From positions 38,904 to 102,903 of the forward strand of contig DAIEHI010000053.1 of NCBI GenBank assembly GCA_027355725.1: a DNA stretch of 64,000 nucleotides. Reading direction: 5' to 3'. A program made the position numbers and the translations under genes. Of this stretch, positions 1 through 64,000 are shown piece after piece. The notes under the pieces are model-generated. The model made no database searches. It was not told the origin of the DNA and worked only from the letters and a program-made list of their open reading frames with translations. Position 1 is the first letter of the stretch; every line of letters begins with the position of its first letter. The DNA comes from Acidimicrobiaceae bacterium. Its GTDB lineage: Bacteria; Actinomycetota; Acidimicrobiia; Acidimicrobiales; RAAP-2.

Positions 1-812
1 ACGCGAAGTTGGGCCAGTGCGCCCGACACGGTGGTGACCTTTTCGAACACGATGTTCTTTGACACCTGGGTACTGCCCGCGTTGAACGAGGTGACGAGGT
101 TCGTAGCTTGGGTGCCGACGATATCAATGGAGCCGCGCAGCACCTTCACGTGCACGCCAACGTTGTCAGTGTTCACGATCTGTGCACCGAGGTTGAGCGC
201 CATCAACGAGTGCGCACCCACCGCCATACCCTGGAACGGCGCGGGGGCGCTGAAGCCACCCGGACCATAGATCGATGCGTCAAAGACCGCCGGCGTGGCC
301 GTTGGGTTGTAGATGTTGAGGATCGCACTCGACCCGACCGAGGTGTTAAAACCCGCCCCGTACCAATCGGTGACGCCCGCAGACGTGCACGGCGTCTGGG
401 TGAGACCGGCGTTGGCGACCTCTTCGCCTACGACGCCGCCCCCACTCACCTGGACCGCGACCGCAAAATAATTGCCACTCGCGAACGACTGGGGCTGGAT
501 CGACAGCGAACCGTTGGCCGCGAGTTCGACCGTCTTGGTGGCACGACTCGCGGTGTTGGACACGACTTGCACGATGAGCGACCGCTTCGAATTGGACGTA
601 TTGATGAACGTGACGTGTCCTTCGGCGTGGTGGCGAGCGTCGGTGAGCCCCGTGCAGTAGAGCGCCGTCGACTCGGCGTTCTTCGAACTCGTCAGTGACC
701 CCGAGGATGACGGAGCGTTGTTGGGCTTTTCAAGAGTGCTCAGGGTCGCGACCCCACCGAGGATGACGGCCAGCACCAAGAGCAACGGAGCTCGACTCGA
801 GCGTGGCATCAT
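1..812 (-). CDS. DUF5719-family exported protein (3' end outside window)
   Basis: My translation of the minus strand gives an open frame running off the left edge; the ORF track omits it because it has no stop here. About 270 residues are visible. An N-terminal hydrophobic segment (roughly residues 8-24, rich in L/V/A) acts as signal anchor, followed by a low-complexity Ser/Asn linker and a beta-rich region with many short G/N/T turns. This matches the actinobacterial DUF5719 family, which usually sits beside a large membrane GT2 gene as here. The start overlaps the GT2 stop as ATGA, so translation is probably coupled; a second in-frame ATG follows directly. Function is unknown; a role in envelope glycan assembly is inferred only from the neighbour. 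Confidence 0.8.
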   Translation of the reverse strand, partial: MMPRSSRAPLLLVLAVILGGVATLSTLEKPNNAPSSSGSLTSSKNAESTALYCTGLTDARHHAEGHVTFINTSNSKRSLIVQVVSNTASRATKTVELAANGSLSIQPQSFASGNYFAVAVQVSGGGVVGEEVANAGLTQTPCTSAGVTDWYGAGFNTSVGSSAILNIYNPTATPAVFDASIYGPGGFSAPAPFQGMAVGAHSLMALNLGAQIVNTDNVGVHVKVLRGSIDIVGTQATNLVTSFNAGSTQVSKNIVFEKVTTVSGALAQLR

Positions 813-3800
813 TGGTCCTTTCGCACGTGACGGGCCACGACCGCGGCGCGTCGGCGACCGGTGAAGAGCCATTCGAGTCGCTGGATGATGCCAAAGCCCA
901 ACCACACAATCGCCCACAGCCCGAGCGTTATGAAGGCGAGAATCCCGTTCCATGGAAAGAGGTCCATGACGAGGGTGCCGGTGGCCTTGGCGCCAACGGC
1001 CCCCACCTGGTACGTCGGGGCCCACCCGTAGGAGATGGTGTGCGGGACCGACTTGGCGTCGATGTCGAGCGCGAAGGCGCTCGCTGGCGCGAGGCCGGAG
1101 ACGATCGTTGCGTTGGCGGGCACGAGTCCGCTGTTGGAGGTGCTCGTGAACAGCGGTGTCGGTGTGGTCGTCCCCGACAAGCTCGCTGAGACCAGTCCGT
1201 GGAACATCGAGTTGGTGTAGACCTCGACAGACGTCGTCTGCAGGGTGAGAGAGAGGTCCGTCTGGAGACCCAGCGTCGTCACGAGCGCGCTCGGCACCGG
1301 TCGAAGCGGCACTGATTGCACGCCCGCGAGCTCAGGGGCGAGTGAGTTCATCACCACGATCGTCGAGATTCCCGCTTGGGCGAGCAGCGAGCCCAGACGC
1401 ACGGTACGACCCTCAAGGGCGAGCTGCAGCGACTGCAGCAAAATCTCTGAGGGGCCTGCGTTGGGCGGTGCGAAGAGCGTTGAACCACCCGGCAACCCGT
1501 TGGTGGAGGTCGCCGCCTCGAGACCCGGAGCAACTGACCAACCTTGGACCGGCAGCACCGAAGGGTCCCCGAGCCACAAGACCCGATATCCCCCCGAGTT
1601 CGCCGGAGCGAGGGCGCTGAGCGAGCCCGCAACGCTCGTAGTGGGCAGATTGAAACGACCGCTCGCGAAACTCATGAGAAACGGTCCCGTGGCGACCACG
1701 AGCGTCGCGATACTGATACCCGCCACGAACTGGCGCCAGCCAAATCCGGATTGTCGAAGGTCCAGTTCAATCGCACTCACCCCAAGGCCAATGAGCAGTG
1801 CCAGCATCACCATGTAGAGCGCGAGCAACACGTCGAGGTCGGGGGCGAAGGGGCCCATCCAGTGATGGGCGTCGAGCGTCGCGAGTGCGAGGGTCAGGGT
1901 TGCGATGGTGGCGGCCTTGCTCGCCATGGAACGCCGCTCGTTTCGACATAGCAACAGACCTAGGAGCGCCATTGCTGGCAGCATCCAACCGAGCCAGTTG
2001 GCCCCGAATGAACCGTCCGCTCCCCTCACCAGGTCCGCGAACGACGGAGCCGACCATGGTCCTCGGCTCAATCCAAAGACTCCGAGCGCTCGCCGACCGG
2101 CGAACACCACATCAATCGTGAGTGGCAGCAGAAAGATCGCGACGTTGAAGAAGAGCGAACCAAGCAGTCGCCACGCACGAACGGGCGTGGGTACATGGTC
2201 AGGCTCAAAGGCACGCGCGAACACCACTCCGCCAACGACCAGGGCGACGAGCACCAGCGTCGCCGGTGCCATCGCGCTCAACAAGGCAATGAGCATGATG
2301 GTGCTCATGCGCTTTCCCGCCTCGGTCGTTCGCCAGCCCCGATGTCCGAACTGCACGGGCTCGGGATATGGCGCGGTTCGAAAACCCGGCACCGCCAGCA
2401 ATTCGAAGAGTCGTCGCACGACAAACGGCATGCCGGCGAGTACGAACAGGACGTCGATGCGACCCTGACCGATCATATTGAGACCCAACGGCAGCGCCAT
2501 GTAGGCCACCGACGCAATGACGCGCGCGCGATTCGACACTCGGCCCTTCAACAACCGAGCGATCCCGAACGCACCGATCGGCACGAGGGCAATGAGCGCG
2601 AACCGGGGCAAGATACCCATTCGACCGAACACGAACGTGCCCGCGAAGGCGAGCACTCCGTACGCCGGAGCGCCGGGAGCCCCCGTACCAAGCCCGTTCG
2701 GCGACCAGGACGCGAAGAAATGACGCCAGGTCGACCACCATGAATCGAGCGGGGCGAGTCGACCGATCAGTGGCAGATGCATCGCGACCAGATTGCGCGA
2801 ACCAATCGCCCACAGGATCAAGACGGTGACGACAACCGCAGCCTGGGACCGAAACGAGGTGAGGATCCTCGATGGCCGGGTTCGAAGTTCGATGACTCCG
2901 CTTTCGGGAATCTCATCGAACTCTTCCTCTTCTGAGAACGCAGCGGCGAAACCGACGCCGGCGACGTCCTCATCCACTTCCTCGACGACTTCGTGGTGGA
3001 TGGGCAGGATTCCGCGCGCACGGTCCAGACCGTCGCGCAACAAGGTGAGAAAGAAGCGCTTGAGCCGACTCGCACCGCCGACTTGGAGACGACGCAACTC
3101 GTCATCGGAGAGCACCCGGGTCTCAGCGAGGAACTTCCTGCGTTCTTTGATGCGTGTGCGATTGATCAGCAGCCAGCGCCACGACCCGACGATCGCACCC
3201 GCTCGGTCAGTGTCTCGACCGAGCAGTGCCAGGGCGAACTCCATCAGGTCCATGACCAACAAGAAAGAGAGCGTGGTGAGCGTGTTGCGTCGGCCCCATC
3301 CAGTGGCGACGACCAACAACTGGTGGCGACGTTGGAGGTCCTGGCGGCTCGTGCGACGAGTGCCCCTCGCCAACACTGCGCGCTCGCCGGTCGCGATCGT
3401 CTCGCGGTGGGCGACCTTCGCCTGGGGCGCGACGACGATGCGCGCTCCGGCCACTTGTGCTCGCCAGCACAAGTCCAGGTCTTCGCCCAGTGCGGGAATG
3501 AGCGGATCGAAGCCCCGAAGCGATTTGAAGAGGTCTGAGCGGACCAGGGTCACGCCTCCAGGGGCCACGAACACGTCGCGTTCGAGGTCCTGCTGGCCGT
3601 GATCGATTTCGCCGGGTTCGACCCGTTCGTGCACAACACCGAATCGGTCACAGGTCTGACCCACGTGCAAGAGGACCAACGGATCCTCATACGCCACGAC
3701 CTTGGGCGAGACAATCCCCGCATTGGTGCGAAAGGCGGCCTCCACCATCAGATGCACGGCGTCGGATTCGAGCAGGACGTCATCGTGACAGAAGAGGAAG

Positions 3801-4060
3801 AATGCCGAACCATCGACCATCAGCGACGCTTCGTTACAGGCCGAGGCGAAGCCCTTGTTCTCTTCGAGTACGCGCACAAAGGCGCTCGGCGCCACCGACG
3901 CCACCCGGGCCGGAACGTGCTCGCTCTCCCCGTTCGCGACGACGAGCAGGCTGAGTTCCTCATAGTCCTGAGCCGCGAGTGAAGCCAATGTGGCTTCCAG
4001 GCCGGGTCCCGAACCAGTGGTAACGACGACGGCAACAACGGCCGGAGCACGAGATTCCAT
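809..4060 (-). CDS. Large membrane GT2 family glycosyltransferase
   Basis: 1083 residues. Residues 1 to about 230 form a GT-A type GT2 domain: a Rossmann start (VVAVVVTTG), the NKGFASACNEA stretch typical of rhamnosyl/galactofuranosyl-type GT2 enzymes, and FCHDDV in the DxD position. About 150 mixed residues follow, then a C-terminal half with roughly ten hydrophobic helices alternating with extracytoplasmic loops. The layout suggests sugar transfer at the membrane with a polytopic partner domain. Acceptor and donor cannot be read from sequence. A TAGCCT box lies 9 nt before the ATG, so the leader is very short. The gene heads a two-gene unit with the DUF5719 gene. Actinobacterial homologues lie near F420 and GDP-mannose genes, as here. 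Confidence 0.85.
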   Translation of the reverse strand: MESRAPAVVAVVVTTGSGPGLEATLASLAAQDYEELSLLVVANGESEHVPARVASVAPSAFVRVLEENKGFASACNEASLMVDGSAFFLFCHDDVLLESDAVHLMVEAAFRTNAGIVSPKVVAYEDPLVLLHVGQTCDRFGVVHERVEPGEIDHGQQDLERDVFVAPGGVTLVRSDLFKSLRGFDPLIPALGEDLDLCWRAQVAGARIVVAPQAKVAHRETIATGERAVLARGTRRTSRQDLQRRHQLLVVATGWGRRNTLTTLSFLLVMDLMEFALALLGRDTDRAGAIVGSWRWLLINRTRIKERRKFLAETRVLSDDELRRLQVGGASRLKRFFLTLLRDGLDRARGILPIHHEVVEEVDEDVAGVGFAAAFSEEEEFDEIPESGVIELRTRPSRILTSFRSQAAVVVTVLILWAIGSRNLVAMHLPLIGRLAPLDSWWSTWRHFFASWSPNGLGTGAPGAPAYGVLAFAGTFVFGRMGILPRFALIALVPIGAFGIARLLKGRVSNRARVIASVAYMALPLGLNMIGQGRIDVLFVLAGMPFVVRRLFELLAVPGFRTAPYPEPVQFGHRGWRTTEAGKRMSTIMLIALLSAMAPATLVLVALVVGGVVFARAFEPDHVPTPVRAWRLLGSLFFNVAIFLLPLTIDVVFAGRRALGVFGLSRGPWSAPSFADLVRGADGSFGANWLGWMLPAMALLGLLLCRNERRSMASKAATIATLTLALATLDAHHWMGPFAPDLDVLLALYMVMLALLIGLGVSAIELDLRQSGFGWRQFVAGISIATLVVATGPFLMSFASGRFNLPTTSVAGSLSALAPANSGGYRVLWLGDPSVLPVQGWSVAPGLEAATSTNGLPGGSTLFAPPNAGPSEILLQSLQLALEGRTVRLGSLLAQAGISTIVVMNSLAPELAGVQSVPLRPVPSALVTTLGLQTDLSLTLQTTSVEVYTNSMFHGLVSASLSGTTTPTPLFTSTSNSGLVPANATIVSGLAPASAFALDIDAKSVPHTISYGWAPTYQVGAVGAKATGTLVMDLFPWNGILAFITLGLWAIVWLGFGIIQRLEWLFTGRRRAAVVARHVRKDQ

Positions 4061-4137
4061 CAGGTCACAAGGCTAGTTGGAACCCAGGAACCCTTCTGGC
4101 CCGAAGCGCCCCAAAAGGACGCATTTTGACAAGATTC

Positions 4138-5040
4138 TTACCCGTTGGCCATCGTGGCGCGAAGATCGTTGATCACGTCATCGAGTGAGGTCATCAGTGC
4201 TATAGAGGGCTCCCAGCCGGTCTCTTCGTGCAGTTTGTCGAAGTTACCGCGCATCACTGGTATCTCAACGGGCCTGAGCAGGTCGGGGTCGACGACGAGC
4301 TCGACCTCGGGAGCGATCTGTGAGCGAAGACGTTGGGCGATGTCGCTGAGCGAGGAATCGACCCCGGACGCGATGTTGTAGACCTCGCCGGCTCGTCCGT
4401 AGAGCGAGAGCAAACGGTAGGCGCGAACGACGTCGCGCACGTCACTGAAGTCGCGACGTGTCGACAAGTCCCCGACGGGTATCGAGGTTGCGTTGTTTGC
4501 GCGCGCTTCGAGTAGTCGACTCACCAAGGCGGGTACCACGAACTTGGTGGATTGTCCCGGACCGAGGTGATTGAAGGGGCGCGCGATGATCACGCGCTGA
4601 CCCCTCGCTCGCCACGCCTCGTGAGCGAAGTGTTCGGCCTCTAACTTGCTCGACGAGTACGGATTCGCCGGCGCAGTTCGAAACGACTCTCGAAGCGGCA
4701 GATCCGACTCGCGAACGACTCCATAGACGTCTGAGGTGCTCACGAGGATCGTCAGCGCGTCGGGGCAGTCCTCGTGGGCCGCGTCGAGGACGTTCTTCGT
4801 GCCGAGCACATTCACTCGAGTGAACCCCACCGGATCGTTCCACGAGTCGCCGACGTGGGTGAGCGCGGCCAGGTGATAGATCACTTCGGGCTGACTGGCG
4901 CGAAGGACGCGCTGCACGTCGAGCGCACTGGTCACGTCGCACTCCTTGTCGACGCTCGTCACCTCGTCGCCGCTTGAGCTGAGATGACGCTCGAGATGCT
5001 TGCCAACGAATCCGCCGGCGCCGGTGATGAGTGCGCGCAT
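4138..5040 (-). CDS. rmd: NAD(P)-dependent sugar epimerase/reductase, GDP-6-deoxy-mannose reductase-like
   Basis: 300-residue extended SDR. It has the N-terminal GAGGFVGKHL dinucleotide motif, HLAALTHVGDS, the catalytic YSSSK (YxxxK), and RPFNHLGPGQ, which is characteristic of the GDP-mannose 4,6-dehydratase/GDP-4-keto-6-deoxymannose reductase branch. At 300 residues it fits the reductase (Rmd) better than the longer dehydratase. The likely product is GDP-D-rhamnose or a related deoxyhexose for envelope glycans. No GDP-mannose 4,6-dehydratase (gmd) is seen in the window, although GDP-mannose pyrophosphorylase is. It is the last gene of a five-gene leftward operon with three glycosyltransferases. 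Family call is firm; exact substrate is inference. Confidence 0.75.
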   Translation of the reverse strand: MRALITGAGGFVGKHLERHLSSSGDEVTSVDKECDVTSALDVQRVLRASQPEVIYHLAALTHVGDSWNDPVGFTRVNVLGTKNVLDAAHEDCPDALTILVSTSDVYGVVRESDLPLRESFRTAPANPYSSSKLEAEHFAHEAWRARGQRVIIARPFNHLGPGQSTKFVVPALVSRLLEARANNATSIPVGDLSTRRDFSDVRDVVRAYRLLSLYGRAGEVYNIASGVDSSLSDIAQRLRSQIAPEVELVVDPDLLRPVEIPVMRGNFDKLHEETGWEPSIALMTSLDDVINDLRATMANG

Positions 5041-5043
5041 TGT

Positions 5044-6162
5044 CTACTCCTGACCTCGGGCGAGCCTGTAGGCCCCCAGATGCTTCTCGAGCGACGCCCC
5101 CCAGGTGAAGAGCTCGGCGCGGCGGCGCGCGTTCTTCGAGCGCTCGACGCGTTCGAACTCTGCCATGGTGAGTGCGTCACTGAGTACGCTCGCCAGCTCT
5201 TCACTGTCTCCAATACCCGCGAACAGCGCGGCGTCTCCCGCCACCTCTTGCATCACCGTGTCACGCGACGTGACAACACTCGCCCCACACGCGAGCGCCT
5301 CGAGGACCGGCAGCCCGAAACCCTCACCGCGCGACGGGTACGCCACGACGCTCGCGCGACGCATCAGGGCAGGCAGGGCCGCGTCATCGACGAAACCGAC
5401 CCGACGGATACGAGAGGAGAATTCGTGGGCCTCGATGCGCGAAGAGAGCTCGTGCATCCCCCACCCGGCCTGACCCGCTATGCACAACTGCACCGCCGGA
5501 TCTCGCGAGCCAATGTCGCGAAACGCGTCCAGAAGGACATCGAGTCCCTTGCGAGGCTCGACCGTGCCGACGAACAAGATGTACGGGACCTGCGCCATGC
5601 CCACTCTCGCCAGCACTGCATCGTCATCTCGCTCGACGGGCGAGAAGCGTTCGAGGTCGACGCCGTGGGGCGCTACGACGACGGGTGCGTGCGTTGGCAC
5701 GACCTGGTCGAGCAGCGACGCCGTGAGGTCGCTGACACAGATCAGTACGTCTGCGTGCGCGGCCGCGTAGCGGATGGCGCGTCGAAAGAACTGGACCTTG
5801 GTGCGTTCGTGCCACTCGGGGTTCGTGAAGAAGGTGAGGTCGTGCACGGTGACGACCACTGGCACCGTGGCGCGATGGGGCATGGTGTAGTGCGGCGCGT
5901 GCCAGACGTCGACGCCCCGCGCACTCGCCGACGCCCCCATACGCCACGCTTCGTAGATCAAGCGCGGCACTCTCGCGTTTGGAACGAGCGGCACCACGTG
6001 CGCCTCGGGTGACCACTCGGTCCATCGTCGAGCGTCGCTGCGTCTCGTGACGAGGGTCGTCTCTACGCCGAGCGCCGGGAGTCGACGCGCGATCTCAACG
6101 ACGTAGCGACCCGCCCCTGCAACCTGGGGCGGGACCGCTGACACGTCGAGGCCGAGTCTCAC
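5044..6162 (-). CDS. GT4 family glycosyltransferase
   Basis: 372-residue GT-B enzyme. The N-terminal acceptor domain contains the glycine-rich loop VAGAGRYV and the HAPHYTMP segment. The C-terminal donor domain carries FVGTVEPRKGLDVLLDAF and the EGFGLPVLEALACG motif, whose Glu residues bind the nucleotide-sugar ribose and phosphate in GT4 enzymes. It resembles mannosyl/rhamnosyltransferases of envelope polysaccharide loci. Its start overlaps the preceding gene by ATGA and 3 bp separate its stop from rmd, so it is clearly operonic. Supply of GDP-deoxyhexose by rmd makes a GDP-sugar donor plausible but unproven. Confidence 0.85.
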   Translation of the reverse strand: MRLGLDVSAVPPQVAGAGRYVVEIARRLPALGVETTLVTRRSDARRWTEWSPEAHVVPLVPNARVPRLIYEAWRMGASASARGVDVWHAPHYTMPHRATVPVVVTVHDLTFFTNPEWHERTKVQFFRRAIRYAAAHADVLICVSDLTASLLDQVVPTHAPVVVAPHGVDLERFSPVERDDDAVLARVGMAQVPYILFVGTVEPRKGLDVLLDAFRDIGSRDPAVQLCIAGQAGWGMHELSSRIEAHEFSSRIRRVGFVDDAALPALMRRASVVAYPSRGEGFGLPVLEALACGASVVTSRDTVMQEVAGDAALFAGIGDSEELASVLSDALTMAEFERVERSKNARRRAELFTWGASLEKHLGAYRLARGQE

Positions 6163-7235
6163 TGCCAGCCCGCCATGTGGTCAAGAGCCGCGTTTCGCCA
6201 CGTGAGCGCTGCGACTGATTGGCGACGCGCTTGTCTCGCTGGCTCATCGTCACCGAGAGAGAGTGCGCGCACCAGTCCCTCGGCGATGGCGGTGACGTCG
6301 AGGGGATCGACGTGTACCACGGTCTCGTTCGTGCTCACGCTCGGGGTCGTCGAACTCGCCACCACCCGCGTGCCCGCGTGCAGCGCCTCAACGGGCGGAA
6401 GTCCCCACCCCTCACGTCGCGCCACGTACGCGAACACCGTCGCGTCGCGGTACAAGCCAAGCAAGATTGAGCGAGGCACGTGACCGAGCACCACCGCGTC
6501 GGCGGTGGGGACATCACCCCAGCCCGAGGGTCCCGCGAGCACGAGCGGCCCGAGCTCGGGGTGTTCGAGTCGAGCGGCGCGGTGTGCGTCGATGAGACGC
6601 TCCAGATTCTTTCGCGGTTCTCGGGTCCCCGCGTAGAAGGTGAACGCCCCACGCACGTCGTGACGCTCGAGCACGTGGGCGACCGAACGGGGGTCTGCAC
6701 TCAGATGCGTCTCGTCGTCAGCGCCGAGACGTACGGCGTGGAGACGTTCACGAGCGATTCCCAACTCGACGAGTCGGTCATCGAGCCCGGGTGAGGTGGT
6801 GAAGACCCGAAGGGTCCGCTCACGCGTGATGCGAGCGAGTCGAGCTTCGTGAAACGCAATACCCGATGATGTCGAGGCCTCCGGCTCGTCGCGCCACAAC
6901 AAGTCGTGCATGGCAATGGAGTGCACGGCGCTGCGCGCACCATCAAAGGGCCCCGCCATGGAGGTCGCGTGCACGACCGCGCTCGTTCGCGGCACGCCGA
7001 GCGACCAGTAGGGCCACACTCGAGTGAGCACGCTGAGCGGCACGCGCGTGGAGCGTCGTCGAAGTGGCAACGACGACAACTCGCTCGGCACCGGACCACT
7101 TGGCGTGAGGGCGACCAAGTCCACGTCGGCGTCGAGTGCCGCGAGCCCGCGCACCAGACCTCGAACGTAGGTGGCGATACCACCGGGTTGGGGACGGTAG
7201 AGCTGATCGACGCTGATGGCTATGGTCCGCTTCAC
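6159..7235 (-). CDS. GT4 family glycosyltransferase
   Basis: About 358 residues from the GTG start I prefer; the ORF track starts 21 bases earlier at an ATG inside the preceding gene. The GTG is preceded by GAGG at 8 nt and lies 4 bases past the upstream stop. N-terminal RPQPGGIATYVRG is the donor/acceptor loop of GT-B enzymes; FYAGTREPRKNLERL and the degenerate EGWGLPPVEALHAG are the GT4 donor-site motifs. It overlaps the next GT4 by 4 bp. It is the second of three consecutive glycosyltransferases, implying a short oligosaccharide built residue by residue. Donor unknown. Confidence 0.83.
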   Translation of the reverse strand: MKRTIAISVDQLYRPQPGGIATYVRGLVRGLAALDADVDLVALTPSGPVPSELSSLPLRRRSTRVPLSVLTRVWPYWSLGVPRTSAVVHATSMAGPFDGARSAVHSIAMHDLLWRDEPEASTSSGIAFHEARLARITRERTLRVFTTSPGLDDRLVELGIARERLHAVRLGADDETHLSADPRSVAHVLERHDVRGAFTFYAGTREPRKNLERLIDAHRAARLEHPELGPLVLAGPSGWGDVPTADAVVLGHVPRSILLGLYRDATVFAYVARREGWGLPPVEALHAGTRVVASSTTPSVSTNETVVHVDPLDVTAIAEGLVRALSLGDDEPARQARRQSVAALTWRNAALDHMAGWQ

Positions 7236-7239
7236 ATTC

Positions 7240-8244
7240 CTAGCCTCGCACGACATCGCGATAGAGCGCGAGGTACGCCTGGGCCGCGGTCGAAGGAGCG
7301 AAGTCGACCGCGCGAGCGCGACCCGCGGCGACCATGATCGAGCGACGAGTGTCGCTTGACCACACGTCGGGCAGTACGCTCAGCACCTCGTCGTCTTCGA
7401 GCGCGAGTGCGGCGGCTCCGCCCAACAACTCGCGGTTGAGGCTCGTGGCCAGGGCAATGGTCGGCACACTCGCCCCGAGCGCCGCGATGGCGAACGAGGG
7501 GAATCTCGCACCGTCTGACATGTGCAGGACCACTCGGGCGCGCCCGAGGGCCGCGCGGGCATCACGGCGCGCGAGCACCTTCACGTTGAGCCCGCTCGCT
7601 CGAATGCGCTGGCCCACCGCGGCACTCGCGACCGCCACCACGCGCGCGTCGCGGCCGTTCACGAACTCGAGGAGTCTTGGCGCGATGGCGAGAAATCGAT
7701 CATCGAGGCCGGTGATGTTCACAACGAGGTCCGCTCCATCGGGGGTGTGCGCGAGCAACGGTACCGCCGGCGGGACAACGACAACCTGGCTTCGCTGTAG
7801 GGAGAGTTCGCGCTGCACCTCATGACTAGCGGCGCGACTCGACGCCACGAGGACCGCGCCCCGTGCGACGGCGCGACGCAGTTGGTTGATGCGTTGGTGC
7901 TCGCGAGATTCCCCGCGAAGCGGACGAAGGTCATCGACCGAGATGATGAGGGGAACCCTTGAGGTCGGCGGCGTTGCGAGTCCGGCGACGTGCACCACAT
8001 CAAGCGGGGGCAATTTGAGGTCAATGGCCGACCCGAGGCTTCGACGCCAGAGTGGTGCCCATACTCGGCGAAACCTAATGCGCTGCTCGTCGCGGGACGT
8101 GGGTGAGCTCTGGGTTCGAAAGCGGATCAGTTCGCATTGCCCGGTGCTGCTGAGGGCGTCGGCGAGGTCGGTCATCGTGTTGTCGAGCGACTCCAATGAT
8201 CCATCGAGGTCGAGCCCGACTCGCACTGTCGTGGGCGCGTTCAC
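7240..8244 (-). CDS. Divergent GT4-like glycosyltransferase
   Basis: 334 residues from GTG at 8244, chosen because it forms a GTGA overlap with the upstream stop; the ORF-track start 60 bases earlier lies inside the upstream gene. The fold is recognisable from an N-terminal VRVGLDLDGSLESLDNTM segment and a C-terminal donor half. Motifs are weaker than in the two sister genes: the usual E-x7-E region reads GARFPSFAIAALGAS and lacks the first Glu, so donor binding may differ or activity may be reduced. GT4 assignment rests on this partial similarity and on operon position. Confidence 0.62.
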   Translation of the reverse strand: MNAPTTVRVGLDLDGSLESLDNTMTDLADALSSTGQCELIRFRTQSSPTSRDEQRIRFRRVWAPLWRRSLGSAIDLKLPPLDVVHVAGLATPPTSRVPLIISVDDLRPLRGESREHQRINQLRRAVARGAVLVASSRAASHEVQRELSLQRSQVVVVPPAVPLLAHTPDGADLVVNITGLDDRFLAIAPRLLEFVNGRDARVVAVASAAVGQRIRASGLNVKVLARRDARAALGRARVVLHMSDGARFPSFAIAALGASVPTIALATSLNRELLGGAAALALEDDEVLSVLPDVWSSDTRRSIMVAAGRARAVDFAPSTAAQAYLALYRDVVRG

Positions 8245-9053
8245 GAATTGAGGGCCAGTCGACGCATGGCACTCGTCCACTCGGGCCAGAGCCCTACCGC
8301 CCACGCCGCGAAGTCCTCGGTACTGGTGGCAACGACACCAATGCCCTCGGTGGCGTTGAGGAGCATCAGCGATCCGCTCTGGCCGAAGTGACCGAAGCTT
8401 TCGGGTGGCCAGTCACCCATCCAGTGAGTCTTGTCTCCGCGAATCTCTGGTCCGAGTCCCCAGGGACAGGGCGAGAATCTCCCGAATCCCGGCACGATGC
8501 CCGAGAGTTGGGGAGCGTAGGGCGTGATGAAACGATTGCGCGTGTCCTTAGAGATCGCGTCTGGTCTGAGCCAGGCCTCGGCGAGTATCTGCATGTCAGA
8601 CGTCGAGCCAACGACACCCGATGAGGGTCGACCCTCCAAGTGCGTCGAGTTCATGCCCAGTGGGGTGAAGACGCGGCCCTCGAGCCACGCACTGGCGTCG
8701 GCTTCTTCGACAATCGCCTCCACCGCGAGGTCGACGCCGTAATTGGAGTAGACCCGCTTGGTCGACACGTCAATGACCGGATCGCCTGCTTCAAGACCCA
8801 GTCCACTGCTGTGCGACAACAGGTTCGCCAAGGTTGCCCCGTTCGGACCGAGACGTTCGCTCACCTGATGCAGCCCCCAGTCGACCTCGACCGCGAAGGC
8901 GAGCGACACCGCCATCTTGGACACCGACGCCCATCTTCTGACCTCATCGAGTGGACCAGCACTGTCCACGACCTCAACCAACCCTCCGTCAAGACGAAAA
9001 ACGACGTACGAAGGGTTGCCCGGCCACCCCGGTACTGACGAATTCGCGCTCAC
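8241..9053 (-). CDS. Beta-lactamase/PBP-like serine hydrolase
   Basis: 270 residues of the serine beta-lactamase-like (class C/PBP4*) superfamily. The three catalytic motifs are visible: SVSK (SxxK nucleophile), YSNYG (YxN) and GHFGQSG in place of KTG (HxG). No signal peptide is evident, so it probably acts in the cytoplasm or leaves by another route; esterase activity is as likely as a peptidase role. It heads the operon with three glycosyltransferases and rmd. The start is GTG, with TAACAT 8 nt upstream, consistent with a leaderless or near-leaderless message. Substrate unknown. Confidence 0.8.
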   Translation of the reverse strand: MSANSSVPGWPGNPSYVVFRLDGGLVEVVDSAGPLDEVRRWASVSKMAVSLAFAVEVDWGLHQVSERLGPNGATLANLLSHSSGLGLEAGDPVIDVSTKRVYSNYGVDLAVEAIVEEADASAWLEGRVFTPLGMNSTHLEGRPSSGVVGSTSDMQILAEAWLRPDAISKDTRNRFITPYAPQLSGIVPGFGRFSPCPWGLGPEIRGDKTHWMGDWPPESFGHFGQSGSLMLLNATEGIGVVATSTEDFAAWAVGLWPEWTSAMRRLALNS

Positions 9054-9061
9054 GACATTCG

Positions 9062-9067
9062 ATGTTA
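9062..9067 (-). promoter_or_regulatory. Putative -10 box of the serine hydrolase/GT operon
   Basis: TAACAT on the minus strand with an 8-nt spacer to the GTG start. The spacing matches several other operon heads in the window and implies little or no 5' leader. Confidence 0.45.
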
Positions 9068-9089
9068 CCCAAGCGCCTCTAAAGTCCTA

Positions 9090-10007
9090 GTGGTGATAAC
9101 GGTTCTCAGTGGTGGCGTCGGTGCAGCGCGACTCATCCGCGCGCTCAGTCTGGTCATGGACCCGAGCGAGATCACCGGCGTGGTGAATGTGGGTGACGAC
9201 TTGGTCATGCACGGCCTCACGATTTGTCCTGACCTCGACACCATCAGCTACACCCTGGCCGGACTCAACAACGATGAACTCGGCTGGGGTCTCGCCGGAG
9301 AGACGTGGCGGGTGATGGATGAGCTCAGACAACTCGGCGGTGCCGCATGGTTCGCCCTGGGCGACCGTGACCTCGCGACGCACCTCTATCGCACCCAGCG
9401 CATCAATGAAGGCGCGACCAAGACCCAAGTGACCCGAGAACTCTGTGAACACTGGGGCGTTCGCACGCGCCTGTTGCCGGTGACCAATGACACCATCGCC
9501 ACCATCTTTGACACCGAGATTGGCCGACTCAGCTTTCAGGAGTATTTCGTGGCCCACCACCACGACGTGGTGGTTCACTCAATCATGGTCCAAGGTGCGG
9601 TGGCGAGCACCGCGACCGATGAGGTGATGGCGGCGCTTGAATCGTGCAGTCGCATCATCATCGCGCCCTCGAATCCGCTCATCTCCATTGACCCGATCCT
9701 CCAGGTTCGAGGCGTGCGAGAACTCCTCGCGAGCCGACGCGAGGACGTGGTCGCGGTCTCACCCATCATCGACGGCTCCGCGCTGAAGGGCCCCGCCGAC
9801 CGTCTCATGCGCGAACTGGGCTACGTCGCCACCGCCATTGGCGTCGCGGACTTCTACCAGGGTCTCATTGGAACCATGGTGATTGATGAAACGGACCGCA
9901 AACTCGCCGGTGAGATCGAATCTCGTGGTATCAAGGTCCACGTGACCACCACCATCATGGCGAACCGTGACGATGCCCGTCGCCTCGCCGGGGTGGTCTT
10001 GGCGTGA
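9090..10007 (+). CDS. fbiA: FbiA/CofD, F420 phospho-lactate (enolpyruvate) transferase
   Basis: 305 residues. CofD/FbiA joins the lactyl or enolpyruvyl phospho-guanosine donor to the deazaflavin Fo, giving F420-0 or its dehydro form in the cytosol. Signature stretches are LSGGVGAARL at the N-terminus, VNVGDDLVMHGL, SPDLDT-like CPDLDT, and APSNPLISIDPIL near residue 195. Two GTG codons are adjacent; TAAAGT ends 7 nt before the second (9093), so a leaderless start at 9093 is as good as the listed one. It overlaps cofE by GTGA and is transcribed divergently from the serine-hydrolase operon, 36 bp apart. Confidence 0.93.
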   Translation: MVITVLSGGVGAARLIRALSLVMDPSEITGVVNVGDDLVMHGLTICPDLDTISYTLAGLNNDELGWGLAGETWRVMDELRQLGGAAWFALGDRDLATHLYRTQRINEGATKTQVTRELCEHWGVRTRLLPVTNDTIATIFDTEIGRLSFQEYFVAHHHDVVVHSIMVQGAVASTATDEVMAALESCSRIIIAPSNPLISIDPILQVRGVRELLASRREDVVAVSPIIDGSALKGPADRLMRELGYVATAIGVADFYQGLIGTMVIDETDRKLAGEIESRGIKVHVTTTIMANRDDARRLAGVVLA

Positions 10008-10714
10008 ACGAACTGCGCGTCATACCCATTCTCGGCGTGGGCCCCGTGCAGGCGGGTGACGACCTCGTGTCGCTCCTCTTGTCGGCTCTCGACGATTCGT
10101 CGCTCGAACTGCTCGATCGCGACCTGGTCGTTGTCACGAGCAAGGTCGTCTCTAAGTCCGAGGGACGCGTCGTTGACTTCGATGGCACCGACGAAGACAA
10201 GCAACGTCTCATCGAATCAGAGTCCAAACGAGTCCTGCGCCGACGTGGACCACTTCGCATCACCGAGACCTATCACGGTTTCATCAACGCCAACGCGGGC
10301 ATCGACCTGTCGAATACTGCCGTGGGCACTGCGGTGCTCTTGCCCAAGGACCCGGATCGTTCCGCGCGTCGCCTGCGCGCGGACCTGCGACGACGCCGCG
10401 ACGTTGATGTTGGTGTCATCGTCACCGACACCTTTGGTCGTGTGTGGCGACGAGGGGTCACCGATGTCGCACTTGGCTCGGCGGGGATTAAGCCCATCTT
10501 GGACCTTCGCGGATCAAGTGACGCGAACGGTCGGATACTCGAGGTCACCGAGGTCGCGATCGTTGACGAGATCGCCGGGGCCGCCAATCTGGTACTCGGT
10601 AAGGCCGAAGGCACGCCGTTCGCCCTCGTGCGCGGTCTGGACGAGTCCTATTTCGGAGAAGGCTCAGTTGGTGACGATGTCGTGCGATCCGTCAACGAGG
10701 ATCTCTTTCGCTGA
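10004..10714 (+). CDS. cofE: Coenzyme F420-0:L-glutamate ligase
   Basis: 236 residues, covering only the CofE ligase fold that adds gamma-linked glutamates to F420-0. Visible signatures include VVTSKVVSKSEG, the ETYHGFINANAGID segment and VIVTDTFGRVWRRG. Mycobacterial FbiB is about twice as long because a C-terminal FMN-binding nitroreductase-like domain that reduces dehydro-F420-0 follows; that domain is absent here. It is translationally coupled to fbiA. Its last 51 bases overlap the 3' end of the convergent manC gene, so both coding ends are constrained on both strands. Confidence 0.92.
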   Translation: MNELRVIPILGVGPVQAGDDLVSLLLSALDDSSLELLDRDLVVVTSKVVSKSEGRVVDFDGTDEDKQRLIESESKRVLRRRGPLRITETYHGFINANAGIDLSNTAVGTAVLLPKDPDRSARRLRADLRRRRDVDVGVIVTDTFGRVWRRGVTDVALGSAGIKPILDLRGSSDANGRILEVTEVAIVDEIAGAANLVLGKAEGTPFALVRGLDESYFGEGSVGDDVVRSVNEDLFR

Positions 10715-11740
10715 AGTGGACTCGGCGAGGCGGACATCGCCCGAGAGGTGCGAGCGAGCCGCCACACGGACGTCAGTACCCACCACGCAGGTGGCACCGA
10801 GTATCGACGCCGCACCGACGACCGCGCGTTCGCCAATGATCGATGATCGAATCTCGGATCCCGATTCGATGACCGAACCCGGCAACAACACGACATTCTC
10901 GAGAACGACGTCCGCACCGACAACACAATCTCGATCGATCACCGCATTAGAGAGTGAGGCGCTCGGATCAACCTCGCTCGTCGCGTGACGCCAGACGCCC
11001 TGCACGACGTCAGCGATCACGCAACTCTCGTAGCGCCCCCACAGCAGATCAACGTTCGCTCGAAGAAAAGCCTGGGGGGTTCCGGTGTCAATCCAGTACC
11101 CTTCGTCAGCCATGGCGTACAGAGTGCCGGCGGCGGCGAGCGCGGGAAAGGTGTCGCGTTCCACGCTCACTCGACCGGTCGGTGCGATGCGATCGAGCAC
11201 ACTCGGCTCGAGGATGTACGTGCCGGCGTTGATCAGATTGGTCGGTGCTTCACCGACGGGCGGCTTCTCGACGAAGGCAATGACTCGACCCTCGGGCGTC
11301 GTCGGCACAACACCGAACCGCGAGGGGTCCTCGACCGGATGCAGGGCAATGGTGGCCTCGGCGCCGTGGTGGCGATGGAACTGGATCAACTTGGAGACGT
11401 CGAGGTCCGTCAGTACGTCGCCATTCACCACGACGAAAGTGTCGTTGATGTTCGCGTACTGAGCGGCGAATCGAATGGCACCGGCGGTGTCAAGCGGTTC
11501 AGGTTCAACCGCGTAGGAGATGTTCACCCCGCCAATGACCCCGCTCGGATACGCCTCGATGAAGTGGTCGGGTAGGTAGCCGAGCGACAGCACCGCGTCA
11601 GTGACGCCGTGACGCGCCAGCGTCTCGATGACGCACTCGATCATGGGCGTACCCACGAGTGGCAACATCTGCTTCGGCGTCGAGTAGGTCAGCGGTCGAA
11701 GCCGCGTCCCCTCACCGCCGACCAGAATGATCGACTTCAA
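10664..11740 (-). CDS. manC: Mannose-1-phosphate guanylyltransferase (GDP-mannose pyrophosphorylase)
   Basis: 358 residues. The N-terminal nucleotidyltransferase fold has LVGGEGTRLRPLT and the PKQMLPL lysine motif, with VVNGDVLTDLD for metal and nucleotide binding and INAGTYILEP near the middle. The C-terminal 110 residues are left-handed beta-helix hexapeptide repeats. This architecture fits the actinobacterial GDP-mannose pyrophosphorylase found next to fbiA/fbiB in mycobacteria; glucose-1-phosphate specificity cannot be excluded. It would supply GDP-mannose to the mannosyl and deoxyhexose glycan enzymes in this window. It lies 2 bp after the preceding membrane-protein gene, and its 3' end overlaps cofE convergently. 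Confidence 0.82.
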   Translation of the reverse strand: MKSIILVGGEGTRLRPLTYSTPKQMLPLVGTPMIECVIETLARHGVTDAVLSLGYLPDHFIEAYPSGVIGGVNISYAVEPEPLDTAGAIRFAAQYANINDTFVVVNGDVLTDLDVSKLIQFHRHHGAEATIALHPVEDPSRFGVVPTTPEGRVIAFVEKPPVGEAPTNLINAGTYILEPSVLDRIAPTGRVSVERDTFPALAAAGTLYAMADEGYWIDTGTPQAFLRANVDLLWGRYESCVIADVVQGVWRHATSEVDPSASLSNAVIDRDCVVGADVVLENVVLLPGSVIESGSEIRSSIIGERAVVGAASILGATCVVGTDVRVAARSHLSGDVRLAESTSAKEILVDGSHDIVTN

Positions 11741-11742
11741 TA

Positions 11743-12549
11743 TCAGCCCTTAGCGGTGGTCGTGGTCGTAGGCGCCGTCGTGGTCGTCGAGGACGAGCTT
11801 GGCGCGCTCGTTGTCGTGCTCGGGACTGTCGTGGTCGTGGTCGAACCGGTGCCCGACGCTGCGACGGCGACCGCCTGGACCATGGCGTTCGCGGTTGTCT
11901 GGCTCGGCGCCTTAGGCGTCACGCCCGCCGGGTCGAAGGCCATTGTCACGCGAAGTTCCTGGGAGAACTTGATCGACGAGGGATTGGTCGTGATCGTCGG
12001 CTTGGTCTGGCCGAACGATGTCCAGTAGGCGTAGCTGACCTTGCCGGTCTGGCCCTTGTACTGAGAATTCGCGGGGCAGGCGTCACCGTTGCGGTACGTG
12101 ACAACCCCACTGGTCTGGGCACCCTTGGTCGGGATTGCCAACTCACTGGAACTGGCGATCATTCCGGGGTACTCATTGGCGAACTGTGCCAAGGTCGCGT
12201 TGTTACCCGAGTCAGCCGACGAGACGGGGCTGATCTTGATGACATTGTTCGCTTGGACGGTGAGACCACCCTTGAATGTGGGGTCAACCACGAGGCTCGG
12301 CAGTTGCTTGCCACACACTTCAACGGAGAGACCCGCGTACCACGTGGTACCCACCGCGGGCGGCGTGCCCTTGGCAGCGGAGACGGGGTGCTGGTACTCG
12401 TAACGAGCGAAAACCGTCGCGACCAGTCCCAACACGACGATCACGATGAGGATGCCGTAGTAGTTGCTCGGACGCGTCTTCTTATAGGCCTTACCGCCTC
12501 CCGACGATCCGACCCTGCTTACCCATTTGCCTGCTGCGCTTTTAGCCAC
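11743..12549 (-). CDS. Membrane-anchored protein with Thr-rich C-terminal tail
   Basis: About 268 residues from the GTG at 12549. The ORF track extends to 12696, but that extension reads through a tRNA gene, so the first 49 residues listed there are artefact. A short Lys/Gly-rich cytoplasmic head precedes one transmembrane helix (YYGILIVIVVLGLVATVFA) and a 170-residue extracytoplasmic domain with paired Cys (VCGKQL and DACPAN). The tail is almost only Thr, Ser, Pro and Ala, as in cell-wall-spanning actinobacterial proteins. I do not recognise the domain. It is co-oriented with manC, 2 bp away, so the two are probably co-transcribed. Confidence 0.75.
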   Translation of the reverse strand: MAKSAAGKWVSRVGSSGGGKAYKKTRPSNYYGILIVIVVLGLVATVFARYEYQHPVSAAKGTPPAVGTTWYAGLSVEVCGKQLPSLVVDPTFKGGLTVQANNVIKISPVSSADSGNNATLAQFANEYPGMIASSSELAIPTKGAQTSGVVTYRNGDACPANSQYKGQTGKVSYAYWTSFGQTKPTITTNPSSIKFSQELRVTMAFDPAGVTPKAPSQTTANAMVQAVAVAASGTGSTTTTTVPSTTTSAPSSSSTTTTAPTTTTTAKG

Positions 12550-12591
12550 GGGGGCAACGCTACTAAAGAATTGCACCCTACTGACACTGCG

Positions 12592-12665
12592 TAGGGGCGA
12601 AGGGACTCGAACCCTCACTGGAGGCGGTTTAAGCGCCCTGCCTCTGCCAATTGGGCTACGCCCCC
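12592..12665 (-). tRNA. tRNA with UAA anticodon, Leu-like but short variable loop
   Basis: 74 nt on the minus strand folds as a complete cloverleaf: acceptor GGGGGCG/CGCCCCU (G1-U72), D arm with a Leu-style AATTGGCAGA loop, anticodon stem GGGCG/CGCCU with loop CUUAAAC (anticodon UAA), 5-nt variable region CCAGU, T arm GAGGG/CCCUU with UUCGAGU, discriminator A73, no encoded CCA. UAA reads the leucine codon UUA and A73 fits leucine, but bacterial tRNA-Leu normally has a long variable arm, so amino-acid identity is not certain. TACGGT lies about 20 nt upstream as a possible -10 box. Confidence 0.8.
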
Positions 12666-12739
12666 CTGCAGTTGTCGCGTTGTAACCGTAACGCAATCTA
12701 AGTGTCTGCAGAACTAACCGTTTTGCCAGCCCAGTTCAC

Positions 12740-12745
12740 TAGGCT
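12740..12745 (+). promoter_or_regulatory. Putative leaderless -10 box of the NlpC/P60 gene
   Basis: TAGGCT followed by 6 nt and the ATG at 12752. No Shine-Dalgarno sequence is seen, so the transcript probably begins at or next to the A of the ATG. Confidence 0.5.
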
Positions 12746-12751
12746 TAAATC

Positions 12752-13921
12752 ATGATTCGCGTGCGTCGTCGGGGCACGACTCGATCAACTCCCCTCATTG
12801 CAATAGCCGCCGCTCTGCTCGGTGGCCTCATCGTGCCGGTTGGCGCCCAGGCCGAATCCATTGCTCAAACCCAGGCTCAGATCGCCCAACTCTCGGCGAC
12901 GCTCGCCCAGCAGGAGAAGACGAGCGAGATCACCGCCAATGCCTATGACGCGGCGAAGGTGAACTTGGCGAACCTCAACGTCGACCTGGTCAAGCTCAAA
13001 GCGAAAGAGGTCGTCAAGCGCGCCGCGATCAAGGTCACCAAAGGTCAGCTCGCGACCGCGGTGGTGCGCGCCTACGTCGACGGTGCCTCCGAGGCCCAGA
13101 TCATCTCGCTCTTCAATCAGAAGGTCACCACCTACGACGCGCGCACGGTCTATCAGCGTCAGGTCATCGGGGACCTCAACAGTCTCGAGAACGCGCTGCG
13201 CACCGAGAAGAAATCCCTCGACACGACCCTCTCTGACGTGGCGAACCAGCGCGCCAAGGTCCAGCAAGAGACCGTCAACATGCAAAACCTCCTCGCCCAG
13301 AACGTGCACAATGAAGAGGTCACCCGCACCACGCTCGCGGTTGTGACGTCAAAGTTGAAGAGCGAGATCATTGCCTATGAGATCAAGGCCGGCGCCGCGG
13401 CGGCGCGCGCGCACGACCTCGCAGCTGAGGCCTCGGCGGTGAACGCGGCGTCCGCGGTCGGTGGTCAACCAGCAGCGAACCTGGTCATCGCCGCTATTCA
13501 AGCAGCGACCCCACCAGTGATCACGGGTACCGCCGCTGGCTCGGCCCAGGGTCTCGCGGCCCTCAAGTGGGCCAAATCCGAGATCGGCGTTCCCTACGTG
13601 TGGGGCGGCGAGACCCCCGGGGTGGGCTTTGACTGCTCGGGGCTCACCCAGTGGGCCTGGGCCAAGGCGGGTTTCACGATCCCGCGCACGACCGAGATGC
13701 AGTGGGCCGACCTGCGTCATATCTCTTTGAAGGCGCTCCAGCCCGGTGACCTGCTCTACTACTACAACCTCGACGGTGACCATCAAGTGGACCACGTGGT
13801 CATGTACGCGGGTAGCGGCCCTTGGGGCACTAGCACCATCATCGCCGCCGCGCACTCGGGCACCAACGTGAGTCTCGCACCCATCTTCACCTTCGGACTC
13901 ATTGGTGCGGCCCGACCGTAA
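12752..13921 (+). CDS. Secreted NlpC/P60 peptidoglycan endopeptidase with coiled-coil stalk
   Basis: 389 residues. A Sec signal peptide (cleavage probably after VGAQA, near residue 34) leads into a long heptad-rich coiled coil (about residues 35-225), a Gly/Ala linker, and a C-terminal NlpC/P60 domain (about 265-389). The catalytic Cys lies in FDCSGL, the His in DHVVMY and the third polar residue in AAHSG. The stalk plus NlpC layout is that of actinobacterial RipA/RipC-type D-Glu-diaminopimelate endopeptidases that split septal peptidoglycan. The following GT2 gene starts directly at its stop codon, so the two are co-transcribed. Confidence 0.88.
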   Translation: MIRVRRRGTTRSTPLIAIAAALLGGLIVPVGAQAESIAQTQAQIAQLSATLAQQEKTSEITANAYDAAKVNLANLNVDLVKLKAKEVVKRAAIKVTKGQLATAVVRAYVDGASEAQIISLFNQKVTTYDARTVYQRQVIGDLNSLENALRTEKKSLDTTLSDVANQRAKVQQETVNMQNLLAQNVHNEEVTRTTLAVVTSKLKSEIIAYEIKAGAAAARAHDLAAEASAVNAASAVGGQPAANLVIAAIQAATPPVITGTAAGSAQGLAALKWAKSEIGVPYVWGGETPGVGFDCSGLTQWAWAKAGFTIPRTTEMQWADLRHISLKALQPGDLLYYYNLDGDHQVDHVVMYAGSGPWGTSTIIAAAHSGTNVSLAPIFTFGLIGAARP

Positions 13922-14863
13922 GTGACAACCTTGAGTATCGACCTTTCCATTGTCATCCCCGCCTACAACGAGTCGGCTCGCTTAGCTGACGGTTTCGAGC
14001 GCTTTCGCCGCGCCGAGGCCCAACTCGACATGACCAGGACCGAGGTCATCGTCATCGACGATGGCTCGAGTGACGACACCCTTCGCGTGGCCCACGCGGT
14101 GTACGGGCATCTACCCGAGACCCTCTTTGTCCAACAGCCTGAGAACCTCGGCAAGGGGGCCGCCGTTCGCTTGGGTATCGCTCTGTCACGCGGTGCCAAC
14201 GTGATCGTCGCCGACGCGGACATGGCGATCGATCCGGTGCACTTCCCAGAGATCGTCAGCGCACTCGCTACGAGCCCCCTCGCACCTGGATCGCGAACGA
14301 GCAACGGTCGCATCAGTTACGAATCCGCACTTCGTACCGTCGCTGGTGGCGTCTTTCATCAATTGGTCCGTCATTACGCCAAAACCAGCGTGCGCGACAC
14401 CCAGTGTGGTTGCAAGGGATTTCAGCTCGGACCCGCCCGTCTCCTCGCCCTGCTCGGCATGATCGACGGCTTCGCCTACGACGCCGAGATCTTCTTTCTC
14501 GCCGAACAACTCGGCCTCGCGGTGCACCCGGTTCCCGTTGAGTGGGACGACGTGAGTGGATCATCGGTGAAGGTGAGCCGCGTGTCGATCAACATGCTGA
14601 GTGGCCTACGCAGTCTTCGAAAGACCACCTACGAGAACCCAGTCGTCGCGTTCACGAACGACGTCAATCGCGACGAGGTCACCCGTGCCGCTCGTGACGC
14701 GCGTGCGCAAGGCCTGGTGATCGCGAGGGGTGCCCACGACGCATTACTGGTGCTCTCGCGAGACGGCGCTCTGGCGGGACTCAGCATCGCAGAACAACTG
14801 GGCGGCACCCTTCGAACGACCAACCTCGAAGAACTTAAAGATCGACGCTACGAAGCCGTCTAA
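13922..14863 (+). CDS. GT2 glycosyltransferase, dolichyl/polyprenyl-phosphate sugar synthase type
   Basis: 313 residues. GT-A motifs: LSIVIPAYNESARL at the start, IDDGSSDDT for nucleotide binding, ENLGKGAAVRLG, and VADADMAID as DxD. DTQCGCKGFQ and the WDDVSGSSVKV segment are typical of dolichyl-phosphate glucosyl/mannosyl transferases, so a polyprenyl-phosphate sugar is the probable product. The last 70 residues extend past the usual fold, are charged, and carry no membrane helix. GTG start abuts the upstream TAA. Its 3' end overlaps the convergent GNAT gene by 4 bp. Sugar identity is not determinable. Confidence 0.85.
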   Translation: MTTLSIDLSIVIPAYNESARLADGFERFRRAEAQLDMTRTEVIVIDDGSSDDTLRVAHAVYGHLPETLFVQQPENLGKGAAVRLGIALSRGANVIVADADMAIDPVHFPEIVSALATSPLAPGSRTSNGRISYESALRTVAGGVFHQLVRHYAKTSVRDTQCGCKGFQLGPARLLALLGMIDGFAYDAEIFFLAEQLGLAVHPVPVEWDDVSGSSVKVSRVSINMLSGLRSLRKTTYENPVVAFTNDVNRDEVTRAARDARAQGLVIARGAHDALLVLSRDGALAGLSIAEQLGGTLRTTNLEELKDRRYEAV

Positions 14864-15489
14864 TCGTGCTTGGGCAGCAGCCAGTTGGTGACCAGCTCGG
14901 GCGCGCGGTCATTCCACTCCTCGGCGGTGATGGCGTAGCGGGCGTGGTCCTCCCAGGCGCCGTCGATCTCGAGGTAACGCTCAGCCACCCCCTCGAAACG
15001 AAGACCGAGCTTTTCAACTACGCGCCGCGACGGCTTGTTGCGAGGGATGATGTTGATCTCGATGCGGTGCAGTCGAAGTGATTCAAAGGCGTAGTGCAGC
15101 ATCGTGACGACCGCCTCGGGCATGAGCCCCTGACCCGCGACGGCTTCATCGATCCAGTAGCCGATGTAGGCCGACTGCAACGGTCCGCGCTGGATTGACG
15201 AGAGTGTGATCTCACCGACGAATCGGCCCGAGTAGAAGATTCCAAATCCGAATCCCGTGCCCATCTGACGCTCACGTTCGCGGATTGCGCAACGACTCAC
15301 GAAGCTGCGCTGGTCCTCGGGCATGTGTGACGCGTAGGCCGAGCGAGGTTCCCACTTCAAGAGCCAGTGGTGGCATCGTTCGCGCACCGCGAGCCAGCCC
15401 GCGTAGTCCTGCTCGGTCATGGTGCGCAGCAGCACTCGCCGTCCGTGCAGCGAGATTGGCGAGTAGATCGAACTTCGCGTCGTCACCAT
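14860..15489 (-). CDS. RimJ/RimL-type GNAT N-acetyltransferase
   Basis: 209 residues. RRVLLRTMTEQDYAGW is the family N-terminal strand; AYIGYWIDEAVAGQGLMPEAV contains the acetyl-CoA pyrophosphate loop (Q/R-x-x-G-x-G/A, here GQGLM); RIEINIIPRNKPSRRVVEKLGL is the C-terminal signature of the RimJ/RimL branch. Members acetylate the N-terminal alanine of ribosomal proteins or other amines. Monocistronic and leftward, with no evident partner. Protein target unknown. Confidence 0.85.
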   Translation of the reverse strand: MVTTRSSIYSPISLHGRRVLLRTMTEQDYAGWLAVRERCHHWLLKWEPRSAYASHMPEDQRSFVSRCAIRERERQMGTGFGFGIFYSGRFVGEITLSSIQRGPLQSAYIGYWIDEAVAGQGLMPEAVVTMLHYAFESLRLHRIEINIIPRNKPSRRVVEKLGLRFEGVAERYLEIDGAWEDHARYAITAEEWNDRAPELVTNWLLPKHD

Positions 15490-15539
15490 GGGGAGGACCT
15501 CACCCCTCCATAGTGTCAGGTGGCGTCAGCGCGCGCACA

Positions 15540-16460
15540 TTAGCCAGCCAACAACGACAGGGCAATGCCATCGAGGATGTCATTCTCAGAACTGAGCAAC
15601 TCATTAACTCCGAGACGCTGCATGACTGCGTCGAGCACGTAGAGTCCCGCCGTCAACACGTCTTCTCGCCCCGCGACCATGCCGGGTTGGCGTAGTCGCT
15701 CCTCGGAGGTCTGAGCCGCTAACACGTCTCGCCAGTGTTCGACGCACGAACGAGAGAGCAGGCGGTGATGGACCACGTCGCGGTCATAGACAACAATCCC
15801 CGCATCCATCTGGGCCAACGTCGCAACGGTTCCCGCGAGTCCGATCAACTGGACTCGCCCCGTGAGTGCCTCGAATTCGGGCACCGCGCTCCAGGCTCGA
15901 TCCAGTTCGTCGCTCACCATCTTTCGAGTGCGCGCATCCGCCTCGGGTGTGACGATGCCGCTGCCGAGCGCGCGCTCGCTCACGCGAACGCATCCCAACT
16001 GCATCGAGAAGCTCCTCATGACGCCGTCTATGACCACCGCGAGCTCGCTCGAACCGCCCCCGATGTCGAGCACCAGCACCGGTCGCTCGTCACGCGCCAA
16101 GTCGGCCGTTGCGCCAGCGTAGGAGAAGTTGGCCTCTTCGTCACCACTCAGGATCCTCGCCTCGACGCCAACGATCTCTCGGGCGCGGCTGATGAACTCT
16201 TCGCCGTTTCGCGCATCGCGAACGGCCGAGGTCGCAACAAGCAGTCCCCGCTCGACACCGTGATCATCCATCAGACTTCGATACTCCCCCAAGGTCGCAT
16301 ACGTGCGTTCGAGAGCCTCAGGCGCGAGGTACCCTGAGGCATCCACGCCCTGGCTCAATCGGGTGATGCGCATCTCGCGACACAGAGTGTGAGTACGATC
16401 CGCCACGAGCAGACGCGTGGAGTTGCTGCCGCAATCGAGCGCCGCGACGACCTCAGCCAC
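15540..16460 (-). CDS. ppx: Ppx/GppA exopolyphosphatase-like phosphatase
   Basis: 306 residues from a GTG at 16460; the ORF-track start adds 39 arginine-rich residues that are upstream-gene shadow. ASKHA-fold motifs: AALDCGSNSTRLLV (phosphate 1), ATSAVRDARN, EEANFSYAGA with the catalytic Glu, and LVLDIGGGSSELA (phosphate 2). It hydrolyses polyphosphate and/or pppGpp. The length matches the two-domain actinobacterial Ppx (Rv1026 type) rather than the 500-residue E. coli enzyme. It overlaps the DUF501 gene by 8 bp, in the order known from mycobacteria (eno, FtsB-like, DUF501, ppx). Confidence 0.9.
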   Translation of the reverse strand: MAEVVAALDCGSNSTRLLVADRTHTLCREMRITRLSQGVDASGYLAPEALERTYATLGEYRSLMDDHGVERGLLVATSAVRDARNGEEFISRAREIVGVEARILSGDEEANFSYAGATADLARDERPVLVLDIGGGSSELAVVIDGVMRSFSMQLGCVRVSERALGSGIVTPEADARTRKMVSDELDRAWSAVPEFEALTGRVQLIGLAGTVATLAQMDAGIVVYDRDVVHHRLLSRSCVEHWRDVLAAQTSEERLRQPGMVAGREDVLTAGLYVLDAVMQRLGVNELLSSENDILDGIALSLLAG

Positions 16461-16934
16461 GGATATCCTCGATCGTGAGTGGCGGCACCTCGAGCGCGTG
16501 CGCAACGAGCTCGCCCACGGGATCATTGCCGTTGACCAGGTAGTTCGCCAAGTGCGCGTGCAGGCACTTGACACCAACGCGAGTGCCCCCGACCCCGCCG
16601 CTCGCTTGGGCGAGATCGTGGCGAAGTGTTGCGTTGCGTCGTTTCAGCGCATAACGATCGTGCGTGTTTTGCAGTTCAGCCTCATCCACCAATGCTTCGA
16701 AGCGGTGTACGCCCCCCTCGCTCTCGAGGCGACTGACGGCGTCGTGCAGGTCGCGGTCTACGAGCCAGTACAGCGTCGGCATGGGCGTTCCGTCGCGAAG
16801 GTGGGGTTCATTCTCAATGACGACTGGCCGTCCATCGACTCGACGCACCACCACCGCACAGCGTCCCGCTAACGGGCGTCCGAGCAACTCTTCAATGGTG
16901 GCGAGGTCGGCGGGTGAGGCGTCTTTAAAAGTGC

Positions 16935-16944
<10 letters not shown>
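16453..16944 (-). CDS. DUF501 family protein
   Basis: 163 residues. The family is recognised from GRPLAGRCAVVVRR, the GTPMPTLYWLVD segment, the histidine/cysteine-bearing VKCLHAHLANYL and the GNDPVG turn. No membrane helix or signal peptide. The conserved GVKCLHAH motif suggests metal or nucleotide binding but biochemical function is unknown. It is translationally coupled with the FtsB-like gene upstream (10 bp overlap) and ppx downstream (8 bp). Confidence 0.88.
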
Positions 16945-18678
<1,734 letters not shown>

Positions 18679-18698
18679 TCATGTTCTCGCGATCAAGG

Positions 18699-20099
18699 CT
18701 ACTCCGCTACGAAGCGCTCCTCTTTGGAGCTCAGTTCGAGTGCGCGTATCTCACTGCGCAGTTCGAGTGCGCGCTCGCGCACGAGTGCCTCAAGATCAAC
18801 ACCCGTCGACTGAGCAAGCTCGATCATCGCAGTCATCGCGTCACCCCACGCCATCGTGTCCTCGTCTGAAGCGTCCTCGGTCGACCCCTCACCGACGGAC
18901 ACCAGTCGCGTGAGTGCCGCTCGAACGCGCTCGCGCGACTCATCGAGCGAGACTGCTGGCCAGTCGAGTTGGCGAGACTTGGAGAGGAGTTTGGCGTAGA
19001 GCGACAAGGCGGGGAGTTGCCACGCAATGCCGTCAGTGACGCTCACTCGGCCCTTCTCCTCTTTCTTCAGGACTTCCCAGCGAGAAGCAACCTCATCAGC
19101 GTCGCGCACAGTGACATCACCGAACACGTGGGGGTGGCGAGAGGTCAACTTGTCTCGCACCGCGTCGGCGATTGTGGCGAAGTTGAAACGACCTTCTTCG
19201 TCACCGAGTTCAGCGTGGAACACGATCTGAAACAGCAGGTCGCCAAGTTCTTCTTCCACGTGGGCAATGGATGCGTCGCTCACCTCGCCGATCTTCTCGA
19301 GACGCACCAAGTTCTCAAGTGCGTCGAGCGCCTCATAGGCCTCTTCGAGCAGGTGTCGCGTCAAAGATTCATGGGTCTGCTCCTGGTCCCAAGGGCACTG
19401 GGCGCGAAGTTGGCGCATGAAACTCACGAGGTCCTCACTCGCCTCGCCCACGCCACGAAAGCCCTCGACCCACAGTGAGGTCAGATGATCGGCGTGCGTG
19501 AAGCTCGCAAGCCGTTTGGCCTCGAGCGACACGATCTCTTCGTCGTCGAGTCCCACGTGGTGCAGCACCGTCACAACCGTGTCACTGCCCAGACGGTCGG
19601 CCACGCTCGCGAGGACCTCGGGCGAGTAGGTCTGGAGGACCAACAGTGGTCCGGGACCGCGAAAGGGCTCGATCGAGGACAGCGCGTCGACCACACGAAG
19701 TCCCACGGCCATTGGGTCTCGCCCAAGTCGCGCGCACACCACGTCGATGACCGACAGCGCCGGCTCACAGATCACCCGCACGTCATTACGCTCGAGCAAG
19801 AGTTCGACGGTGCGCTCGGCGACATTGGGTGAACCGGGCACCACGTAGAGCACCTCATCACCGGCGAGCGCCAGTGTCACCAGGTCCTGCGCGATTCTCG
19901 CGTAGAGCTCCTCGAAGGACTCGGCCTCCTCGTACCACTGGTCGTAGCTCGCCACGTCGTCCATATCGCGCGCGCCCGGATGGACGCGTGTGCGAAGTCG
20001 GACCCGGGGTGAGTTTCGAATCAGTTCAAGCGTACGTACGCTCGCGAGCTCGCGTTCGCCGGGGCCGAGCCCGACCACGCGAATGGTGGGCAGACTCAC
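18699..20099 (-). CDS. mazG: MazG nucleotide pyrophosphohydrolase fused to a tetrapyrrole-methylase-like domain
   Basis: 466 residues. Residues 1 to about 225 form a tetrapyrrole-methylase-like domain (IRVVGLGPGERELASV, VPGSPNVAERTV), as in Bacillus YabN. Residues about 230-400 form the MazG fold: LRAQCPWDQEQTHESLTRH, LLEEAYEALDAL (EExxE metal site) and EELGDLLFQIVFHA. MazG removes non-canonical or oxidised NTPs. The methylase domain's substrate is unknown. Its GTG start overlaps the SurA-like gene's stop by GTGA, and the mfd-mazG-eno order is conserved in mycobacteria. Confidence 0.92.
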   Translation of the reverse strand: MSLPTIRVVGLGPGERELASVRTLELIRNSPRVRLRTRVHPGARDMDDVASYDQWYEEAESFEELYARIAQDLVTLALAGDEVLYVVPGSPNVAERTVELLLERNDVRVICEPALSVIDVVCARLGRDPMAVGLRVVDALSSIEPFRGPGPLLVLQTYSPEVLASVADRLGSDTVVTVLHHVGLDDEEIVSLEAKRLASFTHADHLTSLWVEGFRGVGEASEDLVSFMRQLRAQCPWDQEQTHESLTRHLLEEAYEALDALENLVRLEKIGEVSDASIAHVEEELGDLLFQIVFHAELGDEEGRFNFATIADAVRDKLTSRHPHVFGDVTVRDADEVASRWEVLKKEEKGRVSVTDGIAWQLPALSLYAKLLSKSRQLDWPAVSLDESRERVRAALTRLVSVGEGSTEDASDEDTMAWGDAMTAMIELAQSTGVDLEALVRERALELRSEIRALELSSKEERFVAE

Positions 20100-21181
20100 T
20101 TATAGCTAATCGATCGCGCCGTCGTAAGCAACGAGGCCGCGGCGATGTCTGAGGCGGCGGGCTTGGACGTGGCAAAGACCGCGGGGCCATTGCTCGCGAG
20201 TCCCCACTGACCAAAGGCCGGATTGATACTGACCGCGGCGTAGAAGAGGATCTTCTGCTGTTGGGTCCTCGCGGTCGTGGCGTTGAGCGCCTGGATGTCG
20301 GCGAGTACCGCATTGGCCGCCGCGCTAAAGGGGGTTGGTGTGCGCTTGGTGACCGCAACGTAGAGCGCGTACTGGCCGCCGTTGTAGTTGATCACTTGAT
20401 ACTGCTTTGGAAAAGTGTTGAGCGGCGTCGTGCCGGCGTCGGCGCGAACGCTCGCGAACGAGGAGTTCGACGGCGGATAGCACCCGTAGGCGCCGCCGGC
20501 CTTGCCCGAGGGATCAGAGGAGTACAGCTTGGCCAACTGTGCGACTGATGCACCCTTGGCTTGGGCGGCGCTAAAAGCACTCAGGTTCGAAGGTGCGACG
20601 AGGGCGACACTCACGCACAAGGTGTCATAGCGCGGGGCGTGCTGACTGTAATACGTCTTGAGCGATGACAAGGTCACCGGGATCGCGCCGTCGAGTCGAC
20701 TCACGAAGTACGTCGACATCGCCTGATCGAGGATCTCGGTGGTGCGCATTTCGGCGGGCATCGCCGCGAGCGCCTGAACCGATGTGCCCGGACAGGTCAA
20801 GCCCGCAGACGTCGCGCTCGACGTCATCTCCCCTTCCAGTGACGACTTCGCCTGGGCGAGTGCGGCGCTGTTCGGGTTGTACTTGAAGTACTTCTTGACG
20901 TAGTCACCAATGGCGAGCCCCTGGACACGCATGTTCGCCCACAGCGCCGCAGAGGCGCTCGTGATGGTGTTCGATCCCGCGCCCGGACCAAAGGCCTGGC
21001 CCCCGAGAGCCTCAATGTAACAACGAAGCGTCTGATTCGAAGAAATCGCGTTCAGCTCATTGGTGAACGTGTTGTTGCTCACACGCTGACCGTTCACGCC
21101 AACGGCTGAGGACGTACTCGTGGCCCCGTACGCAGTAGCACCAACGAAGGCGAAGACGAGCAGGACAATGATTCGACGCAT
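20096..21181 (-). CDS. Exported SurA/PrsA-like foldase
   Basis: 361 residues. Signal peptide (IIVLLVFAFVGATAYG), a SurA-like N-terminal helical region starting at VGVNGQRVSNNTFTNEL (the canonical first strand and helix), and a C-terminal segment (about residues 180-275) with ISVA-like parvulin spacing: SVALVAPSN, SAAQAKGASVAQLAKLYSSDPSGKAGGAYGCY. These are PpiC-type repeats, though catalytic parvulin His residues are not evident, so it may be a chaperone without isomerase activity. No lipobox. Coupled to mazG and lying 23 bp after mfd. Confidence 0.75.
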   Translation of the reverse strand: MRRIIVLLVFAFVGATAYGATSTSSAVGVNGQRVSNNTFTNELNAISSNQTLRCYIEALGGQAFGPGAGSNTITSASAALWANMRVQGLAIGDYVKKYFKYNPNSAALAQAKSSLEGEMTSSATSAGLTCPGTSVQALAAMPAEMRTTEILDQAMSTYFVSRLDGAIPVTLSSLKTYYSQHAPRYDTLCVSVALVAPSNLSAFSAAQAKGASVAQLAKLYSSDPSGKAGGAYGCYPPSNSSFASVRADAGTTPLNTFPKQYQVINYNGGQYALYVAVTKRTPTPFSAAANAVLADIQALNATTARTQQQKILFYAAVSINPAFGQWGLASNGPAVFATSKPAASDIAAASLLTTARSISYK

Positions 21182-21204
21182 TCCTGAATTCTACCGAGCG
21201 TCAA

Positions 21205-24200
21205 CTACCCGCCAGTCGCCTCACCCACCACATCGCGAAGCAGTACGCACAACGCCTTGGGCGTGGCCGCGTCCGCGGTCACTTCAATGCGGAACTCCTT
21301 CGTGTCTTCTGTGTACGCACGAGATCCGTACGCTCGGCGCGCACGCATCTGTTGACTGAGCGAGAGTTCCACGGGGCTCATCTTCACGACCGGCTTGGAG
21401 CGAACCCCCACCTTGGCCGCGAGCACCGTCACCGACGTCACGCCGGCCTCGAGACACACCAGGCGAAGTTCGGCCAGATCAAGCAACCCCTCGGCGGCTC
21501 GTGGCAGCGCTCCGTATCGGTCACTCCACTCACTTCGTAGGTCAGTCAGTTCCTCGAATGAGCCCACGCCCGCGAGACGACGATACGCCTCGAGACGTGC
21601 GTCATCGGCCTGCACGTAGTCCTTGGGTAGATGGGCCTCACCAGGGACGTCGAGGTTGATCGTGACCACTTCGGGCGCAACGAAGCCCTTGGCGTCGGCC
21701 ACTGCCTCGGCGACGAGTTGCACGTAGAGGTCGTAACCAACGGCCGCCACCGGCCCGGACTGATCGTGACCGAGCAGGTTCCCGGCCCCTCTGATCTCGA
21801 GGTCGCGCATCGCGATCTTGAATCCACTACCGAGTGCGGTGTTGTCGCCAATGGTTCTCAGCCGCTCGAACGCGGTTTCAGAGAGCACCTGGTCAGCGGG
21901 ATGAAAGAGGTAGGCGTACGCGCGCTGTCCGCTGCGCCCGACGCGTCCGCGCAGTTGGTGCATCTGACCGAGCCCGAGTCGGTCCGCACGATCGACGATC
22001 AGCGTGTTCACCGACGGTAGGTCAATGCCCGACTCGACGATCGTGGTGCACACGAGCACATCGAATCGTCGCTCCCAAAAGTCCACCATCGTGCGTTCAA
22101 GACTTCCCTCGTCCATCTGGCCGTGGGCGACCGCGATACGAGCGTCGGGCACCAGTTGTGCGAGTCGACGCGCCACTTCGTCAATGTCCGCCACTCGATT
22201 GTGGATGAAAAAGACCTGACCCTCACGCAACAACTCTCGCCGGATCGCCTCGACGACCGCGGGTTCGCTGTACTCACCGACGTGGGTGAGGATGGGCCTT
22301 CGATCCACGGGTGGCGTCGTCACCATGGAGAGGTCGCGGATCCCCGCAAAAGCCATCTCGAGCGTGCGAGGGATGGGACTCGCGCTGAGGGTCAGAACGT
22401 CCACACCGACCGCTCGGGTCTTGATCGCCTCTTTGTGATTGACGCCGAATCGCTGCTCCTCGTCAACAACCAGGAGCCCCAAGTCCTTGAACGCGATGTT
22501 CTCAGACAAGAGTCGGTGCGTGCCGACCACCACGTCGATCGTGCCGTCCTTCAAGCCCTCGATGGTTCGACGCGTCTCCGCGTCGTCGATGAATCGACTG
22601 AGCAGTGCGACCTTGACGGGAAAGCCGGCGAAGCGGTCCGTCATGGTCGCGAAATGCTGACTCGCGAGCAACGTCGTCGGCACGAGGACTGCGGCTTGCT
22701 TGTTGTCCTGGACGGCCTTGAAGACCGCGCGCACCGCGATCTCGGTCTTGCCAAAGCCCACGTCGGCGCAGACCAGACGGTCCATTGGCACCGGCTTTTC
22801 CATGTCGGCCTTGACGTCGTCAATCGCCTGGGCCTGGTCGGCGGTGAGCGTGTAGGGAAAGAGTTCTTCCATCTCGCGCTGCCAGGTGGTGTCAGGGCTG
22901 AACGCGAAGCCCTTCGCGACCGAACGCTGGCGATAGAGGTCAACGAGCTCTTGGGCGACGAGAAAGGCCGCCGCGCGCGCCTTGGCGCGCGTCTTTTGCC
23001 ACTCGGCCCCGCCCATCCTCGACAGCGCCGGGGCGTCACCGCCCGAGTAGGGCGTGAGTGCGTCAATCTGCTCGGTGGGCCAGTAGCTTCGCCCGTCCTT
23101 GAACTCGAGGATGAGATAGTCGCGGGTCGTGCCGTTGATGGCGCGCGTGGTGGTGCCCGAGAAGCGCGCCACTCCGTGTTGGCGGTGCACCACGTAACTA
23201 CCGATCGCCAGGTCATCGAAGAAGCCGTCGACGTTTCGTGTGCGGGTTCGCGCCTTTCGATGCACCGTGCGCCGTCCCGTGAGGTCGCTCTCACTCCAGA
23301 CAACGATCTCGGGGTCGTCGAGACTGAACCCCGCAGCGAGGGAGCTCTCGAGCACGCTCATTCGAACCTCGAGCACCTTCTCGGGATCGGTCGTGACCTC
23401 GAGACCCTCGGCGCGCAACTGTTCGGCCATGCGATCGACCGAGGCGGGGTTCGAGGTGAGCACGACCCCGCGTCGAGCGTTCGACCACTGACGCACGTGC
23501 GAGCCAATGCGCGCCGCGTCACCTTGGACCACGGGGGGTGAGGTGAGGTTGAGTGATCCCGACGCCAAAGCGCCGACGGTCGGCTCCAGGGTGAACTGCG
23601 CCCGGCCTTCGAGCGTTCGCTCGAAGGTCTCGTGCAATAACGCCACGCTCACGCCGGCCTGCCAGGTGGCGGCGACCGCGTTGGTGAGTTCGCGCTCCTC
23701 CTCGAGCAGGTCATGCAGTCGCGCCTTGACGCGGTCGGGCTCGACCACGAGACAGCGCACGTCACTCAGCTCCTCGAGCAGAGTGGTCGCGTGATCGACG
23801 AAGAGCGGCATCCAGCCCTCCATCCCGTCAAAGAGCTGACCGGCGGCGATGCGGTCAAAGACCGCCCTGCCCCAGGGCTGTTCGCGCACGAACGCCTCCG
23901 CGCGTTCGCGCGTTGCCTCGTTGGGCATCCATTCGCGCGCCGTTGCGATCGTCGCTGAGGCAACGTCGTGCAAGGAGCGTTGGTTCGCAATGTCGAACGC
24001 GGTCAGTCGATCAAGCTCATCGCCGAAGAAGTCGAGACGTATCGGGTCATGACCCTGCGCCGGCCAGACATCGACGATGCCGCCGCGAACGGCGAACTCG
24101 GCACGATGCTCGACGAGATTCTCTCTGCGGTACCCCATGGCGGTGAGGTCCTCAATGAAGCGCTCACGATCGAGTTGCTGGGCGTGGGTCACGACGATCG

Positions 24201-24594
24201 GCGCCCTCACCGGCTCGGGTGGCAGGATCTGGGCGATCGACCGCGCCGAGGCGACCACCACACGTGGTCGCTCTTCGTGCCCCAGCCGCCAGCGAAGCAG
24301 CGCCCGAGTCGCCATCACCGAACTGTCGGGGCTCACGCGCTCGAGGGGGTGGGTGTCCCATCCCGGCCACAGCGCCACCTCCTCAGCACCCAAGAGCGCC
24401 GCCAGCGACTCACTCAGCTGCTCGGCCTCGGTGGTCGTTGCGACAACGACGACCGTGCAGGGGCCGTCAAGGACGTACGAAGCCACCGTGAGCGGCGTCG
24501 CGTAACTGCTCGGGGTGAACGAACCCGTCGCGCTCTGGGCGCGAAGTGAGGGTGCGACCAGTTCGAGGACGCGACGAAGACCAGCGGCGCTCAC
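21205..24594 (-). CDS. mfd: Transcription-repair coupling factor Mfd
   Basis: 1129 residues, full length. Mfd displaces stalled RNA polymerase and recruits UvrA. Order: UvrB-like modules (about 1-350), RNA polymerase-interacting/CarD-like domain (IGSYVVHRQHGVARFSG, about 470-530), superfamily 2 translocase with Walker A CADVGFGKTEIAVRA, VVDEEQRFGV (DEEQ box), SASPIPRT, and the TRG motif region, then the C-terminal UvrA-binding inhibitory domain. GTG start overlaps the pth stop by GTGA. Large spurious reading frames on the opposite strand here are shadows. Confidence 0.98.
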   Translation of the reverse strand: MSAAGLRRVLELVAPSLRAQSATGSFTPSSYATPLTVASYVLDGPCTVVVVATTTEAEQLSESLAALLGAEEVALWPGWDTHPLERVSPDSSVMATRALLRWRLGHEERPRVVVASARSIAQILPPEPVRAPIVVTHAQQLDRERFIEDLTAMGYRRENLVEHRAEFAVRGGIVDVWPAQGHDPIRLDFFGDELDRLTAFDIANQRSLHDVASATIATAREWMPNEATRERAEAFVREQPWGRAVFDRIAAGQLFDGMEGWMPLFVDHATTLLEELSDVRCLVVEPDRVKARLHDLLEEERELTNAVAATWQAGVSVALLHETFERTLEGRAQFTLEPTVGALASGSLNLTSPPVVQGDAARIGSHVRQWSNARRGVVLTSNPASVDRMAEQLRAEGLEVTTDPEKVLEVRMSVLESSLAAGFSLDDPEIVVWSESDLTGRRTVHRKARTRTRNVDGFFDDLAIGSYVVHRQHGVARFSGTTTRAINGTTRDYLILEFKDGRSYWPTEQIDALTPYSGGDAPALSRMGGAEWQKTRAKARAAAFLVAQELVDLYRQRSVAKGFAFSPDTTWQREMEELFPYTLTADQAQAIDDVKADMEKPVPMDRLVCADVGFGKTEIAVRAVFKAVQDNKQAAVLVPTTLLASQHFATMTDRFAGFPVKVALLSRFIDDAETRRTIEGLKDGTIDVVVGTHRLLSENIAFKDLGLLVVDEEQRFGVNHKEAIKTRAVGVDVLTLSASPIPRTLEMAFAGIRDLSMVTTPPVDRRPILTHVGEYSEPAVVEAIRRELLREGQVFFIHNRVADIDEVARRLAQLVPDARIAVAHGQMDEGSLERTMVDFWERRFDVLVCTTIVESGIDLPSVNTLIVDRADRLGLGQMHQLRGRVGRSGQRAYAYLFHPADQVLSETAFERLRTIGDNTALGSGFKIAMRDLEIRGAGNLLGHDQSGPVAAVGYDLYVQLVAEAVADAKGFVAPEVVTINLDVPGEAHLPKDYVQADDARLEAYRRLAGVGSFEELTDLRSEWSDRYGALPRAAEGLLDLAELRLVCLEAGVTSVTVLAAKVGVRSKPVVKMSPVELSLSQQMRARRAYGSRAYTEDTKEFRIEVTADAATPKALCVLLRDVVGEATGG

Positions 24595-25208
24595 GCGCCG
24601 TTCACCCGACGCTGGGCCTCTTCGAAATCGAAGTCGAGCAGTGTCTCAAGCGCGTCCGCGGCGGCGCTGACGTGCGCCGAGAGTTCTTCGCGTCGAGCGC
24701 CGCTCGGTCGCTTCAGCACGTAGTCGGTGACCTGCTCTTTGCGCTCAGGTTTGCCAATGCCTATGCGCAATCGAGCGAAGTCATGGGTGCCCAGGGTCTG
24801 GGCAATGGAGCGAAGCCCGTTGTGGCCCGCGAGTCCCCCGCCAAACTTGAATTGCAGACGACCCGGTTCGAGGTCGAGTTCGTCGTGGGCGATCACCAAG
24901 TGGGTGAGGTCGTCCAGTGACGTTCGACGCAACAACGGCGGCAGCGCGCTTCCCGACTCGTTCATGAAGGTCACCGGCACCGCAAAGGTGACGGGACCTC
25001 GATCGGTGTTGATCGTCGCACTCGTCGCACGTTGGCGCCCCTCGAGTTTCAGTGAGCCGCCGCGGCGCTGCACCACGAGTCGCACGGCGTCGCCACCGAC
25101 GTTATGACGTGACCCCTCGTACTGCTCGCCAGGATTGGCGAGTCCAACGATGACTAGCGAGCTCGCAACACCTCTGCGGCCCTCGTCGCGCGAGCGCCGA
25201 AGCGACAC
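24591..25208 (-). CDS. pth: Peptidyl-tRNA hydrolase
   Basis: 205 residues. Frees tRNA from peptidyl-tRNA that drops off ribosomes. Catalytic and binding residues visible: GLANPGEQY (Asn), SRHNVGGD (catalytic His), FMNESG and IAHDELDLEPGRLQFKFGGGLAGHNGLRSI. Only one start codon is available in frame (GTG at 25208), giving a 17-residue basic extension before the usual N-terminus. Six bp separate it from rplY, so it is co-transcribed with rplY and mfd. Confidence 0.96.
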   Translation of the reverse strand: MSLRRSRDEGRRGVASSLVIVGLANPGEQYEGSRHNVGGDAVRLVVQRRGGSLKLEGRQRATSATINTDRGPVTFAVPVTFMNESGSALPPLLRRTSLDDLTHLVIAHDELDLEPGRLQFKFGGGLAGHNGLRSIAQTLGTHDFARLRIGIGKPERKEQVTDYVLKRPSGARREELSAHVSAAADALETLLDFDFEEAQRRVNGA

Positions 25209-25214
25209 AACGAA

Positions 25215-25811
25215 CTAGGCCGATGCGTTCTCAGAGCCGCCCGCCGTCTTGGCGATGCGTCCGGCTCGAGTGGTGACAACTGAGATCGCGTGGTCGCCGG
25301 CCGGCTCGACACCCTCGGGCAGCACGACGTCGCCGACGCGGATCGCGCCACCGACCTTGAGCCCTGAGATGTCCACGTTGATGTGCGTGGGGATCTGGTC
25401 CGGGCGGGTACGGATCTCGAGGCTGAAGAGTTGCTGGTCGACTTCCCAGTCGGCGTGGCGAACTTCAACGGCGTCACCAATGACGTGCAGGGGCACTTCA
25501 GCGATGACGGTGCTGTTGGGGTCGACGACCTGGAAGTCAATGTGCGACACGGTCCCACGAACCGGGTGCTTTTGGATCTCGCGAGCCATGACGAGGTATT
25601 TCTCGCCATCGGCGTCGAGCTCGATGAGTGAGTTGAGACCTTGCTCGCCCGAGACCGCGAGTCGAAATGCCTTGGCGTCAACCGAGATGGAGACCGACGG
25701 TACGCCAGGACCGTACACAACGCCCGGGATCGAACCTGATGTGCGAAGGCGACGAGAGTTGCGAGAACCCAATTCGCGGCTCTTCGACGCGCTCAACGTG
25801 ACCTGTGACAT
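25215..25811 (-). CDS. rplY: 50S ribosomal protein bL25, Ctc type
   Basis: 198 residues from ATG at 25811, preceded by a strong AGGAG 8 nt away; the ORF-track start adds 13 residues. It is the two-domain Ctc form: an N-terminal 5S-rRNA-binding L25 domain (SRNSRRLRTSGSIPGVVYG) and a C-terminal TL5-like beta domain (VPLHVIGDAVEVRHADWEVDQ). Binds 5S rRNA in the 50S subunit; Ctc forms are often stress-induced. Ends in an acidic/alanine tail. Clustered with pth and mfd as in mycobacteria. Confidence 0.95.
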   Translation of the reverse strand: MSQVTLSASKSRELGSRNSRRLRTSGSIPGVVYGPGVPSVSISVDAKAFRLAVSGEQGLNSLIELDADGEKYLVMAREIQKHPVRGTVSHIDFQVVDPNSTVIAEVPLHVIGDAVEVRHADWEVDQQLFSLEIRTRPDQIPTHINVDISGLKVGGAIRVGDVVLPEGVEPAGDHAISVVTTRAGRIAKTAGGSENASA

Positions 25812-25897
25812 GAAGACTCCTCTTACAAACCGCTGGCCCCACTGGGCCACGCACAGGGTATAAAGTCTAGCCGGACTGGCGTCAGGGCTCTAGCGGG

Positions 25898-26872
25898 CTA
25901 GAGGAGGTTCTCGCCACCGAAGATCTCTGAGACCGAAGAGTCCTCAAATATTGCCGAAATCGCGTTCGCCACCAGTGAGGCGACTGAGAGTATCTCCAGT
26001 TTCTCGAAGCGACGCTCGGGACCGAGGGGCAAGGTGTCGGTGACGACCACGCGGCTCACGGGAGCGTTGAAGAGCCGATCGACCGCGGGAGGTGAGAAGA
26101 CGGCGTGGGTCGCCATGACCCAGATCTCCTCAGCCCCGTTGGCCTTTAACAAGTCACACGCCGCCACGATCGTGCCCGCAGTGTCGATCATGTCGTCAAT
26201 CAAGACGCAGTGACGCCCTTCGACGTCACCAACGATGTGGCGGGCCTCGGCGACGTTGGTCGTACCGTGGGGTCGGGTCTTGTGCACGAGCGCGAGGTCG
26301 CAGCCAAGGTGCTGCGCGTACCGTTCGGCGACCTTCACCCGGCCCGCGTCGGGAGCGACGACCACGAGCTCACGCGGATTGGCGTTGGCCTTCAGGTAGT
26401 CCTCCAGGACCGGCGCCGCAACGAGGTGGTCAACTGGAATATCGAAGAAGCCTTGTATCTGACCAGAATGGAAATCCACCGACAGCACCCGGTTGGCCCC
26501 CGCGGTCTGGAGCATGTCGGCAATCAGTTTGGCGGTGATTGGTTCGCGCCCGGCGGACTTGCGGTCTTGACGGGCGTAGCCGTAGTTCGGGATCACCGCA
26601 GTGATGCTCTTCGCCGACGCGCGCTTGGCGGCGTCGATCATGATCAACTGCTCCATGACCGCGTCATTCACCGGCGACGAGTGCGTTTGGACGATGAAAA
26701 CGTGCGCGCCACGAATTGACTCGTCGAAGCGACAATGGATCTCACCATTCGCGAACTCGCGAACGTTTGCCTCAGTGAGACCAATACCGAGCTGCTCGGC
26801 GATGTCCTGTGCGAGTTCTGGGTGACAACGGCCCGTGACGAGGACCAGACGGCGCTTAGCGAGTGACTCCAC
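25898..26872 (-). CDS. prsA: Ribose-phosphate pyrophosphokinase
   Basis: 324 residues. Makes PRPP from ribose 5-phosphate and ATP for nucleotide, His and Trp synthesis. Motifs: FANGEIHCRFDESIRG, ARQDRKSAGREPITAKL, the VDFHSGQIQGFFDIPVDHL PRPP-synthase signature and the VLIDDMIDTAGTI pyrophosphate/ribose-binding loop. GTG start with TACGCT 6 nt upstream and no Shine-Dalgarno, i.e. a leaderless promoter although glmU ends only 28 bp upstream. Confidence 0.97.
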   Translation of the reverse strand: MESLAKRRLVLVTGRCHPELAQDIAEQLGIGLTEANVREFANGEIHCRFDESIRGAHVFIVQTHSSPVNDAVMEQLIMIDAAKRASAKSITAVIPNYGYARQDRKSAGREPITAKLIADMLQTAGANRVLSVDFHSGQIQGFFDIPVDHLVAAPVLEDYLKANANPRELVVVAPDAGRVKVAERYAQHLGCDLALVHKTRPHGTTNVAEARHIVGDVEGRHCVLIDDMIDTAGTIVAACDLLKANGAEEIWVMATHAVFSPPAVDRLFNAPVSRVVVTDTLPLGPERRFEKLEILSVASLVANAISAIFEDSSVSEIFGGENLL

Positions 26873-26878
26873 GCGTCA

Positions 26879-26884
26879 AGCGTA
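26879..26884 (-). promoter_or_regulatory. Putative leaderless -10 box of prsA
   Basis: TACGCT on the minus strand, 6-nt spacer, then the prsA GTG. The same hexamer recurs before the adenosine-kinase-like and acyl-CoA dehydrogenase genes. Confidence 0.5.
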
Positions 26885-26900
26885 CAAGGTGCGTAGAGGC

Positions 26901-28013
26901 CTATCGGGTGTGATACTCGAATGAGGCGATTACCTCGCCCGCTTCGACGTGAGAGCCCTTGCCAATCACGACAAACGCCTTCACCAGCGCGTCGGCGCCG
27001 ATATCGGCGTCGGTCGCTTCAACCGTGGCGACCACCGCATTGCGCCCGACTCGACAGTCGGTCAGCGTGGCGTGTGGGCCGATCTGAGCCCCACGCTCGA
27101 GCACACAGTGGCCCTTTAATATCGTCCCGGGCAACAGCGACACGTCGGGCTCGATCACGACATCAGCGTCGATGTAGGTGTGTTGGGGATCCCACATCGT
27201 GACCCCGCGCATCATCCACTCATTGTTGATCCGACTTCGAAGCACCGCCTCGGCACTGGCGAGTTGGGCCCGATCGTTCACACCCTGCGCCTCAGTGGCG
27301 TCCTCGAGCACCATGACCTTCGTGATGTGACCCGCGTCGTGCAACGCCGACACGAGATCGGTCAAGTAGTACTCGTTCTGCGAATTCTGGCGATTGATCA
27401 TTCGAAGCGCCGGTCCGAGAAGGCTCTCGCGCACCACCATGATCGATGTATTGATCTCATTGATGGCCCGCTCTTCACGGGTTGCGTCGCGCTCTTCGAC
27501 GATGCGCGCGAGCGTGCCGTCTTTTGCGTAGACGAGGCGTCCGTACCCGAAGGGGTCCTCAACACGAGCGCCCAGGACCGTGAGCGCCGCCTGGCTCTCT
27601 CGATGGTTCTCGAGAAGCCGCGCGATGGTGTCGTGGCGCAACAACGGCGTATCGCCCGCCAGTATCAACACGTCCCCCTCGAGGTCCCCCATCTTCTCGA
27701 GGATCGTGGGCAGCGCCACTGACACGGCGTGACCCGTGCCCAACTGCTCGGGCTGCTCAACGAAACTCAAGCGTGCGTCGTTTCGATGACGCTCCTTGAG
27801 CGAATTCTCCACCCACGTCGCGCCATGGCCCACCACGACCACCGTTGCCTGCACTTCGTCGTGTGACGCCGCATCGAGTACGTACATGATCATTGGCCGC
27901 CCGCAGAGGTGGTGCAGGGCCTTAGGTCGAGACGAGCGCATCCTGGTGCCTTCGCCGGCGGCGAGAACCACGACACAAGTAGGACGAGTCACCCACACAT
28001 CTTTAGCAGTCAT
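26901..28013 (-). CDS. glmU: GlmU-type UDP-N-acetylglucosamine pyrophosphorylase, short form
   Basis: 370 residues. The N-terminal uridylyltransferase domain is complete: VVVLAAGEGTRMRSSRPKAL, EQLGTGHA, LAGDTPLL, INTSIMV, NEYYLTDLV. The C-terminal left-handed beta-helix is cut short: it starts at TYIDADVVIEPDV and ends after about nine strands in FEYHTR. Bifunctional GlmU runs to about 450-490 residues; the part carrying the acetyl-CoA and glucosamine-1-phosphate active site (Arg, Lys, His, Tyr and Asn ligands) has no counterpart here, and only 28 bp remain before prsA. Uridylyltransferase activity is expected, acetyltransferase activity is not. A GTG at residue 8 is an alternative start. Confidence 0.88.
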   Translation of the reverse strand: MTAKDVWVTRPTCVVVLAAGEGTRMRSSRPKALHHLCGRPMIMYVLDAASHDEVQATVVVVGHGATWVENSLKERHRNDARLSFVEQPEQLGTGHAVSVALPTILEKMGDLEGDVLILAGDTPLLRHDTIARLLENHRESQAALTVLGARVEDPFGYGRLVYAKDGTLARIVEERDATREERAINEINTSIMVVRESLLGPALRMINRQNSQNEYYLTDLVSALHDAGHITKVMVLEDATEAQGVNDRAQLASAEAVLRSRINNEWMMRGVTMWDPQHTYIDADVVIEPDVSLLPGTILKGHCVLERGAQIGPHATLTDCRVGRNAVVATVEATDADIGADALVKAFVVIGKGSHVEAGEVIASFEYHTR

Positions 28014-28017
28014 CTCC

Positions 28018-28023
28018 TACGAT
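28018..28023 (+). promoter_or_regulatory. Putative leaderless -10 box of the alpha/beta hydrolase
   Basis: TACGAT, then 7 nt, then an in-frame GTG at 28031. It lies within the 5' end of the ORF-track call and argues for the later start. Confidence 0.45.
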
Positions 28024-28030
28024 GCACAAT

Positions 28031-28918
28031 GTGACCCAATTCCCCTACGACGAGTTCGCACTGTTTCATGAGAACATCGCGGAGTGGGACCTTGACGTCA
28101 CGGTGCCACCGGTGCGTCGATTCTTCGTTGCCGTCGACGGCCTTCGTCAGGTGAGCGGCCTGCAGTGGGGCGAGGCAACGCCCGAACTGGCAATGCTGCA
28201 CGGAGGTGCGCAGAACGCGCACACCTTTGACACGGTCGCGCTCGCGCTCGCGCGACCCCTCGTGGCTTTGGATCTGCCCGGTCACGGTCACTCCGACCCC
28301 TCGCCGTTCGGCGCTTCGGCGGTGATGACCCACGCGAATGACATAGGTCGCGCCCTCGAACAACTGCTCGAGGGGCCACGACCGCTCGTTGGGATGTCAC
28401 TCGGCGGTCTCGTCGCGCTCGCGCTCGCTCACGAGCGACCTGACCTCGTCACCTCACTTGTCCTCATCGACATCACGCCGGGCGTCAACGCCGAAAAAGC
28501 CAAGCACATCACCGATTTCGTCAACGGTCCCGCTTCGTTCGAGGACTTCAACGCACTCTTGGAGCGAACCATCGCCCACAATCCCACGCGCTCAGTGTCC
28601 TCGTTGCGACGCGGCATCTTGCACAATGCGCTCCAGCTCCCCGACGGCACGTGGGTGTGGCGCCACCAGCAGCACCCCCGATCGACCTTGGTGGCCCCAC
28701 CGGTCGCTGACCTGTGGGAGATGCTCGGAGAACTGAGGATGCCAGTAACGCTCCTTCGAGCAATGGGACCGGGATCGGTGGTCGATGACGAGGACGAGAC
28801 GGAATTCCTTCGCCGCAACCCCGGCGCCACCGTGGTTCCCGTAGCGGGTTCGGGTCACTCGATCCAGGGTGACGCCCCGCTGGCGCTCGCCGCTTTGCTA
28901 CAACGATTCTGTGTCTGA
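28031..28918 (+). CDS. Alpha/beta hydrolase
   Basis: About 295 residues from GTG 28031; the ATG at 28022 lies inside the likely -10 box TACGAT. Alpha/beta hydrolase fold: LHGGAQNAHTF oxyanion region, DLPGHGHSD, nucleophile elbow GMSLGG, acid in VVDDED and GSGHSIQGD with the catalytic His. The N-terminal about 30 residues (acidic, aromatic) precede the fold. Substrate unknown; the closest feel is to MhpC/menH-type esterases. It is divergent from glmU with under 20 bp between starts. Confidence 0.82.
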   Translation: MTQFPYDEFALFHENIAEWDLDVTVPPVRRFFVAVDGLRQVSGLQWGEATPELAMLHGGAQNAHTFDTVALALARPLVALDLPGHGHSDPSPFGASAVMTHANDIGRALEQLLEGPRPLVGMSLGGLVALALAHERPDLVTSLVLIDITPGVNAEKAKHITDFVNGPASFEDFNALLERTIAHNPTRSVSSLRRGILHNALQLPDGTWVWRHQQHPRSTLVAPPVADLWEMLGELRMPVTLLRAMGPGSVVDDEDETEFLRRNPGATVVPVAGSGHSIQGDAPLALAALLQRFCV

Positions 28919-29217
28919 AGGCTGGCCTGCGCGAGGGCGCGAAGCACCAACCTACGGACGCAACAACCTCTTCAACCTAAAGTCCTCAGTTGATTGGCCC
29001 GAGCGACCAGCTCGATGATGACATTCGACCGACGACACTGATCAGCTCACGCGTGGTGGTGACCATCACAAGTGCCAACGTCGCTGAGCGTCACGTGAGA
29101 GAGCGCCGAGCGTGCACCGTTGCGCAGTCATCGCAGCGTCTACCTGCAAGGGCTGGCGAGCTCGCGAGTCTGACTGCGATGACTGGCACCTGAACCAATC
29201 GCATCTGACCACGCGGG

Positions 29218-29505
29218 TCAGTTGCGACCATCGAGTCGGATTGTCCATTCGTCGACCGACTCAACCTCGAGATGCGTTACGGCCCACGGATCCTCGCTCA
29301 GCGCGGAACGGATTTCAGATTCGGACTCACCCTCCATGATGAGAATCACCCGCTCCTCATCGGCCAACGGGCCCCCGAGGACAACGACGCCGTGTGCCAC
29401 CAAGTGATCCATGTACTCGGCATGCGAGGTCCAATGAGATTGCTCGTCCAAGGGGCGAGTTGCATCCCATTCAGGTCCCGATCGTCGAAGGACTACAAGG
29501 TACAT
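29218..29505 (-). CDS. YCII-related small protein
   Basis: 95 residues of the YCII (dimeric alpha-beta barrel) family: MYLVVLRRSGPEWD first strand, the HAEYMDHLVAHGVVVLGGPL core with the conserved His, and DPWAVTHLEVESVDEW. Members are small enzymes or enzyme-like dimers with a His-Asp pair; function in most genomes is unknown. It stands alone, flanked on both sides by noncoding stretches of about 300-390 bp. Confidence 0.8.
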   Translation of the reverse strand: MYLVVLRRSGPEWDATRPLDEQSHWTSHAEYMDHLVAHGVVVLGGPLADEERVILIMEGESESEIRSALSEDPWAVTHLEVESVDEWTIRLDGRN

Positions 29506-29895
29506 GCGATCAGTATTGCCGATTGATGTCCGCTCGGAGCGAGGATCCGAGACCCACCGTGCGAGCGATCACAATGGCTTCGGTCAGCGTGGTGCGCTCG
29601 GCCAGATGGACCGTCTCGCTTCTCTCAGTCACACCCCACGTTAGAAGTAGAGGCGCGTTGCCGTCTGGAGGTTGGACTTCGAAGTGTCACCCATCGCTGA
29701 GACAGGGGTTCGACTGGTCACCTTGAAAGCAGGACGCTGACCGATGACAGCAGGAACCAAGGCGAGGTCCTGCACCTATTCACACCCATAGGACTCACGA
29801 TGTGTCTTCGCACATCAGCTATCCGGATCAGCACTTACTCTGGCCCGGATAGCTGATGTGCAGACACAACATCGCCGACGAAGTGTTGCTTCGCC
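29506..29895. other. Noncoding stretch with a long inverted repeat
   Basis: No reading frame in it resembles a protein. Its 3' part holds the inverted repeat listed separately. Nothing else structured was seen. Confidence 0.5.
29801..29868. repeat. Imperfect inverted repeat, about 24-bp arms
   Basis: Left arm 29801-29826 contains GCACATCAGCTATCCGG; right arm 29845-29868 contains CCGGATAGCTGATGTGC; the outer TGTGTCT/AGACACA also pair after a 2-nt bulge. The spacer is 18 nt. It sits 28 bp after the stop of the leftward secreted hydrolase gene, so it could terminate that operon, but no T run follows on either strand. A mobile-element remnant is the alternative. Confidence 0.7.
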
Positions 29896-30717
29896 TCAGT
29901 TGACTTTCTTCGCGGCAGCTTCGATGACAGCGGCGACCTTGTCCGGCTGGGAGATCATCGACATATGTGATGCCTTGATCTCGGTAACGTTCGCGTGGGC
30001 GCGCTTAGCCATGAATTCTTGCGCGGCCACGGGAATCGCGTGGTCCTCGGTGCCGATGATGTCCCATGTTTGAATGCTGGTCCATGCAGGCACGCCGGAG
30101 GGCTCGCTCAACGCTGACGCAGCGATCGGTCGTTGAGTGGCGGCGAGTTGCGCTGCTTGCGTCGCCGAGAGGTCATTGGCCAGGATTGCTCGAAATTGGT
30201 TGGGCTTGATGTAGACATCGACCACCCCTCTGGCTGATGGCACGAAGGAGAGTGCGCTCGGCGCGAGTTCACTTCCCGGGAATTTCTTGTTGATGCTGTC
30301 AATGGTTTCGCCTTTCGCAGGTATGTAGGCGTCGACATAGACGAGTGCCTTCACGCTGCTATTTCCCGTCGCGGCGTCGGTTGTCACGAAACCTCCATAC
30401 GACTGGCCGACAAGGACGATCGAGCCTGACAGGGTCTTGAGGTAACTGGCCAAGTACGCAGCGTCGGTGCTCGGACCGCGCAATGGATTCGGTGGTACGT
30501 CGACCGAGTAACCGTCCTCTTGCAACCGGGCCACGACTCCGTCCCAGCTGGAGCCGTCGGCCCACGCTCCGTGTTCAAGAACAATGGTCACGTTGGGATG
30601 CGCAACCGCGTTGGCGGCGCTAGCACCAGCACTCGGAACTGCGGCTGCGGCGACTGCGGCGAGGCTCACGAGGGTTAGACCAAGCTCTCGCTTGCTCGTC
30701 TTCAGATTGAATTTCAT
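29896..30717 (-). CDS. Secreted alpha/beta hydrolase
   Basis: 273 residues from ATG 30717, which has GGAAAG 6 nt upstream; the ORF-track start adds 61 residues of upstream shadow. Sec signal peptide (LTLVSLAAVAAAAVPSAGASA, cut near residue 33). Fold motifs: VLEHGAWADGSSW, nucleophile elbow VGQSYGGF, IIGTEDHAIP with the acid, and IKASHMSMI with the His. It matches the EstC/salicylate-esterase-like family. Second gene of a leftward pair under the divergent TetR regulator. Substrate unknown; detoxification or ester hydrolysis outside the membrane is inferred. Confidence 0.85.
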   Translation of the reverse strand: MKFNLKTSKRELGLTLVSLAAVAAAAVPSAGASAANAVAHPNVTIVLEHGAWADGSSWDGVVARLQEDGYSVDVPPNPLRGPSTDAAYLASYLKTLSGSIVLVGQSYGGFVTTDAATGNSSVKALVYVDAYIPAKGETIDSINKKFPGSELAPSALSFVPSARGVVDVYIKPNQFRAILANDLSATQAAQLAATQRPIAASALSEPSGVPAWTSIQTWDIIGTEDHAIPVAAQEFMAKRAHANVTEIKASHMSMISQPDKVAAVIEAAAKKVN

Positions 30718-30772
30718 AGTCTTTCCTTTCATTTTGGGTTTGTGATACGAGATTCGACGTGCTGGGGTTGGG

Positions 30773-31573
30773 TTAGAGCCCTTGACGGTGCAGCCAGTCA
30801 AGAGTGACGTCGGCCACTTCACGCCAGCCATGGTCGAAGACAAGTGAGTGCCCTCGATCAGGGAACTCGCGGAAGTCAGTCGTGGCACCGGAGCCGGCAT
30901 AGAGCTTGTAAGCGGCCCTGGCCACTACCTCGGGGACAGTGTGGTCCCTACCACCAGCGACGATGAGCAGCGGCCCTCGATCGTCTCGACGCGTGTCAAC
31001 TGCAGCGGGCGACATCTTCTTGAAGTTCGCGGCCGATGCCTCGAACAACGGTCGACCCGGACCGGGGATCGTCCACTTCTCGAACAACTCAGCTGATTCC
31101 GCATCGCTCAGTGCGTTCCCGAAGCCGTAACGAAACTGCCTCTTGGTTAACGACACCGCCCTCTTCTTGTTTGCGGGCTTGGAGAGAACCGGTAGGCCCG
31201 AGCGGATCTGCGCGAACGGCAAGGGCTTCACCCCTTTGATCTGACCCGGATCGATGGCAATAGCGGCTCGGGCGAAACCATTGCCAAGAAGCTTCTGGGC
31301 AATCAGCCCGCCAAAGGAATGTCCGATCACGATGGGCTTTGCCGCAAGACCCTCGATGACGCTCCTGTAGTGACCCGTGATGTCGTCGATGCCCTTGTTC
31401 GCGAGGGCGGTGGCGTTGTTGCGGGTTCCCTCGACGTCAGGCGAATCTCCGGGCCAGCCCGGGGCGATCGGGTCGTAGCCGGCCGCGCGAAAGAGCTCGA
31501 CCCATTCTTGCCAGGCATCCGAGTGGATCCACAGGCCGTGGATAAAAACAACAGGAATTGGGGACTGTGTCAT
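30773..31573 (-). CDS. Cytoplasmic alpha/beta hydrolase
   Basis: 266 residues from ATG 31573, chosen because GGAGG lies 5 nt upstream; the ATG at 31585 lies inside the operator dyad. Motifs: FIHGLWIHSDAW, GWPGDS, nucleophile elbow IGHSFGG, VAGGRDHTVP (acid) and FPDRGHSLVFD (His). Similar to the RutD/haloperoxidase-like hydrolases often controlled by TetR proteins. It leads the two-hydrolase operon; the second product is exported, so the pair may act on one compound in two compartments (inference). Confidence 0.85.
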   Translation of the reverse strand: MTQSPIPVVFIHGLWIHSDAWQEWVELFRAAGYDPIAPGWPGDSPDVEGTRNNATALANKGIDDITGHYRSVIEGLAAKPIVIGHSFGGLIAQKLLGNGFARAAIAIDPGQIKGVKPLPFAQIRSGLPVLSKPANKKRAVSLTKRQFRYGFGNALSDAESAELFEKWTIPGPGRPLFEASAANFKKMSPAAVDTRRDDRGPLLIVAGGRDHTVPEVVARAAYKLYAGSGATTDFREFPDRGHSLVFDHGWREVADVTLDWLHRQGL

Positions 31574-31583
31574 ATTGACCTCC

Positions 31584-31609
31584 ATGTAGACTAACTAGTA
31601 ACTCTACAT
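31584..31609. promoter_or_regulatory. Candidate TetR operator dyad
   Basis: ATGTAGActaACTAGTaacTCTACAT: 22 of 26 positions obey two-fold symmetry around 31596/31597, with a palindromic ACTAGT core and 7-bp outer arms. It lies between the divergent hydrolase operon and the TetR gene, right upstream of the hydrolase ribosome-binding site, as expected for an autoregulated TetR switch. Confidence 0.65.
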
Positions 31610-31641
31610 ACGAGCATAGACTGAACCCCGAGGAAGCGCAA

Positions 31642-32307
31642 GTGAAAGTTCGAGACGTGCGACAGAATGAACAAGGACAGAGAGTGGACGAGATGACGAG
31701 GGCCGATGTAACTGCGACGGGGGACGCGGCACAGGTGCCCGTCGACACTGTCCCTATGCGCGAGCGCATCATTGACGCGGCCACGCAACTCTTCTACGCC
31801 CAGGGAATTCGTGCGGTCAGTGCAGAAAAGATCATCGCCCTGGTGGGAATTACCAAGGTGACCTTCTATCGTCATTTTCCTTCCAAAGACGACCTGATCG
31901 TTGCGTACCTACAGCGGCGCGCCGCGTGGGAGCGTGACTCCATTCTCGCCGTGCGCCAAATGGTCGGCGACGACGTACCAAGCGCGTTTCGCATCATCGC
32001 CGAGGCCATTGGAGCCGAGAGTTGCAGTCCCGGTTTTCGGGGATGTCCATTCATCAACGCCGCTGCTGAGTACTCCGACCCGCAGCACCCGGTACGCCAG
32101 GTTGTCGATGAACATCGGCGGTGGTTCAAGAGAGCGATCGAAGAGTTACTGATTGAGATCGATGTTGCGAACGCCTCCGAGATCGCGGACGAACTGGTCA
32201 TGCTGCGAGATGGCGCAATGGTCAGCGGCTACCTGAGTGATCCCCATACCGTGGCGAGATCCCTTTACAATGCCGGTCGAGCGATCATCGAGTTCCGGTC
32301 CTCGTAG
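31642..32307 (+). CDS. TetR/AcrR family transcriptional regulator
   Basis: 221 residues from GTG with AGGAAG 6 nt upstream. A charged 38-residue arm precedes the TetR helix-turn-helix (RERIIDAATQLFYAQGIRAVSAEKI then GITKVTFYRHFPSKDDLI). The ligand-binding part contains FRGCPFINAAAEY, a motif of a common TetR subgroup that regulates oxidoreductases or hydrolases. Predicted to repress itself and the two-hydrolase operon through the dyad between them. Inducer unknown. Confidence 0.9.
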   Translation: MKVRDVRQNEQGQRVDEMTRADVTATGDAAQVPVDTVPMRERIIDAATQLFYAQGIRAVSAEKIIALVGITKVTFYRHFPSKDDLIVAYLQRRAAWERDSILAVRQMVGDDVPSAFRIIAEAIGAESCSPGFRGCPFINAAAEYSDPQHPVRQVVDEHRRWFKRAIEELLIEIDVANASEIADELVMLRDGAMVSGYLSDPHTVARSLYNAGRAIIEFRSS

Positions 32308-32583
32308 CAGAGACGTACGCGAGTAACAATCCCGCAATGGTTCGAACGGACTCGGCGCGATCTCGACACGCTCGTCGCGACTCCGAGCGTGCGCACGACT
32401 TCGGTGACGATGAAGCCATCGCCGATGACGCCCAGCACGACGTGGTCACGTCGCTCCATCTTGCTCGACTCTCACCGCATGGGCAGCCTCTACTCGCAAT
32501 GAGAAGGGGCCACCGGGAAGGTGAGGTCGAGCGATTCCCCAAGGAGTTCCGCTAAGGAACCACCGGAATCTCACATGTACTAG

Positions 32584-32656
32584 CTGGCGGGGGAGGGCTC
32601 GAACCTCCAACCTACGGATTCAAAGTCCGGCGTTCTGCCAATTGAACTACCCGCCA
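32584..32656 (-). tRNA. tRNA-Gln (UUG)
   Basis: 73 nt on the minus strand. Acceptor UGGCGGG/CCCGCCA with U1-A72 and G73, as usual for bacterial tRNA-Gln; D arm GUUC/GAAC with loop AAUUGGCA; anticodon loop CUUUGAA giving UUG; T arm GGAGG/CCUCC with UUCGAGC. CCA is not encoded. TACGGT is a possible -10 box just upstream. Confidence 0.95.
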
Positions 32657-32764
32657 CTACGTGTACCGTAACCTTCTTCTGAGATTCTTAGTGAATGACT
32701 GGAGAAGATTAATACCAATCAGCAACACTAGAGCCTGTAGACAATGGAGTAGGAAAGCCGACTC

Positions 32765-33466
32765 GTGACCACCGTCCCATCACCAAATCCTTACATTGCC
32801 ATCGTCGATGACGATAGCGCCATTCGCACCGCCCTGGGACGGGCTCTTCGAATGGAGAACTACGACGTCGAGCTCTTCGAGGACGGCTCAAGTGCACTGC
32901 GCCAGATTCAACTTCGCGCGCCCGACGCGATCGTGCTCGACCTCCAACTCCCCGACATCGACGGTCTCGAAATTTGTCGCAGAATCCGTCGGGCGGGCGA
33001 TCCGACACCAATACTGATGCTGACCGCGCGCGACGCCGTCAATGACCGAGTCGAGGGCCTTGACGTCGGCGCCGATGACTACCTGGTCAAGCCCTTTGAC
33101 CTGGCAGAGTTGCTCGCACGACTTCGAGCGTTGCTTCGTCGACGAAACGTCGGCGAGGGCGACGACACGGTCCTTCGTTTCGATGACCTGACCCTCAACC
33201 CCCAAACCCGCGAAGTCAATCGCGGCACGCGCAGCATCGAACTCACCAAGATCGAGTTCGACCTCCTGGAGCTCTTCCTCCAGCACCCTCGCCAAGTACT
33301 CACGCGTGACCAGATACTTGATCTCGTCTGGGGTTACAACTTCGATTCGGGCACCAACTCTCTGGCTGTCTACATTGGCTACTTGCGCCGAAAGCTTGAG
33401 GAGAACTCCGAGAGCCGCCTCATCCAGACCGTGCGCGGCGTGGGCTACTCACTTCGCCCGTCGTGA
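32765..33466 (+). CDS. OmpR-family response regulator
   Basis: 233 residues. Receiver domain with acidic pocket VDDD, phospho-acceptor Asp in VLDLQLPDIDG, Thr in LTARD and Lys in VKPFDLAEL; C-terminal winged helix ending in SLAVYIGYLRRKLE and IQTVRGVGYSLR. Resembles the MprA/TcrR/PrrA group of actinobacterial regulators. GTG start with GGAAAG 8 nt upstream. The kinase gene overlaps it by 4 bp. The redox cassette begins 72 bp after the kinase, making it a plausible target. Confidence 0.93.
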   Translation: MTTVPSPNPYIAIVDDDSAIRTALGRALRMENYDVELFEDGSSALRQIQLRAPDAIVLDLQLPDIDGLEICRRIRRAGDPTPILMLTARDAVNDRVEGLDVGADDYLVKPFDLAELLARLRALLRRRNVGEGDDTVLRFDDLTLNPQTREVNRGTRSIELTKIEFDLLELFLQHPRQVLTRDQILDLVWGYNFDSGTNSLAVYIGYLRRKLEENSESRLIQTVRGVGYSLRPS

Positions 33467-34842
33467 CCTTTCGCAGTCGCGTCATAGCTGCGACGGTCGC
33501 CGCCGCCGCGCTCGCGGTCGTGCTCGCGTGTTTCGCATCGTTCTTCACCACACGAAACGCCCTCTTGCACGCGGTGGACGAGTCATTGGCCCAAGCCTCG
33601 CACCAGACCGTCAGCACCAACAGTGGCGACGACCACTTCACCGGCTCCTACACCGAACTCGTCTTGGCGAGTGGACAGACCTTCCCCTCCTCGGGTGTCC
33701 CCATCGACTCGGTGATCACGAGCTACGCAAAAGGCAAGACCGGTCAACTCTTTCGCACGGTGATGATCCGAAACGAGTACTACCGAGAACTCATCGTCGC
33801 GCTGCCAGCCGGCTCGCTGGTGCTCCTCCCTGCGGGATCATTGAGCGCCTGTCCTACCGGTATCTGTCAGATCAAGAGCACCTCTGCCCAACTCTTCGTT
33901 GTCAACGTCACGGGTCAGATCAATGAACTGCGCAACCTCGTTCGAACCCTCTTGTTCGTCGCCGCCGGCGTCTTGTTGCTCGCGCTCGCGCTCGGACTGA
34001 TCCTCGCTCGCGCGGCGCTGCACCCCCTCGAGAAGGTGACCAACGAGATTGAGACGATCACCGAAACCAATGACATGCGTCACCGCATCGAAGAAGGTGG
34101 CGTCGATGAGCTCGGTCGACTGCGTCGCGTGTTCAACCGCCTCTTGAACTCGGTGGAGAACAGTCAGACGCTCCAGCGCCAACTCGTCCTTGACGCAAGT
34201 CACGAACTGCGCACTCCACTGACATCGCTTCGAACCAACGCCCAGGTGCTGTCACGCGCCAATGAACTCGATCCGAGTGACCTTCGCCAACTCACCGATG
34301 ACATGGTCACCCAGGTCGACGAGCTCGCCTCGCTCGTCACCGACCTTGGCGAACTCGCACGAGGCGAGCGAAGCGAGGGGGCTATCGAGGCACTTCGACT
34401 CGACGAATGCGTGGACGAGTGTGTGGACACGGCACGAACGTACGCTCGGATAAAGGACATCACCATCGACGTGAACGTAACTCCCTCGATGGTCGAGGGG
34501 CGCCACGACCGACTGATTCGCGCCATCAGCAACCTACTCACGAACGCCGTGAAATTCACCCCGACCGGTGGGCAGATCCACATCGCCTCATCGAACGGCA
34601 CCGTCATTGTGAGCGACTCTGGACCGGGCATCAGTGAAGAAGACCAACCGTTCGTCTTCAACCGATTCTGGCGTTCGGCGTCATCTCGCGCCCTGCCCGG
34701 ATCGGGCCTGGGGCTCTCGATCGTGGCCCAGGTGGTGGCTGAGTTCAATGGCTCAGTGACGGTCGACCGTGACCCGATGCTCGGCGGAGCACGTTTCGTG
34801 ATGACGCTGCCCACCTCAGGAGTCGACGACGAGGACTTTTAG
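33463..34842 (+). CDS. Sensor histidine kinase
   Basis: 459 residues. First transmembrane helix about 6-28, extracytoplasmic sensor of about 115 residues containing a CPTGIC Cys pair, second helix about 150-172, HAMP linker, HisKA (DASHELRTPLTSL with the phospho-His) and HATPase with N box SNLLTNAVKFT, DSGPGIS and GSGLGLSIVAQV. Cognate of the preceding response regulator by GTGA coupling. The paired sensor Cys might form a disulfide or respond to redox; that is inference. Confidence 0.93.
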   Translation: MTFRSRVIAATVAAAALAVVLACFASFFTTRNALLHAVDESLAQASHQTVSTNSGDDHFTGSYTELVLASGQTFPSSGVPIDSVITSYAKGKTGQLFRTVMIRNEYYRELIVALPAGSLVLLPAGSLSACPTGICQIKSTSAQLFVVNVTGQINELRNLVRTLLFVAAGVLLLALALGLILARAALHPLEKVTNEIETITETNDMRHRIEEGGVDELGRLRRVFNRLLNSVENSQTLQRQLVLDASHELRTPLTSLRTNAQVLSRANELDPSDLRQLTDDMVTQVDELASLVTDLGELARGERSEGAIEALRLDECVDECVDTARTYARIKDITIDVNVTPSMVEGRHDRLIRAISNLLTNAVKFTPTGGQIHIASSNGTVIVSDSGPGISEEDQPFVFNRFWRSASSRALPGSGLGLSIVAQVVAEFNGSVTVDRDPMLGGARFVMTLPTSGVDDEDF

Positions 34843-34914
34843 TTCTTTTCAATTTCTTAACCAGTAATTGCACGTGATTTAGTCCGCCGTGTCAGACTTT
34901 TAGCAACAAAGACT

Positions 34915-35247
34915 ATGAGCCCCTCCATACGAACCCCCCAGCAGCGCGACCGTCGATTCGCTCGAGTACGCAATTTGACCATGTCGATCTTCGTCAGTTC
35001 TGGCGTCATCTCGGCAGTCTTCATTGGCTACGCCGCGAGCATCGCCAAACCCGTCACGACAACGCCCACCTCGAGTTCGAGCATCACGACCCCGAGTGCG
35101 ACAACGACCCCGAGTACGAGTACCTCGCACTCTTCGAGCACTGCCAACGTCACGCCCACGACCGTCTACACCCCACCGGTCAGTGCACCTGTGACGACTA
35201 CCACCGTGTGCACGACTACGCCGTCGGGTACCACGACCTGCTACTAG
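34915..35247 (+). CDS. Small membrane protein with Thr/Ser-rich extracytoplasmic tail
   Basis: 110 residues. A basic cytoplasmic head (QQRDRRFARVRN) precedes one transmembrane helix (LTMSIFVSSGVISAVFIGYAASIA); the remaining about 65 residues are Thr, Ser and Pro with two Cys near the C-terminus (TTVCTTTPSGTTTCY). No recognised domain. It starts the ApbE/ferric-reductase cassette, 7 bp before apbE. It lacks the usual D-x-x-S/T-G-A-T/S flavinylation motif. A wall-spanning spacer or redox-active Cys tail is possible but untested. Confidence 0.7.
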   Translation: MSPSIRTPQQRDRRFARVRNLTMSIFVSSGVISAVFIGYAASIAKPVTTTPTSSSSITTPSATTTPSTSTSHSSSTANVTPTTVYTPPVSAPVTTTTVCTTTPSGTTTCY

Positions 35248-35254
35248 GCGACCG

Positions 35255-36157
35255 ATGAACTTCCAGATCTGGGGCCTGTCAGGCTCGCTCGCCACGCAGT
35301 TCGATCAGCAGATGCCCTTCGCCGAACAGCGACTGTGGCACTGGGTGAACGCCTTTGACGCCGCCTGTAATCGATTCCGTTCCGATTCTGAGATCTCACG
35401 ACTGAACAACCACCACGACGGCCCGGTTGTTGTCAGCGACACACTCGCACTCGCCCTCGAGGCGGCACTCGACGCCTCAGAGCGCACGGGCGGACTCTGT
35501 GACCCGACGGTGCTCCCCTCGCTGCTCGCACTCGGCTACGACCGTGACTACGACGAGCTCGCACACTCGAACAACGTGGTGCTCGGGGCGACCAGTCGCG
35601 CGCCGGGCGTTGGCGCCATCCACTTCAACCGAGAGGATTCGACCGTCGAACTCGAGCCCGGGTGCCAGTTGGACCTCGGTGCCAGCGCCAAGGCGCTGGT
35701 GGTCGACCTGGTCGCAAACGACCTCGCCCCCTACGGCGGGATCGTCGTCGAACTCGGCGGCGACGTGGCGCTGCGCGGAGAAGGACCGAGCGGACCTTGG
35801 GTAATTGGCGTCTCTGACAACCTGACGATCACCGGCACCGAGCCTCGCGTCAGCTTCTCCAATGGTGGTATCGCCACTTCTTCAGCCACCACGCGCACGT
35901 GGCGTGCGGGTTCCCAGATCGTCAATCACATCATCGATCCTCGAAGCGGGCATTTCGCGACTGGCCCCATCGCCACCGCCACCGTCAGCGCCTCGAGTTG
36001 TGTCATCGCCAACGCCTTCGCCACCGCGGCGCTGCTGTGGGGAGAGGACGCGGGCTACCACATCGCCCAAGCCGGCTGGTCTGGCCGACTGGTCGACAGA
36101 GAGGGTAACGTCGAGTTTGTTGGCGGATGGCCTACAGAAGAAAAGGTCGCTCCATGA
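35255..36157 (+). CDS. apbE: ApbE-type FAD:protein FMN transferase
   Basis: 300 residues. ApbE uses FAD to attach FMN to Thr/Ser of target proteins. Motifs: FRSDSEISRLN, the LDLGASAKALVVDLV segment (equivalent of D-L-G-G-I-A-K-G-Y), VELGGDVALRGEG, SNGGIATSS and HIIDPRSGH with metal-binding Asp. No signal peptide or lipobox, so it would act before export of its target. It is followed by a four-helix ferric-reductase-like gene through an ATGA overlap. No FMN-binding-domain protein, the usual substrate, is in the window. Confidence 0.9.
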   Translation: MNFQIWGLSGSLATQFDQQMPFAEQRLWHWVNAFDAACNRFRSDSEISRLNNHHDGPVVVSDTLALALEAALDASERTGGLCDPTVLPSLLALGYDRDYDELAHSNNVVLGATSRAPGVGAIHFNREDSTVELEPGCQLDLGASAKALVVDLVANDLAPYGGIVVELGGDVALRGEGPSGPWVIGVSDNLTITGTEPRVSFSNGGIATSSATTRTWRAGSQIVNHIIDPRSGHFATGPIATATVSASSCVIANAFATAALLWGEDAGYHIAQAGWSGRLVDREGNVEFVGGWPTEEKVAP

Positions 36158-36927
36158 TTGCCCTCACGACGCCCTACCTCTGGTACACAACCCGGGCCAC
36201 GGGAATGGTGACCCTCATCCTCTTTACGATGGTCGTCGCGCTCGGCACCCTCGTCGCCAACCGCATCGGCGGCACCATCGTTGGACGCTTCGAGGTCAAC
36301 GAATTGCACCGCTCACTCACCATGGTCGCCATGACCTTCCTCGCAATCCACATCCTCACCACCGTGCTCGACAGCTACGTGCCCACCGGCTTCATCTCGG
36401 TGCTGATCCCCATGACCTCGCAGTACAAGAGGGTCGCCGTCGGGATCGGAGCGATTTCGTTCGACCTGATACTCGCGGTGTGGACCTCCAGCCTGCTCAA
36501 GCTTCGAATACCCAATACCACCTGGCGCTTCATCCACTGGTTCAGTTGGCTCGGGTTCAGTGCGGCCATCGTGCACGGCTTCATGACTGGCACCGACAGT
36601 CGAAAGGGCATTGGACTCATCGTCGTCATGGCGTGTGCCTCCACGGTCCTCGTCGCAGCGTTGTGGCGATTCTTTGGTCGCCCGACACGTGCCGCCGGAC
36701 GCACTGCACTCTCTCCCCTCGCAGTCACCTCCGGCCCCCAGAACACCTCGGGCTCGCCACGCCCAGCGCCTCCCTCGCGGCCGGCGACGCGATCGGCCCG
36801 TCCTCTCAAAGAGACGAGGCCCGCGCCAGCGACCCCACCTTCGAAGAGCGGCCCACAGCCCTCATCGCCCGGACAGCGACCGTTTCCCACCAGTCCGCTG
36901 CCCAAGGAAAAGAAGCGACGCCCGTGA
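36154..36927 (+). CDS. Ferric-reductase-like transmembrane haem protein
   Basis: 257 residues from ATG 36154 (ATGA overlap with apbE; the ORF track begins 27 bases early). Five or six hydrophobic helices in residues 5-185. Haem-ligand candidates lie in pairs on two helices: LHRSLTMVAMTFLAIH and FIHWFSWLGFSAAIVH, each with two His about 13 residues apart, as in the ferric reductase/YedZ fold binding two b haems. Residues about 190-257 form a Pro/Ser/basic cytoplasmic or external tail of unknown role. Predicted to carry electrons across the membrane. Coupled to the NuoF-like gene by GTGA. Confidence 0.8.
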   Translation: MIALTTPYLWYTTRATGMVTLILFTMVVALGTLVANRIGGTIVGRFEVNELHRSLTMVAMTFLAIHILTTVLDSYVPTGFISVLIPMTSQYKRVAVGIGAISFDLILAVWTSSLLKLRIPNTTWRFIHWFSWLGFSAAIVHGFMTGTDSRKGIGLIVVMACASTVLVAALWRFFGRPTRAAGRTALSPLAVTSGPQNTSGSPRPAPPSRPATRSARPLKETRPAPATPPSKSGPQPSSPGQRPFPTSPLPKEKKRRP

Positions 36928-38201
36928 TCGCACCAGGCGCACTGCCACGACTCCTTCACGCCGCGAGTGATCGGCCGCTCACCTTGAGCCAACACGAGAG
37001 CGCCTTTGGCGCCTCGACGCTGAGCAACTCCCTGCTCGAAGAACTTGAGGCGTCGGGCCTCACCGGCCGAGGCGGTGCGGGCTTCCCCACCGCGCAAAAG
37101 GCCCGACTCATTCGAGAACAACGCGGCCACAGCAAGTTCATGGTCGTGAACGCCATGGAGGGTGAGCCCGCGTCACACAAGGACCAGGCCCTCCTCAGCG
37201 CCAATCCCCACCTGGTACTCGACGGAGCTGAGTACCTCGCCTCGATCATTGGCGCGAACAACATCGCCATCTGCGTGGCGCGCGACAACCCAACGGTGGT
37301 CAATCATCTCGAGCGCGCCCTGCACGAGAGGTCGAGAAGGAGCCTGCGCGGACCGAGACTCGAACTGCACACGCCGCCGTGGCGCTACGTGGCGGGTGAG
37401 GAGTCGGCCTTGATCCACTGGCTCGACGACAATGAGTCGCTACCCCAGTACCGACCCCGTCGACCCCATATCTTGCGCATTGGCCACAGCCCCGCACTCG
37501 TTGACAACGCTGAGACCTGCGCCAACGTCGGCCTCATTGGCCGCTACGGCGCCTCGTGGTATCGAACCCTCGGCACGACGGAGAATCCCGGCAGCACCCT
37601 CGTATCGGTGACGGGCGCCGTTGAGCGACCGACGGTCATTGAAATAGAACTCGGTACCACCCTGCGCTCGATCCTTCACACCGCCGCCGCCGACCCCGAC
37701 CCCGCAGCGGTGCTACTCGGCGGGTACGGGGGCACGTGGCTGCACGCGCGGCACCTCGACACCCCCTACAACAACGCGGCGCTGAAGAATCTCGGCGTGG
37801 CGACCGGCGCCGGGGTCATCGTCGTCGTGCCCAAGGGTGCCTGCGGTGTCGTCGAGACCCAGCGGGTGGTTCGCTGGATGGCCAACGAGAGCGCGCGCCA
37901 GTGTGGTCCGTGCGCCTTTGGTCTGCCGGCCCTGGCCGAGGACCTCACTCATATCGCCCACGCCTCACGCGACGCCGAGGTGGCCTACCAGCGTCTCGTC
38001 GAGCGCTGCGGGGTGATCGAGGGTCGAGGCGCCTGTCGACACCCCGACGGTGTCATCCGCTTCATCCGCACGGCCCTCGAAGCCTTCGAGACGGACTTCT
38101 CGACCCATACCCACGGCACCGCGTGTGCGGGATCGCGCGCGACGCGTCACTTCGCGAACGTACCCTCGCTCGAGCGTGAGGATGAACTCATATGGGAATG
38201 A
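36924..38201 (+). CDS. NuoF-like NADH:flavin/iron-sulfur oxidoreductase subunit
   Basis: 425 residues from GTG 36924 (GTGA overlap); the 779-residue track entry is this gene plus an upstream artefact. NuoF fold: GLTGRGGAGFPTAQK (FMN site), NAMEGEPASHKD, YVAGEESALI, an SLBB segment (TLRSILHTAAADP) and the 4Fe-4S helical domain. In that domain ARQCGPCAFG replaces the usual SCGxCxPCREG, so the first of three clustered Cys is Ala; GACRHP keeps the fourth and RCGVIEG adds another. Likely transfers electrons between NAD(P)H and the ferredoxin or membrane haems. Not part of a complex I operon. Confidence 0.85.
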   Translation: MIAPGALPRLLHAASDRPLTLSQHESAFGASTLSNSLLEELEASGLTGRGGAGFPTAQKARLIREQRGHSKFMVVNAMEGEPASHKDQALLSANPHLVLDGAEYLASIIGANNIAICVARDNPTVVNHLERALHERSRRSLRGPRLELHTPPWRYVAGEESALIHWLDDNESLPQYRPRRPHILRIGHSPALVDNAETCANVGLIGRYGASWYRTLGTTENPGSTLVSVTGAVERPTVIEIELGTTLRSILHTAAADPDPAAVLLGGYGGTWLHARHLDTPYNNAALKNLGVATGAGVIVVVPKGACGVVETQRVVRWMANESARQCGPCAFGLPALAEDLTHIAHASRDAEVAYQRLVERCGVIEGRGACRHPDGVIRFIRTALEAFETDFSTHTHGTACAGSRATRHFANVPSLEREDELIWE

Positions 38202-38440
38202 GGCGCCGCTCTGGCACGTTCGTACTCCAGGTGAATCCGATCCTGTGCGACGGCTTCGGTCACTGCGCCGAACTCGCGCCAGAGCTCGTGAAGACCGACG
38301 AATGGGGCTACCCCATCATCGTCAATGAACCAGTGCCACTCGCCAACGTTGCGGCCTACGAGTCCGCTCGCTACGCCGAGCGCGGCTGTCCGCGCCAGGC
38401 GCTGCACATCCAGCGCTTCAGCGAGAAGAAGCCCCACTGA
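38198..38440 (+). CDS. Small ferredoxin
   Basis: About 80 residues (ATG 38198 overlaps the previous stop as ATGA; ATG 38192 is an alternative). Fe-S ligands: CDGFGHC then, about 40 residues on, ERGCP. The C-x5-C ... C-P pattern is that of [3Fe-4S] or diverged [4Fe-4S] ferredoxins such as the Fdx partners of actinobacterial P450s. As the last gene of the cassette it is the probable partner of the NuoF-like protein. Confidence 0.85.
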   Translation: MRRRSGTFVLQVNPILCDGFGHCAELAPELVKTDEWGYPIIVNEPVPLANVAAYESARYAERGCPRQALHIQRFSEKKPH

Positions 38441-38444
38441 GTCT

Positions 38445-39335
38445 CTAGCGGTTGCCCTCGGCGTGACGCTGCGTTCGAGCGACGATGATGCGTGAGGTGA
38501 CGAGCAACACCAAGACCATCACGAGCAAGATCAGCGCCGCGTCGTAGGAGACGTAGTGGGCCTCATTGGTGGGTTGGTTGTAATCCGTCCACACGTAGTA
38601 GGTGAGATAGCCAATGGGCTGATGAATGAGCGACGCCGACGGAAGATTGTTCGTGATGCCCGCGGTGTAGAGCAGCGGCGCGGTCTCGCCACCAGCGATC
38701 GACAATGCGATCAGCACGCCGGTCACGATGCCCGGCAGCGCCGACTTGAGCACGATGCGGCGCAACATGTACCCCGGCGCCATGCCGAGCGCCTCGGCGC
38801 CCTCACGGTAGTTGGTGGGCACCTGGCGGATGGCTGACTCGGTGGCTTTGGCAATGTAGGGCACAACCATGAGCGACAGGATCAAGAGCGCGGGCAAGAG
38901 CGAGAATCCCCAGTGCAGCCCCACACAGAGCGCGATGTAGCCAACGTAACCGAGCACGATCGAGGGGAAGCCCGAGAGCACCTCGGTGGCGGTTCGAAGC
39001 ACGGCCCCGCTCGCCTTGCCGTTCTTTCGAGGTCGGGCGAGTTCTGCGAAGTGGATGCCCGCGAGGATGCCAATGGTGCCCGCGATGATGAGGACACCCA
39101 GCATGATCACGAGTGTGCCCAGCACCGCGTTCTCGAGGCCACCGCTGGTGCCCTGGGAGACGGTCGTGAGCACGTTCCAGTGCCAGTGGGGCACCGCACG
39201 GACAATGACTTCGATCACGAGCCACAACGCGGGTCCGACCACGAAGACGAGCGACGCCATGGCGGCAGCGCGAAACAGTGTCTCTCGTATGCGCCGCGCT
39301 CGCGTGCGCTGCACCGAGGGGCTGATGATGCTCAT
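38445..39335 (-). CDS. pstA: Phosphate ABC transporter permease PstA
   Basis: 296 residues, six predicted membrane helices. Binding-protein-dependent permease motif [35 protein letters not shown] is diagnostic for PstA. Inner-membrane half-channel of the high-affinity phosphate importer with PstC. Starts 4 bp inside pstC. Convergent with the ferredoxin gene, 4 bp apart. The last gene of the pst operon here, with pstB at the front rather than the end. Confidence 0.95.
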
Positions 39336-40417
39336 GAGTCTCTCCCGACTGGTGCTGAAAGGCGCGACGTCCGATTGACGATGATGCGCGCGGCGACGTT
39401 CACCGCGACCGAGATCACCGCCAGGATGAGTCCCGCCTCAGCGAGCGTCGCCACCGCAAAGCCGGTGCCGTCGGTGGCGGCCGAGTCCAACTGACTCACG
39501 ATGGTCGCGGCGACCGTGGTCATGGTGCCATAGATGTTGGGCGACACGTGACCGAGCACCGACCCTGACACCATGGCGACCGCGATTGTTTCGCCGAGTG
39601 CTCGGCCGAGACCGAGCACCGTCGCTCCAATGATGCCCGAACGCACCCACGGGATGGTGACCCAACGAGCAACTTCAGCGTCAGTGAGTCCGAGCGCCTC
39701 ACCGCCTTCTTTGGGCAGTGGTGGCACTTGCATGAACAGGTCGCGCGTGGTCGAGGCAATGATGGGAACGATCATGAGACCCAGGACCAAACCCGAGGTC
39801 AAGAGGCCCTCGCCGTAGCCGGTGGGCCCTCGAAAGTAATTGAGGACGGGCACGTTGGGTACGTGGTTCGCAATCAATGGGTAGACGTGTTGGGCGAGCA
39901 GCGGCCCGAGGGTGAGTACTCCCCAGAGTCCAACGACAACACTCGGGATACCGGCGAGGATCTCAACGAAGAAGCCGAGCGGCTTAGAGATCCACCCCGG
40001 GAGTCGCTCGGTGAGCGCGAAGGCCGTGCCAATCGAGATCGGAAGCGCGATGAGGACCGCGATGATCGAGGTTTGCAGCGTGCCCGCGATGAGTGGCCAG
40101 GCACCGTAGGAGGAACCCGGTGGGTGCGCCACGCCGTTGGTGTGGACAACTGCCCCGTAGGTGCTGCCGGGCTGCCACGCCGAGGAGGTGAGAAAGCTGA
40201 AGCCATTGACCTTGACCGCGGGCCACGCTTTTAGAACGAGCACGCTCAATACGAACGCGAGGCCGGCCAATGGAATGATCGCGGCGCTTCGCGCGCTGTA
40301 GCGCCACACGTGCTCTTCGTTGCTACGCAACAAAGCACCTATCCGGCGGACCAAAGTGGTCCGCCGGATAGGGCCAAGGGCGGTGATTGATTCAGCGTCG
40401 CCGCCAACTACTGACAT
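39332..40417 (-). CDS. pstC: Phosphate ABC transporter permease PstC
   Basis: 361 residues. Six helices and a 55-residue cytoplasmic N-terminus; [23 protein letters not shown] is the ABC-permease cytoplasmic loop and [15 protein letters not shown] the PstC signature. Pairs with PstA. It begins 2 bp after pstS. Bases 46-80 of the gene form a perfect 16-bp stem with a 3-nt loop in the message; this encodes part of the N-terminal arm ([13 protein letters not shown]). Confidence 0.95.
40338..40372 (-). promoter_or_regulatory. Perfect 16-bp hairpin inside the 5' end of pstC
   Basis: CCTATCCGGCGGACCA and its exact complement flank a 3-nt loop. The stem is GC-rich and lies 46-80 nt into the pstC reading frame. 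A smaller GTTGC/GCAAC hairpin follows. No U-tract follows, so this is not a standard intrinsic terminator; mRNA-end stabilisation of pstS or attenuation of pstCA is more plausible. Confidence 0.7.
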
Positions 40418-40419
40418 CG

Positions 40420-41559
40420 TTACTTGATTTTCTCAATCTGCTTGAGCGACTTGTCCACGACCTTCTTTGGAAGGGCCACGAAGTTCACCTGGTTCAGGTA
40501 CTGCGAGCTGTTGCCGGCCTTGGGGTCGATCGCCCACTCGAGCAATGACCGAACTGCCTGAGCGGTCTTCGAGTCTGCCTGATTCTGGTTCACGATTGCG
40601 TACTCGTAGTTGACAATCGGGTAGCCGTTGTTGACGCGGCCGTTGATCATTGAGATCGTCTCGTTGGCCGGTGTCTGGTTCTGGTAGACAGTCGCTTCCT
40701 TCAGTGCAGCCGCTGGCGAGGGCATGACGAACTGTCCATTGCCGTTCTTCAACTTCGCGTAGGTGAGGCCGTCACCGAGGACCTGTGCCTGGTAGCTGAC
40801 TCCAACGTAGGCAATACAACCCTTGGTCGCCGCGCAGCCTGAGACCATGCCACCGTTGCCGTTCTCACCGAGGGCGTTGGGGATCGATGGGAACGCAACG
40901 GTCGTGCCGTAGCTGACCGAGTTGGCCCACGTCGGGTCCTGACGCGAGAGGTACTGGGTGAAGATGAACGTGTCACCACTGCCGTCGGAACGGTGCAGGG
41001 CCACGATGGGAAGGTTCGGCAAGGTGATGCCGGGGTTCATCGCAGCGATCGCCGAGTCATTCCAGTTGGTGATCTTGCCCTGGTAGATCTGTGAGAGCAC
41101 TAGGCCACTCAAGTTCAGGTGCGCGGTCACGCCGGGGATGTTGTACGCAATGATCTGGTACGAGATCGCGAGCGGGATGTTCATCAGCGTCGGGGTCGTT
41201 GCGAGCACCGAGCTCGACAGGTAGGCGTCCGAGGAGCCGATGTTGACGGTGCCGTTCGCTGCGTCAGCAATGCCCGTACCCGAACCCGTACCGCCGGTCG
41301 TGATGTTCACCTTGGTGTACTTCGCCTGGTAAGCGGGCGCCCAGATGTTCCACAACGGGTACAACAGGGTGCTACCGGTCTCGGTCAAGTTGGCCGACGG
41401 TGGCGTCTCAACCTTGACTACACCAATAGGGGCAGCCTTGTGCTTCTTGGCCTTCGTGGCGGACGCCGTCGTGGCGAATGCTCCCACGAAGGTCGTTCCT
41501 GCGAGCACGAGAGCCATCGAAGATACGAGGTACCCGCGTGACTTTGAGTTTCTGATCAT
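40420..41559 (-). CDS. pstS: Periplasmic phosphate-binding protein PstS
   Basis: 379 residues from ATG 41559 with AAGGAG 8 nt upstream. Sec signal peptide (residues about 10-38) ending in TTASA; no lipobox Cys, so unlike most actinobacterial PstS it is not a lipoprotein by this criterion. Phosphate-binding motifs: [34 protein letters not shown] and the [12 protein letters not shown] loop. Delivers phosphate to PstCA. Two Cys (SGCAATKGC) may form a small disulfide loop. Confidence 0.95.
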
Positions 41560-41835
41560 TCTTGTCTCCTTGACGTTCATGAGACCAACGTACGGTCGCG
41601 AAGTAACCCGGACTCGAACTCAAAGTGAAGTGAAGATGATTTCTGAGCCATCACTTCGTGTAGCCCTTCAGACGTCGTGTCACGAACGTGCAACACGAAG
41701 AAGCGTCGACGCTGCGAGATGACCAATCACCGTTGAAGTGTTCACGGGTGCGCCATGAGTACTGAATGAACATGTGGTGCATGAACCAAGCAATGAGGAA
41801 GTGGTCGCGGGTGAACTACTCGCCGACGAGCGGTC
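41560..41835. other. pstB-pstS intergenic region
   Basis: 276 bp with several GTTCA-type heptamers on the minus strand (GTTCACCCGCG, GGTTCATGCACC, TGTTCATTCAG) resembling single Streptomyces PHO-box units, but they are not spaced at the 11-bp period of a real PHO box. A pstS promoter is probably here. Confidence 0.35.
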
Positions 41836-42672
41836 TCAGCCCATCAAGCCGTTCACGTAGCGGTCTGTCGAAGCTTCACGGGGCTGATCGAAGATCTGGC
41901 TGGTGTCACCGTGCTCAACAAGTCGACCTTCGTAGAAGAACATGGTCTTATCGGACACGCGACGGGCCTGGCCGAGGTTGTGGGTCACGACGATGATGGT
42001 GAGCGCTGGGGTCATGGCGCGCATCAAGAGCTCCACCGACTCAGTCGACAGCGGGTCGAGTGCGGACGTTGGCTCATCGAGGAGCAAGACCTCAGGACCA
42101 ACGGCGAGTGCCCTCGCGAGACACAAGAGTTGCTGTTGACCGCCGGAGAGGCGAAACGGTGAGTCACCCAGACGATCCTTCACCGCGTCCCAGAGTCCGA
42201 CCTCTCGAAGGCGCGTCTCGGCAACGATGTCTAGTTGCTTACCCTTGGCGATGCGATGCGCGCGTACGCCAGCGACCACGTTGTCGCGGATTGACATTGG
42301 AAACGGATTCGGGCGCTGGAACAACATGCCAACGCGTCGACGAAGGGTTAAGAGGTCCTGACCCGAGGACCAGATACTCTCGCCGTCGAGCTTGACGTCG
42401 CCCTCGTGTCTAAAGGATGGGACCTTGTCGTTCATCCGATTGATTGTTCGAAGAAAGGTCGACTTACCCGAACCAGTCGGGCCGATCAGCGCGGTGATGG
42501 TGCCGCGCGCGAACTCCATGTTGACGCCCGTCAGAATCGACTTCGCACCGAAACTGAGGTTCAGTCCCTCGCTCGATATGACGTTGGGGGGGCGGTTCGC
42601 GTCGGGGTCCAGTCGCGAGAGTTCACTGTCGATCAAGCGTGCAGCAACTTCAGAGCTCGTGATCTCATCCAT
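41836..42672 (-). CDS. pstB: Phosphate import ATP-binding protein PstB
   Basis: 278 residues. ABC ATPase: Walker A GPTGSGKST, Q-loop LFQRPNPFPMSI (the PNPFP stretch is PstB-specific), signature LSGGQQQLLCLARA, Walker B VLLLDEPTSALD, H-loop VTHNLGQARR. A 30-residue N-terminal extension precedes the usual start. GGAAAAG Shine-Dalgarno. It lies upstream of pstS, an inversion of the usual pstSCAB order, and no phoU is present in the window. Confidence 0.95.
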   Translation of the reverse strand: MDEITSSEVAARLIDSELSRLDPDANRPPNVISSEGLNLSFGAKSILTGVNMEFARGTITALIGPTGSGKSTFLRTINRMNDKVPSFRHEGDVKLDGESIWSSGQDLLTLRRRVGMLFQRPNPFPMSIRDNVVAGVRAHRIAKGKQLDIVAETRLREVGLWDAVKDRLGDSPFRLSGGQQQLLCLARALAVGPEVLLLDEPTSALDPLSTESVELLMRAMTPALTIIVVTHNLGQARRVSDKTMFFYEGRLVEHGDTSQIFDQPREASTDRYVNGLMG

Positions 42673-42769
42673 GCGGTCTTTTCCTTTGCTTGAGACAACT
42701 GAGGCTGAGTGTAAGGGCAGCAGATGAATTTCTTGAAAACGAAAAGTGAATTAGCAGTGATTTCTACGT

Positions 42770-42787
42770 TCTCATCGGCCGATGAGA
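42770..42787. promoter_or_regulatory. Perfect 18-bp palindrome, candidate operator
   Basis: TCTCATCGGCCGATGAGA is exactly self-complementary. It lies in the 288-bp divergent region between pstB and the lysE-type gene, 98 bp from pstB and 174 bp from lysE starts. No regulator in the window is an obvious partner. Confidence 0.5.
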
Positions 42788-42960
42788 GTCCGCTTCATCT
42801 GTTGAGTTTGAAGCGGCCTACCATGATTCCGGCGAGTCAGACGGTCGGGCCGTTCTGGAAACGATTTAGTCTCCAGGAATCCCGTCCTGCTCCAGCTCGC
42901 CCATTGCAACTATCGTTGATCTCCAGTTGTTCGAGAAACTTTTGAAGAAAAGGTTCAGTT

Positions 42961-43605
42961 GTGCCACACATTGCCGTCCTTATCGGAATGGCTGTCGTAG
43001 CCCTTGGAATGGTGCTCACTCCGGGACCCAACATGATGTACCTGGTTTCTCGAAGCATCAGCCAGGGTCGGACCGCCGGATTGATTTCGCTCTCCGGTAC
43101 GGGGGTCGGGTTTCTCATCTATTTGGTCATGGCGAACTTGGGAATGGCCGCAATCTTTGTGGTCGTCCCCTGGCTTTACATCACTCTCAAGGTGGTTGGC
43201 GCGGGTTACCTCTTCTATTTGGCCTGGAAGACTCTCAAGCCAGGTGGACACTCACTGTTCGAAACTCGCGCGCTAGCGTTGGATTCACGCAGAAAACTAT
43301 TCCGCATGGGTCTAACCACGAACCTGTTGAATCCCAAGGCCGCAATCATGTACATGGCACTTATTCCTCAGTTCATACACCCCGGCGCAGGTAGCGTCGT
43401 GCTCCAAGGATTTGTCCTCGGTGCGGTCCAAATATCTGTCAGCATGATTGTTAACGCTGCAATCATCTTCGCGGCAGGCGCAATAGCGGTGTTTATGAAG
43501 CGTCGTCCCTCTTGGATCAGGTGGCAGCGGTGGGTCACCGGAGCTCTCTTGGGAGCGGTCGGCACAAAACTTGCCGCCGACGCATTCACATCGGCGACGC
43601 TCTAG
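42961..43605 (+). CDS. LysE family amino-acid exporter
   Basis: 214 residues with six predicted helices. TPGPNMMYLVSRSISQGRTAGL is the LysE/RhtB signature in the first loop, and LLNPKAAIMYMALIPQF the second conserved segment. Exports amino acids or derivatives using the proton gradient; the substrate is not readable. GTG start with AAAAGG upstream. Isolated gene. Confidence 0.92.
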   Translation: MPHIAVLIGMAVVALGMVLTPGPNMMYLVSRSISQGRTAGLISLSGTGVGFLIYLVMANLGMAAIFVVVPWLYITLKVVGAGYLFYLAWKTLKPGGHSLFETRALALDSRRKLFRMGLTTNLLNPKAAIMYMALIPQFIHPGAGSVVLQGFVLGAVQISVSMIVNAAIIFAAGAIAVFMKRRPSWIRWQRWVTGALLGAVGTKLAADAFTSATL

Positions 43606-44096
43606 CGCGGTGAGTGCGACCAATCTTCATTGAGACGGCCGACGGCGATAACCGTATTGGACTGCTCGATGTTGACCCAGTAACCGGTTGTCTCTGGTTT
43701 CGCTCGACGAGCGGGCGCACCAAGCAGCGCCGGCGGCGGTCACATATGGATCCCGCTGCTTCACGCCCATGCGTTCGTATTCGTGGATGTAGCTGCTACA
43801 CCGTAGGGGAGGTCGGATTACGGGTATGCGCAGCGATCGCCTCCGCACTCAGTTCGCGATCTTTGGTCAGGTGACGTACGCGACGAGGCAGAACTCTTGG
43901 TACCTTCCGGGTCCGCTAGGACAACGACGGTACCCTCTTCGTCGTTGTGGCGCTCACCCGTCTAGTATCCGCCGTGAGCCACTGTCTTGGCTATGGCTGC
44001 GGCAATTGCCGCGTTTGGAAACATTCGCCCTGTAGGTCCACAAAGTTTGCTTGCGCGAACCGCTCGGGAATGAAGTAAGCCGATCACGGTGGTCCA
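43606..44096. other. Noncoding stretch, no gene seen
   Basis: 491 bp between lysE and the toxin gene. Short reading frames on both strands have no family resemblance and atypical composition. It may be gene debris at the edge of the toxin-antitoxin region, but I could not identify a parent. Confidence 0.4.
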
Positions 44097-44378
44097 TTAC
44101 CGATAGGCGTCTGCTCGATGTCGAATGGCAGTGACTTTCACAGTGTGTGTGGTGTCATCAATGAAGTACAAGACTCGGTAGTCGCCTCGATGTGCTGAAT
44201 ACGCCGGCGCCAAGGGAGTTCCGAGCGGCTTGCCAACGCGCTGAGGGTTGTCGAGCAACGGACCGGTGATGAATTCATACACCGCAAGGGCAGTCTTCTC
44301 AGGGAGTACCTCGGCGAGCGCCGACGCCGCTGAACGGGCGACTTGTAGGTGGTACTCGTCCTTATTTGGCGTGGACAC
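44097..44378 (-). CDS. RelE/ParE-superfamily toxin
   Basis: 93 residues. YHLQVARSAASALAEVLP is the basic first strand and helix; HRGDYRVLYFIDDTTHTVKVTAIRHRADAYR is the classic RelE C-terminal core (GDYRVLY then V-x-x-I-x-HR-x-x-Y-R) that cuts mRNA in the ribosomal A site. Overlaps the antitoxin by 17 bp, antitoxin first, as in relBE/yefM-yoeB operons. Confidence 0.9.
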   Translation of the reverse strand: MSTPNKDEYHLQVARSAASALAEVLPEKTALAVYEFITGPLLDNPQRVGKPLGTPLAPAYSAHRGDYRVLYFIDDTTHTVKVTAIRHRADAYR

Positions 44379-44652
44379 CGCGACCGGCGTTCTTCATTTC
44401 TTTCGCCAGTTGGTTAGCGTCAAAGGTGTCACCGTTCGCAAGCTCTTGGACGCCGGTCTCGTGTGCCCGCAAGAGGGCCGAGTCGGATAGCACGGCGATT
44501 GTCTCGCGCATGGCGTCGTAGTCGTCGGCTCCCATCAGAACGGCGACCCGGTGTCCATTCTTGGTGATTTCGATTCGCTCATGGGTCGAACTGGCTTCGT
44601 CGACCAATTTGGACAACTGAGCTCGGACGTCAGCTATGGGTAGGGTTGTCAT
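44362..44652 (-). CDS. Phd/YefM-type antitoxin
   Basis: 96 residues from ATG 44652; the longer ORF-track start runs through the promoter. LPIADVRAQLSKLVDEAS and ITKNGHRVAVLMGADDYDAM are the Phd/YefM DNA-binding fold; the C-terminal acidic/Leu half would wrap the toxin. TATAAT ends 7 nt before the ATG, so the message is leaderless, and a second TATAAT with the following TTA lies 11 bp upstream, possibly an operator repeat for autorepression. Confidence 0.9.
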   Translation of the reverse strand: MTTLPIADVRAQLSKLVDEASSTHERIEITKNGHRVAVLMGADDYDAMRETIAVLSDSALLRAHETGVQELANGDTFDANQLAKEMKNAGRGVHAK

Positions 44653-44659
44653 GTACAGA

Positions 44660-44665
44660 ATTATA
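44660..44665 (-). promoter_or_regulatory. Leaderless -10 box of the antitoxin-toxin operon
   Basis: TATAAT with 7 nt to the ATG. A second TATAATTA copy at 44671-44676 forms an 11-bp direct repeat. Confidence 0.6.
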
Positions 44666-44728
44666 GCGTAATTATAGGGCGGCTTTGCACTGGTTCTTGT
44701 TGTGTGACTCAAGGTCCGCGTCAGAAAA

Positions 44729-45127
44729 CTAGCGCCCAAGTCCTGGACCTACGTCCTTCCGGAGATTCTCGGAATCGTTATTATCCTGCCCGGTGCGTTG
44801 TAGCCGCGCTTCAAGCTGAAGAACAGCTGCTTCAAGTGGGGGAAGGTCCTCCGTAATGGTTGCTTCCACGATTGCTCGCGATGTGTCGAAATAGTGGTGC
44901 GCAAGCCAGTCTCGCATGCCAGCCGCGTCAGACCACCTGACGTCGGGTTCACTCGCGACGAGCTTGGGATCCAACAACTTGACCGCCTCGCCAATCTCGA
45001 TCAGACGAAGTCGAACGGCATCGAAAACAAGGCCATCGGAGAGATCGCCACGAGTGAGGTGACTCCTGATCGCGGTGATCGCATCAACAATGTCCGCGAG
45101 GCGTTCTGCATCGTGTCGCGAACTCAC
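44729..45127 (-). CDS. hepT: HepT-like HEPN RNase toxin
   Basis: 132 residues, all-helical HEPN (formerly DUF86). It carries the exact R-x4-H-x-Y motif (RDWLAHHYFDTS), whose Arg and His cut RNA and whose Tyr is adenylylated by MntA in characterised systems. Further family features: ADIVDAITAIRSHL, FDAVRLRLIEIGEAVKLL. Overlaps the MntA-type gene by 4 bp with the antitoxin first. Confidence 0.88.
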   Translation of the reverse strand: MSSRHDAERLADIVDAITAIRSHLTRGDLSDGLVFDAVRLRLIEIGEAVKLLDPKLVASEPDVRWSDAAGMRDWLAHHYFDTSRAIVEATITEDLPPLEAAVLQLEARLQRTGQDNNDSENLRKDVGPGLGR

Positions 45128-45654
45128 AGGGGCACAGCTTCGCGATGCACCGCTTCTCGGACACTAGGTCGCAGGCTGTCAGAAGGAGCAACGTCGACAG
45201 AGACGCCAAGTATCTCCGAGAGTTCCCTGCGCAGGGCTTCCAATGAAAATAGCCCTGTCGTGCGATCCAAGTCGACCACTAAATCGATGTCGCTCTCTGC
45301 CTGGTCTTCACCTCGTGCGGTGCTGCCAAAGACGCGGACGTTGCTCGCACCGTGGCGCGCCGCACAGGCGAGCACGGCGCGCCGGCGCTGGCGGAGGCGA
45401 CGACCAAGAGGGGTGTCAGGGATTCCACGTGGATACTCCCTCGTGCGTTCCAGGTCGAGGACGAGTCGGTGTCCCGTTGCGCGTACGAGGCGTCCAAGTG
45501 TGGAGACTGATGGCTCCCTGCGACCAGACTCATATGCGCTGATGACGCTCTGCGCGACCCCGGCACGACGCGCAACTTCGGTCTGTGACAGGTGAGAACT
45601 AACGCGTGCTCGCTTCAGGAGTCTGCCGACAGCTTCATCTTCGGGCTTTGTCAC
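45124..45654 (-). CDS. mntA: HTH-fused MntA-type nucleotidyltransferase antitoxin
   Basis: 176 residues. Residues about 10-65 are an XRE-type helix-turn-helix (HLSQTEVARRAGVAQSVISAYESGRREPS). Residues about 90-170 are a minimal nucleotidyltransferase with GSTARGEDQAESDIDLVVD, i.e. G-S-x10-D-x-D. The NTase part should AMPylate the HepT Tyr; the HTH would make the antitoxin its own autorepressor, whereas stand-alone MntA lacks a DNA-binding domain. GTG start with TAGGCT 6 nt upstream. Confidence 0.88.
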   Translation of the reverse strand: MTKPEDEAVGRLLKRARVSSHLSQTEVARRAGVAQSVISAYESGRREPSVSTLGRLVRATGHRLVLDLERTREYPRGIPDTPLGRRLRQRRRAVLACAARHGASNVRVFGSTARGEDQAESDIDLVVDLDRTTGLFSLEALRRELSEILGVSVDVAPSDSLRPSVREAVHREAVPL

Positions 45655-45660
45655 GTTACG

Positions 45661-45666
45661 AGCCTA
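45661..45666 (-). promoter_or_regulatory. Putative leaderless -10 box of mntA-hepT
   Basis: TAGGCT, 6 nt, GTG. The flanking TAGACAATACGTACTA is a weak quasi-palindrome that the fused HTH might bind. Confidence 0.5.
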
Positions 45667-46135
45667 GTACGTATTGTCTATAATCAGAACCACAAGGTGA
45701 CGCGTCTAGAGGTTCTAGGGAGAAACGTCCCCTAGCGACACTGACCTGAATGTGCGGGTGGCGTCGGTTCCCTCGTGAGAGTCGCTTCGCCTCGACAACT
45801 GGACCGTGACGATGCTCGAAGTAGTTCGCTCCGGGTTCCTTGTGGATCACGCTGTTGTTGAGCAAATACGCGATGGTGAAGTGCACCAATCTCGCAACCG
45901 CGGCGGCCGCTTTTCCGTATCGGTTTCGGTGACGATCACCTCGGCGCCTTCTCGTGTCGAGAACCACCATTTACGGGCAAAGCATCGCTGCGAGACCAGT
46001 GCGGATCCTGGCTAACAAGGTGCCTCGGACCTTAAATGCTCCTGATGGGTGGCTTGATTCACTAGGTCACATCCAAGCCCGTCACGATGCACTTCTTATT
46101 GGCGTCGCGCAAAACCTAGTAGTGTCATACGAGCC
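45667..46135. other. Noncoding stretch upstream of bS22
   Basis: About 470 bp with no credible gene. Its last 30 bp contain TAGTGT 10 nt before the bS22 start, a possible promoter. Confidence 0.4.
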
Positions 46136-46237
46136 ATGGGATCATTAATTAAGAAGCGCCGTAAGCGCATGCGCAAGAAGAAGCACAAGAAGATGTTGAA
46201 GCGAACCCGCTTCCAGCGTCGCGCCGCCGGTAAATAG
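46136..46237 (+). CDS. 30S ribosomal protein bS22 (AURKAIP1/COX24 domain)
   Basis: 33 codons, too short for the ORF track: starts MGSLIKKRRKRMRKKKHKK and ends RRAAGK. Length and sequence match the actinobacterial 33-residue bS22 (Rv0500B type, MGSVIKKRRKRMxKKKHRK), which sits near the decoding centre. Extremely basic. TAGTGT lies 10 nt before the ATG, so the leader is at most a few bases. Convergent with ispE, 13 bp apart. Confidence 0.95.
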   Translation: MGSLIKKRRKRMRKKKHKKMLKRTRFQRRAAGK

Positions 46238-46250
46238 CTCTCCCGCGCGC

Positions 46251-47000
46251 CTAAGCGGGCGTGGTAGTTGTTTGGCGAAACCGCACAGTGCCATCGGGAC
46301 CGGTCACGTCCCATTCGCTGAGTCCAGTTTCGAGGTGGCCCTCGAGGAACATGGTGGAGCCCGAGCCAGCCAGAGTGATCTCTCTGGAGAATTCTGAGCG
46401 CAACCAGGCCAGCGTCGAAGCGAGTCGCGGTTCGACGAGTGCGGCCGCACGTTCGAGGTGGTTGCGGCCCTCTAGTCGCTCACCGGCGGCCTTCAATTCG
46501 TCATACGCCTCGTAGCAGCGCCGGGTATCCACGGCGAACCCGGGCATCATCAAGGTGACGTCTCGAGACTCGAAGTGAAGCGGCGTGAGACGTTCACCCA
46601 CACCCTCAACGAGTGCTCGCCCCCCCAATTGACAAAACGGCACGTCGCCACCGAGGGTGAGGGCCTCTTCGTTGCTGACGCCACCAGCCCATCGCAGTAT
46701 CGCTCCGGCGTCGGCACTCCCCCCACCGAGCCCACCACCAGGTGGAATACGCTTCACCAGCGTGACCCCAGCGGTGCGATTGACGAGTTTGAGTGCGCGT
46801 GCGACGAGATTGGTGTCATCAAGGGCGAGTTCAATCTCTGAATCTTCGAGGCGCAAATAGTCGCCACTCGGGTCGATGAACAACCGGTCGGCTAATTGGA
46901 GGGTGACCATCTCGCTTCGTAACTCGTGGTACCCGTCGTCACGACGCCCGGTGATCTCAAGGAACCAGGTGAGTTTCGCCGGCGCCAACAACTCGTTCAT
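46251..47000 (-). CDS. ispE: 4-diphosphocytidyl-2-C-methyl-D-erythritol kinase
   Basis: 249 residues, short for the family (about 280-310). GHMP kinase acting in the non-mevalonate isoprenoid pathway. Motifs: APAKLTWFLEITGRRDDGYHEL (motif 1), RIPPGGGLGGGSADAGAILRW (ATP loop), GGDVPFC and TLAGSGSTMFLEG (motif 3). The shortened middle part accounts for the length. Coupled with ksgA by a 4 bp overlap, the order known from mycobacteria. Confidence 0.92.
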   Translation of the reverse strand: MNELLAPAKLTWFLEITGRRDDGYHELRSEMVTLQLADRLFIDPSGDYLRLEDSEIELALDDTNLVARALKLVNRTAGVTLVKRIPPGGGLGGGSADAGAILRWAGGVSNEEALTLGGDVPFCQLGGRALVEGVGERLTPLHFESRDVTLMMPGFAVDTRRCYEAYDELKAAGERLEGRNHLERAAALVEPRLASTLAWLRSEFSREITLAGSGSTMFLEGHLETGLSEWDVTGPDGTVRFRQTTTTPA

Positions 47001-47812
47001 CGAGCCGCCGCCAATCGCGCGAACTCCTCGAGGGTCAACTCCTCTGGTCGACGGGTAGCGGCGATGTCGGCACGCTCGAAGACCCCCTCACTCGCCCAGC
47101 TGGCGAGGGAGCGGCGAAGCATCTTGCGGCGCTGGGCGAATGAGGTCCTGATCACCTCAAAGAGGGCCTCTTCAGAGACAAGCGCCGGATCGATGCGAGG
47201 GCTCGTGCGGCGAACGATCGACACGAGCGCCGAATCGACGTTGGGTTTGGGGACAAAGACATTGGGCCCGACCTTGCCAACGACGTGCGCATCGGCGAAA
47301 TACTGGACGCGCAGTGACGCCGCACCGTAGGCCTCGTCACCCGCGTGAGCGGCGAAACGCTCCCCGACTTCCTTTTGGACCATGACGAGCATGCGCGTGA
47401 TGAGAGGTTCGGCCTCGAGCAGGTGCAGGACCAGCGGGGTCGCCACGTTGTAAGGAAGATTCGCCACCACCACCGCCGGTCGCCCGGAGAGGATCGCGCT
47501 GTAATCGGCGTCGAGGGCGTTCGCGTGGTGGACCTCGACGCCGAGTGGAGAGACGACACTTCGAAGCGGCGCGAGCAAGTACTTGTCGATCTCCATGGCG
47601 TGGACCTCAGCACCGGTCTCGACCAAAGCGAGGGTCAGCGATCCAAGTCCCGCGCCGATCTCGAGGACGAGGTCGCCCGGCCCCACCTGGGCGAGGCGCG
47701 CAATCCGACGCACCGTATTGGCGTCGACGACGAAGTTCTGACCGAGGGCTCTCGAAGGCTTGAGCCCGTGTTCTTCGAGAAGAGCGACGAGCTCGGTGCG
47801 AGTGTGGGTCAC
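46997..47812 (-). CDS. ksgA: 16S rRNA dimethyladenosine transferase
   Basis: 271 residues. Dimethylates the two adjacent adenines of 16S helix 45 using SAM. ALGQNFVVDANTVRRI, LEIGAGLGSLTLALVE (SAM site) and VVANLPYNVATPLVLHL (NLPY catalytic motif) are complete. Start overlaps the stop of the PASTA-RlpA gene by 4 bp, so envelope and ribosome-assembly genes share one transcript here. Confidence 0.96.
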   Translation of the reverse strand: MTHTRTELVALLEEHGLKPSRALGQNFVVDANTVRRIARLAQVGPGDLVLEIGAGLGSLTLALVETGAEVHAMEIDKYLLAPLRSVVSPLGVEVHHANALDADYSAILSGRPAVVVANLPYNVATPLVLHLLEAEPLITRMLVMVQKEVGERFAAHAGDEAYGAASLRVQYFADAHVVGKVGPNVFVPKPNVDSALVSIVRRTSPRIDPALVSEEALFEVIRTSFAQRRKMLRRSLASWASEGVFERADIAATRRPEELTLEEFARLAAAR

Positions 47813-48927
47813 CAGGAGACTCTGACGTCGATAACGCCCTGGGCGAGCGGCGCCAACCGCGCGAAGTCGGTCTCTGAGAGGTCAATGATCCGATCGCCCC
47901 TAGCCGCCTCGTGGTCGGTGACCACGCAGGTGATCGAGTGTCCCGTCGCCAAGTCGATCACCCTGACGTGGATGCCCATTGGCAAGAACCAGGTGGCACA
48001 GCGTCCCGGAATGTACGAGTACCACGTCGCCACGCCAATGCGGTAGTCACGCGACACCGAACGCTTGATCGTCGTCGTTGTCGTAGGGGCCACGGTCGTC
48101 GTTGTCGTTGGTGGCGTCGTCGTCGAGGTCGTGGGTTCGCCCGGGTAGGTCGTTGTCGTAGTCGGAGGGACGGTCGTTGTCGTGGGGAGCGGTGTAGCAG
48201 GGTGCGCACGGATGATGGTGACCGTTGCTGTCACGGTTGTGTTCCAGGCCACGAGCGTGCCGGGGGCCGGGGACTGGCGGACGATCTTGGTCCACGTGTT
48301 CGACGAGCTGCCAAGCCCCTCAGTTCTGATCTTCAGATGCAGACCGGCGAGCACCGCTGTGACTCGCGCTCGCGAAAGACCGAGGAGGCTGGGTACACGC
48401 TCTTTAGGGTGGATCACACCGAGGGCAGTACTGATGGCGACTGAAGCGTGCCACGCCACGAGCGTGCCGGGGGCCGGGGACTGGTGGATAACGCGATTCC
48501 ACTTGCCCGTGGAACTGCCGGGGCCCGTTGGTACGAAATACAGTTCTGCCGCCTTCATCGCGGCGAGGACCCTCGTCGGGGAGAGCCCGAGGAGATTGGG
48601 AACTCTGCGTGGTGGGTGCACCGCGACGAGCGACGTGGTCAAGATGACCGTCGATCGCCAAGGCACGAGGGTGCCGGCAGCGGGTATCTCACTAGTTACC
48701 GACACCCAGTTCTTCGTCGAGCTCCCGGGGCCTGTCGTTCGAAAGAACAATTGGTCCGCCCGCATCACCGCGAAGACCTGGGCCCGACTCAGTCCGACGA
48801 CGTTGGGCATGGGTTCGGGCGCGTGGGTACCCGACGCTCCGGCTTCGGGCGTGGTCATCACCATTGAACTCATCACAATGACGAGTGTGGCGACAATCGA
48901 AAACGGGCGATGAAACGTCCGTTGCAT
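47809..48927 (-). CDS. Exported three-PASTA plus RlpA-like (double-psi beta-barrel) protein
   Basis: 372 residues from ATG 48927, with GAGGAC 6 nt upstream. Signal peptide (SIVATLVIVMSSMVMTT); three PASTA domains at about 38-103, 105-170 and 172-240, each with a VPxLLGLSxxxV start; a Thr/Pro linker (about 243-298); and a C-terminal RlpA-like barrel (GVATWYSYIPGRCATWFLPMGI, TDHEAARGDRIIDLS). PASTA binds peptidoglycan or muropeptides; RlpA-like barrels bind or cut glycan. In mycobacteria this position (tatD-x-ksgA) is held by rpfB, so it may be a functional substitute. Function inferred from domains. Confidence 0.85.
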   Translation of the reverse strand: MQRTFHRPFSIVATLVIVMSSMVMTTPEAGASGTHAPEPMPNVVGLSRAQVFAVMRADQLFFRTTGPGSSTKNWVSVTSEIPAAGTLVPWRSTVILTTSLVAVHPPRRVPNLLGLSPTRVLAAMKAAELYFVPTGPGSSTGKWNRVIHQSPAPGTLVAWHASVAISTALGVIHPKERVPSLLGLSRARVTAVLAGLHLKIRTEGLGSSSNTWTKIVRQSPAPGTLVAWNTTVTATVTIIRAHPATPLPTTTTVPPTTTTTYPGEPTTSTTTPPTTTTTVAPTTTTTIKRSVSRDYRIGVATWYSYIPGRCATWFLPMGIHVRVIDLATGHSITCVVTDHEAARGDRIIDLSETDFARLAPLAQGVIDVRVSW

Positions 48928-49061
48928 TGATGTCCTCAGTTCTCCACCCTCCGCGGGGACAACGGAAAGTTCCCACTTCCCGCCCCTCAACGCTAGGCAA
49001 GGGGGGAACTAGAGGCAACTCATTTGCCATAAAATATTTAAATTACCTAATCAGTTGATAT
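48928..49061. other. AT-rich spacer upstream of the PASTA-RlpA gene
   Basis: 134 bp containing an unusually AT-rich tract (ATAAAATATTTAAATTACC) in a GC-rich genome and an ATTTGCCA/TGGCAAAT inverted pair about 42 nt apart whose outer arm is in the tatD end. It could hold an internal promoter. The rpf-associated c-di-AMP riboswitch was looked for and is not recognisable. Confidence 0.4.
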
Positions 49062-49856
49062 TTATCGAACTGGCAAATTGAAGAGTCTGGCCGTATTCCT
49101 AGACGTCGCGCTTCGAAGGACCTCGACGTCCTCGCCCCTCAGTTCGGCGACGAATTCACCAACGACACTCACGAAGGCGGGTTCGTTCGCGCGACCGCGA
49201 TACGGCACCGGAGCGAGGAAGGGGCTGTCCGTCTCGACGTGGAGTCGATCGAGCGGCACCATCTTCGCCGCGTCACGAAGTGATGACGCGTTCTTGAACG
49301 TGACCACACCCGACAACGAGATGTCACAACCCATCGCGAGACACCCTTCAACGTCGTCTGGGGTACCGGTGAAGCAGTGGATCACCGTGCGCGCGGGAAC
49401 ACCCTCGCTCCCTAGAACCTCAAAAAGGTCGTCAAATGCGTCACGTGCGTGGATCACGAGGGCCAGATCGAGCTCGTGGGCGAGCTGAATCTGGGTCGCG
49501 AACGCTTGGCGCTGCGCCACGCGAGGAGAATGCTCGTAGTAGTAATCAAGTCCGCACTCACCGATCCCGACCAGTCGCGCGTGGCCGTTTCTCGCCATCT
49601 CGAGGACAGGCGTGATGTCATCGAGCGCGTCGTGGGGGTGCAGACCTACCGTTGCGTAGATCTCGACATCACCCGACAGCTCGCTCAGCGCGAGCGCCTC
49701 CCTGGAGGACTCCGCGTCGGTGCCAATGACAACGAGCCGGTCAACTCCGGCCTCGAGCGCACGCGCCAAGGTGGCATGCACGTCGGCGAGCACCTGATCG
49801 TCCTTGGAGAGGTACCGGTCCTGGAGGTGACAGTGAGCGTCGGTCCAGTTGCTCAT
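49062..49856 (-). CDS. tatD: TatD-family metal-dependent hydrolase
   Basis: 264 residues, TIM-barrel amidohydrolase fold. Metal ligands: TDAHCHLQ (HxH), ECGLDYYYEHS (Glu), VIHARDAF (His), IHCFTG (His) and HVETDSPFLAP (Asp). TatD proteins are 3'-5' DNA exonucleases or D-aminoacyl-type hydrolases in different species. Overlaps metG by 4 bp and precedes the PASTA-RlpA gene. Confidence 0.94.
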   Translation of the reverse strand: MSNWTDAHCHLQDRYLSKDDQVLADVHATLARALEAGVDRLVVIGTDAESSREALALSELSGDVEIYATVGLHPHDALDDITPVLEMARNGHARLVGIGECGLDYYYEHSPRVAQRQAFATQIQLAHELDLALVIHARDAFDDLFEVLGSEGVPARTVIHCFTGTPDDVEGCLAMGCDISLSGVVTFKNASSLRDAAKMVPLDRLHVETDSPFLAPVPYRGRANEPAFVSVVGEFVAELRGEDVEVLRSATSRNTARLFNLPVR

Positions 49857-51385
49857 TGGTCAGTTTTGATGCGCGGAAAGAGCGGTTCGCCCTTCTCCAC
49901 TCGGTGCCCGCCGGGATAGAGACCCCAACGTGCGCTCACAGAGAAGAGCTCGTCTGAGGGCGTCCCGCTCAGTCCAATGCGGCGCCAAATCTCTTCGCAC
50001 ACCTGGGGCATCGCTGGTGTGGCGAGGATTGCGACCAATCGGATTGCTTCGAGCGCGTCACCCATCACCGCGTCGACCTCGCGACCCGGTTCCATCTTCC
50101 ACGGTGCGCTCTTCTCCAAGTACGCGTTGGTCGCTCCGATCAGTCTCCACGTCGCTTCGAGTGCGTGGTGGGGGGCGAATCGCTCCCACGCGCTCGCACT
50201 GTCCTCAATCGCCTCGAGCGCCTCAGCACGAAGCGGCGAAGTCTCGCTGGGCGCCGGGCCTACGCCATCGCACTTCGAATTCACCACGGTGGTGACCCGA
50301 GCGACCAGGTTCCCCAGGTTGTTGGCCAGGTCAGTGTTGTAACGAGCGGTGATGCCCTCATGGGAGAACTCGCCGTCATTGCCGAGCACCGTCTCTCGAA
50401 GCAGGTAGTAACGAATGGGATCGACGCCGAATTCATTGGTGAGTACGACCGGCGCGATGTCAGTCAGTCGCACACCACCCTCGGCCGCCATGGTCTTGGA
50501 GAGCTTCTGGCCCCCGACGAGCAGCCAGCCGTGCACCTGGACGTGCGAGACGGGCTCGAGGCCCGCCGCCATGCACATCGCGGGCCACCACACGCAATGA
50601 AAGCGGATGATCTCCTTGCCGATCAGGTGGTGCGAGGCGGGCCACCACTCGGCCACCTCGTCGCCCTCGCGACCGTAGCCAATCGCGGTCAGATAGTTGA
50701 TGAGTGCGTCGTACCACACGTAAAAGACGTGCTTCTCGTCCCAGGGCACCGGTACGCCCCAGTCAATGGACGTGCGCGTGATCGAGATGTCGTTCAGTCC
50801 ACCCTTGATGAACGAGAGCGCTTCGTTGCGCTTGGTCTCGGGGGTGACGAATCCCGGGTGCTTGTCGTAGAACTCGCTCAAGCGCTCCTCGAAGGCGCTC
50901 AGCTTGAAAAAACAGTTCTCCTCTTGCATCTCAGTGAGCGCACGACCGTGGATCGGGCACTTGCCCTCGTCGCTCGACTCGACGGTGTAGTAGTCCTCAC
51001 AACTCACGCAGTAGAGACCCTGGTAGACGTCTTTGTAGATGTAGCCGTTCTCGTAGATGGCGGTGAGGAACTTCTGGACACTCTCGTAGTGACGTGGCTC
51101 GGTGGTACGGATGAAATCGTCGTAACTGATGCCCAGTGCGTCCCACGCCTCTCGAAAGCGCGCTGACGTGCGGTCAGTCCATTCCTGGGGTGTCACGCCG
51201 TTCTTCGCGGCGGCGTCGGCGACTTTTTGGCCGTGTTCGTCGGTTCCGGTCAGGAATTTAGTGTCATCGCCCACGAGGCGATGCCACCTCGCCAGAGCGT
51301 CGGCGTTGACCGTCGTGTAGGCGTGGCCCACGTGCGGCGCGTCATTGACGTAGTAGATGGGAGTGGTTATATAGAAGCGACCCAT
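49853..51385 (-). CDS. metG: Methionyl-tRNA synthetase
   Basis: 510 residues, the short class without the C-terminal tRNA-binding extension. ITTPIYYVNDAPHVGHAYTT contains the HIGH equivalent (HVGH) and KLSKT the KMSKS equivalent. The connecting peptide has one metal knuckle (CVSCEDYY ... KCPIHG), with His in place of the last Cys. Charges initiator and elongator tRNA-Met. Coupled to tatD, as in mycobacteria. Confidence 0.96.
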   Translation of the reverse strand: MGRFYITTPIYYVNDAPHVGHAYTTVNADALARWHRLVGDDTKFLTGTDEHGQKVADAAAKNGVTPQEWTDRTSARFREAWDALGISYDDFIRTTEPRHYESVQKFLTAIYENGYIYKDVYQGLYCVSCEDYYTVESSDEGKCPIHGRALTEMQEENCFFKLSAFEERLSEFYDKHPGFVTPETKRNEALSFIKGGLNDISITRTSIDWGVPVPWDEKHVFYVWYDALINYLTAIGYGREGDEVAEWWPASHHLIGKEIIRFHCVWWPAMCMAAGLEPVSHVQVHGWLLVGGQKLSKTMAAEGGVRLTDIAPVVLTNEFGVDPIRYYLLRETVLGNDGEFSHEGITARYNTDLANNLGNLVARVTTVVNSKCDGVGPAPSETSPLRAEALEAIEDSASAWERFAPHHALEATWRLIGATNAYLEKSAPWKMEPGREVDAVMGDALEAIRLVAILATPAMPQVCEEIWRRIGLSGTPSDELFSVSARWGLYPGGHRVEKGEPLFPRIKTDQ

Positions 51386-51403
51386 CCATCAAGGGTACTG
51401 AAC

Positions 51404-52246
51404 TTACGATGCGTCACCAGCGCGCACCTCAAGGGCCACGCGATACGCGTCTCGATGCGACACACCGAGTGCGTCAGCCACCGACGCCACCGCGTCACGC
51501 ACGCTCACGCCACTGTTCAGTTGTTCTCGAAGCGCGGAGCGGACCGTTGAAGGATCCACCGGAGCCTGCGCCTGGGCTCCTTCGAGGACCACGACCACTT
51601 CACCGAGCACCTCACGGGCACTAAAAATGGCGGCCACCTCCTCGAGCGTGCCGCGCACGACCTCTTCGTGGAGTTTGGTGATTTCGCGGGCCACTGCGAC
51701 GCGTCGGGTCACAAAGCGCGAGGCCAACTCGCTCAGCGTATTTACGAGACGCTGGGGCGATTCATAGAAGACGATCGTGCGCTCCTCGCGCGCCCAGCGC
51801 TCGAAGAGGGCGTCACGCTCACCGCGCTTTCGAGGGACGAAACCCTCCATGCAGAAGCGTTCAGTGTCGAGCCCACTTATCGTGAGGGCCGCGATGAGCG
51901 CCGAGGGACCCGGCACGGTCGAGACCAAGAGTCCCGCTTCAGCGACCGCGGCCACCACCCGGCTCCCGGGATCGCTGATCGCGGGAGTCCCGGCATCACT
52001 GATGAGAACCACCGTTTGGCCCGCTCGCACCCGCTCGACGATCTCAGCGCACTGGGAGGCCTCATTGTGCTCGTGCAACGACTGTAAGCGTCCATGCGCG
52101 GCGATGTCGTAGGCACTGAAGAGGGTCCTCGAATGGCGAGTGTCCTCGCAGTAGACCACGTCGGCGATGCTGAGGAACTCAATAGCGCGTCGCGAGATGT
52201 CGCCGAGATTTCCAAGTGGCGTCGCGACCAGCACCAATTGACCCAT
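51404..52246 (-). CDS. rsmI: 16S rRNA (cytidine-1402 2'-O)-methyltransferase
   Basis: 280 residues from ATG 52246; the ORF-track start adds 26 residues and would run to within 3 bp of the divergent bL37 gene. Tetrapyrrole-methylase fold: LVLVATPLGNLGDISRRA, EDTRHSRTLF, LISDAGTPAISDPG and VPGPSALIAAL. Methylates C1402 in the ribosomal P site. It precedes metG by 18 bp. An approximately 80-bp divergent promoter region separates it from bL37. Confidence 0.95.
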   Translation of the reverse strand: MGQLVLVATPLGNLGDISRRAIEFLSIADVVYCEDTRHSRTLFSAYDIAAHGRLQSLHEHNEASQCAEIVERVRAGQTVVLISDAGTPAISDPGSRVVAAVAEAGLLVSTVPGPSALIAALTISGLDTERFCMEGFVPRKRGERDALFERWAREERTIVFYESPQRLVNTLSELASRFVTRRVAVAREITKLHEEVVRGTLEEVAAIFSAREVLGEVVVVLEGAQAQAPVDPSTVRSALREQLNSGVSVRDAVASVADALGVSHRDAYRVALEVRAGDAS

Positions 52247-52312
52247 TGTCCTGGCGTCGTTCGTCCTGTCCACCGCTGTCCCCTCGTTTGGCCCGAGAGC
52301 CGCTCTACCTAC

Positions 52313-52318
52313 TAACAT
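52313..52318 (+). promoter_or_regulatory. Putative -10 box of the bL37 gene
   Basis: TAACAT with an 8-nt spacer to the ATG; TTGGCC lies about 19-20 nt further upstream as a possible -35. Confidence 0.45.
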
Positions 52319-52326
52319 TGTCACCT

Positions 52327-52410
52327 ATGTCAAAACGGACTGTGAAGCGCAAGCTACGCGCAAAGAAAAAGGCTAACCACGGCAAGAAGCCGAACTGCGG
52401 TCGCGGCTAA
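52327..52410 (+). CDS. 50S ribosomal protein bL37-like
   Basis: 27 codons: starts MSKRTVKRKLRAKKK, ends CGRG. The KKANHGKKPN core matches the KANHGKRPN core of actinobacterial bL37, a 24-residue protein near the 23S rRNA. The ORF track buries it in a longer spurious frame. Extremely basic; one Cys near the C-terminus. Divergent from rsmI and convergent with the phosphodiesterase gene, 11 bp apart. Confidence 0.88.
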   Translation: MSKRTVKRKLRAKKKANHGKKPNCGRG

Positions 52411-52421
52411 GTCGCTTCCGC

Positions 52422-53279
52422 TTACAGCACACCGTCCCACTTACACCCTCGGAGCGTTAAGAGCTCATTGAGTACCGTCGGCGTGTCGCTGATGATGCCG
52501 TCCACGCCCAAGTCGAGCAATCGGCTCATTTCGTCGACTTCGTTAATGGTCCACACGTGCACGGCCACGCCGGCGCGGTGCGCGGTCTCGACGAACTGCT
52601 CGCTGACCACTGTGAGATCGCCGTAGGTCGCGGGAACCTGAAACGCGCACACCGGCGCCACCACGGGTGTCGAACCTTCGAGCATCGAGAAATAGAAGGC
52701 GGCCGTCTCACCAGTCGCAGCTGAGGTGGCGACCTCGGGGGCCAACGAGCGAAACTTCTCAATCGCCTCATCGAGGAAGGACGCGACGATCACCGAGTCG
52801 GTGCGCTCGAGGCGGCGAAGTTCGTTCGCGAGGAGCGCTTCGTAGCCTTCGACGTCGGGCTCGGACTGTTTGATGTCAAGGTTCAAGAGGATCGACGGGA
52901 ACTGAACGGCCACTTGCTCAAGCGTGGCAATGGCGAAGCGTACATCGTGCGGAGCCTTGCCCCGATCGACGTAGCGATCATCGCCGAGACCGGGATTCAC
53001 CGTTGAGCCCGGCACCCACCAATAGGCATTGTCCATCTCACGAAGTTGCGCCAACGTGAGAGTGTTGATCGCGCCGTGATGGTTGGTGGTGCGATCAACG
53101 GTGGCGTCGTGGCAGACAACGATCTGACGATCCTTGGTTGCGTGCACGTCGAGTTCAATCGCGCTCGCCCCGTGATCAATGGCGTGGGCGATCGCCGCCA
53201 GTGTCGACGAAGGTGCTTCGAATGACCCACCTTGATGAGCGAACGCCACTACTCGGCGTTCGAGCCAGACAGTGCTCAC
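52422..53279 (-). CDS. Glycerophosphodiester phosphodiesterase
   Basis: 285 residues, GDPD TIM barrel. AHQGGSFEAPSSTLAA is the HRG-x5-PENT equivalent with Gln for Arg and Ser-Ser for Glu-Asn; IELDVHATKD and VVCHDATVDRTTN hold the metal-binding Glu/Asp/His; VHVWTINEVDEM and GVDGIISDTP close the barrel. The changed catalytic motif (HQG) may alter activity. No signal peptide, so probably cytosolic. GTGA overlap with the DUF3817 gene. Confidence 0.88.
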   Translation of the reverse strand: MSTVWLERRVVAFAHQGGSFEAPSSTLAAIAHAIDHGASAIELDVHATKDRQIVVCHDATVDRTTNHHGAINTLTLAQLREMDNAYWWVPGSTVNPGLGDDRYVDRGKAPHDVRFAIATLEQVAVQFPSILLNLDIKQSEPDVEGYEALLANELRRLERTDSVIVASFLDEAIEKFRSLAPEVATSAATGETAAFYFSMLEGSTPVVAPVCAFQVPATYGDLTVVSEQFVETAHRAGVAVHVWTINEVDEMSRLLDLGVDGIISDTPTVLNELLTLRGCKWDGVL

Positions 53280-53602
53280 GCGTACGGTGTCGCGCTCGGA
53301 AAGAGCTTCATCCGCATACGGCGCTCCATATAGAACGCGAGACCCGGAACGAAACCCGCGAGCATCATCAGCACCACGTAGCCAATGTGCAAACGGGCCT
53401 TCAGGGCGACCTGAAAGGACATCACCAAATAGATCGGGTAGAGCACGACACCGTGCGCGATGCCGTCGACGGTCACCAGTCCCTCAAGGTCTTTCCAGAG
53501 TTTCAGGTCGATGCCGTGAAGGATCAGGAAGACAAAGAGCGTCAGCAGTGTGGTACCAGTCACAAAGGACATGATCCGGTATCGGGCGAACGCCTTCTCC
53601 AC
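53276..53602 (-). CDS. DUF3817 integral membrane protein
   Basis: 108 residues, three predicted membrane helices. YRIMSFVTGTTLL and VDGIAHGVVLYPIYLVMSF are the DUF3817 signature, with conserved H-G-x-L/V-Y. Function unknown. In actinobacteria DUF3817 proteins occur beside small respiratory-type membrane genes. The stop and start codons of its two neighbours overlap it by 1 and 4 bp. Confidence 0.85.
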   Translation of the reverse strand: MEKAFARYRIMSFVTGTTLLTLFVFLILHGIDLKLWKDLEGLVTVDGIAHGVVLYPIYLVMSFQVALKARLHIGYVVLMMLAGFVPGLAFYMERRMRMKLFPSATPYA

Positions 53603-53976
53603 TAATGACCCCAGAGTCGCTTCTTGGTCACGATCGAGAGCTTCTCTAGGTGGTCGTTGTATTCAGCGAGTGCCGCGTCTTCGGGCTCGGGAGTGGCTTG
53701 GCGCGCGATCTGCGCCTCGGCGCGCATGGCAGCCTCGTACTCGCGTCGCGCGTTCTCTTGTTCCTCGGTGACCTTCTCGACGTTCAACATGGCGTACCAC
53801 CCGAGCACGCCGAGCACACCAAAGACGGGCCATTCAATCGAGTAGAGGAAGCTCAGTGAGTTGCCCTGGACCGCGCGGCCGACCTGCCACCACGCTGCGG
53901 TGGCCGACATCCCCAACCAGGCGACGAGTGCGACGTGCAGGATCAGTGCCCGGCGAGATAAGTACTTCGACTTCAC
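53602..53976 (-). CDS. Small two-helix membrane protein
   Basis: 124 residues. Helices at about 8-30 (ILHVALVAWLGMSATAAWWQ) and 45-63 (WPVFGVLGVLGWYAML), then a charged coiled coil and a basic C-terminus. The W-W-Q-x-G-R turn after helix 1 recalls actinobacterial membrane proteins near DUF3817 genes; I do not assign a function. GTG start with TATGAT 6 nt upstream, back to back with the leaderless ctaG promoter. Confidence 0.75.
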   Translation of the reverse strand: MKSKYLSRRALILHVALVAWLGMSATAAWWQVGRAVQGNSLSFLYSIEWPVFGVLGVLGWYAMLNVEKVTEEQENARREYEAAMRAEAQIARQATPEPEDAALAEYNDHLEKLSIVTKKRLWGH

Positions 53977-53982
53977 GGTGAC

Positions 53983-53988
53983 ATCATA
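53983..53988 (-). promoter_or_regulatory. Leaderless -10 box of the two-helix membrane protein
   Basis: TATGAT, 6 nt, GTG at 53976. Confidence 0.5.
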
Positions 53989-54019
53989 TAGACCCGAAAG
54001 CGAAAAATTAATTCTCCCC

Positions 54020-54025
54020 TAATAT
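54020..54025 (+). promoter_or_regulatory. Leaderless -10 box of ctaG
   Basis: TAATAT, 6 nt, GTG at 54032. It decides the GTG start over the ATG nine bases later. Confidence 0.55.
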
Positions 54026-54031
54026 TGTTTC

Positions 54032-54871
54032 GTGCCCGGTATGTCAATGCAGCAGTTTTCGTGGCATCACCTCAACCAGTGGCATTTTGGGGTAATTCCC
54101 ATCGTCCTACTAGGTATTGCGGGATACCTGTACGCGAAGGGACTGCGCCGCCAACCAGCTTGGCCCCGGTCACGGGCTGTGTGGTTCTACCTCGGATTGT
54201 TGGTCACGTTCCTCGCTACTGAATCGGTGCTCGGGGTCTATGACATGGAGTACTTCAGTGACCACATGATCCAACATCTCTTATTGATCATGGTGGCGGC
54301 TCCCCTCTTCGCGCTCAGCGCGCCACTCGATCTCGCTTACGACGCGGGCAACGTCCAGCTTCGTCGCATCCTCGACTCTCGCGCGCTGACACTCATCACC
54401 CAACCGCTCTTCGCGTTCGCGCTGTACTTCGTCTTCATCCCCCTCACCCACCTCACCGGGCTGTTCAACCTCATGATGGAGCACGAGTGGGTCCACCACA
54501 GTGAGCAGATCGGCTTTTTGGTGGTTGGCTACTTGTTCTTTCGCGTCGCGTTCGGCCGCGAGCGCGGCACCACGATCCATCGTGGTCTGCGCCTGGTCTT
54601 CGTGATGGCTGCGGTGCCGGTCGACACCTTCACCGGCCTCGCTCTCGTGATGTCCTCGCACAACCCGTTCCCGAGTTACGCCGCCATGGCCCCCGCGGGT
54701 TCGACGCCACGTTCAATTCTCGCCAATGTCCACCTCGGCGGGGCGATCATGTGGATCGGTGGCGACGCATTGATGCTGCTCGCCTGCATTCCCATTGCCG
54801 TGGCGTGGGTGCGGTGGGAGACGATTCGAACGAGAGAGCTCGACCGCGAGCTCGACGCGCAGGGCCTCTAG
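54032..54871 (+). CDS. ctaG: Cytochrome c oxidase assembly protein, CtaG_2/caa3 type
   Basis: 279 residues with about seven membrane helices. Copper-ligand candidates: MQQFSWHHLNQWHFG, DHMIQHLLLIMVAAPLFAL (H-x3-H) and MEHEWVHHSEQ, all on the extracytoplasmic side or helix ends, as in the CtaG_2 family that delivers copper to the oxidase Cu-B site. GTG start fixed by the leaderless TAATAT box. Other oxidase genes are not in the window. Confidence 0.9.
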   Translation: MPGMSMQQFSWHHLNQWHFGVIPIVLLGIAGYLYAKGLRRQPAWPRSRAVWFYLGLLVTFLATESVLGVYDMEYFSDHMIQHLLLIMVAAPLFALSAPLDLAYDAGNVQLRRILDSRALTLITQPLFAFALYFVFIPLTHLTGLFNLMMEHEWVHHSEQIGFLVVGYLFFRVAFGRERGTTIHRGLRLVFVMAAVPVDTFTGLALVMSSHNPFPSYAAMAPAGSTPRSILANVHLGGAIMWIGGDALMLLACIPIAVAWVRWETIRTRELDRELDAQGL

Positions 54872-54899
54872 GGCACATCTTCGCGGTCTCGGTGACGAG

Positions 54900-55937
54900 C
54901 TAGAGAAGACCGGCTTCGATGGCCATCTCTTCGAGATCGCTCTCGGGTCGCGCACCCAAGTGAGTGATGATCTCGCCCGCGCACAAAGAACCCAACTGGG
55001 CCGATTCGACCGGATCGGCGCCGAGCGCGAGTCCGTAGAGAAAGCCCGAGGCGAACATGTCGCCCGCGCCGTTCTGGTCCATCACGTGTTCGACCTCGTG
55101 CGCGGGCACCGACACCACGCCAGAGAACGTCGCCACGTCGGCCCCCTTCGGCCCTCTGGTCACGACAGCGAGGATTCCGAGCTCTTCAATCGCGTCAAAG
55201 GCCCGGTCGAGTGATTCGACCTGGAAGAGCGATTTGATCTCGGTCTCATTGGATAACAGCACGTCAACGTCACCCGTGATGAGATCGAGGAAGTCCCGAC
55301 GATGCCGGTCGACACAGAACATGTCCGACAACGACAACGCCACCATTGAATCGTGCTCGTGGGCGAAGTTGACGACCTTTCGAATGGCCTCCTTCGCGGG
55401 GGGCAGGTCGAAGAGGTAGCCCTCGACGTAGGTGATCTCGGAGCGTGAGATCAGGTTCTCCTTGATGTCAGAGACCTGAAGTTGGTTGGACGCCCCGAGG
55501 TAGGTGGCCATGGTGCGTTGCGCGTCTTCACTGATGAACACGTGGCAACGACCGGTGGCACCCTCGCCGTCGTTAGCGATGGCGAGATCCAATTCGACAC
55601 CCAAGGAGCGAAGGTCGTGCGTGAAGCGTTCGCCGAACTCGTCCGCGGCCACTTTTCCGATGTAGCCGCAGGTGCCGCCGAGTGACGCCACGCCCGCGAT
55701 GGAATTAGCCACGGATCCACCGGACATCTGGATCGTGGGACCCATGGCGTTGTAGAAGATGTCGAGCTGGTGCTCTTCAATGAGTGCCATGGCGGCCTTG
55801 GTGAGTCCGAGGTCTTTGAACACCTCGTCGTAGTCCTGAGCGATGATGTCGAGCATGGCGTTACCAATTCCGGTCACGGCGAGACGATTAGGACCGGGCT
55901 TGACTCGCAGTGAAACGGGCGTTGGCGAATTTGTCAC
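54900..55937 (-). CDS. PfkB-family kinase, adenosine kinase-like
   Basis: 345 residues. Ribokinase fold: GIGNAMLDIIA and GGSVANSIAGVASLGG (substrate loop), VTRGPKGADV (ATP) and the VDQNGAGD-like MDQNGAGDMFASGFLYG with the catalytic Asp. The N-terminal 60 residues and NAMLD-type start place it with the adenosine kinase/sugar-kinase group annotated in actinobacteria; inosine or other nucleosides are alternatives. GTG start, TACGCT 6 nt upstream. Divergent from the aminopeptidase. Confidence 0.85.
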   Translation of the reverse strand: MTNSPTPVSLRVKPGPNRLAVTGIGNAMLDIIAQDYDEVFKDLGLTKAAMALIEEHQLDIFYNAMGPTIQMSGGSVANSIAGVASLGGTCGYIGKVAADEFGERFTHDLRSLGVELDLAIANDGEGATGRCHVFISEDAQRTMATYLGASNQLQVSDIKENLISRSEITYVEGYLFDLPPAKEAIRKVVNFAHEHDSMVALSLSDMFCVDRHRRDFLDLITGDVDVLLSNETEIKSLFQVESLDRAFDAIEELGILAVVTRGPKGADVATFSGVVSVPAHEVEHVMDQNGAGDMFASGFLYGLALGADPVESAQLGSLCAGEIITHLGARPESDLEEMAIEAGLL

Positions 55938-55943
55938 TTAGCG

Positions 55944-55949
55944 AGCGTA
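55944..55949 (-). promoter_or_regulatory. Leaderless -10 box of the adenosine-kinase-like gene
   Basis: TACGCT, 6 nt, GTG at 55937. Confidence 0.5.
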
Positions 55950-55976
55950 GAACTTTTGGCCCTAAGGTGGCGACTT

Positions 55977-58478
55977 ATGAGTTCCACAAATAACCCTTAC
56001 CGCCTGAACCGAGACGTCGTACCCTTCGCGTACCGAATCTTTCTGACCCCTGACCTCGATGCGGCCAGTTTCGCCGGTCGGGTGGAAATCGACGTGAACG
56101 TCAACGAAGCGGTCTCACAGTTCACCCTGAACGCCATTGAATTGGCCCTCGGTGCCGCCACACTCTCCACCGCTGGTACTTCGTACCGCTCGAGCGAGCC
56201 GACCTTCGACGAGACCTACGAGACCGCCACCTTCGCTTTCGACGAGAAACTGCCCGTGGGCGTTGCGACCATAGAGCTGGCCTTCACTGGTGTCTTGAAT
56301 GACCAGTTGCACGGCTTCTACCGTTCGACCTTCACCGACGCGAGTGGCACCAGCCACGTCATCGCCACCACCCAATTCGAGCACTCCGACGCGCGCCGCG
56401 CGTTCCCGTGCTGGGACGAACCCTCATTCAAGGCGACCTACCAGGTCAACCTCACCGTGCCGAGCCACCTTGCTGCGTACTCGAACTCACCCGAGATCTC
56501 GAACACCGAACTCGGCAACGGCCAACGCACGGTGAGCTACGCACCCACCATGAAGATGTCGACGTACCTCGTTGCCTTCATCGTTGGACCATTTGAAGAG
56601 ACCGCGGCGGTGGACGTCGACGGGACCCCACTGCGGGTGGTCTACCCCATTGGCAAGGGGCATCTCGCAGCGCTCGCCCTTGAATCTGGGGCTTTCGCCC
56701 TTCGATTCTTCGCCGAGTACTTCGACATCGCCTACCCCGGCGACAAGCTCGACATGGTCGCGATCCCCGACTTCGCCTTTGGGGCAATGGAGAACTTGGG
56801 CTGTGTCACCTACCGAGAGACCGCGCTGCTGGTGGACCCCGCCTCGGCGTCACTAGCTGAGATGCAGCGGGTTGTCGAGGTGGTCGCCCATGAGATTGCC
56901 CACATGTGGTTCGGCGACCTCGTCACCATGGAATGGTGGGAGGGGATCTGGCTCAACGAGGCCTTTGCGACCTTCATGCAGATCCTGTGCACCAACGCCA
57001 TGCGTCCCCAGTGGAAGATGTGGGTCGGTTTTGGCGTCGACCGCGACGCTGCGCTCCAGATCGACGGCTTGCACTCGACGCGTCCCATTGAGTACGAGGT
57101 GATCTCGCCCGATGACACCCGAGGGATGTTCGACCTCTTGACCTACGAAAAGGGTGGCTCGGTCCTGCGCATGCTCGAGCAGTACCTCGGCGAAACGACG
57201 TTTCGTGATGGCATTCGCCACTACCTGAAGAAGCACAGCTACGCCAACACCGTGACAACCGACCTGTGGGACGCGCTCGAAGAGACCTCGGGTCAGCCCG
57301 TGCGCGCGATGATGAACACCTGGATCCTCCAGGGTGGACACCCACTCGTGACCCTCGAGGGCGGCGCACTTCGTCAACAGCCCTTCATGTACGGTCCGTC
57401 TCGAGGTACGAGTGCCATCGGGACCTCCTGGCTCGTGCCCGTGCTCACCCGCTCCCTGCGCGGAGGGCCGACGAGCCGACACCTCTTGGGTGATGAGCCC
57501 ATTACGGTGAGTGACGAGTCGCCGGTGGTCTTGAACGCGGGCGGCTCTGGGGTGTTTCGCTCGCGCTACGGAACCGAAGAACTGCGCGCCATTGCCCAGC
57601 ACATCGCTCAACTCGAAGAACTCGAGCGAGCCACACTCGTGGCCGACAGTTGGGCGTCGCTGTTCGCTGGCCACATCACCTGGGACGCCTTTCTCGCCAT
57701 TGCGAACGGCCTCGGCGACCAGGATGAGCCCACACCGTGGGGCACCGTGGCGACGGCCTTCGACTTCGCTCACCGCGCGCTCACCCTCGAGCAGCGGCCC
57801 GCGCTCGTCCAACAGGTCCGTGACCTCTTCACGAGCCAGTTCGAGCGACTGGGCTGGGACCCACGAGCGGGCGAGAGTGAACTCACCCCGCAACTGCGAG
57901 CAATCGTCATCGGCGCGCTCGGGGTGATTGGTGAGAATCAGGCGATCCGCGAGGAAGCGGTTCGCCGCTTCGAGGCGAACACCATGGACGGCGACCTCGC
58001 ACGCACGATCCTTCGCATCGTGGCGAGCGTGAAGCGACCCGGCGACTTTGACGTGTTCCTCGAGCGCTACCACGCCGCCGCGACCCCCCAAGAGGAGCAG
58101 CGCTATCAATGGGGACTCGCGGACTTCGCTGACGAGGCCCTGGCGCTGCGCGCCGCCGAGATGTGCTTCTCCCAGTTTCGAAACCAGGACTCGGCGATCG
58201 TGCTCGGATTACTCTCACGCAACGTTGAGACGGGCCCCCTGGTCTGGAAGTTCCTCACGCGACGCTGGGACGAAGCAATGGAGAAGTTCCCACTCAACTC
58301 GCACTCGCGCCTGGCAATGGGTATCCCAACCTTCATCCGCGACGAGGCGTTCGCCAATGAGGTCGAGGCTTTTCACACCGCCCACCCCATTGGCGGCGAG
58401 CAGCGCACCGTCCAACAACAAATCGAGCGCATGCGCGTGGGCCTCAGTTTCGCGAGTGCCCTGCGCGGACAGTTCTAG
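55977..58478 (+). CDS. pepN: M1 family aminopeptidase (PepN-like)
   Basis: 833 residues from ATG 55977. Zinc metallopeptidase: exopeptidase motif GAMENLG, zinc site HEIAHMWFGDLVTMEWWEGIWLNEAF (HExxH-x18-E). N-terminal beta domain about 1-190, catalytic domain about 190-440, C-terminal ERAP1-like helical domain about 520-820. No signal peptide, so cytosolic peptide turnover is expected. TAAGGT 8 nt before the ATG may be its -10. Ten bp before the GDT1-type gene. Confidence 0.95.
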   Translation: MSSTNNPYRLNRDVVPFAYRIFLTPDLDAASFAGRVEIDVNVNEAVSQFTLNAIELALGAATLSTAGTSYRSSEPTFDETYETATFAFDEKLPVGVATIELAFTGVLNDQLHGFYRSTFTDASGTSHVIATTQFEHSDARRAFPCWDEPSFKATYQVNLTVPSHLAAYSNSPEISNTELGNGQRTVSYAPTMKMSTYLVAFIVGPFEETAAVDVDGTPLRVVYPIGKGHLAALALESGAFALRFFAEYFDIAYPGDKLDMVAIPDFAFGAMENLGCVTYRETALLVDPASASLAEMQRVVEVVAHEIAHMWFGDLVTMEWWEGIWLNEAFATFMQILCTNAMRPQWKMWVGFGVDRDAALQIDGLHSTRPIEYEVISPDDTRGMFDLLTYEKGGSVLRMLEQYLGETTFRDGIRHYLKKHSYANTVTTDLWDALEETSGQPVRAMMNTWILQGGHPLVTLEGGALRQQPFMYGPSRGTSAIGTSWLVPVLTRSLRGGPTSRHLLGDEPITVSDESPVVLNAGGSGVFRSRYGTEELRAIAQHIAQLEELERATLVADSWASLFAGHITWDAFLAIANGLGDQDEPTPWGTVATAFDFAHRALTLEQRPALVQQVRDLFTSQFERLGWDPRAGESELTPQLRAIVIGALGVIGENQAIREEAVRRFEANTMDGDLARTILRIVASVKRPGDFDVFLERYHAAATPQEEQRYQWGLADFADEALALRAAEMCFSQFRNQDSAIVLGLLSRNVETGPLVWKFLTRRWDEAMEKFPLNSHSRLAMGIPTFIRDEAFANEVEAFHTAHPIGGEQRTVQQQIERMRVGLSFASALRGQF

Positions 58479-58487
58479 GCGAGGGTC

Positions 58488-59081
58488 ATGAGCGTAGGGG
58501 CGTTCCTGGGCATCTTCGCCCTGATGTTCTTGTTGGAACTTCCCGACAAGACCATGATCGCCACCATTGTCATGAGCACCCGCGCTCGACCTTCGTCGAT
58601 CGTGGTCGGCGCGTCGGCCGGTTTCGTTGTCCAGATGGCCCTCGCAGTGGCGGCGGGGAGTCTGCTCACGTTGCTGCCATCGCACATCAAAGAGCTCATC
58701 GTCGCCCTGTTGTTCCTCGGCGGCGCCGGGTACCTGCTGTTCGTCTCAGAAAAGGACGTCGAAGCAGAAGGTACCCGCGAGGGCCAAAGTGAACGCCCGT
58801 CCTCGAGGGGTCGCGAGATGCTCACCGCCTTCACGGTGATCTTCGTTGGAGAATTCGGTGACCTCACCCAGATCCAGGCCGCCAACTTCAGCGCCAAGAC
58901 CCACCAGCCCTTCGAGGTGTTCATCGCCTCCTCACTCGCCCTTATCGCCATCAGCTTCGTCGGCGCATACGGCGGCAAGCTCTTGCAGCGCTTCGTGCCG
59001 CTCTCAAAGATCCGCATCATCGGCGGTCTCATCTTCGCGGGGCTCGGTGTCTACACGCTCGTGAGAGTCTTCGTCGGATGA
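58488..59081 (+). CDS. TMEM165/GDT1 (UPF0016) family cation transporter
   Basis: 197 residues with six helices in two repeats. The family motif E-x-G-D-K/R-T appears as LELPDKTM in repeat 1 and GEFGDLTQ in repeat 2, so both are diverged (G to P, K to L). A charged 30-residue loop separates the repeats. Members export Mn2+ or Ca2+. Overlaps the following methyltransferase by 4 bp (ATGA). Confidence 0.88.
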   Translation: MSVGAFLGIFALMFLLELPDKTMIATIVMSTRARPSSIVVGASAGFVVQMALAVAAGSLLTLLPSHIKELIVALLFLGGAGYLLFVSEKDVEAEGTREGQSERPSSRGREMLTAFTVIFVGEFGDLTQIQAANFSAKTHQPFEVFIASSLALIAISFVGAYGGKLLQRFVPLSKIRIIGGLIFAGLGVYTLVRVFVG

Positions 59082-59710
59082 GCCGGCGCAAGCATCTGCT
59101 CGATTTCGCGGACACCGTCAAGGGTTTCATGCCGCGAGACGAGGGCCTCGCCTTGCATCATTACGCCCTGCACCACGAAGAAGGCAGGGAAGGAACGTGG
59201 CTCGAGATCGGTGCCTGGTGTGGAAAATCCGCCGTCTACCTAGGCGCCGCGGCCGAGTCGATGAACGCGGTGCTCTACTCGCTCGATCATCATCACGGCA
59301 GCGAGGAGAACCAGGAGGGCTGGGAACACTTCGATGAAACCCTGGTCGACCCCGTCGACGGGCGCCTCAACACCCTGCCCTCGTGGCAGCGCACGATCAG
59401 TGACGCCGAACTCGAAGCAACGGTGATCGGGCTCGTCGGACCCTCAACGGTGATCGCCGAACATTTCTCTGAGCCGCTCGACATCTTGTTCATCGACGGC
59501 GGTCACGGCGAAGAGGTGGCGTGGGCCGATTTTCACGCGTGGTCCCCCAAGGTCGTACTCGGCGGGTTGCTCATGATCCACGACGTCTTCGAGAACCCCG
59601 CCGAGGGCGGTCGTCCACCCTACGAGATCTATCTCGAGGCCCTGTCCAGCAATGAGTTCGTCGAGATCGGCACTGTGGGATCGCTGCGCGTGCTTTCGCG
59701 CGTCGCCTAG
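59078..59710 (+). CDS. Class I SAM-dependent methyltransferase (Methyltransf_24-like)
   Basis: 210 residues. TWLEIGAWCGKSAVYLG is the SAM-binding motif I (E-x-G-x-x-x-G-x-S), SLDHHHGSEEN motif II, LDILFIDGGHGEE motif III/IV and GGLLMIHDVF the post-motif. These are features of the cephalosporin-hydroxylase/O-methyltransferase-like group. Its 3' end overlaps convergently by 4 bp with the alpha-alpha-toroid gene. Substrate unknown; perhaps the same glycan or lipid as the opposite operon. Confidence 0.8.
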   Translation: MSRRKHLLDFADTVKGFMPRDEGLALHHYALHHEEGREGTWLEIGAWCGKSAVYLGAAAESMNAVLYSLDHHHGSEENQEGWEHFDETLVDPVDGRLNTLPSWQRTISDAELEATVIGLVGPSTVIAEHFSEPLDILFIDGGHGEEVAWADFHAWSPKVVLGGLLMIHDVFENPAEGGRPPYEIYLEALSSNEFVEIGTVGSLRVLSRVA

Positions 59711-60777
59711 CGGATCGGACAGCCTGGTTCGGCCAAGTCGAGTGGCGCCGGTAGTTCGCCGTGTCGAAAGAGACCCGAAGCCGGTGACGATGACGTGAGG
59801 GCGTCGGCCGCGAGCAGGACCGCAGCGCTCGTGTAGGAGGTCGTCTCTTGGTCGGGGAAGGTCACACGGTCAGGGTAGGCAATACCCGTCCAGTACGCCC
59901 CGTCGTCGCGACGATGGCGGTTCGTGAGACTGAAGAGTTCGAGTGCGCGAGTGGTCAGCCCGAGTGCGTCAAGCGCGAGCACGCACTCGGCGGTCTCAGC
60001 GGCCGTCACCCAGTCGTTGGTCGACACACAGCGAACGCCGTAGTCGGCCATCACGTGACGCTCCCAGCCATCGACGATGCGCGCCTCTCCCCCCTCGCCA
60101 CCGAGTGCGCCAGAAAAGATCGGGTAGTACCAGTCCATGGCGAACTCGTTCTTCGGCGCGAACGCTCCGGGGTGACGGGCAACGGCGTGACCCAGGCGGC
60201 CCGCCGCCCACTCCCAGGAGAGGCGGCGGCGGTCGAGACGCTCACCGAGGGCTATCGCACAGCGAAGCGAGTGAAAGATCGACGAGGACCCCGTCAAGAG
60301 TGCGTACGGCTCGGGGCGGCCCGCGGCATCGAGCGACCAGCGGATCGTGCCGTCCTCACCCTGCCAACGAAGCACGAACTCCATGGCCCGCTCGACGCAC
60401 GGCCACATCTCACGCGCGAAATCGATGTCGTCGGTCGCGAGCAGATAATGATAGACACCGGTCGCGACGTACGCACAGACGTTGGTATCGAGTCGAGCGC
60501 TCTTCACACTGGGTCCGAGGTAGTAATTGAACCAGCTCCCGTCGCTCAATTGGGTGCGCGCTAGCCAGGAATAGGCCCCGCGAGCCTCATGCTGGTAGCC
60601 GGTGATCGTGAGCGCCATGGCGACCTCGACGTGATTCCACGGGTCGCAGTGTCCACCTTTGAACCACGGGATCTGACCACTGGGCAATTGGAGCGATGCG
60701 AGATGCGCCGCCGTCACCGCGATCTCCTCGGCGCTCAAGACGTCGGGGACACCAGAAAGAAAACGGGTCGTGTTCAC
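59707..60777 (-). CDS. Alpha/alpha-toroid protein (prenyltransferase/squalene-cyclase-like repeats)
   Basis: 356 residues from GTG 60777 (GTGA overlap); the ORF-track start is 58 residues too long. Repeated helical hairpins with LQLPSGQIPWF, TQLSDGSWFNYY, GEDGTIRW and RRDDGAYWTG show the Gly-Ser-Trp-type QW-like repeats of terpene-cyclase or glycoside-hydrolase toroids. No DxDD protonation motif is seen, so cyclase activity is unlikely; a glycan-processing (GH-like) role is possible. Last gene in the GT4-methyltransferase operon. Confidence 0.65.
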   Translation of the reverse strand: MNTTRFLSGVPDVLSAEEIAVTAAHLASLQLPSGQIPWFKGGHCDPWNHVEVAMALTITGYQHEARGAYSWLARTQLSDGSWFNYYLGPSVKSARLDTNVCAYVATGVYHYLLATDDIDFAREMWPCVERAMEFVLRWQGEDGTIRWSLDAAGRPEPYALLTGSSSIFHSLRCAIALGERLDRRRLSWEWAAGRLGHAVARHPGAFAPKNEFAMDWYYPIFSGALGGEGGEARIVDGWERHVMADYGVRCVSTNDWVTAAETAECVLALDALGLTTRALELFSLTNRHRRDDGAYWTGIAYPDRVTFPDQETTSYTSAAVLLAADALTSSSPASGLFRHGELPAPLDLAEPGCPIR

Positions 60778-61490
60778 GAGGGTTTCACGAGGTAGACGAC
60801 GATCGACTTGCCGATCAGCGGTGAAAGCACCCGTTCCATGAACTGGGTGATGCGTGGGCGCTTCACGATGTCCCACACCAGCAAGCGGTGGTAGCCCTTC
60901 ACGAGCGGGTGATCCTCGTTGGTCGTGCCGACGAGACACTTGAGCCACCAATAGGGACTGTGCAGGCCGTGCGCGTAGTGGTGACCTGTGGTGCGCATAC
61001 CCGTTGAGCGCAGGCGGCCCTCGAGCACGGAGCGACGGTAGATCCGAATATGACCACCGGGCACGTTGTGGTATTCATCAGAGAGCGCCCAGTTGAGCAG
61101 TTCAGGTCCGAAGCGTGGCACCGTGATCGCCATGGTGCCCCCAGCACGCAGCACCCGAGTGAGTTCGCGCATCGCACCCTCGTCGTCGGGGATGTGCTCG
61201 AGGACCTCTGAGCAGATCACGCGGTCAAAACTGCCGTCTGGGAACGGCAGGTGCAGTGCATCGCCCTGGACTGCAGCAGTGTGCAAGGAGCCGCTCTTCA
61301 GTTCTCCCGCCTCGAGCATGGCCGCGAACGTCGCCGCCACGCCCTCGACCTCGTCGCGGCCCGCGTCGAGTGCGACCACGTTGGCCCCGCGCCGGGCGGC
61401 CTCGAAGGCGTGTCGACCAAAGCCGCATCCAAGGTCGAGGACCTTATCGCCGCGCTCGAGGCGCAAGCGGTCGTAGTTCGCGGTCAACAT
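60774..61490 (-). CDS. Class I SAM-dependent methyltransferase
   Basis: 238 residues from ATG 61490, which overlaps the upstream stop as TGATG; the ORF-track start adds 94 Arg-rich shadow residues. Motif I VLDLGCGFGRHAFEAARRG, motif II VVALDAG, VICSEVLEHIPDDEGAM and LRAGGTMAITVPRF. The C-terminal helix KRPRITQFMERVLSPLIGKSIVVYLV may touch the membrane. Mycobacterial Rv3030, beside the Rv3032 glycosyltransferase, is a similar methyltransferase partner; equivalence is inference. Confidence 0.85.
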   Translation of the reverse strand: MLTANYDRLRLERGDKVLDLGCGFGRHAFEAARRGANVVALDAGRDEVEGVAATFAAMLEAGELKSGSLHTAAVQGDALHLPFPDGSFDRVICSEVLEHIPDDEGAMRELTRVLRAGGTMAITVPRFGPELLNWALSDEYHNVPGGHIRIYRRSVLEGRLRSTGMRTTGHHYAHGLHSPYWWLKCLVGTTNEDHPLVKGYHRLLVWDIVKRPRITQFMERVLSPLIGKSIVVYLVKPS

Positions 61491-62860
61491 CAGTCGAACT
61501 CCATCGCTGCGGGTAGGGGTGTGTTGTTCAAGATCGCGTCGTAGCACGCTGCAGTCCCGCGCGCCGTCACCTGCCAAGTGAAACGCTCGATGACCCGAGC
61601 ACGACCGTTGGCCCCGAGGCGCTGGGCCAGCTCTGGTTCGTCGAGGAGACGTCGGATGGCGCTCACGAGCGCGTCGGGATTGTTGGGTTCGACCAGCAGT
61701 CCGGTCTCTCCGCTCGTGCCAACGACCTCGGGCAGGGCGCCCCCGGTCGTCGCCACGACCGGCACCGCGCAACTCATGGCCTCGATCGCGGGGAGTGAGA
61801 ACCCTTCGTACAGACTCGGCACGATCGCCACCTCGGCTTCACCGTAGAGACGGGCCAACTCCTCGTCACTGACGCCCGAGATGGTGGTGACGATGTCATT
61901 GAGACCCAGGCGGTCGAGGGTCGTCGCGACTCGACCCTTGGCCCGGGGCTTTCCGATGACAACGAGGTCAATGTCGCGCTCGACGCGCAGTTTTGCGATC
62001 GCCTCGAGCAACGGCACGAGTCCCTTCATGGGCACGTCAGAACTCGAGGTCACCATGAGGCGGCCCTTCTTCTTCACCACGTTGTCGTAGGGCCTAAAGA
62101 CGGTGTGGTCAACCCCGACCGGCACAACGGTGAGTCGTTCAAGGGGGACCTGCATCTGAGCGTTGATGTCGATCTTCGAATTGTGCGAGACCGTCAGCAC
62201 CGCTGGCAACTGCTTCACGACTCGAACTTGCATGCGAAGGAATCCGAACCATCGACGAGTCGTCACCCGCTTCCAAGGTGTCTCAGCGTGATCGAGCGCA
62301 ATCGAGCGATCAACCGTGATGGGATGATGCAGCGTCTCAAGCAGTGGCCACCCGTCACGATGGAGTTTCAAGATCCCAGGGCCCATGCATTGGTTGTCGT
62401 GGATGATGTCGAAGTCCCCACGTCGTTGCTTCAAGATCTTGTTGATCCGCATCGAATACGCCAGGGGCTCTCCGAAACCGGCGCTCAGCATCACGGCGAA
62501 CTCCGCTACGTCGGCCGTTGAGGTGAACTCCGAACGGGCGGGGATGCGAAACGGGTCGGGGTCTCGGTACAGGTCAAGCCCTCGTACCGGCGTAAAGCCC
62601 ACGCCTTCATCGAGTTCGGGCCACGGCGGGCCCGAGAAGACCTCGACACTGTGGCCCAGATTGACCAATTCGCGCGTCAAGTGGCGCGTGTAGACACCCT
62701 GGCCACCACAACGTGGATTACCGCGATAGACGAGGAAAGCAATCCTCGACTTACCCGCAGCAGCCGGCCGTGGCTCAATGCGACCGGGGACCGTGATCTC
62801 CTTCGAGAGGGCCCAGGACGCCTTCGTGTCATGAATGGTCTGGCGCAGAGTTCGAGACAC
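61490..62860 (-). CDS. GT4 family glycosyltransferase
   Basis: 456 residues. N-terminal GNPRCGGQGVYTRHLTREL loop; SGPPWPELDEGVGFTPV region typical of the Rv3032-like GT4 branch; donor site with VPVGVDHTVFRP, SDVPMKGLVPLLEAI, IVPSLYEGFSLPAIEAMSCA (E-x7-E) and TGETGLLVEPNNPDALV. Long 40-residue basic N-terminal arm without hydrophobic helix. Heads a three-gene operon with a methyltransferase and the toroid protein. Donor and acceptor unknown; a methylated polysaccharide is a reasonable hypothesis. Confidence 0.85.
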   Translation of the reverse strand: MSRTLRQTIHDTKASWALSKEITVPGRIEPRPAAAGKSRIAFLVYRGNPRCGGQGVYTRHLTRELVNLGHSVEVFSGPPWPELDEGVGFTPVRGLDLYRDPDPFRIPARSEFTSTADVAEFAVMLSAGFGEPLAYSMRINKILKQRRGDFDIIHDNQCMGPGILKLHRDGWPLLETLHHPITVDRSIALDHAETPWKRVTTRRWFGFLRMQVRVVKQLPAVLTVSHNSKIDINAQMQVPLERLTVVPVGVDHTVFRPYDNVVKKKGRLMVTSSSDVPMKGLVPLLEAIAKLRVERDIDLVVIGKPRAKGRVATTLDRLGLNDIVTTISGVSDEELARLYGEAEVAIVPSLYEGFSLPAIEAMSCAVPVVATTGGALPEVVGTSGETGLLVEPNNPDALVSAIRRLLDEPELAQRLGANGRARVIERFTWQVTARGTAACYDAILNNTPLPAAMEFD

Positions 62861-62950
62861 GGTCCAACTTTCGGATTCGGCAAAGTTCTTAATTCTCTCC
62901 TAAATCCCAACAAGGCACAAATGCCACCTCACCGGCCCCTCCAAGATGAC

Positions 62951-62956
62951 TACGCT
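62951..62956 (+). promoter_or_regulatory. Leaderless -10 box of the acyl-CoA dehydrogenase gene
   Basis: TACGCT, 7 nt, ATG at 62964. Confidence 0.5.
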
Positions 62957-62963
62957 GCCATCT

Positions 62964-64000
62964 ATGGATCTCACCTACCCCGTTGAAGCAGAAACGTTCC
63001 GTTCAGAAATCCGCTCGTGGTTGAAGGACAACTTGCCCCAGGGCTGGTTCGAGCCCGGCTTCGCCCTCAGTGAGGACGAGCGCAAGGAGTTCAATCGCAC
63101 CTGGACCGACAAATTGTTCGCGGGTGGATGGATCTGCGCAGGCTGGCCGGTCGAATATGGCGGCAAGGGACTCTCACTCTTGCAGCAAGTGGTCTTGAAC
63201 GAAGAGTTCGCGAGCGCTGGTGCACCCATGCGCGCCGACTTCTTCGGCGACACGCTGGTTGGGCCAACAATCCTGCAATGGGGCAATGAGGAGCAGAAGA
63301 AAGAATTCATCCCCGGCATCTTGCAGGGCAAGATCGCCTGGTGCCAAGGTTTCTCCGAGCCCAACGCCGGCAGCGACCTCGCGAGTCTCAAGACTTCGGC
63401 CGTCCTCGACGGCGATGAGTGGGTCATCAACGGCCAAAAAGTCTGGACCACCCAGGCCCAGCACGCCGACTACGTCTTTCTTATGACTCGCACGGATCCT
63501 GACGCACCACAGCACGCGGGGATCAGCTACCTGCTCGTGCCCATGCACCAAGACGGTGTCGAGATCCGCCCCATCACCCAAGTCGACGGGTCGGCTGAGT
63601 TCAATGAGGTCTTTTTCACCAATGCCCGCTGCCCCAAGGGCAACGTCGTCGGCGGCGTCAACAATGGTTGGAAGGTCGCAATGACGACCCTCGGCTTCGA
63701 GCGCGGTTCGTCTTCGACGACTGGCTATCGCCGCTTCTTAAAGGAGTGGGAGACCATCGTTCGAGAGGCGAAGCGACTCGGCAAGAACGACGACCTTCGC
63801 GTTCGTGACGAACTCATTAAGGCGTGGTCCAAGGTGAAGATCATGGAGATCAACGGTTACCGCACCCTCACTGATTCACTCAACGACACCCACAACGCGG
63901 CCCTGCTCGGTGCGTGCAACAAGATGTTCTGGTCAGAAGCCCATCGATCGAGCATGGAGTTGGCCCTTGACATCTTGGGCATGGAGGCTCAAATCCTCAC
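62964..64000 (+). CDS. Acyl-CoA dehydrogenase (3' end outside window)
   Basis: My translation gives 345 residues running off the right edge; the ORF track lists only short fragments on the other strand. N-terminal helices (TYPVEAETFRSEIRSWL), the WPVEYGGKGLSLLQQ segment, GTE-like TILQWGNEEQKKEF, the CQGFSEPNAGSDLASLKT signature that contacts FAD and substrate, and KVWTTQAQHAD. Oxidises an acyl-CoA with FAD to the enoyl-CoA, passing electrons to ETF. The family usually spans about 390-400 residues, so roughly 50 are missing. Chain-length or steroid specificity cannot be told. Confidence 0.93.
   Translation, partial: MDLTYPVEAETFRSEIRSWLKDNLPQGWFEPGFALSEDERKEFNRTWTDKLFAGGWICAGWPVEYGGKGLSLLQQVVLNEEFASAGAPMRADFFGDTLVGPTILQWGNEEQKKEFIPGILQGKIAWCQGFSEPNAGSDLASLKTSAVLDGDEWVINGQKVWTTQAQHADYVFLMTRTDPDAPQHAGISYLLVPMHQDGVEIRPITQVDGSAEFNEVFFTNARCPKGNVVGGVNNGWKVAMTTLGFERGSSSTTGYRRFLKEWETIVREAKRLGKNDDLRVRDELIKAWSKVKIMEINGYRTLTDSLNDTHNAALLGACNKMFWSEAHRSSMELALDILGMEAQIL

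Follow-up and report, generated by a model that had tools for sequence, protein, structure and literature searches.

Bacteria of the order to which the host of this DNA belongs encode a GlmU that has lost its acetyltransferase site, and the missing step is probably carried out by a small separate acetyltransferase, an arrangement similar to that of animals, fungi and malaria parasites. In the window, i.e., the whole 64,000-nucleotide stretch that was analysed, glmU is an intact but short gene, and its truncation is close to certain. The best explanation, to which we assign a probability of about 0.6, is that the 370-residue product is a genuine single-function GlmU, predicted to join GlcNAc-1-phosphate to UTP only, and that a stand-alone GNAT protein of ~145 aa provides the acetylation by a eukaryote-like route.

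No peptidoglycan layer can be built without UDP-GlcNAc, and GlmU is both taught and targeted by drugs as a two-function bacterial enzyme. A common order of soil and fresh water that does without the second function would demonstrate the evolutionary interchangeability of the bacterial and eukaryotic routes. The analysis offers a concrete candidate gene for the missing acetylation, and the label "bifunctional GlmU" in metabolic reconstructions would be wrong for the order.

The truncated GlmU

The features of the glmU region are collected in Table 1. Pfam recognizes a nucleotidyltransferase domain and four hexapeptide stretches in the protein. The uridylyltransferase domain is intact, as the first-pass annotation of this DNA had claimed: in alignment A3 the LAAGxGxRM motif, K31, Q87, GTG, D121, YGR, E173 and N246 are invariant or nearly so, and every catalytic residue checked is conserved.

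Table 1. Features of the glmU region (window positions)
Feature	Position	Strand	Remarks
glmU, short form	26901..28013	-	370 aa, ATG start, ORF intact; predicted monofunctional N-acetylglucosamine-1-phosphate uridylyltransferase
uridylyltransferase (Rossmann-like) domain	27276..27980	-	residues ~12-246; catalytic residues conserved
remnant left-handed beta-helix	26916..27164	-	residues ~284-366; stops short of the acetyl-CoA / glucosamine-1-phosphate site
glmU-prs gap	26873..26900		28 bp
prs (ribose-phosphate pyrophosphokinase)	25898..26872	-	next operon gene in short- and full-GlmU genomes alike
rplY-like (ribosomal protein L25)	25215..25850	-	conserved operon
pth-like (peptidyl-tRNA hydrolase)	24591..25208	-	conserved operon

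The same annotation placed the end of the beta-helix before the acetyltransferase residues, and three lines of evidence bear this out. The NCBIfam GlmU model TIGR01173 matches over positions 3-343 of 452 with 336.9 bits, below its cut-off of 366.85, and a second NCBIfam GlmU model is matched over 4-354 of 488 only, so that model coverage of the 370-aa protein ends at about position 344 of 452. When 23 short sequences were compared with 6 full-length controls, the acetyltransferase site, which we take to comprise R333, K351, H363, Y366, N377 and N386 in E. coli numbering, was complete in 6/6 full-length proteins and in 0/23 short ones. The columns matching K351, H363, Y366, N377 and N386 are missing or substituted in all 23, and the arginine of the "LRPG" motif (the R333 equivalent), kept in each control, is substituted in every short GlmU. 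Finally, the AlphaFold2 model (mean pLDDT 91.7) consists of the uridylyltransferase domain and the first part of the beta-helix, ends at about residue 368 and overlays GlmU structures, among them the artificially truncated E. coli GlmU entries 1fwy and 1fxj (TMt 0.82-0.84).

Downstream, the prs ORF starts with GTG at 26872. The earlier remark that the gap harbours no frameshifted remainder is confirmed, since 28 bp leave no room for an acetyltransferase half and no remnant lies inside them. Elsewhere in the window (10664-11740, minus strand), a GDP-mannose pyrophosphorylase-like protein, a nucleotidyltransferase with a hexapeptide tail, is the best non-GlmU match of the genome.

Distribution of the short form

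The sample comprised 198 genomes of the class, 68 of them from the host's order. All 57 order genomes with a detected GlmU carry the short form, with the same end point throughout, and no full-length GlmU was found among the order relatives searched, six of which are single-contig genomes. Full-length GlmU occurs in 112 genomes, all from other orders of the class; in the remainder of the sample GlmU is absent or present as partial copies only. The gene order glmU-prs-rplY-pth is identical in short- and full-GlmU genomes, and this shared synteny identifies the short gene as an orthologue and not a paralogue. Loss of the acetyltransferase part in the ancestor of the order best explains this pattern. 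Named database records with the same candidate GNAT as the host (see below) belong to Ilumatobacteraceae, Microthrixaceae, Ferrithrix and Acidimicrobiaceae, which suggests that the order is most likely Acidimicrobiales.

In 11 order genomes GlmU was not detected (G098, G118, G134, G198, G204, G207, G215, G217, G221, G225 and G169), the best TIGR01173 match in such genomes being 1e-15 to 1e-21. They cluster by family (f28, f29, f30, f32 and part of f7), and G169 is of the host's genus. The candidate GNAT is present in 10 of the 11, G225 being the exception. Possibly these bacteria use a different UDP-GlcNAc pyrophosphorylase; the stretches read near their GNAT genes contain none of the eukaryotic type.

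The same domain has been lost outside the order. In family f42, which belongs to another order, four genomes from three genera encode GlmUs of ~246-315 aa in which the whole helix is gone, with clean ends and prs as the next gene, an independent loss of the acetyltransferase domain. In a sample of the phylum, the actinobacterial families f68 (L313-L318, L323, L324) and f89 (L332-L334) likewise have a short or uridylyltransferase-only GlmU, usually adjoined by prs. A presumed further loss outside the class, in genome G466, was discarded, as the gene there is a full-length glmU with a frameshift. This glmU (G466:C21:872727-874036; L331, L336), found in a genome that also contains the GNAT, represents either an error or early decay.

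The rest of the pathway in the host genome

The host genome is a MAG of 228 contigs that is 85.6% complete; its relatives are more complete. The genes glmM and glmS are adjacent on contig C75, which indicates that the UDP-GlcNAc pathway is otherwise in place. Both are conserved across the order and, in the majority of its genomes examined, adjacent or close. GlmM mostly exceeds the bacterial GlmM cut-off in these genomes, as it does in full-GlmU genomes, and reaches 398-419 bits in the host genus, below the cut-off of 447.55. In most families of the order, the glmM-glmS loci (L138-L145, e.g. L142:7997-11452) encode GlmS-like proteins of ~1120-1150 aa, compared to the usual ~610 aa, that fall below the GlmS cut-off; the GlmS of the host's own family is normal. 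Inspection by eye of the ~1150-aa proteins from those other families gave no sign of a GlmS-acetyltransferase fusion.

The expectation that UDP-GlcNAc synthesis here needs a separate acetyltransferase is supported. Capped searches of the host MAG yielded neither a second GlmU nor a GlmU-like LbetaH acetyltransferase. Given its completeness, this absence is weak evidence alone, but the single-contig relatives agree with the host on GlmU. The GlmU-like candidates of the host, namely the GDP-mannose pyrophosphorylase-like protein, an RmlA-like protein, DapD, a WbpD-like transferase, a gamma carbonic anhydrase and some weaker hexapeptide matches, were considered and none fits. Beside glmM and glmS no acetyltransferase is conserved except the RimI of the tsa cluster. 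The first-pass annotation had pointed to a stand-alone LbetaH acetyltransferase as the place to look; the best candidate is instead a protein of the GNAT fold.

A candidate GNAT acetyltransferase

The GNAT proteins of five order genomes were listed and then grouped by reciprocal best match. The group with the motif IEDVVVD was picked for its resemblance to GNA1 before its distribution was known, and the profile used for the distribution was built from this group and not from the other core GNATs. The host copy (148 aa, G000:C162:1420-1866) lies on another contig than glmU. Strong profile matches are found in 65 of the 68 order genomes. Outside the order there are eight genomes with one: four of family f42, which are exactly those with the reduced GlmU, and four of family f53. 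Within the order, the GNAT accompanies 55 of 57 short GlmUs (G166 and G182 being the two without a match), as against 4 of 112 full-GlmU genomes; the class-wide tally is 59/61 versus 4/112. Fisher's test gives p ~1e-38, a value that ignores shared ancestry, and for this reason the event in f42 is the better argument: there the GNAT occurs in 4/4 genomes with a short GlmU and in 0/13 with a full-length one (p 4e-4). The GNAT tree is weakly resolved and places the f42 copies in two branches.

The association has exceptions. The GNAT coexists with a full-length GlmU most clearly in family f53 (genus g87; G105, G109, G186, G237) and at L279 and L280, and further in a few large-genome actinobacteria, and no strong match to it was found in the short-GlmU families f68 and f89 of the phylum sample. 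The latter observation implies that the domain was lost several times and that other solutions exist. Together, f68 and f89, the full-GlmU carriers and the GlmU-less genomes keep the functional claim at about 0.6.

Proteins of this GNAT family are ~140-160 aa long, and the host protein shares 46-59% identity with copies from other families. E78, D79, R87, R116, R119 and the active-site Tyr126 are conserved in 125/125 sequences, G88 and G92 in 99% of them. Thus the family possesses motif A (R/Q-x-x-G-x-G/A) and the catalytic tyrosine that go with the GNAT fold. Its structural model (pLDDT 95.3) superimposes on GNA1 of Cryptosporidium (C. parvum, 6yug) with TM scores of 0.79/0.82 and an rmsd of 2.0. 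Profile matches in the PDB include the GNA1 enzymes of T. brucei (3fb3, 8e-11), C. parvum (6yug, 8e-9), C. elegans (4ag7, 1e-6), Arabidopsis (3t90, 7e-6) and human (3cxp, 2e-5). Aminoglycoside, polyamine, N-terminal and uncharacterised acetyltransferases are interleaved with them at similar scores, so that the matches are compatible with GNA1 activity without proving it, and the resemblance does not fix the substrate.

C. parvum GNA1 needs a tyrosine and several arginines (PMC7587441); the GlcN-6-P-binding residues used for comparison were R73, H81, R113, T117 and R141. The GNAT family could satisfy such a pattern: its arginines 74, 116, 119 and 140 are invariant or near-invariant and are candidate GlcN-6-P binders, the comparison with the C. 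parvum enzyme being one of fold and profile rather than of individual residues. Among GNATs, GNA1 activity evolved on more than one occasion (PMC5838249).

The GNAT gene is not adjacent to the glm genes. In many order genomes its neighbour is a Nudix hydrolase with a Nudix_N domain, directly ahead of it or nearby (L263:24-1866 in the host, on G000:C162; L264, L268, L271, L272). A chlorite-dismutase-like gene precedes the GNAT in the host, and GlnD-like and PAC2 genes are located nearby in other genomes. A cluster of a small methyltransferase-like protein, a prenyltransferase-like protein, a SAM methyltransferase and a glycosyltransferase is present in the window at 59078-62860; judged by eye, a similar cluster adjoins the GNAT in f30 relatives and in MedAcidi-G2B (L420:10871-14600, L375:7987-11715).

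Proposed pathway and alternatives

In the route proposed here, GlmS would make GlcN-6-P, which the GNAT would acetylate to GlcNAc-6-P; from this, GlmM or a related mutase would make GlcNAc-1-P by shifting the phosphate, and the short GlmU would turn the product into UDP-GlcNAc. We infer that the GNAT is the missing acetyltransferase, that it acts on GlcN-6-P rather than GlcN-1-P and that GlmM can work on the acetylated sugar. The fuller account, in which the order swapped the GlmU acetyltransferase for the GNAT and adopted the eukaryotic order of steps, a related family of the class did likewise on its own and GlmU disappeared altogether from some of the order's families, is tentative and, taken whole, falls somewhat short of an even chance.

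A variant of the preferred reading retains the classical order of steps and changes the catalyst only, the GNAT acetylating GlcN-1-phosphate after GlmM. In its favour, GlmM exceeds the bacterial cut-off in the majority of the order genomes examined, so that the mutase may still use GlcN-6-P. We regard the variant as improbable, because the GNAT-fold enzymes known to make GlcNAc phosphate, i.e., eukaryotic and apicomplexan GNA1, use GlcN-6-P (PMC7587441, PMC5838249), and the low score of GlmM in the host genus also speaks against it. The most serious competitor, unlikely but still the strongest of the rivals, accepts a monofunctional GlmU and attributes acetylation to another enzyme, either a different GNAT or an LbetaH protein of another family, the co-distributed GNAT being unrelated. 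The order does have other core GNATs, among them a phosphinothricin-acetyltransferase-like cluster found in 5/5 genomes examined, and the host has further LbetaH proteins; moreover, f68 and f89 dispense with the candidate and f53 combines it with a full GlmU. On the other hand, it is the candidate GNAT that accompanies the independent loss in f42, and for no other candidate was a match with the loss of the domain observed, the distribution profile having been made for the IEDVVVD group alone. By sequence and neighbours, the LbetaH proteins of the host resemble DapD, a WbpD-like sugar acetyltransferase and gamma carbonic anhydrase.

Two further explanations dispense with a replacement enzyme. 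These bacteria might make no GlcNAc phosphate of their own and live by salvage of GlcNAc, GlcNAc-1-P or peptidoglycan fragments. This has been proposed for Rickettsia, whose GlmU, likewise without an acetyltransferase domain, is believed to work on GlcNAc-1-P from the host cell (PMC5615194). Salvage is very unlikely for genomes of 1.3-5.5 Mb, many of them from soil or fresh water according to their record names, and conserved, mostly neighbouring glmS and glmM are hard to explain without a need for amino-sugar phosphates. An assembly or sequencing error, that is, a frameshift or misjoin hiding the rest of GlmU, might be suspected in a fragmented MAG. Its likelihood is negligible: the gene has a clean stop followed after a short gap by prs, the residues of the remnant helix have drifted as if the acetyltransferase function were long gone, and the end point recurs throughout the order, six single-contig genomes included, which rules out chance or error as the cause of the truncation.

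Comparison with known systems

With the bifunctional GlmU described by TIGR01173 (E. coli, M. tuberculosis), the short form shares the uridylyltransferase domain and its residues as well as the beginning of the beta-helix, and with the full-length GlmUs of other orders of the class it shares the operon neighbours. Unlike them, it is devoid of the last ~100-110 residues, which hold the acetyl-CoA and GlcN-1-P site, and scores under the family cut-off. The E. coli GlmU cut in the laboratory (1fwy, 1fxj) has about the same extent, the uridylyltransferase domain and the first turns of the helix, but is an engineered construct, whereas the short GlmU is a natural gene product.

A bacterial enzyme comparable to the candidate GNAT is GlmA of Clostridium acetobutylicum, for which acetylation of glucosamine or its phosphate has been reported. 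GlmA is described as serving salvage or recycling in a species whose GlmU is an ordinary one, and this description sets it apart from the candidate. The GNA1 enzymes of eukaryotes, including the apicomplexan GNA1 that evolved separately (3fb3, 6yug; PMC5838249, PMC7587441), have in common with the candidate the GNAT fold, profile similarity, the active-site tyrosine and the proposed place in the pathway. They differ from it in that the candidate is bacterial, shows only 18-28% identity in structural matches, and has a predicted activity and candidate substrate-binding arginines.

A monofunctional GlmU as such is not new, since rickettsial GlmU has naturally lost the same C-terminal acetyltransferase domain (PMC5615194). 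The host resembles it in that the uridylyltransferase part is kept, the acetyltransferase part is lost and a second GlmU was not found in the 85.6% complete MAG. Our literature search found no paper on GlmU truncation in Acidimicrobiia and no report of a short GlmU as the trait of a free-living bacterial order or of a candidate GNAT replacement, so an order-wide short GlmU with a candidate replacement appears to be unreported. The rickettsial carriers, as obligate intracellular parasites, are believed to obtain GlcNAc-1-P from their host (PMC5615194); unlike them, the order described here keeps glmS, glmM and a candidate enzyme for the step that its GlmU has lost.

Follow-up and report, generated by a model that had tools for sequence, protein, structure and literature searches.

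A PASTA and RlpA-like barrel protein at the rpfB locus of an Acidimicrobiales genus

Domain architecture and selection

In the DNA analysed here, a stretch of 64,000 nucleotides from an Acidimicrobiaceae bacterium (hereafter, the window), the gene between tatD and ksgA encodes three PASTA domains joined by a Thr/Pro-rich linker to a compact RlpA-type double-psi beta-barrel. As far as our search reached, this fusion appears to be a new architecture: no PASTA–barrel fusion was seen outside the genus among the matches listed for 397 sampled genomes of the phylum, with at most five first-look candidates scored per genome. Our preferred reading, held as a whole with about even confidence, is that the protein is an exported cell wall remodeller, a PASTA-guided lytic barrel, which would have arisen by stepwise domain displacement and would be coupled to ksgA. 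The features of the locus, numbered along the window, are as follows.

49062..49856 (-) tatD (TIGR00010, 248 bits)
49013..49018 (-) promoter-like -35 element TTGCCT, read from the sequence, 17 nt from the -10 element
48990..48995 (-) promoter-like -10 element TAGCGT, recognised by eye also before the slot gene of most species in the genus
48948..48952 (-) Shine-Dalgarno sequence GGAGG, with 8 nt between it and the CTG
48937..48939 (-) likely start codon CTG; at least 88 of 94 species in the genus have it in this position
47809..48939 (-) slot gene, likely CTG start and TGA stop included; the first-pass annotation began it at ATG 48925-48927
48826..48927 (-) putative N-terminal signal segment (aa 1-34), with a basic n-region and, in the model, a hydrophobic helix at 11-21
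48634..48816 (-) PASTA domain 1 (aa 38-98), Pfam and AlphaFold model
48430..48609 (-) PASTA domain 2 (aa 107-166), Pfam and AlphaFold model
48220..48402 (-) PASTA domain 3 (aa 176-236), Pfam and AlphaFold model
48049..48219 (-) Thr/Pro-rich linker (aa 237-293), pLDDT below 50, dN highest among the segments
47812..48048 (-) compact RlpA-type double-psi beta-barrel (aa 294-372), by profile, fold and invariant residues
47809..47812 (-) GTGA overlap of the slot gene stop and the ksgA start, from the sequence
46997..47812 (-) ksgA (rsmA) (TIGR00755, 238.6 bits)
46251..47000 (-) ispE (TIGR00154, E 2e-33, under its equivalog cut-off)

The ATG-initiated frame (47809-48927, minus strand) encodes 372 amino acids, which the first-pass annotation had taken for an exported protein of three PASTA domains, a linker and an RlpA-like barrel. 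Pfam, AlphaFold and Foldseek agree on this architecture, and the protein is apparently exported, judging from the putative signal segment. Both profiles that had been proposed as a check score above their cut-offs, PASTA (PF03793) with 75.5 bits against 23.2 (E 3.2e-21, three stretches) and DPBB_1 (PF03330) with 29.3 bits against 28.8 (E 1e-6, aa 313-370), the barrel reaching 31.7 bits in the genome-wide profile search. The AlphaFold model contains three PASTA folds and the barrel, with pLDDT of these blocks mostly 75–90 and a disordered linker and N-terminus. According to Foldseek, the PASTA domains match PASTA chains of PknB and penicillin-binding proteins (E down to 1e-10), and the barrel matches the RlpA-like protein PA4485 (4avr), loosenin and expansins.

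The genus consists of uncultured actinobacteria, and all of its 99 species-level genomes contain a match to the protein. The slot gene could be read in 94 loci of the genus (genome G225 gave two contigs), and the barrel is present in each of them. Comparison with two orthologues (84–85% identical) yields dN/dS of about 0.05 for the barrel, 0.03–0.13 for the PASTA domains and 0.13–0.17 for the linker; every segment is under purifying selection. Given the retention of the barrel in all resolved slots of the genus and the low dN/dS, the slot gene is not a chance open reading frame. At its 5' end (48817-48927, minus strand, aa 1-37), dS is 0.2–0.34, lower than in the domains (0.5–1.4), which suggests an additional nucleotide-level constraint near the start.

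Content of the slot in other lineages

The first-pass annotation identified the position between tatD and ksgA–ispE as that of rpfB, and the survey upholds this, as the slot holds Rpf proteins in other families of the order and DUF348-G5-Rpf proteins in sister orders. We located ksgA in 198 genomes of Acidimicrobiia and read the tatD–ksgA gap in a sample of these. The 29 genomes from other families of the order have an Rpf protein in eight cases (L056, L059, L065, L067, L071, L074, L078, L079), a degenerate barrel in 13, a canonical barrel in one (L066) and an empty slot in seven. In 40 genomes from other orders, the slot contains a barrel in 11 cases and Rpf in six (one of which, L096, sits on a contig ending before tatD), and is empty in 23. 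According to Pfam, DUF348-G5-Rpf proteins occupy the slot in sister orders (L100, L104), and DUF348-G5-DPBB proteins, in other Acidimicrobiia (L092, L119, L121, L129); by inspection, barrel proteins with DUF348/G5-like domains also lie between tatD and ksgA in other Actinomycetota (L231, L237, L249). Since the survey shows both types of protein, and DUF348-G5 with either C-terminal domain, Rpf and the barrel alternate at one locus.

Barrels in this slot are thus not confined to the organism analysed here, and YabE provides a Firmicute precedent (PMC1084345), to which the first-pass annotation did not refer. The exchange between Rpf and another muralytic domain at tatD–ksgA has already been published for RpfB and YabE (Ravagnani 2005, PMC1084345); new relative to it are the PASTA graft and the loss of DUF348 and G5. 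RpfB of actinobacteria and SpsB/YabE of Firmicutes (PMC1084345) resemble the window protein in occupying the tatD–ksgA slot and in being exported wall proteins that combine accessory domains with a muralytic C-terminal domain, export and activity being predictions for the window protein. Unlike them, it has no DUF348, G5, Rpf (Transglycosylas) or 3D (PF06725) domain, PASTA standing in the accessory place and an RlpA-type barrel at the C-terminus.

The DUF348-G5-DPBB slot proteins (L092, L119, L121, L129 and, by inspection, L231, L237) share with the window protein the locus and the compact barrel, where they carry DRGP...IIDL motifs. The window barrel retains IDL, with TDHEA in place of DRGP and CATW in place of CAHRT, and appears to be derived from a barrel of this type; the N-terminal domains differ. 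The degenerate slot barrels lack the catalytic Asp in 13 out of 13 sampled members of one family (L053-L055, L057, L058, L060-L062, L064, L068, L070, L072, L073); since these sister barrels lost the Asp, the fold can persist without catalysis. A profile of the Rpf-type N-terminal anchor, compared with the slot proteins of the barrel type, rose clear of the background for L057 (E 2e-6) and L073 (E 4e-3) only, which suggests common descent of the N-termini of both types.

Taken together, these data extend the non-orthologous displacement described for RpfB/YabE to a graded series within one class, comprising Rpf, DUF348-G5-Rpf, DUF348-G5-barrel, bare barrel, barrel with one to four PASTA domains, and degenerate barrel. 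Both parts of one wall protein, that for sensing and that for cutting, are seen changing at a fixed locus.

Acquisition of PASTA domains

The number of PASTA domains varies within the genus, with zero, one, two, three and four copies in 11, 10, 47, 14 and 12 species, respectively. In the tree of TatD and KsgA, the species without PASTA branch off one after another at the base, and those with PASTA form one clade, node support around the gain being moderate (0.95 and 0.80). This basal grade is most simply explained by one probable graft of PASTA onto a barrel that was already in place, copy-number changes following later.

The window PASTA domains share their subtype (GPGS..TW..V..Q.P.PGT..W) with the C-terminal PASTA in a second kinase-like protein of the same genome (G000:C216), a domain 43–53% identical to PASTA 1 and 2 of the slot protein; among the PASTA domains compared, PASTA 1 is closest to this last PASTA (L004 355-2193; 53%). 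Species with no PASTA in the slot carry the same subtype in their kinase-like proteins, at 36–53% identity to the window domains, hence a donor existed before the graft. The donor type would then be the C-terminal PASTA found in kinase-like PASTA proteins within the genus. In the G000:C216 protein itself (L004 355-2193), HGE replaces the kinase HRD motif, by eye, and it is likely a pseudokinase.

Possible activity of the barrel and its function

Eleven residues are invariant in the 94 barrels of the genus: G298, A300, T301, Y303, C310, A311, C334, D338, D349, L350, and F355. D349 aligns with the Ser of VISLS in RlpA of Escherichia coli, which is reported to be inactive, its catalytic Asp being Ser (PMC9712689). 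Thus, the window barrel shares with RlpA, a septal lytic transglycosylase, the fold and the position of the catalytic Asp. It differs in being shorter and lacking the ASG-FD-TAAH segment, which is missing or has CATW in its stead, as well as the RGP that follows the second Asp; NCBIfam RlpA (TIGR00413) gives 21.4 bits, far under the cut-off of 82.15. Pfam finds PASTA and DPBB only, with no SPOR domain, and the N-terminal segment contains no Cys, that is, no lipobox of a lipoprotein signal. With the Asp kept and the TAAH motif lacking, lytic activity is plausible.

According to our preferred reading, the protein would be exported from the rpfB slot as a peptidoglycan-remodelling factor, its PASTA repeats would bind uncross-linked or nascent peptidoglycan, and the flexible Thr/Pro linker would position the compact barrel of the RlpA/MltA superfamily, which would cut glycan strands as a lytic transglycosylase using D349. 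Its origin would start from a barrel alternating with Rpf at the locus, followed by the loss of DUF348-G5 in this lineage, a single PASTA graft and variation between one and four copies. Architecture, locus, distribution, selection and conserved residues are observed and the order of gains has moderate support, to which this reading adds export, ligand, catalysis and coupling as predictions. The muropeptide-guided enzyme suggested by the first-pass annotation is likewise a prediction. The PASTA fold is common to PASTA Ser/Thr kinases (PknB), PASTA penicillin-binding proteins and the window protein, but the latter has no kinase, transpeptidase or cytoplasmic signalling domain; here a PASTA sensor is physically joined to a candidate wall enzyme, a link that is normally indirect.

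We favour a lytic transglycosylase at a level of confidence close to even, and rank an expansin-like or hydrolase-activating barrel next. In this possible but less probable case, the barrel would be non-hydrolytic, binding glycan in the manner of expansins and loosenin or stimulating a partner endopeptidase, and the PASTA domains would only place it. Loosenin and expansins are indeed among its profile and fold matches, the pattern GxATWY...VxD...DL aligns with that of the expansin-type barrel 7wvr, the His and RGP motifs of RlpA are missing, and in Bacillus subtilis, LytE appears to be stimulated by RlpA-like proteins, YabE among them (PMC10653849). However, the absolute conservation of D349 in 94 species, at a position whose loss accompanies RlpA inactivity, fits catalysis at least equally well. 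A profile match to the Streptomyces papain inhibitor (5ntb, E 2.6e-5) could indicate a secreted protease-inhibitor-like or other non-wall module, which we consider highly improbable given the fusion to PASTA, the location at a peptidoglycan-enzyme locus and the better match to RlpA-like 4avr.

The first-pass annotation further suggested that the protein takes the place of a resuscitation factor. As regards the locus, this agrees with our data: the protein occupies the slot that Rpf uses in sister families, and we found no rpfB orthologue elsewhere, an outcome for which the first-pass annotation had asked, as DUF348 is absent from the genome (assembly 86% complete) and G5 from all 99 genomes of the genus. 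Whether it has also assumed the function, waking dormant cells, is a different matter, and here the evidence makes replacement unlikely. Besides the slot and the missing domains, it would be favoured by the 44 out of 99 genus genomes in which no Rpf domain was seen and by the proposed functional equivalence of Sps and Rpf (PMC1084345). On the other hand, the same genome has two short Rpf-domain ORFs elsewhere, at least one Rpf domain per genome is found in 55 out of 99 genus genomes, many of the genus genomes are incomplete, and slot barrels also occur in lineages without PASTA. Thus, the slot was refilled, and a transfer of the resuscitation function is no more than a hypothesis. The two short Rpf-domain genes (L001, L002; G000:C135, C131) are alike, each adjoining an SGNH-hydrolase-like ORF; they may reflect a duplication or a mixture within the MAG.

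Start codon and relation to ksgA

CTG is apparently the start codon of the slot gene in at least 88 out of 94 species of the genus. In the window, this codon lies 12 nt upstream of the ATG chosen by the first-pass annotation, and CTG with a Shine-Dalgarno sequence 6–10 nt before it is found in 88 out of 94 loci (L042-L049, L133-L222); the scan demanded CTG followed by A, and in one further species (G141) the base after the CTG is G. In 18 species, no ATG, GTG or TTG occurs from the upstream in-frame stop to codon +13, and in G203, G216, and G224 the in-frame stop directly precedes the CTG. Initiation at the next canonical start would cost the signal segment its basic part. The CTG column is not a matter of codon preference, because CTG accounts for 36% of Leu codons in these ORFs and two conserved Leu positions of the barrel use six codons each. 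A leader peptide encoded by an upstream frame that would end at the CTGA was rejected by hand inspection, as the frame is not kept where the spacing changes.

Slot genes in several related families of the order, of the barrel as well as the Rpf type (L056, L065, L071, L074, L079 for the latter), have a CTG in a like position; for most degenerate-barrel genes, an ATG lies nearby. The DUF348-type genes of sister orders have an Ile codon (18 ATC and two ATT out of 20) at a similar distance after a purine-rich Shine-Dalgarno-like stretch, near the onset of conservation (L092, L100, L102, L107, L108, L113, L119, L124, L125, L130, L267-L276); the patterns were anchored on Ile by eye, so that its invariance is partly by construction, and ATC/ATT are possible starts of these genes.

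At the other end of the slot gene, the GTGA overlap occurs in 94 out of 94 loci of the genus, the ksgA call starting at this GTG in 89 and a little away from it in five. The overlap is absent from the DUF348-type slot genes examined, which limits the idea of ksgA-coupled control. The slot gene would be translationally coupled to ksgA via this overlap. An AUU start is known for infC, a precedent for autoregulation. In Mycobacterium tuberculosis, rpfB starts at TTG, as shown experimentally, its ORF overlaps ksgA, and rpfB-ksgA-ispE are co-transcribed (PMC6009663). Since the loss of KsgA raises non-AUG initiation (PMC7897474), one can tentatively propose, by analogy with infC, that the near-cognate start and the overlap form an autoregulatory loop that ties the opening of the wall to the maturation of ribosomes: under-methylated 30S subunits or lax initiation would increase translation of the slot gene and so carry ribosomes into ksgA. 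We regard such fidelity-sensing control as a reasonable hypothesis of low probability. The conserved non-canonical start beside ksgA nevertheless makes the published, unexplained co-regulation of rpfB and ksgA testable via the choice of start codon.

Genes of the rpfA type can carry a ydaO riboswitch. Upstream of the slot gene, the Rfam riboswitch search gave two weak sub-gathering matches in the window (E up to 5), and none at the gathering score in 20 related loci. Elsewhere in the window, at 44097-45654, two apparent toxin–antitoxin pairs were noted by eye, one RelE/Phd-like (44097-44739) and one HEPN/MNT-like (44729-45654).
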